Origin: Anagrus nilaparvatae
Taxonomy: Eukaryota > Arthropoda > Insecta > Hymenoptera > Mymaridae
Length of the DNA: 64,000 bases
Reading direction: 5' to 3'
NCBI GenBank assembly: GCA_022575985.1
Contig: JAKSXM010000137.1
Span: 26,430,001 to 26,494,000, forward strand
The notes below the pieces were generated by a model. That model had not been told where the DNA came from. It saw only the letters and a list, made by a program, of their open reading frames with translations, and did not search any database. Numbering within the stretch: the first letter of the stretch is position 1; every line of letters starts with the position of its first letter. Below, piece after piece: positions 1-64,000 of this stretch. Made by a program: the position numbers and the translations under genes.

Positions 1-590
1 AAAATGTGAAATTATTCTAAAACAGGCTAAAATCGACCTTAATGGCCGAAATCAAAATTTTTTTCGGACAGATCGATGGGATTACGGTTGAAAAAAATTT
101 TCAAAAAAAAATGGCGGAAAATGAGATATTGCAATTTTTCTTAAAACTCATTTTCCCATTTTCCGGAATTTCCTGGGGTTTATCCGAAAAACTAATGGCA
201 GAAATGGATTTACTGAAGGTTTCCCAACATATATACTCTTTCAGAATTTTCTTTCAAGCTTATATTTATGATTTTTAACCATTTTCCCGAAAAGCACTAA
301 CGCTAGTCGAGAGCCGCCTAATGAGTTTGATTGGCCATAACTCGGGCTGTTTAAGACCTAGAAGGCTGAAAATTTCAGGATTTCCCTATCTTTATGTTAT
401 AAAAACATGGGGAAGATTTGAGGCCGATCCGATGACCTGACCTGCCCACCATTGCTGTTTTGGCAAAGAAAGACTCATATATAATTTTTAAAAAATATTT
501 TAAATCTTTATTAAAATAATTTATGAATTTCAGGAATATTTTTTACAACCAGGAATGCTACATTTTTCTTTTGGGAATCGCAAAAATTTT
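1..590. other. Intergenic, repeat-like, no gene recognised
   Basis: No supported coding sequence. Bases 1-480 are less AT-rich than what follows and read like eroded non-coding transposon DNA. The only open frame (42-278, +) has low-complexity, frame-independent composition and no recognisable motif. Confidence 0.4.
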
Positions 591-592
591 AT

Positions 593-600
593 TATAAATA
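593..600 (+). promoter_or_regulatory. Candidate TATA box of the large mosaic gene
   Basis: TATAAATA lies 165 bases before the start codon at 758 and about 40 bases before a consensus splice donor (GTAAGT at 637). That spacing would fit transcription starting near 620-630. In DNA this AT-rich, chance TATA matches are common. Confidence 0.3.
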
Positions 601-636
601 CTCTTATTTTTATTTATAAAACATGAATAATATAAA

Positions 637-689
637 GTAAGTGAATTTATATAATGGAAAATTAATATAAATTATTTTTTATTAAACAG
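637..689 (+). other. Candidate 5' UTR intron (53 bp)
   Basis: A strong donor (AAA|GTAAGT) is followed 53 bases later by a T-rich tract ending in an AG acceptor (ATTAAACAG). The size matches the short introns of the other genes in this window. Removing it leaves a 5' leader from 690 to the start codon at 758. It would be the only intron of an otherwise uninterrupted gene. Confidence 0.4.
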
Positions 690-757
690 CACAAAAATGA
701 TATTAGTACATCATTGCAAAAATCTTCAGTTTTTAAAAGTTTGTAAAATTAAAAAAA

Positions 758-3700
758 ATGAATTTTACATTTTTAAAATTTTTAATCGTAATACAATTAC
801 TGATTATAACATTCACTAAAGTATCCTGTTATGATCATTGTTCGTGGACTGGATGTCAAAAAAAAAGTTTGCAAAAACGTGGTTGTGCTATTTCAAATAA
901 AATTCAAGAAAATGTAAGGGATTGTGAGCATGGAAATGAATTTTATTGCTGCTCAAAATCTTTTAATTATGACTACTTTTGTAATACGGTGTCTTACGAT
1001 TTTAAAAGTCTTTATAGTAATAATAATAATAATGAAGATTGTTCAATGATAACTGAAAATTATGATTCTATTGATTACAAAATAATTAATAGAAACGATA
1101 AGACTGGTGACTGTTGGTGGTCAGGATGTGAAAAAAATAATCCAGCATTATGTAAAAGTTATAACAAAATTCAAAAGGATATTAAAAATTGCGTTGAGGG
1201 TAATGATTATTATTGTTGCTCAAAAGATATAAATTTTAATTATTCAAATATTTCTAAAATTTATAATAACAGTAATCAATTTGGAGATTGCTCTTGGTCA
1301 GAATGCCAAAAGACCAATTTAAAATTAGGTGGTTGCAATTTTTATAATAAAACTCAAAAAGATATTAGGATATGCCAGGATGGGCATGAATACTTATGCT
1401 GTTTAAAATTAGATAATAATAATGATAATTTTATGAAACCTGAAGATATTAACGATGAAGAAGAACTTATAGAATGCTGGTGGTCAAATTGTCAAAATAA
1501 AAATTTGACAGAACGTGGATGTGATATTTATAATAGAACTCAACTAGGCATCAGAAATTGTGAAACAGGTAATCAATATTTTTGTTGCCCTAAATTACCT
1601 ATTGAGAGTGATACTGATGATGATGGCATCATTAATACAGAAACTGAAAAAACAGAATGTTGGTGGTCTTCTTGTCAATATAGGAACTGGACAACAAGAG
1701 GATGTCCTTTTAATATGAAACAACTTGAAACTCGGCCGTGTCTAGATAATGAAGGCGATGTGTTTCATTGCTGTTTAGATGAAAATAATGAAATAATAGA
1801 TGATGATTCGGGATTCGAAAATTTTCCGATAATTGATTTACCTCCAGACTCTGCTGTAGATGATTCATTAATTGATTACGGGAAAATAAATTCATTCATC
1901 AATTATGCAAAGTATTTAATAATGAAAGGAAAAAATTTTACTTTGATTCCTGACAGATTACCGTGTTTATCCATAGATCCTGAAAAACAATTTATACTTC
2001 AAATAAAAGACGAAGGAGTTTACACATGCGATTTATGCCCTTATTTTCCACATAGGAGAATTGTCAATGCATTCTTGAACAATGTTCCTGTTGATGTAAA
2101 ATCTAATCTCTTACTTCCAGAATGCTATGGAAGTTGTTTTGACCGACCTGATTGCGTTGCTTTTAGTCATAATACTGAAGATTATTCATGTTATATCTAC
2201 AATAACACTAAGGGTAACTACGTTCCTGATTCTAATTGGCTTTCAGTATTAATGGCACAACCAGTGGGAATAATTAATAACTGGAGTTATACTCGTCACA
2301 CAGAAATCACTGGTGAACCTTTTGAAACTTCAAAAGAAGACATTTTTCAAAAATGTCTGTTGAAGTGTGATGAGAAAATTAATTGTAATTATTTATCATA
2401 TTCATTTAGAACATCAAATTGCTCGAGGTTTGATAGCTTTAAAAACGTCAATTACATTGACTTGAGTTACGGATCAGTTATGGCATCCAGAATACCACAA
2501 ATAGCAGTTGAAAATGATCCAAGCTCGAGATTTACTGAAGAAGGTGATGATTTGTCAGCTGGAGAAAAACTGGATTCGATTTCAAGCAATAACATATGCA
2601 CCTCATTAAAAAATGAAACACACTCTGCATTTTTTTCAGAAGACTGTTGTACGTCTGAAGCAATTGGATGCGACCCTATAACTGGTTGTAAAACTTGCTA
2701 CTATCCAGAAAAATCTGAAATGCAGTATAATTTAGTATTTTGTCCAGATAGCGAAATAACTATGTTAAACGAAGTCAAAGAATTAATAATATCTGAAATG
2801 AGTAAATGCTTAATAGAAGCATCTTGCATAGGTATCGGATACATATCAACAAAAAATGAAATTCGTCAACTTACATTTGAAACTATAGCCTTAGACGATT
2901 ATTCCACTACGTATTTACTAAGGTATCCTATAGACAATTCCGAAAATCATAAACTAATGATGGAGCATGACTTTTTATTTGGATATGATATTAGTCAAAT
3001 TTCTAGCGTCGCTGGCAGTTTTCAAGAAAAGAAAGAGAAAAAATTAAAAGATTGCTTGAAATTGTTCAAATCTAGTGGCAATTACATTATCATGTCCTAT
3101 TCAAACAAAACTTGTAAATTATCTTCAAAAGGAGTCGGATTTATTCATAAAGCTGGCAAATTCTTGACAATAACTAAAAAACCAAAAATCACATCTCCAC
3201 TAATAAACTATGTAAAAACGCCTGGTTTTGCGTTACCAGTTAATGAAGCCAAACAAAAATATGATCGATGTGAAAATGAATGTGAATTAGTATGTGCTAA
3301 AAAATGCAGTCAAGCGTTTGGTAAATGGTGTTCTCATTTTACCATAGAATATGAAAGTGAAAAAAATACATGCCTATTTTATGACTATCTTAATGAAACA
3401 GATGCAGCCAATGCTGAATTACAACAGAAGTTCAATGCGCAAATATTTACCAGACAAACCAGTTTTGATTTCACCTTGGATTCATTTAATAAATTAAATC
3501 CATTTCAAACGTTGGATGTTAATGATTGTTTTCAAACCAATAATCCAGAACAAACTCAAACATCGTTAACACTGATTAATTTTAACAGTAATAATAATGG
3601 AACAGGGATTTCATTAAGACAAAAGCGGGGGCTTTTTGATTTTTTAAAAAAAGCAATAACAGCAGTTGGAGAGTTTATAGCAGATACAGTGACGAGCACT

Positions 3701-6700
3701 GTAAATACTGTAGTTGATACAGCAAAAGGAATTGTTGATACTGTTAAAAATGTTATCAAGGGAGATTTTCAAGCTGCTAAAGATGCGTTTATGAACATCC
3801 CCATTGTAAATGATGTTAAAAATGCGGTTGATCTTGCAAAAGCTGTTGTTAGTGCTGATTGGGAAACTGTTAAAAATCGAGGAATTGCATTATTGCAATC
3901 GTCAGCATTAGATATAGCAACATCTTTTATTCCTTTCGGAGGTAAATTTATTGGCAAAGGATTAAAATACATTGGTAAACAATTAGGGAAAAGATTATCA
4001 AAGGTAAAGAGAGCCATAAAAAGAAAAATGAATAAAACAAATGGTAATAACAAAAATTTGAAAAATCAAAAATCAAAAAGTAAAAAGGACAAAGATATAG
4101 ATGATAGCAGGAGTCAATGCAAAAATCAAGCTCGCCCAAAAAGGGGAGTTGTAAAACCAAATAAAAATAAGCCAGGTAAATGTAATAAATCTGATAAGGA
4201 CAATTTTTGTCCAAAGCCAATAATTCAGCATGTTTTAGAAAATTCAATGCCTAGATGTAGGGGAAGAAATATAAATGCAGTTTGTGATTTCGAATGTCAA
4301 CCTGGTTACGATGAACCAGAGAAAACTGTTGAATGTAAAAGACCTACAAATAGACCGGCAGCTTGGACTCCAAGGCCAAACTGCCATTTGATTCACTGTT
4401 CAAACTCTCCATTCCCGTTAATTCCATTACGTACGCCGATTGTAAGTTCTTTCGGTGCATTGAATCTTGGAAATCATTTTACTGCTTATGTTGTTCTATT
4501 TGATAAAGAGAAAAAACTTCCAAAATGGTCAATTGCCTTACATCAGAGTAAACAATTTGAAAGTAAAAATTATAATGCGTTTAAAAAAATGAAAAGACAG
4601 GATGATTTTCAGCCGTTCCTATGTCCAGAATTAAATGGTTATCAAGGCAGAAAGGTTGATTACACAAACAGTGGCTGGGACAAAGGGCATTTAACACCAG
4701 CAAATGTAGCAAGATGGTCTACCAAGGCCACTATGCTTTCAAATTTATTTGTAAACGTAGCACCTCAAGATCCGTATACAAATCAACAACCATGGAAAAA
4801 TTTAGAACTACTCGTAGAAGAATTTAGTGATGAAACACGCAGCATTGTCGTAACTGGTCTTTGCGATTCCGATATTGGAGAAACGCCAAAAGGTCTAAAG
4901 ATACCATCTTGTTATTGGAAAATGATATGTTACAGGGATGAAAATTGGAAAGAACAAGTTGTTGGTTTTATTGCTCAAAATACACATCCTATTTCAGACG
5001 TAGAAAAAATGGAAAGAGCATATGAGGTATATACCCCAGTTAACCAAAAAGATATAAAGCCACTGTTCACTGGCGGAAGCCCGTGGCTTATTTCAAGTAC
5101 TGAAATAAATAAAGGACGACCAATAGCAGTAAGTTCTTTTTGGTCAAATACAGATAAAAGATCTATTTGGTATCCAATAAATCCTCTCGATTGTGAAAAT
5201 GCTCATACCTTATCTACCAAAGAAAAAAATAAATGGAAAATTTCATTATTAAAACTACAGTTAAAAAACTTAAAAACAGGTTCTGAAACAAAAAAAAAAG
5301 CGGCGAAAAGACCCGTCAAAGTATCTGGTAAAAAACGTCCACCAAAAAGACAAAGAAAAAATCCGCCTAAAAACAAAGGTAAGAGCAGAAGACATACAAC
5401 TACCAATACTTTAAAAAAAGGATACAATGAAATATCTAAATTAAGAAATCGAATTTTTCATCAACGTTTATCTGGTAGCGATGAAAAAGGCGATTTCAAA
5501 TCTGAAATAGATCTGAACTCTAAAGTGGATTCAATGAGTAACCAAACGTGCAATAAACGTATAGTTGGTTATTATACATCTTGGTTTGATAAAATAATTG
5601 ATCATTCTCAATTACAAAAACTTACGCACGTTATTTTTGCTTATTTAGAAGTAGATGAAGGTGGTTTTATAGATATAGGGAGTATAGAAAATACTGAAAA
5701 TAGTATTAAAGAAATAAATAAAGCCAATGAAAAATTGATTGATTTGATGAAAATGGCATCTTTACAATCACATCTTAAAGTTATGTTTGCGATAGGAGGC
5801 TTGGAAAACTCTGATTATTTTAGTTCAATAGCAGCAGACCCAGAAAAAAGAAGTACATTTATTGGTTCAATAATTAAAATGATTCAACGATATGGCTTTG
5901 ATGGGGTAGACTTAGATTGGAGATATCCTGAATCTGCGAGGGATAAAGAAAATTATGTTATTTTAATAAAAGAAATTAAAATTGCCTTTGATAGCTTGTC
6001 TGCTGAAACAAACAGAAACGAAAACTTTTTGTTGAGTTTTGTTGGCGCTACAGAAGAACGAATTCTTGAAACTGGGTTTGACATACCCAAATTATTCAAG
6101 TATGTAGATTTTGTTAATATTCTATCCTACGAATTTTTCGTTGCTTTAGTTAAAAAATGTGGTACGTATACGGGACCCCTGGCTCCTCTTCATTTTGGGA
6201 TGCCTGCTGCGATTACAGGAAAAGCCACTGTAGATTGGAGTCTGAAATATTATATTTGTAAAACTGGGCTACCTCAGAAAATCAACGTTGGTGTTCCATT
6301 TTACGGAAGGTATTGGCGTAATGTTGGTGATGCCATCGACAAAAATGATATGATGTGGAGAATGTTAAATCTAAATAAAAATTTGGATAGTGATTATCTT
6401 CCATATAATGAAATACCCGAATTCCTCAAGAATGAGAACTTACAAGAATATTTTCATGAACAGTGCCAAACCCCATATGCGTGGAATTCGAATACAAGTA
6501 CATTTTTAGGATATGAAAATGTAAAATCATTGGAATCTAAAGTAAAATATGCCGCAGAAAAAAATATCGGTGGCATTATGATATGGGCAATTGAATTCGA
6601 TGACGAAAGCTCGTCTTTACTAAATGTTGTTTCAAATTCACAATCGTGTAAAAAAATTATAGAATCAGAAATAGACTTTAAATGTTTGCCAATCGATAGT

Positions 6701-7351
6701 AGACGTTGGTGGGCTGCAGACGATGGAAATAAGGCAATGCTTTGCGGGAAATCAGCTCCACTATTCCAAGGATATTACCCCGTTTGTGACCCAGATGAGC
6801 CTAGTTATAATTGCTGTGGATCAGAAGGCTATTGTGGTACTGGGCCAAAATATTGTGACTGTCCTACTTGCAAAAATTATAAAGAGTACCCAAAAAAAAT
6901 TCTTGAAAAACCAATAAAACCAACAGTCCCTGTAACATGGTATTTTTCTAACGACCCAGTAGGGAAAAAAGGAAGATGTGGTAAAAACATACCTAAAATT
7001 AATGGTGTTATCCCAACATGTAATCCGGATGACGATAATGCCTATTGTTGTTCAAAAGATGGTTATTGTGGAAATACAGATTCTCATTGTAAATGCGATG
7101 GCTGTGTTAATTATAGAAACAATAAAAATCACGAGCATGAATGGTGGAATTTATCTGATAACAAAATAACAGTTCCAAATATTTTAAATAATGAAACAAG
7201 CCCTACTACTCTAAATAACGAAACATTACAAGTTACATTAAATAATCAGACAGATAAAAATATTGATGAAATATGTGACTTGTACACGGAAAATACTTTA
7301 GATTTAATTCTATGCATTTGGGGTAAAATTTTAAAAGTTTTGTCGAATTAA
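758..7351 (+). CDS. Large secreted mosaic protein: Cys/Trp repeats, apple-like, furin-flanked helices, sushi, DNA/RNA nuclease, GH18-like, two hevein-like modules
   Basis: Intact intronless frame of 2197 residues. Residues 1-24 are a signal peptide. Five Cys/Trp repeats (C-x-W-x2-C ... G-Y-x-CC) start at C28, C119, C178, C240 and C301. A Cys-rich, apple/PAN-like region covers about 400-880. RQKR|G (957/958) and RPKR|G (1129/1130) are furin-type sites enclosing an amphipathic, lysine-rich helical segment. A sushi-like module spans C1151-C1209. A DNA/RNA non-specific nuclease follows, with D1308-K-G-H1311 in place of the usual DRGH, plus N1333, N1342 and E1350. After a basic linker (1500-1560) comes a GH18 barrel (1600-1960) with FDGVDLDWRYP, where the catalytic Glu is R1722. 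Two hevein-like chitin-binding modules (C1996-C2038, C2074-C2116) and NNET/NNQT glycosylation repeats end the protein. The nuclease looks potentially active and the chitinase inactive, so GH18 plus hevein probably act as a chitin-binding anchor. Role unknown: immune effector, venom or cuticle/gut factor are all possible, and a toxin-like role is inference. Confidence 0.9.
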   Translation: MNFTFLKFLIVIQLLIITFTKVSCYDHCSWTGCQKKSLQKRGCAISNKIQENVRDCEHGNEFYCCSKSFNYDYFCNTVSYDFKSLYSNNNNNEDCSMITENYDSIDYKIINRNDKTGDCWWSGCEKNNPALCKSYNKIQKDIKNCVEGNDYYCCSKDINFNYSNISKIYNNSNQFGDCSWSECQKTNLKLGGCNFYNKTQKDIRICQDGHEYLCCLKLDNNNDNFMKPEDINDEEELIECWWSNCQNKNLTERGCDIYNRTQLGIRNCETGNQYFCCPKLPIESDTDDDGIINTETEKTECWWSSCQYRNWTTRGCPFNMKQLETRPCLDNEGDVFHCCLDENNEIIDDDSGFENFPIIDLPPDSAVDDSLIDYGKINSFINYAKYLIMKGKNFTLIPDRLPCLSIDPEKQFILQIKDEGVYTCDLCPYFPHRRIVNAFLNNVPVDVKSNLLLPECYGSCFDRPDCVAFSHNTEDYSCYIYNNTKGNYVPDSNWLSVLMAQPVGIINNWSYTRHTEITGEPFETSKEDIFQKCLLKCDEKINCNYLSYSFRTSNCSRFDSFKNVNYIDLSYGSVMASRIPQIAVENDPSSRFTEEGDDLSAGEKLDSISSNNICTSLKNETHSAFFSEDCCTSEAIGCDPITGCKTCYYPEKSEMQYNLVFCPDSEITMLNEVKELIISEMSKCLIEASCIGIGYISTKNEIRQLTFETIALDDYSTTYLLRYPIDNSENHKLMMEHDFLFGYDISQISSVAGSFQEKKEKKLKDCLKLFKSSGNYIIMSYSNKTCKLSSKGVGFIHKAGKFLTITKKPKITSPLINYVKTPGFALPVNEAKQKYDRCENECELVCAKKCSQAFGKWCSHFTIEYESEKNTCLFYDYLNETDAANAELQQKFNAQIFTRQTSFDFTLDSFNKLNPFQTLDVNDCFQTNNPEQTQTSLTLINFNSNNNGTGISLRQKRGLFDFLKKAITAVGEFIADTVTSTVNTVVDTAKGIVDTVKNVIKGDFQAAKDAFMNIPIVNDVKNAVDLAKAVVSADWETVKNRGIALLQSSALDIATSFIPFGGKFIGKGLKYIGKQLGKRLSKVKRAIKRKMNKTNGNNKNLKNQKSKSKKDKDIDDSRSQCKNQARPKRGVVKPNKNKPGKCNKSDKDNFCPKPIIQHVLENSMPRCRGRNINAVCDFECQPGYDEPEKTVECKRPTNRPAAWTPRPNCHLIHCSNSPFPLIPLRTPIVSSFGALNLGNHFTAYVVLFDKEKKLPKWSIALHQSKQFESKNYNAFKKMKRQDDFQPFLCPELNGYQGRKVDYTNSGWDKGHLTPANVARWSTKATMLSNLFVNVAPQDPYTNQQPWKNLELLVEEFSDETRSIVVTGLCDSDIGETPKGLKIPSCYWKMICYRDENWKEQVVGFIAQNTHPISDVEKMERAYEVYTPVNQKDIKPLFTGGSPWLISSTEINKGRPIAVSSFWSNTDKRSIWYPINPLDCENAHTLSTKEKNKWKISLLKLQLKNLKTGSETKKKAAKRPVKVSGKKRPPKRQRKNPPKNKGKSRRHTTTNTLKKGYNEISKLRNRIFHQRLSGSDEKGDFKSEIDLNSKVDSMSNQTCNKRIVGYYTSWFDKIIDHSQLQKLTHVIFAYLEVDEGGFIDIGSIENTENSIKEINKANEKLIDLMKMASLQSHLKVMFAIGGLENSDYFSSIAADPEKRSTFIGSIIKMIQRYGFDGVDLDWRYPESARDKENYVILIKEIKIAFDSLSAETNRNENFLLSFVGATEERILETGFDIPKLFKYVDFVNILSYEFFVALVKKCGTYTGPLAPLHFGMPAAITGKATVDWSLKYYICKTGLPQKINVGVPFYGRYWRNVGDAIDKNDMMWRMLNLNKNLDSDYLPYNEIPEFLKNENLQEYFHEQCQTPYAWNSNTSTFLGYENVKSLESKVKYAAEKNIGGIMIWAIEFDDESSSLLNVVSNSQSCKKIIESEIDFKCLPIDSRRWWAADDGNKAMLCGKSAPLFQGYYPVCDPDEPSYNCCGSEGYCGTGPKYCDCPTCKNYKEYPKKILEKPIKPTVPVTWYFSNDPVGKKGRCGKNIPKINGVIPTCNPDDDNAYCCSKDGYCGNTDSHCKCDGCVNYRNNKNHEHEWWNLSDNKITVPNILNNETSPTTLNNETLQVTLNNQTDKNIDEICDLYTENTLDLILCIWGKILKVLSN

Positions 7352-7380
7352 GCTTATAAAAAAAATGACAATATTATTAA

Positions 7381-7386
7381 AATAAA
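7381..7386 (+). terminator. Polyadenylation signal AATAAA
   Basis: AATAAA 30 bases after the stop codon of the mosaic gene. A further match lies near 7592. In AT-rich DNA the exact site is uncertain. Confidence 0.4.
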
Positions 7387-7740
7387 AAATTTAATGTTGT
7401 TTGTTACGATTATTTTTTTATTATATATACCTTATCCAAATATATATTTATATTTATTTATTTAAACAAAGAATTATAGCTCAGGCGAGGCATATATTAA
7501 TATTATTATTATTAGTATTAGGCACTATTAAGTTATTTTGCTAAAAGTTTATTCAAACCGCTTGAAAATTCAAGCAGAGTAATGAGCCATTCAATAAATA
7601 ATAATTTATAGTTATCAATTACTATACTTTTTAGGAAATTCAACATTATCTTCAATATCCAAGAAAATATTAAAAAATCTTTATGATGCATTGGTTTCTT
7701 TTTTATGTTTATGCTTTTATTCGTTTTTTTTTTTTTTTTT
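7387..7740. other. Intergenic/3' flank, AT-rich
   Basis: Low-complexity A/T sequence between the mosaic gene and the tandem array. I see no gene. Confidence 0.5.
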
Positions 7741-9225
7741 GGTTCCTCGTAGAGGAACCATTGTGATAGGTCAAAATTTTTTTTTTGATTTTTTGGTATA
7801 TAAGCACGTTTTGAGACCTCAGGAAGCTAAAAAACCGGTTTTTAAAAAAAGTCTGTATGTGTGTATGTGTGTGTGTACGTACGTACGTATGTAATCGCTG
7901 ATATTTCACAAACATTATGGAATTAAGACCTAATTTTTTTTTCAAAAATTTTTTCACCAAAAAAGCTCGAGGTACTTTTATTTTTTTTTTAATTTGGATG
8001 TAATACCTCATTTATTTCCATGAAAGTACTTATATTTGAAAGTATGGTTTTCACATGATATCTCGAATCGGATACTTAATTTTCTGAAAATTTTTTTCCT
8101 AAAATTTTTTTCACAAAAAAATATAAGAAATACCAATCTTTTTTTTCTTTTTGGACGTAGTACCTAATTTATTTCCATGGAAGTACTAGTTTAAGAAATA
8201 TCGTTTATTGTAATTTTTTGGACCTAATACTTAATTTTTTTTTCATTTTTTTGTCAAAATTTTTGTCGCCAAAAAATACAAAAACGCCAAAATTTTTTTT
8301 ATTTTAGGACGTAATACTTAATTTTTTCCTATGAAAGTACGAATATCTAGAATTATCGTTTGTAACGGATTTCTCCATCAGATACATAATTTTTCGAAAT
8401 TTTTTTTTAAAAATTTTTTACATAAAATAATTAAAAAAATACCATAATTTTTTTTCTTTTTGGACGTAGTACCTCATTTTTTCCCATGAAAGTACTGATA
8501 TCTAGTTTTTACTCGATATCTCGAATCTTATAATTTATTTATAGAAAATTTTTTTCTCAAAATTTTTTTCACCAAAAAATACAAAAAATACCAATTTTTT
8601 TTTTCTTTATGGACGCAGTTCTTAATTTATTTCTGTGGAAGTACTAGTTTTAGAAATATCATTTATCGAAATTTTTTGGACCTGATACTTAATTTTTTCA
8701 AAATTTTTTTCTCAAAATTTTTGTCGCCAAAAAATACAAAAACCGCCAAAATTTTTTTTATTTTAGGACGTAATACTTAATTTTTTCCTATGAAAGTACG
8801 AATATTTAGAATTATCGTTTGTAAAGGATTTCTCCATCTGATACATAATTTTGCGAAATTTTTTTTTTTTTAAATTTTTTACATAAAATAATTAAAAAAA
8901 TAGCATAATTTTTTTTCTTTTTGGACGTATACCTCATTTTTTTCCATGAAAGTACTAATATGTAGAATTATCTTTTTAACTGGATATAAACAATCTGATA
9001 CCTAATTTTTTTTCAAAATTTTCTTTTAAAATTTTTCACATAAAAAAGTTAAAAAAATATCTTTTTATTGATGTTTGAAAATTTTTTGGGTATCAGGAGA
9101 AAGTTTATCCACTTTCTTTATTAAATTTAGAATATTTGGCACAATTATTCTAATATTTTAATTTTTTATTAGGTAAAATAGAATATTGACAACATTTTGT
9201 TATTGCTAATGAGGAACCATAGTGC
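7741..9225. repeat. Tandem array (about 154-bp unit, about 459-bp higher-order unit) inside a repeat element
   Basis: The block opens with a small hairpin (7741-7759, GGTTCCTC gta GAGGAACC) and a GT/GTAC microsatellite (7855-7890). Seven copies of a unit marked by 'gacgtaatac(c/t)t..att..ttcc(a/t)tg(a/g)aagtac' follow at about 7990, 8155, 8306, 8461, 8611, 8765 and 8922. Every third unit is most alike (8155/8611, 8306/8765, 8461/8922), so the array grew as a three-unit block. GAGGAACCAT-(t/a)-GTG occurs in the same orientation at both ends (7752 and 9211). The open frames here are artefacts of the repeat. Confidence 0.8.
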
Positions 9226-9323
9226 CAATTACTTGGCAGGGTATTTTTTTTTTGAAATTCCGTTTATGCAAATTATGTTAATATACAAAAATAACATCAA
9301 AAATTAAAATATGTATAAATGTG

Positions 9324-9329
9324 TTTATT
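9324..9329 (-). terminator. Polyadenylation signal of the downstream cathepsin L gene
   Basis: AATAAA on the - strand, about 95 bases after the stop codon at 9424-9426. The paralogue at 18620 has one at nearly the same distance. Confidence 0.5.
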
Positions 9330-9423
9330 AAAAAATGTTATTCATATAAAAAGTATCAGTTATTACAATTTTTTTTGCATTTTAAAAAATTTTTTCATTA
9401 TAAAAAATAATATTTCACTAAAA

Positions 9424-11527
<2,104 letters not shown>

Positions 11528-11652
11528 TTTTAAAATTTAATATTTTTTGATCCTTTTAGTTAAGATTATCAAATACTAATGAATAAGAAAGTTTTGGTCA
11601 AAAGCTTTTTATTCTTTTAGAATCGTTCTTTCTTATTTTACTTCTGATAAAA

Positions 11653-11660
11653 TATATATA
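11653..11660 (-). promoter_or_regulatory. Candidate TATA box for cathepsin L paralogue A
   Basis: TATATATA on the - strand, about 125 bases upstream of the start codon. Position is plausible but the match is weak evidence in AT-rich DNA. Confidence 0.3.
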
Positions 11661-12400
11661 AAGGGATATTTACCCAATGGGAGTGTAAATAAAGTGGGGA
11701 TAAATAATTTTATGATTAATTCAAACTGCGTGCGTTTTGATATAGCGATTTTTTTGTTTATATATAATAGATAAGATTATTAATTATAAAATTATTTTAA
11801 AAGTTATTAAAAATTTAAAGCACGTAAACTACGATGATTATGGGTATTCTCAACTTTGTTTATGTCTAAGGGTTGGATGTCATTATTTTTCTTCAGAAGC
11901 AAAAAAATACTCAACGGTGCAAATATCACTTTGAAGTTTTGGGGCATTTTGATCATGGGCAAAGATTGTACACGATTTTTCTTTGTCAACTCAGCAGAAA
12001 ACGTGCTGGACATTGATGAGAAAATTCGTTTTTTTGCAATATTCATATAATTTTCATGGTTTGAAGAACATTCTTTATATACCTTGATTATAGCAATATT
12101 AATTCCTTTAGTTAAAATCCTGCTATACACATAACGAATTTACAAGAATTTAGAAACAAAATCTTCATATAGCGAGGGGTGACCGTGTATACTACTAAAA
12201 TATTAATTAATTAATGTATATATCATTTATAAAGCAACTCATTAAAGAGAAAATTTTACTTCTAAATTAAAAAATAAGACAATTATTAAGCTATATTATA
12301 ATAATTATTAAGTTCAAAATGTTAAGGATTATAAGCAAGTGAACATCAAAATGAAATGCTCTCTACAATTAAAAAAAAAAAATAAACAAACAAACAAACA
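11661..12400. other. Intergenic with a diverged dispersed-repeat copy
   Basis: About 11945-12030 carries 'gattgtacacgatttttctttgtcaact', which recurs in diverged form near 32085 and 32205 (+) and 33110-33170 (-). The open frames on either strand are repeat-derived. A short CAAA run sits near 12384-12400. No gene seen. Confidence 0.45.
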
Positions 12401-12462
12401 AACGGAATCCCGTTTGCCGCAAGCAGACTTTCCATATGCCACCTACCCGCTTGTGGGTAAAA

Positions 12463-13043
12463 ATTTTGGCTTTATTTGTATAAAACCATTTGAATTGGCT
12501 AAAATTCCTTATAAACCAAGTTTTCTAACAAAAAAAGTGCTAATGAAGTGGGCAAACAAGATTTTTTTGAAAATTTTTATTTTGGCCAAAATCGAAAAAG
12601 AAATGGAAAAATGGAAAAATGTCCGATTTTTTTTTTTTTTTAATTTTTAGTCTTTTGGCACTGAAAAAGGTTTGAAATAGCTAAAAACTTATATTAATGT
12701 AATTTACCGGGTTAAAAAGCTCAAAAAACCTGATATAAATGGATTTAAAAGAGTTTTAAAATATTTTCATTTTTAGAAATTTTGGCTTTATTCGCATAAA
12801 ACCTTTTGAATTGGCTAAAATTCCTTATAAACCAAGTTTTCTAATAAAAAAAGTGCTGATGAAATGGGCGAACAATATTTTTTTGAAAATTTTTATTTTG
12901 GCCAAAATCGAAAGGCGTATATATGGAAAAATGTCAATTTTTTTTTTTTTTAATTTTTCGTTGTTTGGTACCGAAAAACGTTTGAAACAGTAAAAAACTT
13001 AAATTAATAAGGTTCACCGGGTAATAGAGTTCAAAAAACTTGA
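12463..13043. repeat. Two tandem copies of a 316-bp unit
   Basis: 'attttggctttatt(t/c)g(t/c)ataaaacc' starts at 12463 and again at 12779, and similarity continues through 'ttccttataaaccaagttttct' and 'accgggt(a)a'. Both copies contain a similar open frame (KIPYKPSFL...KKVLMKWAN). That reflects recent duplication of the DNA and not a recognised gene. Confidence 0.75.
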
Positions 13044-14820
13044 TAGATATTTTTTTCTTGTGATAAATTTTGAAAATAAAAATAATAATGGTTTTTTAAA
13101 ATTATGAAAAAAGTTCATTGTTCGGAATCGGCATGTTATTGTATCTACAATTATTTTTATTTCTGAATTGAGCCACAAGTTTATTGCAATTAAACAATTA
13201 GTAGTAAAGAAAAATAAGGTGCACAGTATCTATAAACAATGTAAAACATTGCACATAAATGAAAAAAATCTTTGTAAAAAAAATAATTTGCAAACACAGG
13301 ATTTCCAAAAGCTCACTTTTAATATTAGCCATTCAATTCTATTTATAAAAAAAATCACATGATTATCTTTATTTTATTACTAAAAAAAATAAATAATAAT
13401 TTAAATCAAAAAGTCATGTATGTATAATTCTTTTTATCTTTTTAATCGTAAAATAATAAACATTCGATTCAATGACAATTTATAAATAATATTCGATTTT
13501 TAAATAATAACAATTTAATTTTATTTCAGTAATTTAAAGGAGGTTCTAGGTTTATTAAATTTTAAATTCGCGTTTTTTAAGAAACAATAAAAGTATAATT
13601 TTCTTATATTAAATAAAACTATTTGATTTTTGAGCTAACAATTTGCTTTATTTTTCTTACTCCATACGACGGTGATTGATAAACTATCAGATTTCTGAGC
13701 CAGTAGGGGAAATGAAATATTTTTCATTTTATTAGTTTTTCTTATCAGTGAAAAATTAAAATATAAAATTAAAGTTATTACCAGATTGATGTGGTATTTG
13801 AATCAACAAATAGTATAACTTAAAATCATTGAAAACGATTTATGAAATTTGAAACCTCTAATTTACAAAAAAAAATTTTTTAGTTGTGGTCTGATATAGA
13901 TTTTTTTTACGAACTATTAGCTTAAAACCTTTTTATTTGGTAATATTTTTTATTATTTATTAAAAAAATATAGATAGATTATACTTAGCTGTATTATTTT
14001 TTTTCCTATTAGGATCTGATATTTAGAAAAAAAACAAAAAATCAGAGTTATTGGCAGTCATCCCAATAAAAATAGTATATTAGGGTCTATAATCTCATTT
14101 AGTAAAAATAAACGTTTCTAATAAGAGCTAAAGAACTATGATGTAGCCATATTATACATTTTAAGGGCAAAGTCATGAACCCTTAAGACTTACGTGATAC
14201 AATGTCTCAGAGTGTAAAATTTGGGATATGTGTAATATAACTATACTGGGAAAAGCTCAAAATTTATTTTTTATGAATAAGCCTCAACAATATTTTAATT
14301 ATATTATTTTGCAAGCTTTCTGATTTACGTCATGAAATTTTATACACCTTTATACATTAATAATCCAGAATATTATCCACTTATTTTTTAATTTTAATTT
14401 CACGAAATTATTCATATATTAAAATAAATAACTATATGTATGTGTGTATATATAATATTTGAAGAAAAAAAATTATATTGAAATACAAAACCGACAATTA
14501 AACAGACTAAACATGTGAATTATTAATGTAATATTATATTATAAAATATAAAAAATCAAAATAATTAAATTTAATACTGTATATTTAAAAACTATTTGAT
14601 TTTTTATAGGCATGCTAAAAATTTGCGTTTAAATATTTTTGTGCTTAATAATAATGTGATTCATATTCAAAGTGGATAAAAGCTTTAAATATGCTGCAGA
14701 TATTTAAACGTGGATATAATAATATTATAATATTAGAGTGATTCTTTTTTTTTTCGTATAAGTATCCAATACCGAAATTCTTAAAAATGGGATTTTCTTT
14801 AAAATTTAAATTTTTCTACT
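13044..14820. other. AT-rich intergenic DNA
   Basis: No coding sequence, RNA gene or clear repeat structure recognised. The 64-residue frame at 13168-13362 is lysine/asparagine-rich and resembles nothing known to me. Confidence 0.4.
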
Positions 14821-15154
14821 TAGTCCTGTCGCCAGCAATGCTATTTAATGCCATAAAATGCCATAAAAGTTCCATGGAAAAAAATGGGTGGTATTTATGT
14901 TTTTTGACCCGCTAAACACGAATCCGGGGTCTATTTTGGGAAATTCGTGGTCAATTTTTTGTTATTAACAAATAATTGCAAAATTGGACAATAATTTGTT
15001 AATAACAAAAAATTGACCACGAATTTCGCAAAATAGACCCCGGATTCGTGTTTAGCGGGTCAAAAAACATAAATACCACCCATTTTTTTTCATGGAACTT
15101 TTATGCTATTTTAGGATTTTATGGCATTAAATAGCATTGCTGGCGACAGGACTA
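14821..15154. repeat. Foldback element, 334 bp, arms about 155 bp
   Basis: Left arm 14821-14973 (tagtcctgtcgccagcaatg...) pairs with right arm 14994-15154 (...gctggcgacaggacta) almost throughout, with a 20-base loop. It is more GC-rich than its surroundings. It is non-coding and resembles a foldback MITE. No transposase seen. Confidence 0.85.
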
Positions 15155-15552
15155 ACTGATGGATACCAATTGTGTTTTAAATTATTTTATAAATGATATT
15201 CCATAGTATTTTTCCCCTTTTATTTTAGCTTATGACCATGTTTTATTGAAAAAAAAAAAACGATTTTTTTTTTTATTTTTAAGGTCCGAATTTCAAGAGG
15301 ACAAATTTTGGAAAAATTTATTTTAGATTTTAATCACGTTTTATAGGAGAAAAATCGATTTTTGTTATTTTTTAGGTTCCCAATATTCAGAAGATCAATT
15401 TTAAGAGTTTTTTAAATTTCAGGATTTTTTCTGAATATTATTTACAGAAAGACTTACGTATTTTTTCCCCAGGAATCCAATGGAATAATTTACTTTTCTC
15501 TATTTGCGGACAATAATAACTATATTCCAGTTTCGAGAGGTCATCATTGCCC
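15155..15552. other. Spacer between two foldback elements
   Basis: Low-complexity AT-rich sequence. No gene or structured repeat recognised. Confidence 0.4.
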
Positions 15553-16690
15553 TACTCGTATCGAAAAATCCTGTGCAAGCGTTGTGCACAACTCGCGAAA
15601 TTTTGTGCATAAAATAAAAAAAAACTTAATTTTAATAAATATGGACGGGAAACCGAAATATAGTCCTCCAGGAGTCCAGGTAATACTCAGGAAGGTATTA
15701 TTAATTAAAAATATCATTTACCGAAAAAAGGGTCTAAAAGTTTTTCAATATGGCGTATCCGAAAACTCTAAAAAAACTCGAAAATAAATTTTCTGCATTA
15801 GATTTGGGTTTTCAAGATGAATAAAAACGAATTTGAGTTGCAAATTTTCTTGTTATGACCGTGCAAATATTTTTCGGTTTTCCAATATGGCGGACCCGAA
15901 AATTTCAAAAACACCCGAAAATCAATTTTTGCATTAGATATTAGTTTTCAAGCTCCTTAAAAACGAATTTGAGATGCAATTTTTCATAATTTGATCTTGC
16001 AAATATTTTTCGGTTTTTCAAAACCCAAATCTAATGCAGAAAATTGATGTTCGGGTGTATTTGAAGTTTTCCGGTCCGCCATATTGGAAGACTGAAAAGT
16101 ATTTGCAAGGTCAAACTATGAAAAATTACATCTCCAATTCGTCTTTACTGAGCTTGAAAACCCAAATCTAATGCAGAAAATTGATTTTCGGGTGTTTTTG
16201 AAATTTTTAGGTCCGCCATATTGGAAAACCAAAAAATATTTCCGATGTCATAATATGAAAATTCGCATCTCAAATTCGTTTTTATTTATCTTGAAAACCC
16301 AAATCTAATGCAAAAAATTGATTTTCGGGTGTTTTTGAAATTTTCGGGTCCGCCGTATTGGAAAACCGAAATATATTTGCACGGTCTAATTATGAAAATT
16401 TATATCTCAAATTTGTTTTCATTGATCTTGAAAACCCAAATCTAATGCAGAAAATTTATTTTCGGGTGTTTTTAGCGTTTTCGGATTCGCCATATTGGTA
16501 ATCTTTTAGACCCTTTTTTCGGTAAATGATATTTTTAATTAATAATACCTTCCTGAGTATTATCTGGACTCCTGGAGGACTATATTTCGGTTTCCCGTCC
16601 ATATTCATTAAAATTAAGTTTTTTTCTATTTTATGCACAAAATTTCGCGATTTTGTGCACAAGCTTGCACAGGATTTTTCAATACGGGTA
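15553..16690. repeat. Foldback element with internal 137-bp repeats, 1.14 kb
   Basis: The ends are inverted copies ('tactcgtatcgaaaaatcctg' at 15553 and its partner ending at 16690). Behind the ends lies a 137-bp unit containing 'gaaaacccaaatctaatgcag' and 'gccatattggaaaacc'. Two copies read one way in the left half (marker near 15795 and 15931) and four the other way in the right half (16032, 16170, 16306, 16443). The two matching open frames at 15584-15787 (+) and 16456-16662 (-) are simply the two arms and not genes. Confidence 0.85.
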
Positions 16691-16844
16691 CATAGAGAAA
16701 AAACATTCTGAAAGTTGTGTTAGAAATGTTTATTCAACTGAATGCGATTACAGTCCCTCGCATTCACCAAAATAAACTTTTCTAAAACCCGTTTAAGCTA
16801 GAACGTAGTATTTTGTTGTTTTTTTTTCGATTTTGAAAACAACT

Positions 16845-17075
16845 GATATAAAATTTCGGTAGTTTTTTTTTTAATTTAATACATTCATATGAATTTTCGG
16901 TTGTATTTATTTTTAAATTTAAAAACACCCATATAAATTTTCGGTTTTTTATTTTTAAATTTAAAAACACCCACATGAATTTTCGTATCCGTTTTTTTTT
17001 ATATTTAAAAACACCTATGAATTTTTGGTTGTTTTTTTTTTAATTTAAAAACAACCCATATAAATTTTCGGGAAT
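16845..17075. repeat. Tandem repeat, about 42-bp unit, six copies
   Basis: 'aaaaacaccca(t)atgaattttcgg' followed by a T-rich stretch recurs near 16850, 16891, 16933, 16977, 17018 and 17062. It yields a repetitive WVFLNLKI-like frame on the - strand that is not a gene. Confidence 0.7.
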
Positions 17076-17184
17076 TATAACTCTTTGAGCCAGGGAGTAG
17101 TACTACTACGTGGTTATTTTTTTCAGAGAAATACATTTTTATTTAACAAATAGCTATTTTGTATAATATTTCGAACAATAAAAT

Positions 17185-17651
17185 TTATAACCCGCGGTTT
17201 GTGTAACTACACAACTAACGAGCATGGAACATGTTCACCCATAACAGTAATAAATCCAAAAACCGAAATTACAATAAATCCTGAAATATATATACTATCC
17301 TAAGTCCATAAACTTAAAGTATAACATAAGTTGTTGTTGTTATCAGGGCCTGATCAGGTCCTGACTCCCACTTTCAAATTATTTTAAGTCCCTAATCGAG
17401 CATTCAGACGAGAAAAAATTTGTAACCCCCACCTTCGATATTTACCCCTTCTTGTTCCATTCTTGCATGTTAAATAATAAAAAGTGGAAGTAAATTTTGG
17501 AGGTAGTGGTTAAAATTTTTTCCATTTCACCCCCCCCCCCCTAAAAACGTCAATTTTTCACCCCCCCCCCCCTAAAAGAGTCACTTTTTCACCCCCCTCC
17601 TGCCGAACCAAACTTTTTCAAATACCCCATCCAATGAACATGTTCCATGTT
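17185..17651. mobile_element. Dispersed repeat family, copy 1, with GGAACATGTTCC ends
   Basis: Contains 15-bp exact inverted repeats CATGGAACATGTTCA (17223-17237) and TGAACATGTTCCATG (17635-17649). Bases 17185-17330 are closely similar to 27268-27400, and both copies end with 'ccccatccaatgaacatgttcc'. This copy has two long C runs (near 17530 and 17560). No coding sequence. Confidence 0.75.
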
Positions 17652-18523
17652 AATAATTAATTACTTTTTAATGAAAATTGCAAAAATGCAGTAATTGTAA
17701 TAATATAATTTCCCTTGCTTTGTCAAATAACATGTACTTTGATAATGGTACTATGCCGCCTATTTTAATTTTATTAATAATTATAATTTTTTAATTATAA
17801 AATTAAAAATTTCATAATTAAATTACTAATAATCAACATTTTTTATTAAATAAATCGTTAAAAATAATAATAACATAAGATAACAAAAACCAAATAAAAG
17901 ATATCATTACTAACATAAAAAAAATTAGTAAGTTTCATATAATTTTTTTGTGAAATGTACTACCTACTGATAATTGACTTTATTAAAAGTTTAATTTATT
18001 TAATTATCATATATTTGATAAAAATAAAATGAATCATTTCTTTTACACATTTAAATACTTAAGATAATGAACTATTAGCAATAAACAATTTTTTATCTAA
18101 TTTAAATTAATAATTATTTTTAATTTAATTTAACGGTTCCTTGATCTCAGGATTTTTAATTAAAAAGAGAAATTAGAATGTAAATAATATTTTCGTTAAT
18201 AAAAAAAAAATTAAGGATATTTTTATTTACAAACCAAATTGTTAATAACTTAAGATTTTCTAATAAATTAGTAACGTAAAAAACTAGTATAATTATAGTA
18301 AATATTAAATTCACTAAATAAATAATTTATGACACAAGTTTTACAAAAATCAATAATTTATTTATTCATTTCTATAAAAAATATAATTTACCTTTCATAC
18401 AAGAGAACATTTGAGAATTTATTTTACAAAGTTTCATTATACGTTGAAGCATGTACAAAATCATTATTGTTTAAATTATTTAAATTAAATGCTATCACAA
18501 AAAACTTTTAAAAACGCAATTTT
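17652..18523. other. AT-rich intergenic DNA downstream of cathepsin B-copy
   Basis: No gene, RNA or organised repeat recognised. Confidence 0.4.
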
Positions 18524-18529
18524 TTTATT
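18524..18529 (-). terminator. Polyadenylation signal of cathepsin L paralogue B
   Basis: AATAAA on the - strand about 91 bases after the stop codon at 18620-18622. Confidence 0.5.
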
Positions 18530-18619
18530 TAATACTTATAACTAAAAAGTTTATAATGTAATAATGGAGTATCTATTTACATAGTCACATTAACTTTGGA
18601 AATAGTTTAATCAAATTTA

Positions 18620-19920
<1,301 letters not shown>

Positions 19921-21004
19921 GATTGCTTAATAACCTTTAAATAGAAAAAAATTTTTACTATCTTTGATAAATAAAATTATTTTTTAATCTGTACAAAATA
20001 GAGTAATAAAATATGAAATTTTAGCTTTACAAAGTTTAAAAAAATTGAAACTACAATCATGCAGAAGTTATGTATTTAAACAATTATCCTGCTTTATGTT
20101 TATCAGAGTAATAATTATTAAATTATTTTATTATAATGACTATATATCACATGACACATCTCACTTGCATCAATAAAATATAAAAACACAATATTATAAT
20201 TTATTCATCAAGTTTTTGTTTAAATTTATATAAAAAAAATGGCATAAAAATAGTATATATTTATTACTGTTAAAACCAATTATCGTGTTACGAATTACGC
20301 ATCATTTACTTTGGCAAAAGTTTTGAGGAATAATAAAATCGTTTTTACTGCGCAGTGAATTTAAATCCTTTGTGCGTTATGTTTTTTATTATTCACAATT
20401 ATTGTAATACATATAAAGGTTATTATTGACCTCATTTTTTTTTTTTAAACAAAGAGATTGTTTTTTATACTAAAAAATTACTGTTAATTAAATATAAGCC
20501 CTATAGTTATTGGCAATATATAGACTGAATCACTAAAATAAATAATGAAATTGCGTCATCTTTTATTGTGAATAATAAAAATAACAAACTCCGAAATTCA
20601 AATTTGATTAATCAATTTTTTTTTACTGTTATTAACAGTATGTTAATGGGTATTGTTTTAATTTTATTTTATTACTAACCTGAATAAACTAATGTTGTTA
20701 ATACTCGATGTGGCAGTAATTTGAAAATTATTTAATCCCAAAACACAAAAACTATTCTAAGCTAAGTTTGCTCCGACAAATTACCATCAATGCCAATCTC
20801 TCCACCAGCTCTCCACTTTATACAATGATGGACTTGTCGTTTCTCTTTCTACATTTATAACAAAATAATAAACATTTGAATAGAAGGAAAGTGGAGGCGG
20901 AATCACGTGACAAGAAGTATATGTTTTTTTTTCTGCATCTGTTATTTTTGAAATATTTCGCGCGTATAAAAATCTCTGAAAATTACCCAAAAAGGGTAAT
21001 TCTT
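19921..21004. other. Upstream region of cathepsin L paralogue B
   Basis: AT-rich. A short imperfect inverted repeat pairs 'tttttattattcacaatt' (near 20385) with 'attgtgaataataaaaat' (near 20565). Bases 20770-21000 are less AT-rich with an open frame on the - strand that I do not recognise. It ends where a foldback element begins. Confidence 0.4.
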
Positions 21005-21719
21005 TTAAGGACGCTCTGTTCACCACTGGGTGTTTTTTGCGCAGTATATTTGTAACTAAAATATTTTAACCATATATTTATTTATAATAATTTTTTAATG
21101 AAAGAATCAATGATTTTCAGTATTTAGTACAAAAATATAAAAAAAAAATTAAAATTGTTTATTTGTTTAAACAAATACGACCTGTTAAAATTTTGAAATT
21201 TTCGAGTCATAAAAGCCTGAGTTACCAGATCTGGGCTACTTGGATCAAAATTCTGCTTGGCTTATATTAAAGATCATTCAATTCTAGGTGGAGTTATCGT
21301 GGGAAACCTCTTCAGTAATTAGTTACAGCTAATTGTTTATAAAAAAAAAGTTAAAAATTCTCTACAATTTATAAACAAATAGGTATAACTCATTACTGAA
21401 AAGGTTTAGTGAACAATTTCCCACGATACCTCCACCTATAATTGAATTATCTTCAATATGAGCCAAGCAGAATTTTGATCCAAGTAGCCCAGATCTGGGA
21501 ACTCAGGTTTTTATGACCCGAAATTTTCAAAAATTTAACAGGTCGTATTTGTTTAAACAAATAAACATTTTTAATTATTTTTTTTATATTATTGTACTAA
21601 ATACTGAAAAGTATTGATTCTTTCATTAAAAAATTATTATAAATAAATATATGGTTAAAATATTTTAGTTACAAATATACTGCGAAAAAAACACCCAGTG
21701 GTGGACAGAGCGTCCTTAA
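21005..21719. repeat. Foldback element, 715 bp
   Basis: The left arm starts 'ttaaggacgctctg' (21005) and the right arm ends with its complement (21719). Arms of about 330 bases pair with few differences around a centre near 21350. Both ends carry TTAA, which could be a target duplication. Non-coding. Confidence 0.85.
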
Positions 21720-21721
21720 TT

Positions 21722-21862
21722 CAGAAAAACACTCTATATGGAAACCTATGGATTTTTCCCTCGTTTTCGATCCTCGTTTACAAATGGGTTTCCATAATTT
21801 AAATTGTAACAATACAAAACGAGGGAAAAACCCATGACTTTCCATATAAAGAGTTTTTCGGG
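21722..21862. repeat. Short inverted repeat, 141 bp
   Basis: 'cagaaaaacactctatatggaaa' (21722) pairs with 'tttccatataaagagtttttcggg' (to 21862), and 'ttttccctcgtttt' pairs further in. It directly abuts the previous foldback element. Confidence 0.7.
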
Positions 21863-23214
21863 TACATATTCCGAACATTTTAATACACATTTTTTTAATT
21901 ATTTTAATTTCCCTTTTTGTGGGATGTCAGCGTATTTTGTTAAACGCTTACATATATCTCTCTGTTTGAAATTTGCTTGAAAACTGGCCCAAGGATCAGC
22001 TAGCCCCTGTAAATTGGTCCTAGAAAGCTCCGCGAGCTCGTCCGCTAGACATTCGAGCTTATATTGTTTGATTTCTATAGATTTCTATCCAAATTATTTA
22101 AGCGAGTTCAAGCAATTCAAGCGGAGATATAGATATTAAATTTAAATTTTAAAGCCTATCTGAAAAAATTAAAGAAACAATTATTAGAAAAAAGTATATC
22201 AATAACGACAAAGTCATGATTAAGCAAAGATTAATTACTGACATTATGGGGAATCTATAGTAAATTTGGGCTAATCAGTTCCTGATTTCCTGTGGCCAAA
22301 TAGCAATTAGAAGATATGTTCATGATTTTTTTTTTTTTTAAAGAAAATAAAAGTATTTTTTTTATCTTAAACGGAAATATGATATAAAAAAAATTAGGGG
22401 TCAATGACTTAGAAAATACGCAATATTAAAAATAATTATAGGTAAACATTTTTACATCATTTTTTGTAATTTTTGAACGTCATTTTCAGATTCTTTTATG
22501 CAAAACTAAATACATGAGCCTAAAATACATTGAAATTATTTTACAAAAATCATATAAACAAAATGTTTACTTGAAGCAACAGTAAAATAAATACTGCGTA
22601 TTATTTTATTCATATAATTATAATAAAATTAAATTAAAAACCTGTTATTTATACCACAAAAAATACAAAAAACTATAGAAAGTATGCCTTTGTTTTTATT
22701 TTTTAGTGTGAATAACAAACATTTTAATTAAATGAAATTTATATACGCGTTGATAAAGAGAGTAAATCCAGCACGTGCTAAAAAAATTAAAATAAAAAAA
22801 AAAATTTTATCAATAATATAAATTTGATTGATGTAGCAAAAATCATGTTTTTGAAAGTGATAAATAAAATAAGAGATTAATAAAATTTGTCGTGAACTGA
22901 ATTTTCATGATTTGATAGGCATAAAGAGAAACATTAAAGATAGTGTGTAATTTATATATAAAAATCATGTGTGCAAAAATATGTATAATCATATGACTCA
23001 ATATGATCACAATGTCATATGACTATGTTTATTTGTTTATATAGGATATTTAATTTTTATATCATCAATAAAATATAGTTCAATATGTATCATTTCTCAT
23101 TTATCAAATGTCTGCAAATTACATTATAATATATATATTTTTAATTCATTTTTTCCTAGTAGTAGTTATATTTTAATATTTTAGGATTTTTTAAAAGCTC
23201 TTTATATGTGTAAT
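21863..23214. other. AT-rich intergenic DNA
   Basis: No supported gene. A GC-richer patch at about 21960-22080 is unexplained. Confidence 0.4.
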
Positions 23215-24598
23215 TACCCGACGAACTTTCGATATATCTAAATATATCTAAATAGATCTAAATATATATATTTAGATCTAAATATATCTATTTATATCTC
23301 CAATTTCAGTATATCTCATTAGATCTAAATATATCTATTTATATCTAAATATATCTATTTAGATATAATTAGACTAAATCAAAATATTTTTTTATAACAT
23401 CAAAAACCATGGATTACAAATTTAATTTTAGCTATTTAGCCATCTATTAGAGAGTCAGTTGACAACAGGAAGAGAACTTTTCACTATTTTTTTTTATTTT
23501 TTCTTCAGAAAAGCTTTTAAATTATACATTTTTTAATTTATCAATAGCAATTATTATATTATATCATTATAAATGATAGGTTTAATTAAAAAGGGTAAGG
23601 AAAGGAATTATTTTTTATAATTCCATAGCAAATAATTTTACATAAACGAAATTAAATTTATATTTATAATTTACTTAAATATGGCTTTCTAAGTAAAATT
23701 AAAAAAAAACAGTTACATAACTACATTATATCTATTAGACTGCAAAAAAAATCGACTTTTCGTTTTTTTAAAGTGCTCAAGCGTTTTTGGGTGTCATTTA
23801 ATGAAAAAATAAGATCTACGTAAACCGCATCTAAAAATATTTAGTCGTTGGACAGCGCCAAAGCATTTTCGATATTTGAAAATGGGCTCAGGAACCTCGG
23901 GAGGGACTAAAGCTACTAAGCTTAAAAGGCAACGTAAAAACAAAATTTCGGGGGGTATTTCGTAGTTTTTTTGGTCGCTAAAAACGATGAAATCATTTAT
24001 TTTGAATTATTTTTTTAAGGCAAAAAGTTATGAGCTAATTTCAGTGGTAAAAATATCAAAAATTGGACAGTTTTTGACGTCAAAAACTTGCTACGGACTA
24101 CAAAATGTTTAGAAATTATTTTAAAAGAGCATTCCGCATGTTTTTTGGGTCACTAAAAACTATGAAATTGTTTATTTTTATTTATTCTTGACGGATTCAG
24201 AGTTATGGGCCAAACATTGTAGTTTGAATTTCCAAATTTAGCATTTTTTTGAGTTAAATGACTGTTAAACGTGCAGAGAACTTTTCTGAACCTCTAGAAT
24301 AAGATAAATTATCATATTTTTGTGATTTTCTAACTAGCGCAGAATTAATTGCTCAGATTTTTTTTAAGGGTGCTACTTTAGTTCAGTGTTACCACAATGT
24401 CATAAAATATGGTTTTCAGGCAATTTTCCAAATAATGCTGTCATCTTGCAATTCAACCAAAATATTTCCAGTTGGTCTCATTTTTTTTGTATAAAATACA
24501 CCTTTCAATCCCCGTAATTGGCAATTTTTCACCACCGATTCTCTCATCTTAATAGTTAAAAAACCGAATGCCCATTTTCGGCCCTAAATGACCAATTT

Positions 24599-24850
24599 TT
24601 AAATTGGTGTTAATATTTTAATTTTTGATAAAATTGAGTTTAGAGGTTGTATATTATTTTGCCTTTTTGCTTTCAATCCTTTATCATCATTTGGAGAAGT
24701 TTTATATTTTAAATGATCATACCATATTTGTCTTTTTATTTTGTTTGCTATTTCAACACCTAGATGTGAATTTCCAGTTACGGAATTTCCTAAAAGACCA
24801 CTTTTGTTCTCAAAAATAAAAGCAGACGTTGCCCAAAGGGGACCATAAAA
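24599..24850 (-). pseudogene. Transposase-like fragment (GPLWATSAFIFENKSG motif)
   Basis: The - strand frame carries YGPLWATSAFIFENKSG followed by a lysine-rich stretch. GPLW-x2-S-x-F-x-FEN is, from memory, typical of proteins of invertebrate DNA transposons with a DUF4218-like region. Only about 80 residues remain, without a start or any catalytic residue. It lies inside the long-TIR element and is probably a remnant of its transposase. Confidence 0.45.
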
Positions 24851-24875
24851 TAAATATATAATTTTCAGATTTTGC

Positions 24876-25013
24876 AAGATATGTTGGAGATAAAAAGAAA
24901 TGGTCAAAGGCATCTGATGAAGAAATTTTCAGAGCGATAGCTCAAAAATTACAAAAACTTAAAAGTTTAATATTTAATGCTGAACAAAACAATACTTCTT
25001 GTGAATATTTTTA
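24876..25013 (+). pseudogene. Possible terminal exon on the + strand of the same element
   Basis: A splice-acceptor-like tract (attttcag, to 24869) precedes an open frame reading ARYVGDKKKWSKASDEEIF... to a stop at 25011-25013. Composition looks protein-like and it converges with the - strand fragment. Family not recognised. Could be chance. Confidence 0.25.
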
Positions 25014-25750
25014 ACTATTTATCAATTCAATGAAGTTAATTCTTTAATTATTGTTTTATTTCTTGATTAATTTTCACAATTTATATAAAGTGTTTAATAT
25101 AATAAATAGTTATATCTTCCGAACTAAAAAAAATCATTTAGCTTAGTACCTTATTTTATTTTAAAATTTATTTATTTAAAACCGCTATAAGTGTTAATCA
25201 TAATTTTTTAATTATATCAATTCATTAAAAAAAGCAGTTAAATTAATTTTATGTAATTTTTTTGTAATTAGAAAACAAAGATATTCGAATAACTTATTAA
25301 GAAACTTTATAATCATTACGATTATAAAAATATTTTATTTATTTAAAAATCAATTGTTAAATTATAAATTTGAATCTAATATCGTTTATGTAAAATTATT
25401 TGCTATGGAATTATAAAAAATAATTCCTTTCCTTACCCTTTTTAATTAAACCTATCATTTATAATGATATAATATAATAATTGCTATTGATAAATTAAAA
25501 AATGTATAATTTAAAAACTTTTTTGAAGAAGAAATAAAAAAAAATAGTGCACTAAAGTATTCGTTTATTTTATTAACTTGAAAAGTTCTCTTCCTGGTAT
25601 CTTCTGACTCTCTAACAGATGGTTAAATAGCTGAAATTAAATTATTAATCCATAGTTTTTATGTTATAAAAAATATTTTGATTTAGTCTAATTAGATCTA
25701 AATAGATATATTTAGATATATCGAAAGTTCGTCGGGTATATATATGCGTA

Positions 25751-26700
25751 TATGGGTGGTTTTCACAGGAACAGTATATACATAGTGTCCCAACCTCGTA
25801 TATCCGAAACAAAAGCTCTTTTGTTTTTTTTTTCTTTTAAAAAGTTAATAATTGAGTTTTTTTCAAAGTCCAAATCAACTGCGCGTATATTGGTGAGTTA
25901 AAGAAAAAGTTTTCTTGAGCCTATGTGTTCAAAATGTCAAAAACGTCCGCTGTCCTTTTGCTTAACTATAAACTTTGAGTAGTAACACACGGCTTAAAAT
26001 TTGAATTTAAATTTTCCTGTTGGGTGCATATGACGTACGTATTTAGGTCCCAAAAATTCATTTTTTTCCACGAAAAAAATTTTTATGCATTGCTCTTAGA
26101 GTATCGTCGTATTCAAGTCTGTCCCACGGTTTTAGCTATTTTTAAGCTTTCCACCATTTTCATAGTGCGCAGTCTATATTTATGCTCTTGAAAGCTCTTT
26201 CGTAATTTTTTTCCTACTTAACTACTCATATATGAACCGTGGAAAACTTAAAGTTTGGATAATAAAAGGTTTAACAAAGAAAATTTTTAATTTAAAATTT
26301 TTAAAACGCTTATACAAAATAAAAATGTCAAAAACGTCCGGGTAGTTTTCTCAAAGTGTATGCAATATTTTACTTAATACATCTTGTTCAGTAACGTGTT
26401 TTGATGAAAAAACAAGGTAGCCAAAGTTAGAGAAAATTTTGTGGCTTCAATTAAAAGCTATTTAAATATTAGTCTGGAAATGTCAAAAACGTCCGTGTCA
26501 AAAACGTCCGCAAAAATAAAAAATCCTATATAAGAATAACACGTAAAAATTTATTTTTATGTTTGTAGCAGTACCATTGCAAATTTTAGGTTATTTGGAC
26601 CTTGAAAAACATAAAACTACAAAAAAAATTGAAAAAAAGATAATAAGTGTTGGGTCGTAAATGATGTTAAAATATACTGTTTCTGTGAAAAGCACTCATA
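25751..26700. mobile_element. Non-autonomous element, 950 bp, with 28-bp terminal inverted repeats
   Basis: 'tatgggtggttttcacagga...acagtata' (25751-25778) pairs with the complement of 26673-26700 with about three mismatches. TA flanks both ends. The interior has four exact copies of TGTCAAAAACGTCCG (25935, 26326, 26481, 26496). No coding sequence. Confidence 0.7.
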
Positions 26701-27267
26701 TATCACTCTGCAGGGGATAAAGGATTTCTAAACCAGTTTATTAATTTACATGAATAGCTAAAATGTCATATACTTACGTCATGAAATATGGCTTAGAAAA
26801 AAACTAGTTGTAAATGCGTATTAAATTTTTATTGAATTCTATAAATTTACTTTTAAGATTTTTTAGGTACAAAATAGTTTATTTAAGTTTTTTGGAATCA
26901 AAAGCTTTTTAATATATTTTTTGAGAAATGCTTTTATTATAATGAATCTTCGGGTAACAATGATACTAGTATAATTTCCAAAACTTTAAAAATCAAATAT
27001 CAAAAATTAAACGACATCCTCTTATATTAGTTAAAACTTATTTCTATAACTTTTAGGTAAAACGCGAAAATTTATGTTAACTGACAATAAATTATAATTA
27101 TTAATTAGATTTTACGTATATCTCGGTGTATCTACAAAAATTTACTGAAAAAAGACTCATAACTTGCGAATTTTACTACACACCCTTAAAAAGGCGTGTT
27201 TTTTAATAACTTCGGAATCAGTGAATTAGAAATCCCTTAATAGAGTCTCATCTTGGTTGCCTAAAAA
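26701..27267. other. AT-rich intergenic DNA
   Basis: Nothing recognised between two repeat elements. Confidence 0.4.
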
Positions 27268-27555
27268 TTTATAACCGGTTTGTGTAACTACACAACCAAC
27301 GAACATGGAACATGTTCACTCGTAACAGTAATAAATCCAAAAACCGAAATTACAATAAATCTCGAAATATAAATTATCATAAGTCCATAAACTTTAAGTA
27401 TTCTCCCTAACTCCCACTTCAAATTATTCTAAGTCCCTAAATCGAAAATATTCTAAGTCCATTTCACCACCCCCCCTAAAACGTCACTTTTTCACCCCTC
27501 CCCCTTTCGAGCCAGACTTTTTCAAATACCCCATCCAATGAACATGTTCCATGTT
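27268..27555. mobile_element. Dispersed repeat family, copy 2, with GGAACATGTTCC ends
   Basis: Same family as 17185-17651. CATGGAACATGTTCA is at 27304-27318 and its complement at 27539-27553. It is shorter than copy 1 by internal deletion, chiefly of the C-rich and middle parts. Confidence 0.75.
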
Positions 27556-27985
27556 AAAACGACCCCCCTCCGTAGTTAGATTGGGGTATTAAATACCTTT
27601 CGGCTAAAAAAATCTTTTTAATTGTATAAAACTTCCCTCGAAGTTAAAATACTATTTTTTTAAAATATTAGTATTTTCACCCCAACACTTCCTTCGTAGA
27701 AAATTAGTATTTTAACCCCTCAATTCCCTCGTAGAAAAATATTTTAGCCCTAACACTTCCCTCGTAGAAAAATAGTATTTTAACCCCAACACTTCCGTAG
27801 TAGAAAATTAGTATGTATTTAATCCCTCACATCTCTCGTAGAAAATTAGTATTTTAACCCCAACACCTCCCTCGGATAAAATTAGTATTTTAATCCCCAA
27901 CACTTTTCCCTAGTAGAAAATTGGTATTTTAACCCCTCACATCTCTCGTAGAAAATTATTATTTTAACCCCAACACTTCCCTAAA
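27556..27985. repeat. Minisatellite, about 38-bp unit, roughly ten copies
   Basis: Repeats of 'cccaacacttccctcgtagaaaattagtattttaac' with point changes and small indels fill this stretch, starting directly after the preceding element. Confidence 0.85.
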
Positions 27986-29141
27986 TTTTAAAGTAATATC
28001 CCTGGATTCCTTGGTAGCTTTTTTGCCCGTAGTATACAACTACGTAAAGTAAAACGGCGGTAAACAGTGTACGTACTCCAAACGTAGAACGGAGCCTCTA
28101 CTTGCGCGAGAAAATGCGCACATTAATTTTTACAGTTACTCCGCGTTTTTATGGGGGCTTTTATAATGTAAAGCATATGGAAATAAATTAAAAATTTTAA
28201 TTGTAAAGTAATTAAAAAATATTTTTGCAAGTAATTTATATGAAATGATTCCGAATAATTTGTTTTACAATATTCAATAAAAATACAATAGTCTATTTAA
28301 ATAAATTTTAAAAATATTAATAGTTTTTGTAAGTTACTTTGGTTATGTGTGATTTTGTTTGCATTGACTACCCTTACTATAATTTGATTTTTTATTCATT
28401 TTATAAAATTAAAAAATGTCTTTTGATACTATTTTTAAGTGTATAAATAAAATCTACTTTTATTTAAATGCTTTTAGATACTTGAAATTGGAAAAATAAT
28501 GAAAAATTTTAAAATTACTTGATATTTTTTTCATTTTCCATGTTAAACAGTATAAAAAGCCCCGAGTAGCTAGTTCAGAGCCTGCCACCATGAGCGCTTA
28601 GGTAGATTTTTTCATCGCCGCGCCTACTTGCACTGCAGTGAGCGAATTCGCTTGGGACACGGAGGTAGAAGGGAGAATTGAAAAATACGGTGCTGCTCGT
28701 GGTGGAGAAATATACCGATCGGGGGGGCCGTTTTGCACACTTTAGTATGGAATTTTTTGGTAAATCTAAAAAATAAAAAAGAAAACACTATAAAAAGATA
28801 AAAATAATGTTATGGGATAATAGTTAATCTTATTATTTACAATACTTAAAACAATTTACAGATAAATTTTTATTTATAAAAAAAATATAAGCAATGCAAA
28901 TGAGGATTCCCATTGAAAGAAATGAAAAATATTGTGTAAAGCGGGTTGCATATACGTTACTTATAACCTTCTTAACATGAAAAAACTATATTTTTGAAAA
29001 AAGATTTTAAAAGTATACCAAGTATTTTATGAAAATTAGTTTCTAAAAACAATTTTGCATAAGTAGAAAAAAAAATTTGCAAAAATCGACCAGAAATTAC
29101 TTTAAAAAACTGAAATACTAAATTTTCATGTACATTTCATA
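27986..29141. other. Intergenic with two GC-richer patches
   Basis: Patches at about 28020-28160 and 28555-28740 stand out from the AT-rich background. Part of the second ('gaggtagaagggagaattga ... gctgctcgtggtgg') resembles, in inverted orientation, 44030-44080 inside the element at 42997-44087, so it is probably a related repeat. No gene seen. Confidence 0.45.
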
Positions 29142-32034
29142 TGAACAGCGGAGCTGTAATAATTTGGCCCGCAGAGGAAATTGAAAATGAAAATTCGAGC
29201 AGGATTTTTATATAGGCGATAGCGCGTTGCTATTTTATGCACGAATCTCGATTATCTCAATAGCGCGTCCAATATTTTCCGAGAAAATGCAGTTTTTCCA
29301 AAAGTTCATCCCGCGGTGATTAAACGCTGTTATCACTGCAAAAAATAATTAAAAAAATTTTGTTTTGTTGAAAATATCAATGTTTTTGATAGCGCGTTCA
29401 TCCCGCCTAAGAAAGAACCATTAAAAACAATAATTTTGTTAATTATTAACAAATTTTAAATAAATAATAAAAATAGTGCACGCCTGCGCGTGGTTGGAAA
29501 AAATAGTGCAGTTAAATTTCTTTCTCATAGATGTCGGCTGCTGTAATTTCGCTAATATCATATATGGGTAACGTATTGTAATGTATATATGCTGGCTATA
29601 GCACATATATTGTATGAGTATGTATTAGTATTTGCAATTTAGTAACTTTTGGGTAAAACTGTTAAAACCGACAACAGGGCGGTAATTTAACTTTTTATTA
29701 AAACATAGGTAATTCTGCATTTTAAAATATTATAAAGCTCATTGCTTATATGCCCTTTAATTTTTCGCTAAAATATATTTAATATTAAGTTACATAAAAA
29801 TATATAAATAATTAAATGTTACTTGAGAATATTATAATGACATAATATAAAAGTCACAAAAATGTAAGAAGAATTTAAAACGGTAAATAACATAAAAATG
29901 TAAATGAGGATGACTTGTCCAGGAAAATCTAAAACAATTACGTCACAAGTTGTTTGTCGGCTTCTCATTGCAGCTGCACTTATCGAAGCCTCCAAAAACT
30001 AGAAGAGATTATTAAAAACAATAGGGCCTGTCCAGGGGAAGGGATGGATCTCAACGGCAGCATTCCAGAAGGCACCGACGACGCGGCACTTCGTATCCGG
30101 CTTTCAAAGAACTTACATTCATCTTAAAAGTCAATAAATAGTCAATTACATTTTAACATAAAAATACGAAGTCTCTTCATTTATAAAATACCTAAAATTA
30201 TTCCCGTACATTAGAGTTGTAGTTTTCATACTAATCGCGAATTGAACAATTACGCGCTCTTTTGCAAAGTAACTATAAAATAAACTAGCCAAAATACCGA
30301 ACATAACAGTATACGTGATAAAAATCTCCCGGAAGTTCGGCTTTATAACAAAAAGCGCATAATTCAAATATTTATTAATAAAATAAATAAATAATGCTTG
30401 TTTAAAAATTATTTTAATTTTTTTCTACTAATTTCTTAATAGTAGAAAATATAACGTTAATAGTTTGGGTTTGAGGTTTGACCATAAAATATTGTACGTG
30501 TTAAAAAACTTCAGACAGTTCTAAAGGACTGCTTATGCAATTTAAAACCAAATTTTTAATAATTCTAAGCCCAATTTTTTTATTATTATTATTATGAATA
30601 TTTATTTGCCAACTACAAAATATTTTAACACACTCAATTGTCAATTGTTTACAGAAAGTTAATATAATTTACAATATATATAAATAATAATAATATAATT
30701 TTATTTATTCAAGCTTAGGATTTATTATGTTGCAAGTTTTTTCTTATTTTCAAATATATATTATATAAATTTATTTCATTTAAATAATAATTTTTACAAG
30801 TATACTTATTAAAAAAATAGTTCTAGTTGTCAATTAATAAAATATCTTTATTTTTTTATATATTTAATGAAATATGAATATTCAATAATGTTGAATATTT
30901 CATGGGTATATATTTAGACTATCTGTAAAAATATATTGCTTGAATTTTAAAGCATTTGCTAGCTGTCACGAGGACAAATGTTTATTAAAATGTTAAAAAT
31001 TCATGCTGATCACCACAAAATTTCATGATTTTAACATCCATACAAAAAAATTTATATTATAATTATAAATAAATTTTGCTTGAAAATTCAAGCAATTACT
31101 TGAATATTCAATTTATTTTTATATTGTAAATAACAAAATTCAGAATTTTTTTTCCGTTACTTATTACTTAGAAATTCTAAATAATTTTTTTCATTTTTAA
31201 TAAATATGTCTTTTATGTATGCACACCTCATAATGCACCTTGTTTTAAATGGGGTTTTTGTTTTTTTAACCTGCACTCTTTGCAATGTTGAACCTGCTTG
31301 AACAATTACTAAATGTCTTGAGGAAAAATCAAAGAAACTGTTACTGGTTAAACAGAGATTTGAATACGTATATTTTTGAGAAATTTTCTTCAAAAGATCA
31401 AAAAATTAATTTTTTTTTTTTTTTAAGCTTCAATATAGTTTAAAGTTGACGCATTTTTAGGGATATTTTATTTTTTAGTTGAGTTTAAAATTGACTTTGC
31501 TGTACAAATTATAAGGGGAAATTCAAGTATCTTTGATTTTCTCTCTTTTCAATATTTAGTTCCCAATCTGAGAACCTCTTCAAGATCTTTATTTTTTAAA
31601 ACAAATTTTTACATAAATACAAAAAATTACATAGACTTATTTTCAAATTGCATGTATATTTTGAACATCTTATTTAAAAAACTTAACTTGACATATTCCT
31701 ATTTTTTAAATTATAATGTATAAAATATTGCTATTTCATATCGTGAATTTATTATTGGCAAAAATAATTTAATATTATTAAAAAAAAAAAAACAACAAAT
31801 GTTACTATTGTATTTGGGAGTTTAAAAAACTTATTAGTTTTATATCAATTTTAGTCCAGAAAGTTTTCAAATAAATGCATTCAGGCACTTGAATTTTGGA
31901 TCGTGACTTCCTAGCATTTACCCATAAACATAAGTATTTTAGCAGGTGGGTTTTATCTCCCATAATTAGGTAAAAAACAAATTATATTATTTTTTTGCTT
32001 AAAATTGGTTTAAAAAATTATTACAAATATGTTG

Positions 32035-32250
32035 GGGACAAAGAAACCAAATTACAATCCGAGGCAAAGCGTTTATATATGGACAGGGGTTGTATACGAT
32101 TTTTCTTTGACAGTGTCGAGAAAACAAATTTTTCCGACCATTTAGCGGAAATTAGTGCATTTTTACTGCTGACATGAAAAAGTAATTCTAGAGTTTTTAT
32201 AGAGAAGGATTGCATAAGATTTTTCTTCGTCAGTTGACAAGGAAAAAAAT
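32035..32250 (+). repeat. Dispersed repeat, diverged copies
   Basis: 'atggacaggggttgtatacgatttttc' (near 32079) and 'aaggattgcataagatttttcttcgtcag' (near 32204) are related to 33082-33245 (opposite strand) and 11945-12030. It gives rise to KKNRIQPLSI-like frames that are not genes. Confidence 0.55.
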
Positions 32251-33081
32251 GTTCCTGGTCATTTTTTATTTTATTTTATTATTATTATTTTTTTTGTGAG
32301 ATATTTAACCTATTTTGGAGGATAATCTGGTATATAACACTGAAAAACAATAAATATAATTTATCCAAAACCACAAATAGTTAGCTAATATAAGTAATAA
32401 AAATTTTAAATAAAATTTTGGCCTAATGAAATCAGCTGGACTTGTACATGTATATTCCTTATAAAATCTAATACACAATCTTGTATTTACAAAACAATTT
32501 TCTGACCCTTTTGACAATTTTTTAAAATATAGTTGGGGTCTATGTGTATCTATATAAAAAAAAATAATATAGGGTATTAATAGAAATTAAGTATAAAATT
32601 TTTTTATATATGTTTATGTTAAAAAATTTTATTTTTGTATATACGCTACGGTTAAAGTATAAATTTAAATATATATATTCTTGGATTTGCGAAGCCTTCG
32701 GTTTAATCACGATTCATATATGTAACTGTAATTAAATCATGGGCTAACTTAAATAATAATGTTTTTCAATTGCTTTTTCTTTTGTTTTCATTATAATTAG
32801 AAAAAACGCCGCAAAAAATAAATGCAAATATAGAATAAGTTTTCTTAACCATGACATATATATTACTTTTAACAGATGATAAAATTTCACACGAAATTTT
32901 TTTGTGATGTTCTCATAAAATTTCATGATAATATTATATTATATGGTCCATTCCGCGTTTAATTAAATATTTTTACAAGAAAAAGAACTGAAAAATGATT
33001 TAATTTGGACCTTTTTTTCAGAAGATACAAATTTTCATGTTTAAAAAAAATTTCTTTTTCTGTACGGTAGCCACGAAAGTA

Positions 33082-33245
33082 CGATTTCCTGGCCGCTGCG
33101 CGGCCAAGGAAATCGAATTTTCTCGCTACTGTCGCAGAAAAATTTTATACGACCCTTGTCCATAAATAAAGAATGCCCCAAATCGCAGTTTACCACCCTC
33201 GGCTTCGCCTCGGAAAGTAATTTACGTGCGATTTGGGCCATTCTT
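33082..33245 (-). repeat. Dispersed repeat, GC-richer copy with a hairpin
   Basis: The - strand copy of the same family ('ttatggacaagggtcgtataa', 'ttaccttccgaggcgaag'-like). Bases 33082-33115 form a near-perfect palindrome (cgatttcctggccgc / gcggccaaggaaatcg). The spurious frame here follows from the GC content. Confidence 0.55.
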
Positions 33246-35262
33246 CACTTTTCTGGACACGAGTCGTAAATATACAGAAACTTATAGCAAAAATTAAAAA
33301 TTTTTTTTTTTAAATTTGTCCACAATTTATTTTAAAATATATAAATATATATAAATATATAATAATAAATTAAAATAAATTGAATAGAGTATAATTATCT
33401 TTATAGTGGTATTCTTTCTGAAAATATTAAAAATTTTAATGATTTATTAAAATTAACTTTATATTTCATTAATAATTATTTTTTATTTATATATAAACGA
33501 CTTAATGCAAACTTTTATTATTTTCACCTATCTTATTAAATCCCAAAAGCTGACCGAAACAGAAGTTGCGACATGCATTATTTGAGGTTCTTTTAAAATT
33601 AATTATTAATCAAGTTAGCTTTTCTTAAAAACTTGGAATATTTTACTTGAAATTTAACTCTTATTATGAATCTATGTATTCATAAAGTATTATAAATTTT
33701 TTTTTTTTAAACATTGTAAATAGTAACATTAAAATTTTGTTATTAAATTTTATATATATACTTTTACTTTACAATTAATTTATAAATCAATCATATATAT
33801 AATTATTCATATTACGTATTTAAAATTTATTACAAAAGTCATGAAAAGCCTGTTTTTTGGCATAATCTGAAAAACGAGAACATATCCTGTAGTATTCTCC
33901 AATGCTGATACTAATTTTTTTATCCTGATTTTTTATATAACCTCCTAATTAATTATTATTTTCCTGCAATTTTCAACACCCTAGCTCGAGTACAGACTAA
34001 AGCCCTTTCTAGACCTAATAATTTTTTTTTTTTAATATGTGCTTTTACTATCACAAAAAGTATTTATGGCACACAAGATTTAAAAAAACGTATTAGTCTA
34101 GAAATCTAATAAACAATTTTTTAAACCATATTTATTTATATTTAATTACTTTGTTTCTAATAATTAAATTAACTTTAAAATAAATTCAGGTATTATAAAT
34201 CAACAAAAACAAGATTCTTTTGCATAATCTTAAAAAGATTCTTTTGCATAATCTAAAAATCAAATTTTATAATAAACTCATAAAATTAATTTAATTAATT
34301 GGAACGTGAAACAGTATAGTACCTATATACTGTTTCTTCAATATAAATCAAAGTCTTTTAAATTATTTATTAAGTTAGCACACTTCTTCAAATTCATAAA
34401 TAAGAAAAAACTTGCAACATAATAAATCCTAAGCTTGAATAAATAAAATTGGGCTTAGAATTATTAAAAATTTGGTTTTAAATTGCATAAGCAGTCCTTC
34501 AGAACTGTCTGAAGTTTTTTAACATGTACGATATTTTAAGGTCAAACCTCAAACCCAAACTATTAACGTTAAGAAATTAGTAGAAAAAAATTAAAATAAT
34601 TTTTGAACAAGCATTATTTATTTAATTATTTTATTAATAAATATTTAAATTATGCGCTTTTTGTAATAAAGCCGAACTTCCGGGCGATTTTTATCACGTA
34701 TACGTTACCCATATATGATATTAGCGAAATTACAGCAGCCGACATCTATGAGAAAGAAATTTAACTGCACTATTTTTTCCAACCACGCGCAGGCGTGCAC
34801 TATTTTTATTATTTATTTAAAATTTGTTAATAATTAACAAAATTATTGTTTTTAATGGTTCTTTCTTAGGCGGGATGAACGCGCTATCAAAAACATTGAT
34901 ATTTTCAACAAAACAAAATTTTTTTAATTATTTTTTGCAGTGATAACAGCGTTTAATCACCGCGGGATGAACTTTTGGAAAAACTGCATTTTCTCGGAAA
35001 ATATTGGACGCGCTATTGAGATAATCGAGATTCGTGCATAAAATAGCAACGCGCTATCGCCTATATAAAAATCCTGCTCGAATTTTCATTTTCAATTTCC
35101 TTTGCGGGCCAAGTTATTACAGCTGAACAGCGGCCCCCCTAAGATTAAAAATACCACGTGATAACGTAAGCCGCGCCTAGTGTCACAAGCGAATATATTT
35201 TTAACGTTTCAAGCTTAAGTACCAGGAAGGACCGAGCTCCGCTCGGGTTATATCTACGTTTG

Positions 35263-36484
35263 CCCAGGAAACACGAAGATGTTCTGCGGACATCTTTAGG
35301 ACATGTCAATCCACCTTAAGATGTCTTGATAGAACATCCTAGGGACAAGTATATGATGTGTTCAGGACGTCATATTCCTGACATTTTGGACGTCCTTAGA
35401 GTGTCTTCGGCGGACAACCTGGGTACACCTAAAACATGTCCTATACATGTCCTAGAGATGTCCTGAATTATAAATTTTTTTGAATGTGTTAGGGTATCTG
35501 TGTAATATATTTATGAATTTGTGTGAATTAAAATTTATTTCTTTTGTAAATATATTATATTTTTATTAAAAGTGAAAAAATTACATAAATATTTTAAGTC
35601 CATTGTTTTTTATTCAAAAATTATAAGTCAAGAATTGATATTTTTACTATAAGTAAAACAATTAATAACTTAAAATATTTATTTAATTTTTTCTCTTTTA
35701 ATAAAAATATAATATATTTACAAAAGAAATAATTTAATAATAGGTATATGGTTTATTAAATATATTCAAATGCATATTATTTAACTAATAAAATTATTAA
35801 TTTATTTTTTTACAATTTTGGATACATTTTTTATGCCACAGATGTAAAAATTGTACAAGATAATATTAAATTGACATGCTTAATATTACAATTATAATTA
35901 AAATATTATTCAAATTATAAAATTGAAAAAATCGTTTTTTTTTTTTTAAATATTTGAATATAATACTAAAAACATAATAAACTAATAATTCACTATATTT
36001 TTTTTAAAGTTTTTGCCCAAAATTATTCTTGAAGATTTTTTTGACGATTGTTGAAATAGCACTGTGGTAATGTTAATATTATTCTAAAATGTGTAATGCT
36101 CAAATGAATAAAAATACTTTTATTAAAATGAAAAAATTTTAAATATTACAGTAAAAAAACTTATTATTTAAAATATAACTAAGAGACGCGTATTGCTCAT
36201 CACCATTCACTAACAAACATTAACCGTCCACTAATACCAAAATCACCCCTACTTTTCAAAAAATATGTAACAGAAAAGTGCGCACGCAAATTTTTCACCT
36301 TCAGATGTCTTTAGAACGTGTTTTTAACATGTCTCTTGGGTACCTTAAAAATGATGTCTCTGAAACATCTAAAAATACCATGACATCTCTAGGACACCCT
36401 AGAGACATGTTTTTGAACGTGTCCTAAAGATACCTGAGTTAAGACATCTTAGAGACACGTTGCGGACACGTTGTGTTCCCTGGG
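35263..36484. mobile_element. Non-autonomous DNA element, 1.2 kb, with CCCAGG ends and subterminal GGACATGTCC-like arrays
   Basis: The left end CCCAGGAAACAC (35263) and right end GTGTTCCCTGGG (to 36484) are inverted. Both subterminal zones (35280-35465, 36295-36470) are packed with variants of GGACATGTCC, AGATGTCTT and GACACGTT. The AT-rich middle includes a further inverted repeat around 35525-35740. No coding sequence. Confidence 0.8.
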
Positions 36485-36735
36485 TGGGTTAAGTCACATT
36501 TATTGGCATCGAATAAGTTTTCAATAAAACATAATGTAGCCCAGTACTTTTTATTATAATTGCAAAAAGTTGACCGATTTTTAAAAATCAAGTTTTGTTT
36601 TCCTCAGCCTCAAAAATTTTTCAATAATAGCATTGTTTCAACAATAGCATTTTTTTTATAATTTTTAATTAATTAATTGCGTTTATTTATTTACTTACAT
36701 TTTTTACTTTATTATGTAAATTATATAAAAACACA

Positions 36736-36766
<31 letters not shown>

Positions 36767-39700
36767 TAAAGCAATAAAAAAAAGGTCTTTTCAAGTGGGA
36801 TAATAAAAAAAAAAGAACAGATGTCTCATACATAAACATTGAAAATTAGCGAAAACACCGACAACCCCTATGTATAAGCATATGAGATGGCTGAATTAGG
36901 AAAACTCGCAGAAAACGAATTTTCACGAAATTGTGACCTATACCGATGGATTCCTTTGTTATGAAAAACTCGGAAATGCTTGATCTGAAAAAAATCGCAC
37001 CGTTGGTTCTTGAGATAGCCGATGGAAACATATAGATATGGCGCCGTTGTCTGTGTTATTCTTTGTTATTCTTTGTTATTGTTTTTATATTGTTAATTCA
37101 ATTTTAAGAATTTAAGAAAAGTTTATAGAAATTGCGAAGATAGCAAAAATTTTAATTTAAATTTATTAAAATAATTTAATAATAATGCAAATACGGTTTT
37201 ATATCTTTTATGCACCGAAAAAGAGTGTTATAATTATAAGGCATCGGAATCGATCTACTGTTGAATTATTTATTTATTTGTTTAAAAATACAGTGACACA
37301 GTTTTACGAAAAGTCTGTTTCAAAAATCTATTTCAAAATCAAAATTAATAAAAAAAGGCATTAAAATAGTATTGTTTATATGCAATATGGAAGGATACAG
37401 CATACTTAACCTTACTTTTGCTCTATTTATTTAAAGTATTTACTTTTTCTAATTTTTTAGTTTTACTTTAATTATTATTTTTAAAATTAAAATTAAAAAA
37501 AAATTGGTATAATATACAAATTTGGTTCATTTTTTTATTAACTCTAGACAAATTTAAGCAGATTAAGATAGTTCAATATGTAAAACGTGATTTTAGAGTA
37601 ACTAGTGGCCGTGCTACGGACTGGAGCAGTAAATACATGCGAAATACGGCCGTCCTACATTTATTTTGGCTACCAGGGATGTTATTTAAAAACCATACGA
37701 CATGCCTGATAACCAATTGGGAAAGCTTCTGGGTATATGTTGTCATAGATATTTTTCAACCTTAATCGTTGAACCTTATTCTCAGCTGTCAGATAGCTTA
37801 AAAAAAATGAAAAACCCACATAGTAAAATTGATCAGGCCTGAAATTGATTAAAAATGAATAAGCAGGATTTGGAAAATAGTGAGAGGTGTATTAAATAAA
37901 AAAGTCTTTTTTTGACATATAGGATGAACGTTATTAATTATTTTTTGTTCTACTTACATATTGCTGTATAATTATTACGTTTACAGTAAAATTCTTATAC
38001 AATAATATTGATATAACCTATATATACCTATATATATATTTATATAATAAATATGCAATATTCTTCATATGTTAATTATTATTATACTTATTTTAATTAA
38101 ATATATTTCATATTTTTTTTGACAATCATTCTCTTAATTCTATCAATTATACAAATATTATTTTTAGTTTTGTATCTTTTTTAATCAAAGTCGATTTTTT
38201 AATTATTATAGAGAAAATAAAAATGATAATATTTTTTTTTTTACTTGTGTACAATTATTATTATTGAAAGCTCTAAAAAAGTTTATTATTGTATTATTTT
38301 ATGATAAAAATTAGTTTTTTATTTTTATACTTTCCTTTTTAATTATTTAATTCATTTTTTTTTTAAATAATAATAATGAGTACACGAGTATCATTTTTTG
38401 TACATCATGTTTTTTATTATCGACTTTTTAAACTTAATTTTTATAAATTATTATACTTAATTTTTTAAATTAAATTTCATTTTTTTTTACGCTCACCTGT
38501 GGTGTAATTTTTTTATTTTTTTTGAGCCTCTTTCAATAATACAAATTATTTATTTGGACTATTGATTTATTATTATTATTTTTATTAATATTTCTTACAT
38601 TTTAATTATTATTGTTATTTAAAGTTACTCTTATGATTAAAAATTTTCTTAATAAATTTTTTTAAAATTATATAAAAGCACTTTTCATTGCTTAAGTTAT
38701 TTTATTTATCATACTATTCTCATTTATACGTATTATTTATCGCATCAGTTTTATTAAAAATCAAACACTTATAGCACATTATTTAACTAATTTCAAAAAA
38801 AAAGCATTTTAGCATTATTTTATAGAGTAAAGGGTGTTTTATCACTTTTTTTTTTGTTGTTCAATATTATTTTACACATTTTTTTGAGATTATTTCACGC
38901 AACTTTTTTTTCCCATTGTGCGAATCTCTAATTAATGTGGCAATATTATGGTCCACTATATTTTTAATAAATTCAGTTTTTATTATTTTATTTAGAAAAT
39001 ATACGTACGTTTGTTTTTAATTATTATAGTTTGCACATTTAAATTAATTAGTTTTTTTTTTTTTAAAGAGGATAATTTTGCATTTTTTAGACATTTATAG
39101 GCGTATATATTTATAGAAAAATGAAGGAACGATACGATTATTATTATTTTTAATTGTCATCTTTTTATAATAATCACACTATTTTTCAATAATCAGGTAG
39201 ATTTTTAATTAATCGTTATTATTGTTATTTTTATTGCAAAAAAAATATGAGATAATTCATGTTTACTGTGGTGTGTGTCTGTGTATTTTTTTGTAGAACG
39301 TATATTTACTTTTAAAAATTAAAAAAATAAAACTTATTGCGGCTCTTTTTTAACGAACTTTTTATGAAAAAAATGATACTTCTTTAATAAAAATATTGAG
39401 TACAGTTTTGGTATTATGAAGCACCATAAATTATTTTAAAATTGAGGTTCTTATTTGTGAATTATAAAGGTTACGTCAGGTAAAGCTAACCTCAAAAATT
39501 TTTTTTTCGCGCCTATTTTATTTCGTTTGTAAAATAGGATTTTCGGCACTTGTTTTGAAAATAACTATTTTAAAAAATTTTTAGAAATTGCTTGTTTTTC
39601 ATTAAAATTTTTAATTATTTTCATTTTTTTTATAAAATCTGATTACTTGCAACTCTATAAGGGTTAAGTTTACCTAACCTCTACCACTCAATAATCCTTA

Positions 39701-40403
39701 ATTATATCCTAAAATTAATTCAAACACATTCACTTTTATTAAATCTAATTATACAAACGCTTATACACGAAGAATGATTTTATTATCTAAAATTTTATTT
39801 ATTTTTAAGGATCTTTATTATTATTTTTTAAGTGTCACAGTTATAGTTTCGTTTTTTTTTTGTTTTTTTTTTTAATTTGATTAAAATTTCTATTCTTTTC
39901 AATTCCGATTGTCATTAATATTTTCGTCTCTTTTTAAGACTAAATCGATGTAAGGTTTTCTATTTTACAATTTAATTAAAAATTCATTAAAATTAACAGC
40001 AAACAAATCAAAAATTATGATAAAACATACACACTGACCAAACTTTTTTACTTTCTTTTTCAATTTTTCTTTAATACTGTGATTTTTTAAAAGGAAGCAC
40101 ATTATTTTACCTTAAATGCCAATTTTAATTTTTAAACGTAACGAATCACAGCTCAACAAATTTTTTTAAACTAAATTTACCGATATTTAGAAACAAATTT
40201 TTTATTATATTAATCAATGATTTTACCTAAAACGTTTTTTTTTTATTTGTTATTTTGTTTAAAAAAGTACACTAAATTACAAAGATATAATTTTTTATTT
40301 ATTTATTGTATAGAGAAATATAAACGTTTGTATTATGATTATTTTTTAAAATATTTATTAGATGGAACACATAATAAAAAGCGTTTATTTTTATTCATTT
40401 TTA

Positions 40404-40443
<40 letters not shown>

Positions 40444-41910
40444 TAATTTCTCAGGCACTATGTGCTATTTTTTTTATTAATAATTAACATAATTTTTATT
40501 TTAATTATTCAGATTATTGCACTTTTTAGCATTAAATTTTAAAATTTTAAAGGCTGCGGTTAGTTTGGTGCCATTTGCTACGTTAATAAAAGAGTTTTAT
40601 AGAAGAAATTGCTGCTGCTTTAATTTTTAAACTACACTGAGAACAAAAAATTGTAAATTTACCATACTTTTTTGTTTACAAATTTTTAACATTTCCTTGG
40701 TAAATAGTAATTTTTATATAATAAAGTAACAACCTTTTCGACGTATAAAACTCATAATCAAGCTTTCCAAACGAGCACCAAGTTAGCAGCCCCCCCCCCC
40801 AATTTTTTAGCAATAAATTCCGCATTAATTAAAAATAACATCTAATCCTAAAAAACCAAATAAATTTTTTATTAAATTTATATCCTAACACATTAATATT
40901 AATTATATTAACTTGCAATTGAGTAATTATGCAATTATGCAATTGAATAATTTACAACTAATTTATTTTTGGATACTATTTTTTATATAACGAACGTTTC
41001 TTTTTTTTCAAATTCATACGATGCAATATGAGTCGTTGTCAGAGGAAATAATCTTTCATAAATTATTTCCATATTGTTTATATTTTGAGGTATTTTATAA
41101 ATTTTTTTGCAAAATATGATTTATTTAATATTCTACAATGATTATTAATATTTTTACGATACTTGCTATCTATTCGTGTTTAATTCAGTGAACTATTCTG
41201 TGATTCCGCAGAAAAAAGAATGTTTGATTTGATAGTAAAATGTTTTTTTTTTTGGTCATAAAGTATACTACTTGGATGGAATTTTATATTATTTTTTTTC
41301 AATGAATTTCTCATTAGTTGAATCTTGTAAATTTTTATTAATTTCAAAATTTTTTGGACGTATATCCTTATTGTTATTTATTTTCAAATTCTGTCTTTTT
41401 ATTATCTATTAAAAATTAAAAAAAAAAAATAATTTTTAATAATTTTCATTTCCCAGATATGTGAATCACCTACTCTTAATTTAAAACAATAGAAAATTCG
41501 ATTTATTTTTCTATAATTGGATGGATTAATTATACTATAAATAAATTTAATGAAATATTTTTTTGATAATGCAGACTGGATTTGATATTTTTTTAATAAA
41601 CAAAAGAAATAATATTTTAAACAGATATTTGCACAAAATTTGTACATTATTTTTTTTTCTTTTTTATTTTCATAATGAAATGTTATTTTCATAATAAAAA
41701 ATTGTTATATTTAAAAAAATATATTATTATATTTAAAAAAATTGGCTACGAATGTATTCATAAAACCCCATAGAGCAGCTTTCATTTTTATTTAATTGTT
41801 TTAAATATTTTGTCATTAACTAATATTCTTAAAAATTTTAGTATTTTTTTATTGTTGCACAATTACAATAAATTATTAAAGATTTTTTTAAAGCACTTTT
41901 ATTTACATAG
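36485..41910. other. AT-rich intergenic DNA with homopolymer runs
   Basis: No gene supported. A 25-base A run lies at 36738-36762, a ttattctttg triplication near 37055, GC-richer unexplained patches at 36840-37030 and 37600-37790, a 32-base T run at 40407-40438 and a C run near 40792. Open frames here are low-complexity. Confidence 0.45.
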
Positions 41911-42045
41911 GCGGGATTACGGGGGGGGGGGGGCATGGGGGGCACTTGCCCTCCCAATATTTCTGGATTACCATATAAAATACGCGTAAATTTATTTAAA
42001 TATACTGTTTTGCCCCCCCAAAAAATTTTCTGAAATCCCGCGCGT
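41911..42045. mobile_element. Short inverted-repeat remnant with G and C runs
   Basis: 'gcgggattacggggggggg' (41911) pairs with 'ccccccca...gaaatcccgcg' (to 42045). The pattern resembles the ends of hAT-type elements seen in many insects, but the match is too short to assign. Confidence 0.45.
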
Positions 42046-42489
42046 GTTTATTTATTTTACAGACTTCCTTGCTGTTAAAAAAATGCATATTGAAGCTAGA
42101 CCAAATGTTCCAAATTTTAATAGGGGATAAAGCATGGAAATAATAGCGAAATATTACCCCTTTCTTTCTGAAAATTCGGAACAGGTGCCCTTGCTTCATT
42201 TTTTCAATCATCGTTTTTCAGTCACTAAAATTTATAAAGGTTATATGGCTTTACAGGCTATGTGAATTTCATGAAAAATTAGTTTAGTTATCATACATGA
42301 ACGACATTTGAGGCATTATATAAAAACTGTGTTCTAAAAAGACCAGTATCAATAAATTCGATTAAATTCTGAGTTATATCGAAAAACTATCAGTTTATTT
42401 ATTTGGCCAATTACTCAATTTTCTTCTGTTTTTTAACATTTATTTGACTTTATTTATTGAATTGGAAAATGAAGCACAATACTCATTTA

Positions 42490-42741
42490 TATCGATATTA
42501 TGTATCAAATATCGAAATACTATATCGATATTCGAATATAAAATATCGAATTATATCGCCCCCTTCCAGCAATATTCTAGTACTACTTGACTGTTGACTG
42601 AAATATTCGAATTTTTGGCGTAAAATAATTTTCTCACTTGTTAGTTCGAAATTTGTTCAAAAAAGACAATCATTTTTGATTATTGAATGTTTTTATTTAA
42701 TTATATTTTGTCTACTTTCATACTTGTATGATATATCGATA
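42490..42741. promoter_or_regulatory. Cluster of three TATCGATA palindromes
   Basis: Exact TATCGATA occurs at 42490-42497, 42523-42530 and 42734-42741, with several partial 'atatcga' matches between. In Drosophila this 8-mer is the DNA-replication-related element bound by DREF. Whether it acts here is unknown, and no gene start is recognised nearby. Confidence 0.4.
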
Positions 42742-43094
42742 TGATTGATGTGTAATTGTATCCTTTTGAAAATCTTTCGATTCTCATTAAAAAATACTAT
42801 TTTTCAAAAATAAATAATTCTTATTTGTATTAAAATTGCGTTATTATTGCTTCACTTCAAGAAAAATTGTTTTCATTTTATGCTATACCTTTTCTCACCG
42901 TTTTTACAATAAAGGTTATCATTGAAAAAAAAAAGATTTTAAAGCTAACATTTATAATATATATTTTACAAAGAATGTAATAGCTAAGTGTATTCTTATT
43001 GGCGTGGTGCGTCTTTTATCACGTGGTACCTGAAATTTTTTTAAGGGCCGCGTTCAATGCAAATAGTATAGGAAAATTTTGTATTTCATACTTT

Positions 43095-43233
43095 AGGGAC
43101 ATTCTACAATCAACCGTCTTACGCGTGCGGAGTTGCGCAGTAAGTAATGCGCAGCTACACAAGGCCTTACGTGCTGCGCATTACTTACTGCGCAACTCCG
43201 CACGCGTTAAACGGTTGATTGTAGAATGTCCCT
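43095..43233. repeat. Near-perfect GC-rich hairpin, 61-bp stem
   Basis: Arms 43095-43155 and 43173-43233 pair over 61 bases with two mismatches and a 17-base loop. The stem has TGCGCA, GCGCAGTAAG and ACGCGTGCGG, far richer in G+C than its surroundings. Confidence 0.9.
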
Positions 43234-43256
43234 TATAAATATTAAGGACATGTTCG

Positions 43257-43596
43257 CTCGGTAAATCGAGCATAACCCCTAAAACTAATTTGAGCAGTAT
43301 ATTTGCTAAAAAAATGATTTTAAAGAAATTTTATGAGAAGAGGCACCTCAATAATAAAAAAATTTTGCAAAATTACAAGCTACAAAATGCTATATTTTCC
43401 AAAAAAGTCACTTTTTTCGTAAATTTATGAAAAAAGCAACTTTTTCGAAAAATAAAGCATTTTGCAGCTTGAGATTTTGTAAGTTAATTCATTTTTTTAT
43501 TATTGAGGTGTCTCTTCTCTTAAAATTTTGTTAAAATCATTTTTTGAGCAAATATACTGCTCAAATTGGTTTTAGGGGTTATGTTTGATTTACCGA
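43257..43596. repeat. Palindrome, 340 bp
   Basis: 'ctcggtaaatcgagcataacccctaaaac' (43257) pairs with 'ttttaggggttatgtttgatttaccgag' (to 43596), and pairing continues inward to a centre near 43425. Confidence 0.85.
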
Positions 43597-44289
43597 GTCG
43601 AAAATTTACCAAAAATTTGTATACCCAAAAGACAAAAACCTTTTAATAAACATTTTTTTAAATACAATAATAAGAATTAGGGCCTAATTTTTTATTTACA
43701 GCAAGTTTTTTTATGTTAAAAAGGTTACACCGACATAAAAAGAATACATACACCAAAGAAGATTCCCCTTCTTTTCTACTTCTTTGTACATACACATACA
43801 AAACCCTGTTCATTTTTATGTACTCTAAGCATGGAAATTTCGCATTTTAAAAATTATAAACAATAGAAAATCAGTTATTGCTGGTTTTTTATATTTGTTA
43901 ATAATATATTAAATCATTTATAACTTATTTTTTGCATTTTGTTTTGTTTAATTAAATTAAATATTAAAAATAAAAAAATTTCATATGAAAGTGTATACAT
44001 AGCGGATTTTTTAATCGGATTTTTTTGCCACCGCGAGCAGTATGATCGAATTCAATTCTCCTTCCACGTCCACGCACCACGCCAATACTATTGCATTCGG
44101 CTTGTGTAGTAGCCGAAAGCTGTGAATTCTGATTAGGTGGAAATAAATGATAGCAGCTTTCGACCGTTTAATATTCTTATCAGCATTATTTATTAATCAC
44201 AATAAAGATAGCAAGTTTTTTGTTTTAATAATTTTAAACATTAATTTAACATTTATCCTAATATTTTTTACCCTTGTTTATTTATTTAC

Positions 44290-44412
44290 CCGGGCAGAAA
44301 TCAAAACTGGCATGTTACGCGGCGCTTAATGGGACCAACTAGGGCTCTGCGACCTCTGCCTGGTCTATTGAAGCGCTGCGTGACGGCCCGGTACCAATTT
44401 CATTTCTAGCCG
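44290..44412. repeat. Small GC-rich foldback element, 123 bp
   Basis: 'ccgggcagaaatcaaaactgg' pairs with 'ccaatttcatttctagccgg', and 'gttacgcggcgcttaatggg' pairs with '...attgaagcgctgcgtgac'. It is a MITE-like hairpin with imperfect arms in an AT-rich setting. Confidence 0.65.
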
Positions 44413-47400
44413 GCCATAATTACTCTTATTATCAATACAAAGTACATTTATATAATTATTATTATTAATTTTTATTAACATATTGAGAAATTTCTCATTT
44501 TTTTCAAATTTATTTCTTATAATCAGCAGGGCATTCATTATTTTATAACCTCAAATTTCTAAAATTCTATATATTCTATACTTATACTTTTACCGTTTGA
44601 AAAAATGGAAGTATTTTAATTTATTTTTTTTTCGAACTTGTTATTTGTTTTTTGTAATTATTATTTTTTTTTTTGGATTTTTAAATTATTTTTTTTATCA
44701 TAAAGATCATATGTGAAATTACATAAATACGTGCTAATTTATACTACAGTTTATACTTATTTATTTGCCTTTTTTTTTCGTTTTTTAAAAAGAAATTTTT
44801 TTTAATTGGCTCAAAAATTGTATTTTTTTAAAAAATTAGTGAATGATTGATCCATATATCTTAATTATCTTAACAAATCACTATGTCACTATTATATAGT
44901 TCATATAAATGACATAGATGGCACAAAATACATCACATAGCATACTTTATTACTTTGAGGTTAATTTTAATATTCTAACCTCTAAAAATTCATTTCAATT
45001 TATTATATATTAAATATTTGTGTCCCATTATCGTTTTTTTATCTAAATTTTTTCCTTAAAAATACCTAAACATTTATTTTATAATAATTTTCGAAAGTAA
45101 AAATTGTGCCCCCATTATATTTCATTATTATAGGGTTTTATTTATACTCTTACATTATAAAAATTAAAAAACAAAAGGAACAGTATAGTATAATATTGAG
45201 CCTTTTTTTAAAAAATATTTATAATTACATTTAATTATTTTAACACACGAAGATTTTTTATTACATTTAATAATATCGATAATAGACTTTTACAAATAGG
45301 ATTCGTACATTTTTAACTTAACTAAATACATTTAATGCATACTTTTTATATAGGTTAGGTGTTTAATGTTAAATAGGCGCAAGAAAAAGCCACATTATTT
45401 TTTTATATTAAAAAAAAAAAAATGTATTAATATAATAATACATTTTTTTTAGAATTAATTCAGGGAATATAACCTTACATTTTATTTAAATAGGAATAAC
45501 CCATTAATTTGAGGAATTTTCCCATTTACTGTGTTTTAACATCAGGAAAATAATTCTTTTTTTGTTTATTTTTACTTATAAAAACCACAATTTTTTTTAA
45601 ATTGCAAATACTTACTTAGATCATACAAAATTAATGTATTTTTTTTTTTGACTTATTTTTTTTTTAATGCACACATTTTTTATATTACTTTAATTGATAA
45701 ATATGTATAAATTATTAGAATATATTATACTCAGCTTAAATTTAAATTTTTTTTGCTTTTTTTTTAAATATTTTTTTTTTTTTAATCTAAGTACATCAAA
45801 AAAATGAATTTTTATGAGTTTATGCTCATCGACAAGGAAATTTTTTAAAAATGAATTGATCGAACCCACAATATTTTATTATCATTGTAATTTAAAGGCT
45901 TTTATGTATTATTTGAACAAAAAAAGTAAGTTAATCGAATAGCAAAAAAAGGAAAAATTATTTATTGAATTGTCATGATTTTTCATTTATATATAGATAT
46001 GTTAATTTTGATATATAATTAATGTATTAAAAATTGACATGAATATGATTATTATAGATTTTTTTTTATAAAGCCTTTTGTTGTTACATTTTTGTGTGTG
46101 TTAGTAGTATATAAAATAATTAAAAAATAAAATATAATTACTTACTTTTTAACTACTTATTAATTTTTGATGCCTAACAATATAAAAGACTATAATATAA
46201 GGCTAAAAATTCCTATATCACAAGCACACAAACATTTTATTTTTTTGAAATTCTTTATTTATATAGGAGGCACACAAAATTGAGGCCTTTTTATTTTATT
46301 ATATTTTAAAATACTTAATTTTTTGGTAACTTAAATCTTATTTTATTATTAGCAAAAGAGAAAAAAAAATTTTAATGAGAGCATATGATTTTTTATCACC
46401 ATTTTTTATGCATCTTATTTAATAATACACTTATTAATGAACACTTTTTTATTTGATTCTTTCACACATATTAATAAAAGGCTTATAAATTACTTTACTT
46501 ACTTTTGGAATCATTCATTTTTACATTTCAAAAAGGAAGTTTATTATTTTCTCGTATGAAAATCATATTGGCAAAGAAATTTTCTTTTTTTATACATAAA
46601 AAAATATTTTTTAAAATCTGTTTTGTAAAAAACTTTCATACTAAAAACTCAAAAGACAGATTTTCATTAGAATATGTTTGTTAGTTGTATTAACATTTTG
46701 TTAAAAAAAAAATTATTTGGTGTTTTTTTTTTTTTGAAATTTTTTTTATTTTTTTTATTAATAATAATAATAATATATAATAAAGCAATATAATAACTAA
46801 TAATTAATTAATTAATTAATAACTAAATAAAATTAAAAATTAATAATAAAAAGTATATAATAATAATAATAATAATAATAAAACTTATAAAATAAAATAT
46901 AATTTTTTTTTTAAACTACTTAGGTACAGCTGCTTGATACTTAATGATCATATAATTAATATATCTTAAAATTAATAATTAATATAAAAGGAATATAAAG
47001 AAAAAAAATAATCATTTTTTTTTAAAACTCAAAATTTTAATTATAAATAAAAAATTCGTCATTCATTTATTATCTCTTTTTTTGTATACAAATAAAAATT
47101 TTTTGTTTTTCTGACGAGTTAAAAATTTATAATTTTTTGTACGCACATTTTTTCAAAAAAAAAAATAATAATAATAATAAATTGTTTAAAGATTAAAAAT
47201 TATAAAATACGTAAAAATTGGAACTAAAAAATGAAAATAATTTTTTTTTAAAATAATAATAAGAAGCACCCTAATATTTATTATTATTATTTTTTAATTT
47301 AAAAAAAATCATTAATTTATATTAACAAAATAAATTTAAATATTCAATGATATTTAATTTTACTTTTTATTTTTAAATTAATGAATCAGTCGATTCCGGT

Positions 47401-50400
47401 AACAAATATTAAATAATAATAATAACAATAATAATTCATTGTTTTATTTATTCTAATAAATTTTTTTTTTCAGAAAAATCAACCAAATTTTTGAGTTTCA
47501 TTAAATTAACTCCTCCAACAAAAAAAGTTTCATATATTTTATGGTGTTTAGTTTTTATAATATAAAAACAGCCTGTACACTGAAAGAAAATATTTTTGTT
47601 TAATTTTATAAGGCCTCATCAGATTTTTTAAAATTTGGTTGATTTATTAATTATTATTACTGTTGTTACCGTATCGTTTCTAGAAAAAAAATTATTGTTA
47701 TCATTATTATTTTTTTTTTATTTATAATGATTTTTATTTAATAATATATAATTTTTATTAAAGTTATCATCACCACTCATTTTTTAATTACTAATTATAT
47801 TTTTAACACAGTATACTCCTTAATAATTAATAATAATAATAATATTACACTTAATTATGATATAATAATTACTTTCCTATTATTTTTTTTTGTTTTTTTT
47901 TTATTTTTTATTTTATTGTATATTATTGTAAAATCATAGATATTTATTAATTATCATTATTTATTCTTTTGTTCTATGATTTTCAATATGATTTTTTTTT
48001 CTTTTTTGTACATAAAACATGTTATTTATTTTAATTACATGTTTAAATACAAATAAAATTAATAAGTATATTAAGGCCCTTTTTTAATAATATTTTGAGG
48101 TTATATTATCCCTTTGGACAGAAAAAAAACAATTTAAAGCGCCCTCTATACACATATACAATAATTTAATATAGCAATTTTCAACTGTCCCATTCGGAAT
48201 GGAAAATTAATTTAAAAAAAAAAAAAAATCATATTTTTTAATATGAAAAGGATCTCCTTTGGAAGCTTATAATTTCTTAATAATTATTTTTCCATTAATT
48301 ATAAAATCTAATAAATATTTATATAATTTGTGTATTTCTCAGAATAAAAAAATGGAAATGCAAAAAAAATATAACCTATAATTGTTAATAAAGGTACAAA
48401 CATACCGAAGTTTAAAAAAAAAGAGAAAAAAACTAACCATATTCCCCTAAATTATTCAAATTTATTAATACCTATTTTTTAATTGTAAAATATACACACA
48501 TAAATTTGAAAATTTATGCATATATATAAATCTAAGATTGCACAAAATGAGGTTTTTTTTAAAAATATTAATTACATATTAATTATTAAATATAGATATG
48601 CAAGTATCTGAGTTATTTTGAAGGCATACAACAAAACATTTTTTTTATTTAATCTTAGGTTAGGTTATAAATATATATAATATAATTGTATTATATTTAT
48701 TATATATATGTAGTACGAATGAGACTCTTGTTTTTTTAATTAATGGCTATACATTTATATTGTGTAATTTCTCATTTTAAATTTTTTGGCCAACATTTAA
48801 TCATATATTAATAAATATATATGATTTTATTTTTAATTTTATTGCTGTATATCTTCAGATTTTTGTACAAAATATCAAACACGTATTTAAAAGTAAAAAA
48901 TTTAATTTAATAAAATGGTTTTCGTGGTTTTTCAATTAAAAATGAGAATGTTACATTATAGGTTAGGAATGTTCAGGGAGAGGAAGCAATGAGATACACG
49001 AGTAAATATTAATTTATTACAGAACTATCATAAACTATATAATATAGGCTTTGTTCGTATTTAATATAGTTCGAATAGACTGCAAACGAATAATTTTAAA
49101 AAAAGCCTTTGGAATTGGATCTTACAATAAATTCACAATCATTTCATGAACACCCGCAAATAATTTCGCATATTTTTTGAGAGGGCGGTAAAATCGCTAG
49201 TTATCGTCGGTGCCACGAAACGATTAGTTTATCCCAGTGCTGCCACCTATTTTTTATCTTACACCGTAACTATACCTCATTTAATAATCACGAAGCTATA
49301 AAAAAATATTCTAAAATTAAACAAAATCATTGGGAAGTGGAAAAACTGATACAAAATCTGGCAGATGATACTGAAACTACTGGTTAATGCTTAACCTAAA
49401 AGAATTAACAAGTAATTTTTTTCAATTTAGTATCCTACAGTAGTCACAGAATCAACCACCAGATGTCGAATCAATAATTTTTCTCTCCTAAACGAAAAAT
49501 TTCAATTTTGAAATTAAAAGCAATTATTAATTAATAATTATTTGATTATAATCAAAGCATTGTGCGTAAAAACTAAGAACACGATTAATTTTTTTTGTTT
49601 AATAATTTTTTTTCATTCGTAAAAATTATATAAGTATAGGTAGTATTATTATTTTATTTATTTTTTTAAATACATTTATTACAATTATTATAGAAATGAT
49701 TATTAAAAATACTTAAATACTTTCACAAGGAGCTTCGTTTGCATTATTTAATTATATTTTTTTTTTTATTCTTATTAAATATATCTTTTTTTTTTAAATA
49801 ATATTATTAAGTAAAATATACAAGAGATATAAATTCCTCTTTTAATTTTTTTTTTCATTAATAAATTCTATAATTAATAAAAAAAAAGAAAAAAAAAACA
49901 TCGCATGACTCGAATGTTTTTAATTAATATCATTAGTTCTATGGCTTAAATACAGTCTTAATTTTTACAAGGTCTTTGCTTTTCTAAACTTTTTTTAAAT
50001 ATAATTTGCATTAATGGTAACGGAAAATACAATCTGACATCTTGTGGTTAGAGACATTTTACATGAGGGATGCCATTAACTTTTATTGGTAAATCACTAA
50101 ATTCCACCATTCCAGAGTACTAATACCCAAATTCAAGCCCAAGGTATTTTGTGAAAAGACTCGACAGATATCTTTACACTGACGGTAGATTTTCTTTCTC
50201 GGCCAATCAAATCTCGAGTTTTAGGGTCCGGTACAGTCACATACGACAAAATCTGCCAAATGATTGACCTAGAAGTGAATACTACCGACAGTGTAAAAAC
50301 AAATATCGAGAACTTTACTTAAACTATGCCGTACTAATTAAAGTCTTAGACAATATCCAAAATATCTATAACCACCAAATGCCGAATAGATTAATTCCAA

Positions 50401-53400
50401 CCAAAATATACACGCAAAAAAATAATTTAACATTATGTAAAAGACAGAAAAGCTAAACCATTTATTGTATTATTATTTATTTAATTAATTTTTAAATAAT
50501 ACAAAAAGAAAAAGATAAATTCTGATGAAGAATTTTGATCTTTAGTCCATTTTGTTTGTTTGTTTGTTTTTTGGTCTACGAAAGGTATATTTAACGACTT
50601 GGATAAGAAGAGAATATTATAGGTTATGTTTAGTTCTTCATAAGTTTATAATATAAATTTAATTTGTTCTCGTTGAAAATGTGCGTCGTGTCGATAGTTT
50701 TCTAACATATTTAATTAATAATTAATTATTCTATAAATTTTTTTCTGCTGATATTTTCTTTTTATTTACGAAATCATTCTATCACATTGTGCGACTAGTT
50801 GAGAACACCAACCCCATCCCAAAATATTTTTCATTTTTCAATTAAAAAAAAATAAAACCTTTTCTATTCTCTTCTTATTATTTTTAAGATCTATTTTAAT
50901 AAAACTAAATTATTTAACTTTAACGAGTATGATGACAGCCGAAGTTTTTTATATTATTTTTTAATATAATATTTATTACTAATTTAATTTCACTATATTT
51001 AAAAAAATTTTTTTTTGTTTTTTAATTAATTTATACAATCATCAAAGTCGTTAAAGAATTTTTTTTCTTTTTATTTTGCTATTTTATTTTAATTTTTTTT
51101 TTATTGTCAAGTCTTTTTAACATGATCATTTTGTCATGAATTTTGTTTTTATTTTTTTTTTTAACAATTATTTTATTTTATTTTTCAAACAATTTTATTT
51201 ATAATTAAAGAAATAATAATAATAATTAACCGTATAGATCAAAGAACAGTTGAAAATCGCACCCGTTTTGATTGGAACGTTTATATTTATATATTTTTAT
51301 AACACGCAATGCATATTTTACTTCTTCAGTGTTCATTTTTTAATTGGAAAAAACTATTATTTTGATTTTAATTTTATTTTATATACGAAAAAAGGTTATG
51401 TTTTACATTGATCGAACGTTCCCAAATTTCATGTTCGCTATTCCTTCCCCCCCACTCCCTATACTTTTTTTAATACACATGCGTTTTATTTAAACGTACG
51501 AGTACGTTTTAATTTTTTTCCCTAACAAATTCGCTTATTTATTACAACCTTATAACCTTAAAAATATTTCTATACCTATTTCAAAAAAAAAGAAAAAAAT
51601 ATAGCCTATTTGCTCACAACACAAATAATATGCATTATTTAATTTTTTGCATTTTTTTTATTAAAAATTATAGGTTATGTTACAAAAAAAAACATAATAT
51701 ATAGTAATGTCAATAGTAAAATAGTGACGTATTTTTAACATATAATAATATATAAATATAACCTAAAAAAACGACTTTTTAAAAGAATTGAAAAATAAAC
51801 AATGATTTTTGCATATATAAATATAACTTTTTTTTGCTTCTTTTGTGTTTGTTTTTAATAACAAAAAGCATTGATTTAAATTGCATTAAAAATTAATTTA
51901 GTACTTATTATTTATATATATATATTTAATACTCGCAATATTATTCCTATTATAAACGTAATTGGCATTCAATTTTTTTTTATCCACACTCGCAATTTCC
52001 ATTTATTCAATTATGTGTCAGACTGATTAGTTTTTTTTTTTTAATATTAAAATGTATAGTGACATATAAACATTATTTTATACGTTTAAGGTTATGTTTT
52101 GTTTTTGTTTTGTTTTTGTATACATATAGATGCGATTAAATATATTAATATTAAATATATATATATATTTATATAGAATATTTATTTTATTTTATTTTTT
52201 TTTTGTATTTTTTGTTTTTTATTTATTTAAAATGAAAAAAATTGTATATTATTCGTGCAATAATTAAGTTTTATTTATATACGATAAAATATATATTTTA
52301 ACAGGGATGTTGGCGTTTCACAGATTCGTTTAATATTTTATATGGAAAGAACACCGGTTTCACAATAATTATTTAAACAAAAAAGCATATTCATTTATAA
52401 CCCATCCATTTTTTTATTTTTTTTTTTTTTTTATTTCTAAGTAATGTATTACTTATTTTTATACTTAAATAGGATTTTTCTGTATTTTTTTTATTTTTTT
52501 TTATATTTTTTTTTATTTTTTTTTTTATTTTTTTTTAAATAAGTTTATTAAAGTAACAAAAAAAAAATTGAATATTATTCATATTATTGCAAAAATATTT
52601 TGTATATTTTGTTTCTAAATACAAAAACTTTGAATTTTTGCAACATTATTTTTCATTAAATATATAGTTTTTTTGACATTCTTAAAACTGTCCCTTAACC
52701 TCACTTTTAATAATTATAACCTTAAAAAATAAAAGACGCGTCACAGCTCAGTTCTCAAAATCGCATATACATACACATAAAATATTTTATTTATTTTTTT
52801 ATTTATAATATAAATAATCTATATTATTCAATAAATTAAAATTAATTAATATGTATATACGTTTTGGACGCATTAAAATACAATTATTTATTATTATTAA
52901 TATTCACATTCTTTTATACTTATTTATTAATTATTCTTAGAATTTACATATATAATACGCGCGCGATGTAGTAGTCGAGAAACATAAGTAAATATAATTA
53001 TTTTATTATTAATTAAATAGAGGTACTAAGAAGCTCGAAAGAAATATTTATATAGAACAAAATTAATAATAAAAAGAGTATATTATTTTTATTTTTTTAT
53101 TTATTATGATAGTTTATTTATTTAATTCGTATTATTATATATTTACTATTCGCTAATATAAAATTAATATTATTTATTTTTTTAAATTTAATTAATTTAA
53201 AAAAAAGGCGCCCCATTTTATTTATTTTTTAAAAAATTTTTTTTTCATTTAGTCATTACACAAAGTGACAAATTAAAATCCTAACCTTAAAAGATGATCA
53301 CATTTTGATATATATTTGACACGAATTTCGATGAACACCGTCGATCAGAGAAAAATCTTATTTAACTTAATATTATTTTATTGTTTTTTTTATAAATAAA

Positions 53401-56400
53401 TTTATTTATAAATAATTGATCGATGTTAAGAGATCTTTTATACATATTTTATTTATATATATGTATGTGCTTTATTTGTCTCAAAATTTAATTATTTTGT
53501 CGCTCTGCTCTGATATTTAATTTTTCAAACATATTTATAGGTTATGTTACATTATTTTTTTACATATTCGGTATAACGTCATTTAAAACGTTTTTAAATA
53601 CGTTTGGAATATATTTTTTTATTTAGACTAGTCATTTGGTTGTACATGGTTTACTTATTCTTTTCATAAATTTGTTTATTTCATAGTGTACAGTAATTTT
53701 TAATAAAAAAAGAGGTTATGTTTTTGATTAAAGATTACATCCAGAGAAAAACAATTTCATTGTTATAATTAGAACAAAATAAACTTTTAATATTTTTGAT
53801 TAATAATTGTGCAAACATTCAATATGCGTTTTTTTTAAGTTAGAAAATTTTTTTTAAACAGAATTTTAATTGGGGGGAGTGGATAGGGATGGAAAAAGGT
53901 ACCGTGCTTTAAGGTCACTTATTATATCTCAATACCATTAAAAAAGTCTTAGATTTATCTAAAATTCACAAGATTTTCTCACACTTTCAATTCGTATTTT
54001 TTTTAAAATAGGTTCTCCCTCGCTTAAGGACTAGAATTAGGCAGGTTGGTTTTTTAAAGTTTTTTTTTTTTTACGTATTATTTTTTGTTGTTATTTTTTC
54101 ATTTATTTTATTATCATAGGACATGCATACATTAATAGGTACAAGCAAGGGATTGTCCAAAATTATTAATTAATAATGGGGTTTGTGGAATAGCCGTGCG
54201 TGAGGACTTCACTCTGCACTTTCAAAGGTTAGAAATAAAAATATCTATAGTTTACGTGACTTAAACTATACATTTATTGATATGATGTATTTATTAGTCA
54301 CATAACCTATAATTGTGCACAAAAAAACGTAACCTATAATTAATATTACTAAAAAAAATAAAAGTAAATTTACATTTTTCAGATCTTAAGTAAATTGTTG
54401 TAATTTTAGGAATATTTTTCTTTAAAAATGCATGAAAATAATGACTTTTTAGTGCAGATTGAAAAATTATCACGGTTTTGTTTTCTAATTATTTTCAAAT
54501 AATTTTTATGTACATTTTGACATAAATAGCATGTATGATTAAGTATCATTTTGTAAAACAAAAGAAAATTTTACTTTCAAATTTATTATTTTATCATGTT
54601 ATCCTTAAAAATATAATATTTATTATCACTTTCTCACTCAAAACACACATTTTTTATTAACAAAATAATTATTTTTTTTTTGAGTCACAAAAAATTAAAA
54701 AAAGAAATTTACAGACTATATTTTATTTATTTTATACTTAGGCACTGAAACATGGAATTTCTGTGATTTTTACAATTTTTTATTATTATTATTTAATATT
54801 GTGCTCTGGAAATTTATTTATTAAACTCGCTTAAAATAATTTCAAAAGATATGTTCTTTTATGAGATGAATAATAATAATTAGCGAGACAATTTTTTCAT
54901 TTTTTTAGGCTCTTTCTTGTGTTTAATATAATTTTGAAATTTTAAATGTGATTTATTTCTATAAATAACAGTAAAAATTTTTTTTACTGTTCAATTTTCT
55001 TATACTTTTTTTGTTATTTATGAAATACTTCATATTTTTAATTATGATTATGATTATTTTTAAAACTAAAAAAAAAATTGACCTAAATTGGAAGACTTTT
55101 TCTACATTTATTTGAGAACTATATCATTCGATGTTGGTAACGAGCAAAAATTTTAAATGAAATTTAAAAAAAAAACACTTACAAACGGAAGAAATAGTCT
55201 TAAAAAAATAAATGGGAAGGTATTAATATATAGTAATATACAATTATTAAATATATACTTATTTAATTGCACCTTATTCTTTTTTTTGACAATTAATTAA
55301 AAAATACCACAGAAAAAATTGTACAAGTAGATATTTTTGTAGGTTATGTTATTTTTTTTTGTTTTTTTGGATTTTTTTTTAAATTGGAATTACACATTTA
55401 TTAAATATAGGTACACTTATATGATTTTCTTTTATAATTATATTTAGAGAGATACTTAAATCTAAAAAATGATTTTATTAAAAACTAATTTTATTAAATA
55501 CATTTATTGGTATTATTTATAAATTATATAAGTTTAGAGAGAACAAAATACAAACAACAATTAATTAATTAATTAATAATAAACGCGAAATTAATATACT
55601 TTTTTTTTATTTAATAAAAATTTATATATATTTTTTTTTAGGTTATTTTATTAATTATATTTAAAAATTATTTAAGTTTTTTTTATAATTAATGTGATTG
55701 GCAACACAATTAAGCGTATATCAGAAAGCTAAGTATAATATTCACGATTTAATAAAAAAAAAAAAATTTTTTTTAACTTTCCCTCCAATTTTCGAACACA
55801 TTTTTTCTTTTAATTCATTGTTTTGTTTAATTTCTCATAACGAATGAAATTGTTTTTCTCTTTTGTATATAACTTTTAATTTTTTGTACACTTTTACTAA
55901 ATTGATTTTATTTTTTAGTCTCTTTGTCATTAAATTGTTTATCACAAATTTAAATATTCAAAAATGAATTACTCCATTTTTTTTCACCATAATTTAGAAA
56001 TTAGGTATATACTGAGCTGTATGACGCTGATGAATTTTTGAGTCTATATTTTTAGTTAGGAATAGGTATTTTTCACTACGTGGTTTCATATTTCGCTGTA
56101 TCAATGTTAGGTGTTTACTGATTTTTATTTTGATACTGTCGAATCTCAGTCTATGAATTTTATAAGTTTTTATCAATTTACATGAATCTGAGATAATATA
56201 AACTTTATTTTTTATAATAAATTATTTACTAAATTGCTATAACCATTATTTAAAACTTGCGCGTAAATATTGAAAGTGCACTAAGAACATTTATAGTATA
56301 AACAAGAAGGAACATGGAATCTAGAACTACTAAATTTTTTTTTTGTTTTATATTATTTTATTTACTTATTTGATGATTATTTAGTATTTAAGTTCAAAAA

Positions 56401-59400
56401 AGTTCTATTTTTTTATAATGCCCAAAATATTATTTAAAAAAAATTCAAAACAAGTATTTTAATAGGAAAGTCTAAATATAGGTTATGTTTTACAAAAGTT
56501 TTTAATTTGTGTTTGGTAATAAAAGAGCTACTTAAATTTGTAAACTGTACAAAATTATTGTTGAAAAAATATACTTTATAAGTACGAATATATATTTAAT
56601 TGTTGATAATTCAAGTTTATTTTGCTCCCTCAAAACAATTGATTTTAAAAATTTTTATCTAATTTAATCCAGTTTTTAGTGGTGTATTTTGTCATTTTTT
56701 TAATTTTTTTTCAGTCCTTTTTATGATATTTCAAAATTAAAAAACAAAAAAACTAAAATGCATTGTAATTCTTAAATACATGCTGCATTATGGATAACCT
56801 ATAAACAATTTTGTATTTTTAACTTACATACTTAAAAATTGCACAATTTTTTATTATTAACCACAATAAATATGGTAATGTGAACTCAAAAATTTTCTAT
56901 TATTTTAATAACAATTATTATGTAATCGAAAAGAATATTTTTTTGAAAATTTGTTAAATATGATAACAATGAAAATAATTTTTTTTTCAGGTACTATTAA
57001 AACAAAAAGCTACCGAGGTTAATAAAGGGTAATGACTCAGTGAAACAAGCAACAAATTATTTAAAACTAAAAACATTTTTGACTAACTAAAAATAAACTA
57101 TCGAGTATTCTTTTATTTTTTTTTCTCTCGAATTCAAAAAAGAAAAAAAAGCTGACTATAATTAATGTTCATATGCAATTAAGTAACTGCAATATTTAGA
57201 TTTAAATTGAGTTTTTTTTTTAACATTAAAATATATTTTTTTTCTCTGTTTCATACTTTTTTTTCTTAATTTAACATTTTTGTCAATTTATAATGCATAT
57301 TCACAATTATTAGGATATTATTGTTGAGATCACAGATTTAAAAGAGCACAATTTCAGTATGTATTTAAGTTACATTATAAATTTCGATTGAGTTTTTTTA
57401 TCTAGTAAAAAATATTGATGTTTAGTATTCATTTTTTTTTTTACTAAATTTGCAAATATTTATAAATGCTCGAAGGTCTTTAAGCAGTAATAAAATTTTG
57501 TAAATGAATGCTAGATTTTTCGTTTAGAATTTGAATAGCTTATCCATATAAGCTATTCAAATATTATCCATATAAGCTACCTTTATAACTTAGAAGAAAA
57601 AAATTGATTATCAAAAATGCCCTTTTGCAATTACAAAATATAATCAGGATTTGGCATCTTAAAAAATACATATTAAAATTAAACTTTTTGAATAATTATC
57701 AGTGCTATAATTATAACTAACAAAAAATTGTGTAACTTTTTTTTAAACTTTGGTCAATTAAATTATTTCTTTCTACTTATTTATAATAAAATATGGCCAA
57801 TTGGAATGAAAGATTTTTCTTTTCTCTATATAGGAAAAATATAAAATATTCAATGAAAATATATCTAATATATACATAAATTAGCACGCTCTCTTGCTCT
57901 CTAGGCACATTTTCATACAAACTAAATACGTAGATTTAATTATGCTGTAGATTTAGAAACAAAGAATTATAAATTATAAAAAAATACAATTTTATGATAA
58001 AATATATCTAAACTTTTTTATTTACAAGATCATTAATTTATTATTTTTGGAACTTATTTCATTAATAATCACCAATTACAAAAAAAAAAACAAAAAAAAA
58101 AAACAGTCTGGTCAAATTTTTATTAATTAATAAAATATATATTATTATGACCAATCTAACTTATCTTACACATTTGGGCTTTTATGCACCTTACCATTTA
58201 TTTTAGTTTAATACTTAAAATATTAAAAAGATAATTAAAGAATGTTTTATTTATATTGTACTGAAAATAAAAAGCAACGTTGATTTTACAAAAATGATTT
58301 TAATTTAATGTTAAATCACAACTGTGGTTCTGTTAATTACTAAATTTTTCTTTTTTTGTTTGAGTTCACATTTTCCATTTTTATTGTTTTTTTTTAAATA
58401 TTATTCCACCGTTCCTTCTTATATTTATCTACATTAAAAAGCATACAAATGTGTATTTACAGCTAAAAAAATGTGCACGCTTTAGCGGAAAAATGTTTAA
58501 AGGAACAAATTTTTATAATATGAAATTGAATTTTTTTTAAATACTGAGTTTATTTCTATTTAAAAAAAAAAAAAACTATCAATAAAATAAATTGATTTAG
58601 AAGCATTATCAAATATTCTGATATCAGTCTTTCTGTGAAAAAGTCGAAAAATTGTTTTTTGTATTTTAAAATAGATAACCGTAAATTCTTTATTCTATTT
58701 TGTATTTCAAAGTTGTTATTCAAAATTAATTTTGTTATTTTAAAATATTTTTGATTTTTCTCTGTTTTTAAAAAAGAAATTTAAAAAATTTTTAATTAGG
58801 TATGTTTTGTACTTTACTTTTATCATTAAAAAAAATAATTTAGTTTTCCTATAGTATGCACTGGTTTTAAAATAAATTTTTTAAGTGCTAATGAGACAGT
58901 CATAATGAAAAATTAATTTCAAGACTTATTTAATGCATGTATACCATTTCAATAGAATTTCTATTTCTAATCGACACTTTCAACAATCATAATAAAAATC
59001 CTGCTATATTAATAAGGAAAATAAGCATAATAAAAAAAAACAAATCTATTCAGACAAGACACAAGAATATCACATAGAAGGCATTTTTTTTACATTTTAA
59101 TTTCTTTTTTTTACCATTGTAAAATCTTATACTGCTTTAGTACATGAAAATATATTTTTAATTAAGAGCTTTTTAATAACTCCTATAGAATTATGTAAAA
59201 AACAACTTCTTTCTTAAAAATATCTTATTAAACGTAAAATTAAACAAATATTAATTTGTCGATCAAAAGGTTCATTATTAGAGTAATCAAAATTAATTTT
59301 TAAAAAAGCTGTGTGTCTTTAAAAGCAGTTAATCAGTATAAATAAATAATCAAGTAATTTATATCGATTGAAAAAGCTAATTGGTACAGAGGATTTTATC

Positions 59401-60177
59401 TAAATGCATTTTTAATAGTTATAGGAGTCATTAAAAGTTTTCTAAACAAATAAAGAGGTATTTCCTAAATCCTGTATGTTTTATTTTTCAATGTTTATAT
59501 GAGTCAAGTTATTGTATTATCACATCTGATACCTAATATCTTTGTCTTTGATTTAGTTAGCTCGTTTTAAAAAATATCTATAATAATAAAAAAAGTATCA
59601 ACTTTAAAATTAACATCAATATGCATTGTTGAATAAAGTATAATTTTTAATGTTTTTAATATAAATAAAAGGTGTCTTTAAATAATCAGAGGAATAAGAA
59701 GTGAAAAAAAAGTAAACAAAAAAAACTATAATAAAAAATAGAAATATTATTTTCTCATATATATATGACAATATTAAAAATAAATCAATTACTATACATG
59801 TCGCATTATAATATAATTTGTTTTTTTGTGCGACTAGTAAATATAAAAAAAAAAACTTTTCTTCTTCAAAATTTTCATTTTATAAATTATAAAATATAAT
59901 AAATATAACTGTAGGCAAAAATAAAACAAAAAAAAAAAAAGAAGAAAAAAAAATACTATAGTATTTGACAGTGTCTCAAAGCAAAATTTTTTGTTTTTAT
60001 ATTATATTATATATAAACTATATATTGCATCCAATTTTCAATTAAATACAGTTTTTTATAATACAAATCAGAACTTTAAGTTACAAGTCTATTTTGGATT
60101 ATTTTTTTAATTAATATATACATATACATACATGCTAGTCAGGAAATTATATTATTTTTAAAAAATGCTGATTTTCA
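44413..60177. other. Extremely AT-rich, element-poor DNA downstream of gawky
   Basis: No supported gene. It has many T runs on the + strand, TAA-type microsatellites (about 46760-46880) and repeated GGTTATGTT on the + strand between 50.6 and 56.5 kb. One inverted repeat occurs at 50152-50315. A GC-richer patch at 49140-49260 is unexplained. It may be intergenic or, in part, transcribed 3' to gawky. The sequence does not decide. Confidence 0.4.
50152..50315. repeat. Imperfect inverted repeat
   Basis: 'ctcgacagatatctttacac...ggtag' (50160-50188) pairs with 'ctaccgacagtgtaaaaac...cgag' (50282-50310), enclosing a less AT-rich loop. Confidence 0.6.
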
Positions 60178-60652
60178 ATTAAGAGGGCTGGATGTCAGCC
60201 ATTTTTTCAGCTCTCAACCAATCAGAGACTTGGTAAAATATTAATTTTGGCCACCAAAATACGGCTTCAATTTTCAATTAAATTAAAAAAGAAAATTGCT
60301 AAATTAATCTACATAAAATGAAAAACGTGTCTCTGCTTTTCCTAGATATTACAAAATTTTCCTAATACTCAAAAAATTAAATGAAATTGCAACCCCAATG
60401 TCGTCTGCTTCACTCATTTTTTTGGTTAGATTGTACTGCAGCTTTTCTTTCATTTTTTAACTGAGAAAGAAAATTTTCTCAAACCTAGGAAAAGCAGAGC
60501 CACATTTTTCATTTTATGTAGATTAATTTGACAATTTTCTTTTTTAATTTAATTGAAAATTAAAGCCGTATTTTGGTGGCCAAAATTAGTATTTTACCCA
60601 GTCTCTGATTGGTTGAGAACTAAAAAAATGGCTGACATCCAGCCCTCTTAAT
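60178..60652. repeat. Foldback element, 475 bp, arms about 175 bp
   Basis: 'attaagagggctggatgtcagccat' at 60178 and its complement ending at 60652 open long arms that share 'caaccaatcagagact', 'ttttggccaccaaaatac' and 'tctgcttttcctag'. Non-coding. Confidence 0.85.
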
Positions 60653-60902
60653 GCTCAAAATCAAGTGATATTTTCAAGAAAAAATATAAGATTTAAAATT
60701 TTTAGCTTTTAAATGCTGACATTGATTGCAATGATTCCTATAAAGCAAATTTTCAGTCCTATTAGAAACAATTTATTTTTTATGCATTCTCTGGTTGCAT
60801 TTATATGCTAAAAATTTTTGAACTTTTATTTTCGTGATTGACACCTAATTTCTTTTGGCATTCGATAATCCAAACAGCTTTTTTAAATAACTCCTAGGCT
60901 AT

Positions 60903-60943
<41 letters not shown>

Positions 60944-62830
60944 TCACAAATATTTGTTTTTTAAGTAATAAAATAAAAAAAAATTTTATTTTTTGTTATT
61001 CATTAGAATAATTTATATTTATAAATACTCACGTTACGTATGTAATAATTAAAATTAGAACAAATTTATTGATGCAATATTATATATTTAAAAAAAATCA
61101 TTTTAAATGTATAAAATATAAGTATCGCTGATGTAAACAATGATTTCTTTTAAATTAAAAGATCAAAACAGGTAATAATTTTGAATATATGTATAAATTT
61201 TTTCAAATATACCGTTATATAAACAATTAAGAAAAAAGTAAATAAAAAAAATTTCTTTTTTAAATGTAAAATATACATACATGTTTCTTTTCAGAACGCG
61301 AGGATTAAATATATTTGGGAACGTCAAAAATGCGATCGAGTTTAATTTGATTATAGATAATAAATTTTATGTCACCCTTTTTAATCACTCTGTTTATACT
61401 AATTTTATTCCCTTTTTAATATAAATATTTAGATCAACGTCTTTAGCTCTGTAACGAAATAATACCACCGTTATTTATTTTATTAATTTCATATTTTGTT
61501 TCCCCTGAATCTGCTTATTATCATTCTTTTAAGAATAGTTATCTATATGTACACATATTTTTTATTGCAGATATTGTTTTTATGGTTTTTTTTTTTTTGT
61601 GAAATGTAAAATTATTTTTGTAAATCGTCCATTTAGTTAACTTAATTTAATTAAAAACGACTACGATCAAATAAAAATCATTGGCGTAACAATTAAATCA
61701 AGAGACGCATGATGTTCGCGCAAATTAATAGCACACACATTTTTTTTTACTTCTCCGCTTCTCTCATACTCCCTTCCATAGCCAAGCGAAGATTTTAATT
61801 TAAATTACATTATATATTGCTAAATACCCTCCCAATTAATTACTAATACCATCATATATATATGACCTACCCTCGTAAAGAAAAGAAAAAAAATTAAATA
61901 AATTTATCACTCTTAAAATGGATTTGTTTTTTTTACATCCCTATACACTCTTAATTTTTTTTAAAATAAAAATCTACATTTAATAATAATAATGGAACAG
62001 AAACACACTAGACATTGGCACGACAGGTGGCATTTATATATATATTTTTTAATTTTATTTTTTTTTAATATATAGAATAAAATTTATACGTTATTGCAAT
62101 AACATTTGGTATCGTAGCATCGCTGCCCGCTTTTATACTTAATATTTTTTTATATTTACACAGATCACCGTTTTTTAACGCATTCTCACATAAAATAGAA
62201 TTATTATTTGGAAAATAAAAAGCTAAAAACTACTTAAAAATAGCTCAATCACACAATATTTTTTTTTCTTTTCCATTTTCTTTTTTTTTATTCTTACTAA
62301 AATTTTACTTTCCTTTTAATTGGAGTATCAAGTTTATTATGTGATAAACTATATTTATTTATATTTAATTATATCTATATACACGCAAACACACTCTTAA
62401 TAATAAAATTTAATGATTATAATAAAAATAATAATAATAAATGGGCCCAAGGCGGACAGCGACGTTAAAACAAAGTTTTAAAATTTTCTTATTATTTATA
62501 TGCTTTTTGTGTTTTTTTTTTCTTTTTTTTGTTTTGATTAGATTAGTACAGTCTAAGGTTTGATGCTCACCACAGTCTTTGAAAGGCCGGTGGGGAGAGG
62601 AAATACGGAGAAGTATTTATATTGTGATTTAAGCATGGAATGCTAATATTTACTTTAGTTATTTTTTGTTTTGACTTTAAAGCCAAATAGTTTAGCAAGT
62701 TTCTAAACATCACAACAAAAGATCTAAGACTAGGGGGCGTTAACGTGATTTAGAAACAGTTTAAATTACATTTTTTTTTGTTAATTACTTGTCATTTCTC
62801 CTTTAAATTACGCTCTTCTTGATGTACTCT
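60653..62830 (-). other. Probable 3' UTR/flank of gawky
   Basis: AT-rich with a TA microsatellite at 60906-60939. G+C content rises between about 62430 and 62830, next to the gawky stop codon, as expected for a real 3' UTR. Several AATAAA matches occur on the - strand, so the end of the transcript cannot be chosen. Confidence 0.4.
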
Positions 62831-64000
62831 TTACATGGACTCACCTCCTAAGAGGTCACCAGGTAAATAAGAATTTAATGAACTTGGTGTTGCTCTTTGT
62901 TGATCGGCGCTATCAAGTCCGGTGCTACTCCATAATGAATTTCCTGTTGGTGCTGCACCCCATAATTGACTTGGGCCAGAAGGCCATGCATCACTTGAGC
63001 TTGGTGGTCCAACTTGAGATGTATTCGATTTCTGACGTGGAGCACCCCAACTTCCACCAACTCCAACATTAGGTTGTTGTTGAGGTGTTTGACCAGCTCC
63101 TCCACTTAATTGTTGAAGAAGTGAATGCACATCATTATCAGCTGGTGATTCAGCAAAAATAGTCGTGTTTCCAAGAACACAATTATTTAAAGCACCTTGA
63201 GCCTGAAAAACGAAAATATTTTACTTTTTATTAATTTTATAAATTTAAAAAAATGTTGAAATTTTTGCTGTTTATTTGTACTATATATATTTGAGTTTTT
63301 TTGCTTGATTTTACAAAAAAAAAAAAAATTTAGTTTGCAACATGAATTTTACTCAGGGATATGATAGATTTATTATTAAATAATTATTCTATACAATACC
63401 TTAATTGCTTCTTCTCTTGAAGAGTATTTTGCTAGGGCAATTCCATGATTGAGGTAAAGTCTGAAGTCTTGAATGGGTCCATGCTGCATGCATAATGTTT
63501 TTAAAGTTGACCCATCTATTTGAGGTGTTAAGTTACGTAGCAGCAACCAAGTTGAACTTGAAATCCATCCAGCATTAGGGGTATTTGATGGATTGGATTG
63601 CAATCCCCATGTATTTGATCTTCCACCAAGTCCTGTCCACCCATTAGTAACACTTGATGTATTGCCAGCTGCATTTTTTGAACCAAGCCCTGGTGGTGGT
63701 CCTCTGCCTGACTTATTCATAGGTGCACCCCAAAGTTCTGATGTTACTGCAGTAGGAGGTGGGGCTGAGTCTCCCCATGTATTTTTAGCGCTAATAAAAA
63801 TAATATATAATATAATGATATAATGTTTATAGTATAATGTTCAATGAAAATTATTTCTAATGTGTTAGTTCTTTACATCATCAAAAAAAAAAAAAAAAAA
63901 GGTTTAAGACTATGATTAAATTTGGTAGTATATTAGTATATAAAATGTATATCTGCTAACCTTGCAAATGCACTGTGGTTTGTTACTGGAGGGTTAAAAC
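62831..64000 (-). CDS. gw: Gawky/GW182 (TNRC6 family), C-terminal part
   Basis: Scaffold of miRNA silencing. It binds Argonaute through its N-terminal GW repeats (outside the window) and recruits deadenylases through its C-terminal silencing domain. Three exons are visible: 63961-64000 (cut by the window end), 63400-63790 and 62831-63202, joined at consensus GT-AG sites with consistent phase, about 266 residues in all. Trp motifs (NTWGDS, ELWGAP, NGWTGLGG, NTWGLQ) precede an RRM that starts STWLLLRNLTPQIDGSTL and ends NCVLGNTTIFAESPAD, split by the 197-base intron. The tail SQLWGAAPTG...SLWSSTGLD and the end LPGDLLGGESM are strongly conserved in insect Gawky. The tail's tandem Trp residues are those that contact CCR4-NOT in the family. 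Intact as far as seen. Confidence 0.95.

Follow-up and report, generated by a model that had tools for sequence, protein, structure and literature searches.

A killer-toxin-like nuclease and GH18 gene in the parasitoid wasp Anagrus nilaparvatae, with signs of acquisition from a hemipteran

Background

A chitin-binding part, a GH18 domain and a nuclease part are combined, with Kex2 sites, in the yeast virus-like-element (VLE) killer toxins zymocin, PaT and pDH5A ORF2. pDH5A ORF2 of Debaryomyces hansenii holds all three parts in one predicted extracellular protein (PMC8472843). The Anagrus nilaparvatae gene described here is similar in layout (chitinase/chitin-binding, nuclease and Kex2/furin sites), and the killer-toxin-like logic that a sequence-only reading had seen in it is supported; its furin sites are predicted and its GH18 lacks the catalytic Glu. 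The wasp payload is an EndoG/Serratia-type nuclease, whereas the VLE toxins carry either a NucA/NucB fragment or a subunit that cleaves tRNA. The wasp protein, unlike the VLE toxins, also has apple/PAN and Cys/Trp modules, and the gene is an animal nuclear one in a 26.7-Mb contig of an insect genome, not a cytoplasmic linear plasmid gene as in the zymocin type.

The EndoG/EXOG/Serratia/NucA nucleases (PF01223) share the fold and the His/Asn/Glu set of the wasp nuclease, which differs in lying inside a multidomain, probably secreted precursor. Nematode proteins with LysM, Self-incomp_S1 and GH18 domains (Caenorhabditis, Plectus; 10 matches) have a homologous GH18. The C. elegans protein also has a hevein-like module, as in the wasp family, with LysM and S1 placed ahead of GH18. 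A nuclease domain was listed in none of the 10 nematode proteins, LysM in all 10 and S1 in nine. Insect chitinase-like proteins/IDGFs, including venom ones, resemble the wasp copy studied here in their GH18 without the catalytic glutamate, with tandem expansion in a wasp (PMC8314478).

Results

In the window (the 64,000-nt stretch of A. nilaparvatae DNA that was analysed), the only ORF of at least 250 aa runs from 758 to 7351 on the plus strand. Its 2197 codons contain no internal stop and the longest frame in shuffled versions of the CDS (n=200) was 127 aa, confirming the single-frame 2197-residue protein proposed earlier. Rfam and tRNA scans of the whole window gave no match. The N-terminal part consists of a signal peptide, five Cys/Trp modules, an apple/PAN array, a furin site and an amphipathic helical segment; a second furin site, a CCP-like module, the nuclease, GH18 and two hevein modules follow. 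The features are:

758..829, plus strand: signal peptide, residues 1-24 (hydrophobic N terminus of the translation, by inspection)
839..1774, plus strand: five Cys/Trp modules, C[SW]W..C[QE]...CC, putatively glycan-binding (pattern)
1868..3529, plus strand: apple/PAN domain array (PAN_1 in relatives; Foldseek of model)
3617..3628, plus strand: furin-type site RQKR, residues 954-957 (R-x-[KR]-R motif; conservation)
3629..4057, plus strand: amphipathic, then helical segment (GLFDFLKKAITAVGEF...), putatively membrane-active or for translocation (conservation; low-confidence model; hydrophobic moment)
4133..4144, plus strand: second furin-type site RPKR, residues 1126-1129 (motif; conservation)
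4208..4384, plus strand: CCP/sushi-like module (Cys pattern)
4388..5197, plus strand: DNA/RNA non-specific nuclease, EndoG/EXOG/Serratia fold (Pfam; PDB by sequence; Foldseek)
4679..4690, plus strand: nuclease motif DKGH with general-base His 1311 (conservation)
5549..6637, plus strand: GH18 barrel without catalytic Glu (Pfam; alignment)
5900..5923, plus strand: DGVDLDWR, the lost GH18 motif, catalytic Glu to Arg (alignment of 25)
6743..6865, plus strand: hevein-like module 1 (Pfam match below cut-off; alignment)
6977..7105, plus strand: hevein-like module 2 (alignment; comparison with paralogs B and C)
7932..9069, plus strand: tandem repeat, wasp genome-wide, directly 3' of the gene (genome search)

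Pfam placed both enzymes in this one protein, as had been claimed: Endonuclease_NS (PF01223) at residues 1242-1408 (71.2 bits, cut-off 23) and the GH18 barrel at residues 1601-1948 (290 bits). The proposed pair of hevein-like modules was recovered in the alignment, with Chitin_bind_1 at 19.9 bits lying under the Pfam cut-off of 27.8 (it is below cut-off in paralogs B and C too). The proposed sushi-like module has the Cys pattern as its one basis, the Pfam scan making no call.

The Cys/Trp repeats and internal furin sites of the earlier reading were both found. Pattern search located the repeats at residues 28-65, 119-154, 178-215, 240-277 and 301-339; the same count gave 1-5 modules in 12 of 25 family members and none in 13, several of which are N-terminally partial. 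PAN_1 scored 16.2 bits in the window copy, under the Pfam cut-off of 21.4, and passed it in both B and C, the wasp paralogs, as well as in four scanned relatives. Foldseek with a model of residues 231-950 (pLDDT 55.5, pTM 0.31) matched the apple arrays of prekallikrein and factor XI at E 7e-13 but TM 0.11. Two R-x-[KR]-R sites (954 and 1126) were observed against 0.26 expected from composition shuffles. The first is present as R-x-[KR]-R in 23 of the 25 members, including the window copy, and absent from P0021 and P0029; in a 14-row alignment R954 and R957 are invariant and R1126 of the second site nearly so. The helical segment after RQKR is conserved in the alignment. Its predicted helices have low confidence (pLDDT about 30-46), and the hydrophobic moment of the amphipathic segment is 0.50, above the protein-wide 95th percentile (0.47; mean 0.22). 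A known pore fold was rejected as an assignment for this segment, the model being too uncertain.

The nuclease and GH18 domains are paired in 22 database proteins, so the gene is not unique to Anagrus. Named carriers are a leafhopper, an adelgid, psyllids, spider mites, a springtail, a fungus gnat and bdelloid rotifers; the named matches include no hymenopteran and no planthopper, the closest relative being that of the leafhopper. The planthopper is the host of A. nilaparvatae, which parasitises its eggs (PMC9331105). One alignment-based homolog query matched only Macrosteles, probably because its query words came from the variable first 500 residues, and was not counted as absence. The window copy has both enzymes, the apple array and the first furin-type site of this apple-nuclease-GH18-hevein family. 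Judged from sequence, the nuclease and GH18 protein is a conserved animal family with a predicted design like that of yeast killer toxins. The claim that no standard insect gene has this layout thus fails as to occurrence, given the 22 proteins, and stands in that no published characterisation was found. A literature search lying mostly outside subscription journals returned no title or abstract start pointing to the architecture in arthropods, and the accessible part of a paper on fungal challenge in bdelloids (PMC11258130) does not mention the family gene.

Three copies in the wasp genome are open (A, which is the window copy, B and C), and three or more are broken. The open frames are all intronless, and A and B are sisters on the same contig (C234). 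Both enzyme domains, with the GH18 catalytic Glu, are present in B and C. Recurrence of the enzyme pair in other species and in these two further open copies excludes an assembly join of separate genes.

Foldseek of the nuclease gave EndoG/EXOG/Serratia matches (best E 6e-10). His1311, Asn1333, Asn1342 and Glu1350 are kept in 25/25 members; the Arg of the classical DRGH motif is Lys in the window copy, a position with R in 14, K in six, H in three and Q in two members (n=25). Only 1/27 invariant nuclease sites was changed in the window copy in one comparison and 0/21 in another. The nuclease part looks intact.

The chitin side had been taken as functional, and the state of the GH18 active site had gone unremarked. 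In the window copy, however, that site is destroyed: the catalytic DxxDxDxE has become DxxDxDxR, and this is the sole loss of the Glu among 25 aligned sequences. Where B and C have a third hevein module, the window copy has an unrelated tail. Otherwise invariant GH18 sites were changed at 39/135 positions in the window copy; the 13 relatives each had 0-5 changes at 100-105 such sites. In relative rate comparisons against Macrosteles, GH18 was faster with 10/10 outgroups and the nuclease with 1/10. Unique changes in A and B were 102:9 for GH18, 19:0 for hevein-1 and 44:22 for the nuclease; since the nuclease too is faster in A (p 0.009), the whole copy appears somewhat accelerated. Pairwise dN/dS was 0.12-0.30 in each of seven segments (A-B and A-C), values for which dS is near saturation and both branches are averaged. 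With its frame open, this dN/dS and the nuclease residues kept, the window copy looks repurposed. As B and C keep the glutamate, its loss in A is independent of that in the IDGFs, which are not known to have nuclease, apple, furin or hevein parts.

In the family tree, copies A, B and C group together (100/100) and are joined by Macrosteles (97/95) within a clade of Hemiptera, mites and Anagrus (99/100). Leaving out copy A and P0029 lowers the support for Macrosteles plus Anagrus to 91/91. The N-terminal half gave this grouping at 100/100. Hemiptera plus mites excluding Anagrus was rejected by the AU test (p 0.0009; 0.003 after removing copy A and P0029; 0.0148 on the N-terminal half), as was Anagrus plus Bradysia (p 0.0002); mites outside Hemiptera plus Anagrus was not (p 0.106). 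The GH18 and hevein tree (14 rows) placed the window copy, which was flagged as a long branch, apart from Macrosteles. The position of the wasp copies, nested next to the gene of the leafhopper, together with the rejection of Hemiptera plus mites without Anagrus, points to transfer from a hemipteran into the wasp lineage, and the suggestion of an acquired gene gains support (AU p 0.0009-0.015). Both enzymes were found in none of the fetched stretches of 80 viral loci kept (of 94) or 50 prokaryote loci; the nuclease was present in 80 viral loci and one prokaryote locus, GH18 in 49 prokaryote loci. The fetched loci thus gave no bacterial or viral source for the gene as a whole.

Discussion

We consider it probable, if some way from certain, that a gene for a killer-toxin-like secreted polyprotein was acquired horizontally and that the window gene is an altered, wasp-specific copy of it. 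Since the wasp is a parasitoid of hemipteran eggs, host DNA could be present in its assembly. Such contamination, or a mis-join, is hardly credible, however: the copies are spread over four contigs, each 13-74 Mb long, the paralogs of the wasp make up a clade by themselves, and the repeat directly 3' of the gene is found at 39 other places in the genome with 95-98% identity, among 40 scored of 3,550 candidates. Members in a springtail, mites, Hemiptera, a fly and rotifers would fit an ancient arthropod or animal gene with many losses, inherited vertically in the wasp and lost from most insects, and resolution is poor in the deep part of the tree; we regard this as quite unlikely, because each half of the protein, taken separately, nests Anagrus with the leafhopper and both constrained groupings that part them were rejected. 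There is a minor but real chance that an unsampled third party (virus, mobile element or other arthropod) gave the gene to wasp, leafhopper and mites, as the mites also lie within the Hemiptera clade and intronless frames suit a mobile source, although no fetched viral or prokaryote locus encodes both enzymes.

It is also unlikely that the window copy is merely decaying as constraint relaxes, with a frame that is open by chance. Faster change is seen in GH18, hevein-1, the CCP module and the second basic linker, the third hevein module is lost and three other wasp copies are broken, all as decay would have it. Against this stand 2197 codons without a stop, the low dN/dS per segment and the nearly unchanged nuclease sites; in the broken copies the pattern is reversed, with stops present yet DGVDIDWEYP intact in the pieces.

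Under the acquisition reading, an auchenorrhynchan-like hemipteran would have passed the gene to an Anagrus ancestor, with duplication afterwards. The precursor would be secreted, with a furin-type protease cleaving it at RQKR|GLFD and RPKR|G. Its Cys/Trp, apple and hevein modules may attach to glycans of a target surface, the amphipathic/helical segment, once freed, may insert into or cross the membrane, and the metal-dependent nuclease would be the payload. Family members that retain the GH18 motif would use the chitinase to breach a chitinous wall. The window copy would have abandoned chitinolysis, leaving GH18 at most a scaffold or lectin, and the result may be a glycan-targeted nuclease, serving antimicrobial defence or acting on the host egg.

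New here are the wasp acquisition from a hemipteran to which the trees point, the set of wasp copies and the Glu loss confined to the window copy. A bolder version we put forward tentatively: a hemipteran of the parasitoid's host group would have been the source of its killer-toxin-like chitinase-nuclease gene, which the wasp multiplied; one copy would have dropped chitinase catalysis but kept the nuclease, giving a glycan-targeted nuclease used where wasp and host meet. On a wider scale, sap-sucking arthropods, springtails and rotifers would have in common a class of modular animal killer toxins, so far undescribed, with a swappable payload (a nuclease in arthropods and rotifers, an S1 domain in nematodes).

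The family is now named for study in spider mites, psyllids, leafhoppers and rotifers. The wasp paralogs, two with the chitinase motif and one without, provide a natural comparison for asking whether the nuclease alone carries the selected function. If the proposed reading is true, the family would be an animal counterpart of the fungal killer toxins that moves between animals, and the wasp gene a case of insect-to-insect transfer along a host-parasitoid line.

Architecture of copy A and its surroundings

The gene under study (copy A, window positions 758–7351, plus strand, 2197 residues) was the only frame of at least 250 codons in the window in an ORF scan. The encoded protein starts with a signal peptide (recognised by eye), five Cys/Trp modules and an apple/PAN array, after which comes a first furin-type site (RQKR, residues 954–957). 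This site is followed by a segment of amphipathic and helical character and by a linker that is rich in Lys and holds a second furin-type site (RPKR, 1126–1129). Next are a CCP-like module and the DNA/RNA non-specific nuclease, then a second basic linker leading to the GH18 barrel, and finally two hevein-like modules with an Asn-rich tail behind them. The model of residues 231–950 matched prekallikrein and factor XI in their apple arrays, despite its low overall confidence (pLDDT 55.5, pTM 0.31).

The G + C content of copy A was 38%, 36% and 22% at codon positions 1, 2 and 3, respectively, the low third-position value being as expected for coding sequence in an AT-rich genome. The window has a G + C content of 24.8%, and 27.52% is reported for the published assembly of Anagrus nilaparvatae, a mymarid that parasitises the eggs of rice planthoppers (PMC9331105). 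Further features of the window were:

7106–7351, Asn/Thr-rich tail of copy A, standing where the open paralogs B and C have a third hevein module
7932–9069, tandem repeat adjoining copy A (TRF periods 155, 304 and 458), present genome-wide
9427–11122 and 18623–19926, minus strand, two intron-containing genes, presumably cathepsin L-like, whose exons were delimited by eye
about 62831–63840, minus strand, GW-repeat-rich exons, which we take to resemble gawky/GW182

A conserved family

Judged by its homologs, copy A belongs to a conserved family. A whole-length search returned 19 proteins, 13 of which contained both enzyme domains, including those of the hemipterans Macrosteles quadrilineatus (a leafhopper), Adelges cooleyi, Cacopsylla (2) and Diaphorina citri, and those of Panonychus citri, Tetranychus urticae, Allacma fusca (2) and Adineta (2). 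A search seeded with wasp paralog C gave 32 proteins (22 with both domains), adding among others the fungus gnat Bradysia coprophila, Rotaria (2) and Adineta steineri (2). Hymenoptera were absent from the 13 and 26 named rows of these searches, respectively, an absence that applies to these lists, as such searches pick up only relatives of similar length sharing exact words. No planthopper was among the named matches of either search, and none of the titles and abstract starts listed in literature searches indicated this architecture in arthropods.

The N-terminal parts are variable; a count found Cys/Trp modules in 12 of the 25 aligned members, and Adineta members carry other carbohydrate-binding modules at this end. 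Ten nematode matches (Caenorhabditis and Plectus; P0015, P0030–P0038) have the GH18 part in common, together with LysM (10/10) and Self-incomp_S1 (9/10), and a nuclease domain was listed for none of them (full Pfam scan for the C. elegans protein). The presence of S1 versus nuclease beside the same GH18 domain may possibly reflect a payload swap.

The nuclease of copy A matched EXOG, EndoG, NucA and Serratia nuclease both in sequence and in fold. His1311, Asn1333, Asn1342 and Glu1350 were conserved in all 25 aligned members; the Arg position of the DRGH motif is Lys in copy A and varies in the family (R 14, K 6, H 3 and Q 2 of 25). R954 and R957 of the first furin-type site were unchanged throughout the 14-row alignment, and the site was found in 23 of the 25 members (missing from P0021 and P0029). 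Over the 18 residues after this site the hydrophobic moment was 0.34–0.75 in the 23 members passing the pattern filter, and 0.50 in copy A (chain mean 0.22, 95th percentile 0.47). This amphipathic start may resemble short amphibian antimicrobial peptides. In the model of residues 951–1490 the helical part had a pLDDT below 50 almost everywhere, so the putative role of the segment rests on the conserved first site and the amphipathic start behind it.

Copies in the wasp genome

Copy B (2144 codons counted from Met) is open and lies 17 kb upstream of copy A on the same contig (C234), and copy C (1970 codons) is open on contig C161. The copies on C62 and C196, 93% (over 7.1 kb) and 90% (over 6.4 kb) alike to B, respectively, contain stops, as does a truncated copy further upstream on C234. 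DGVDIDWEYP was intact in the broken copies wherever that piece was found.

Stretches related to the tandem repeat at 7932–9069 were observed near the gene copies on C62 and C234; this repeat may have helped gene duplication. Four loci on C196 (L147–L150, 26.125–26.20 Mb) hold additional stretches of Cys/Trp modules in tandem as well as isolated fragments of the module, which suggests module shuffling.

Loss of the chitinase glutamate in copy A

Of the 25 aligned proteins, 24 have kept the catalytic Glu of DxxDxDxE; copy A is the one exception, with Arg in its place. In one rotifer row the first Asp of the motif is Asn. In addition, the VTGGA..EG segment after this motif is shortened in copy A, and W1682, W1768, W1797, W1801 and D1792 are altered. 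At sites invariant in the other rows of the 14-row alignment, copy A was changed at 39/135 in GH18 and 1/27 in the nuclease (every other member: 0–5 of 100–105 in GH18). For the four rows tested in the 25-row alignment, GH18 changes were 24/86 in A and 0/65 in each of B, C and Macrosteles, and nuclease changes 0/21 in each.

Taking paralog C as the outgroup, we counted the changes unique to A and to B (A:B): 102:9 for GH18 (p = 4e-21), 19:0 for hevein-1, 37:5 for the second linker, 19:4 for the CCP module, 79:50 for the apple region (p = 0.013), 25:10 for the Cys/Trp part (p = 0.017), 11:2 for hevein-2 (p = 0.022) and 44:22 for the nuclease (p = 0.009); the helical segment (27:16) and first linker (9:5) did not differ significantly. 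Copy A is thus faster almost throughout, but the bias exceeds that of the nuclease in GH18 (Fisher p = 6e-5), in hevein-1 (p = 0.002) and in the second linker (p = 0.013). Pairwise dN/dS was 0.12–0.30 for pairs containing A and 0.04–0.23 for B–C, with dS near saturation. On these results the chitinase Glu was lost in copy A, with the frame and nuclease remaining constrained. Wasps are already known to have GH18 proteins that lack the glutamate, the IDGFs, some of them expressed in venom (PMC8314478), so losing catalysis as such has precedents; new is its occurrence inside this polyprotein, and in a single copy among several sisters.

Phylogeny and probable transfer

In the main tree (25 rows, CCP-to-hevein part) the wasp copies formed one clade (100/100), with Macrosteles as its sister (97/95), within a larger group that unites Anagrus with Hemiptera and mites (99/100). 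Constraining Hemiptera plus mites without Anagrus was 48 log units worse (p-AU 0.0009), and Hemiptera alone 43 (p = 0.0011). Without copy A and P0029, the longest branch, the former constraint had p = 0.003, Macrosteles plus Anagrus kept 91/91, and grouping Anagrus with the fly Bradysia was rejected (p = 0.0002). The N-terminal half (21 rows) gave Macrosteles plus Anagrus 100/100 (Hemiptera plus mites without Anagrus, p = 0.0148), the flagged long branches lying outside this clade. In the 14-row trees copy A joined Macrosteles at 100/100 over residues 380–2118 and 98/96 for CCP plus nuclease; the GH18 plus hevein tree lacked this group, and copy A was flagged there as a long branch.

Contamination of the wasp assembly is unlikely, since the gene copies lie on four large contigs and the repeat adjoining copy A occurs at 39 other genome places with 95–98% identity (among 40 scored). 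The simplest direction of transfer would be from a hemipteran to the wasp; supply of the gene by a third source common to both is less likely. The spider-mite members (Tetranychus, P0008; Panonychus, P0006) grouped with Hemiptera and not with the springtail. A second transfer may possibly account for this, and placing the mites outside Hemiptera plus Anagrus was not rejected in the 25-row tree (p = 0.106).

Proposed function

The Debaryomyces hansenii element pDH5A is described as having chitin-binding, GH18 and DNase-fragment parts in one ORF with KEX2 motifs (PMC8472843). Copy A has a similar layout, its GH18 lacking the catalytic Glu. By analogy with yeast killer toxins, the best reading is that the copy A product would be a secreted precursor, processed by furin, and would act as a glycan-targeted nuclease carrying a membrane-active segment.
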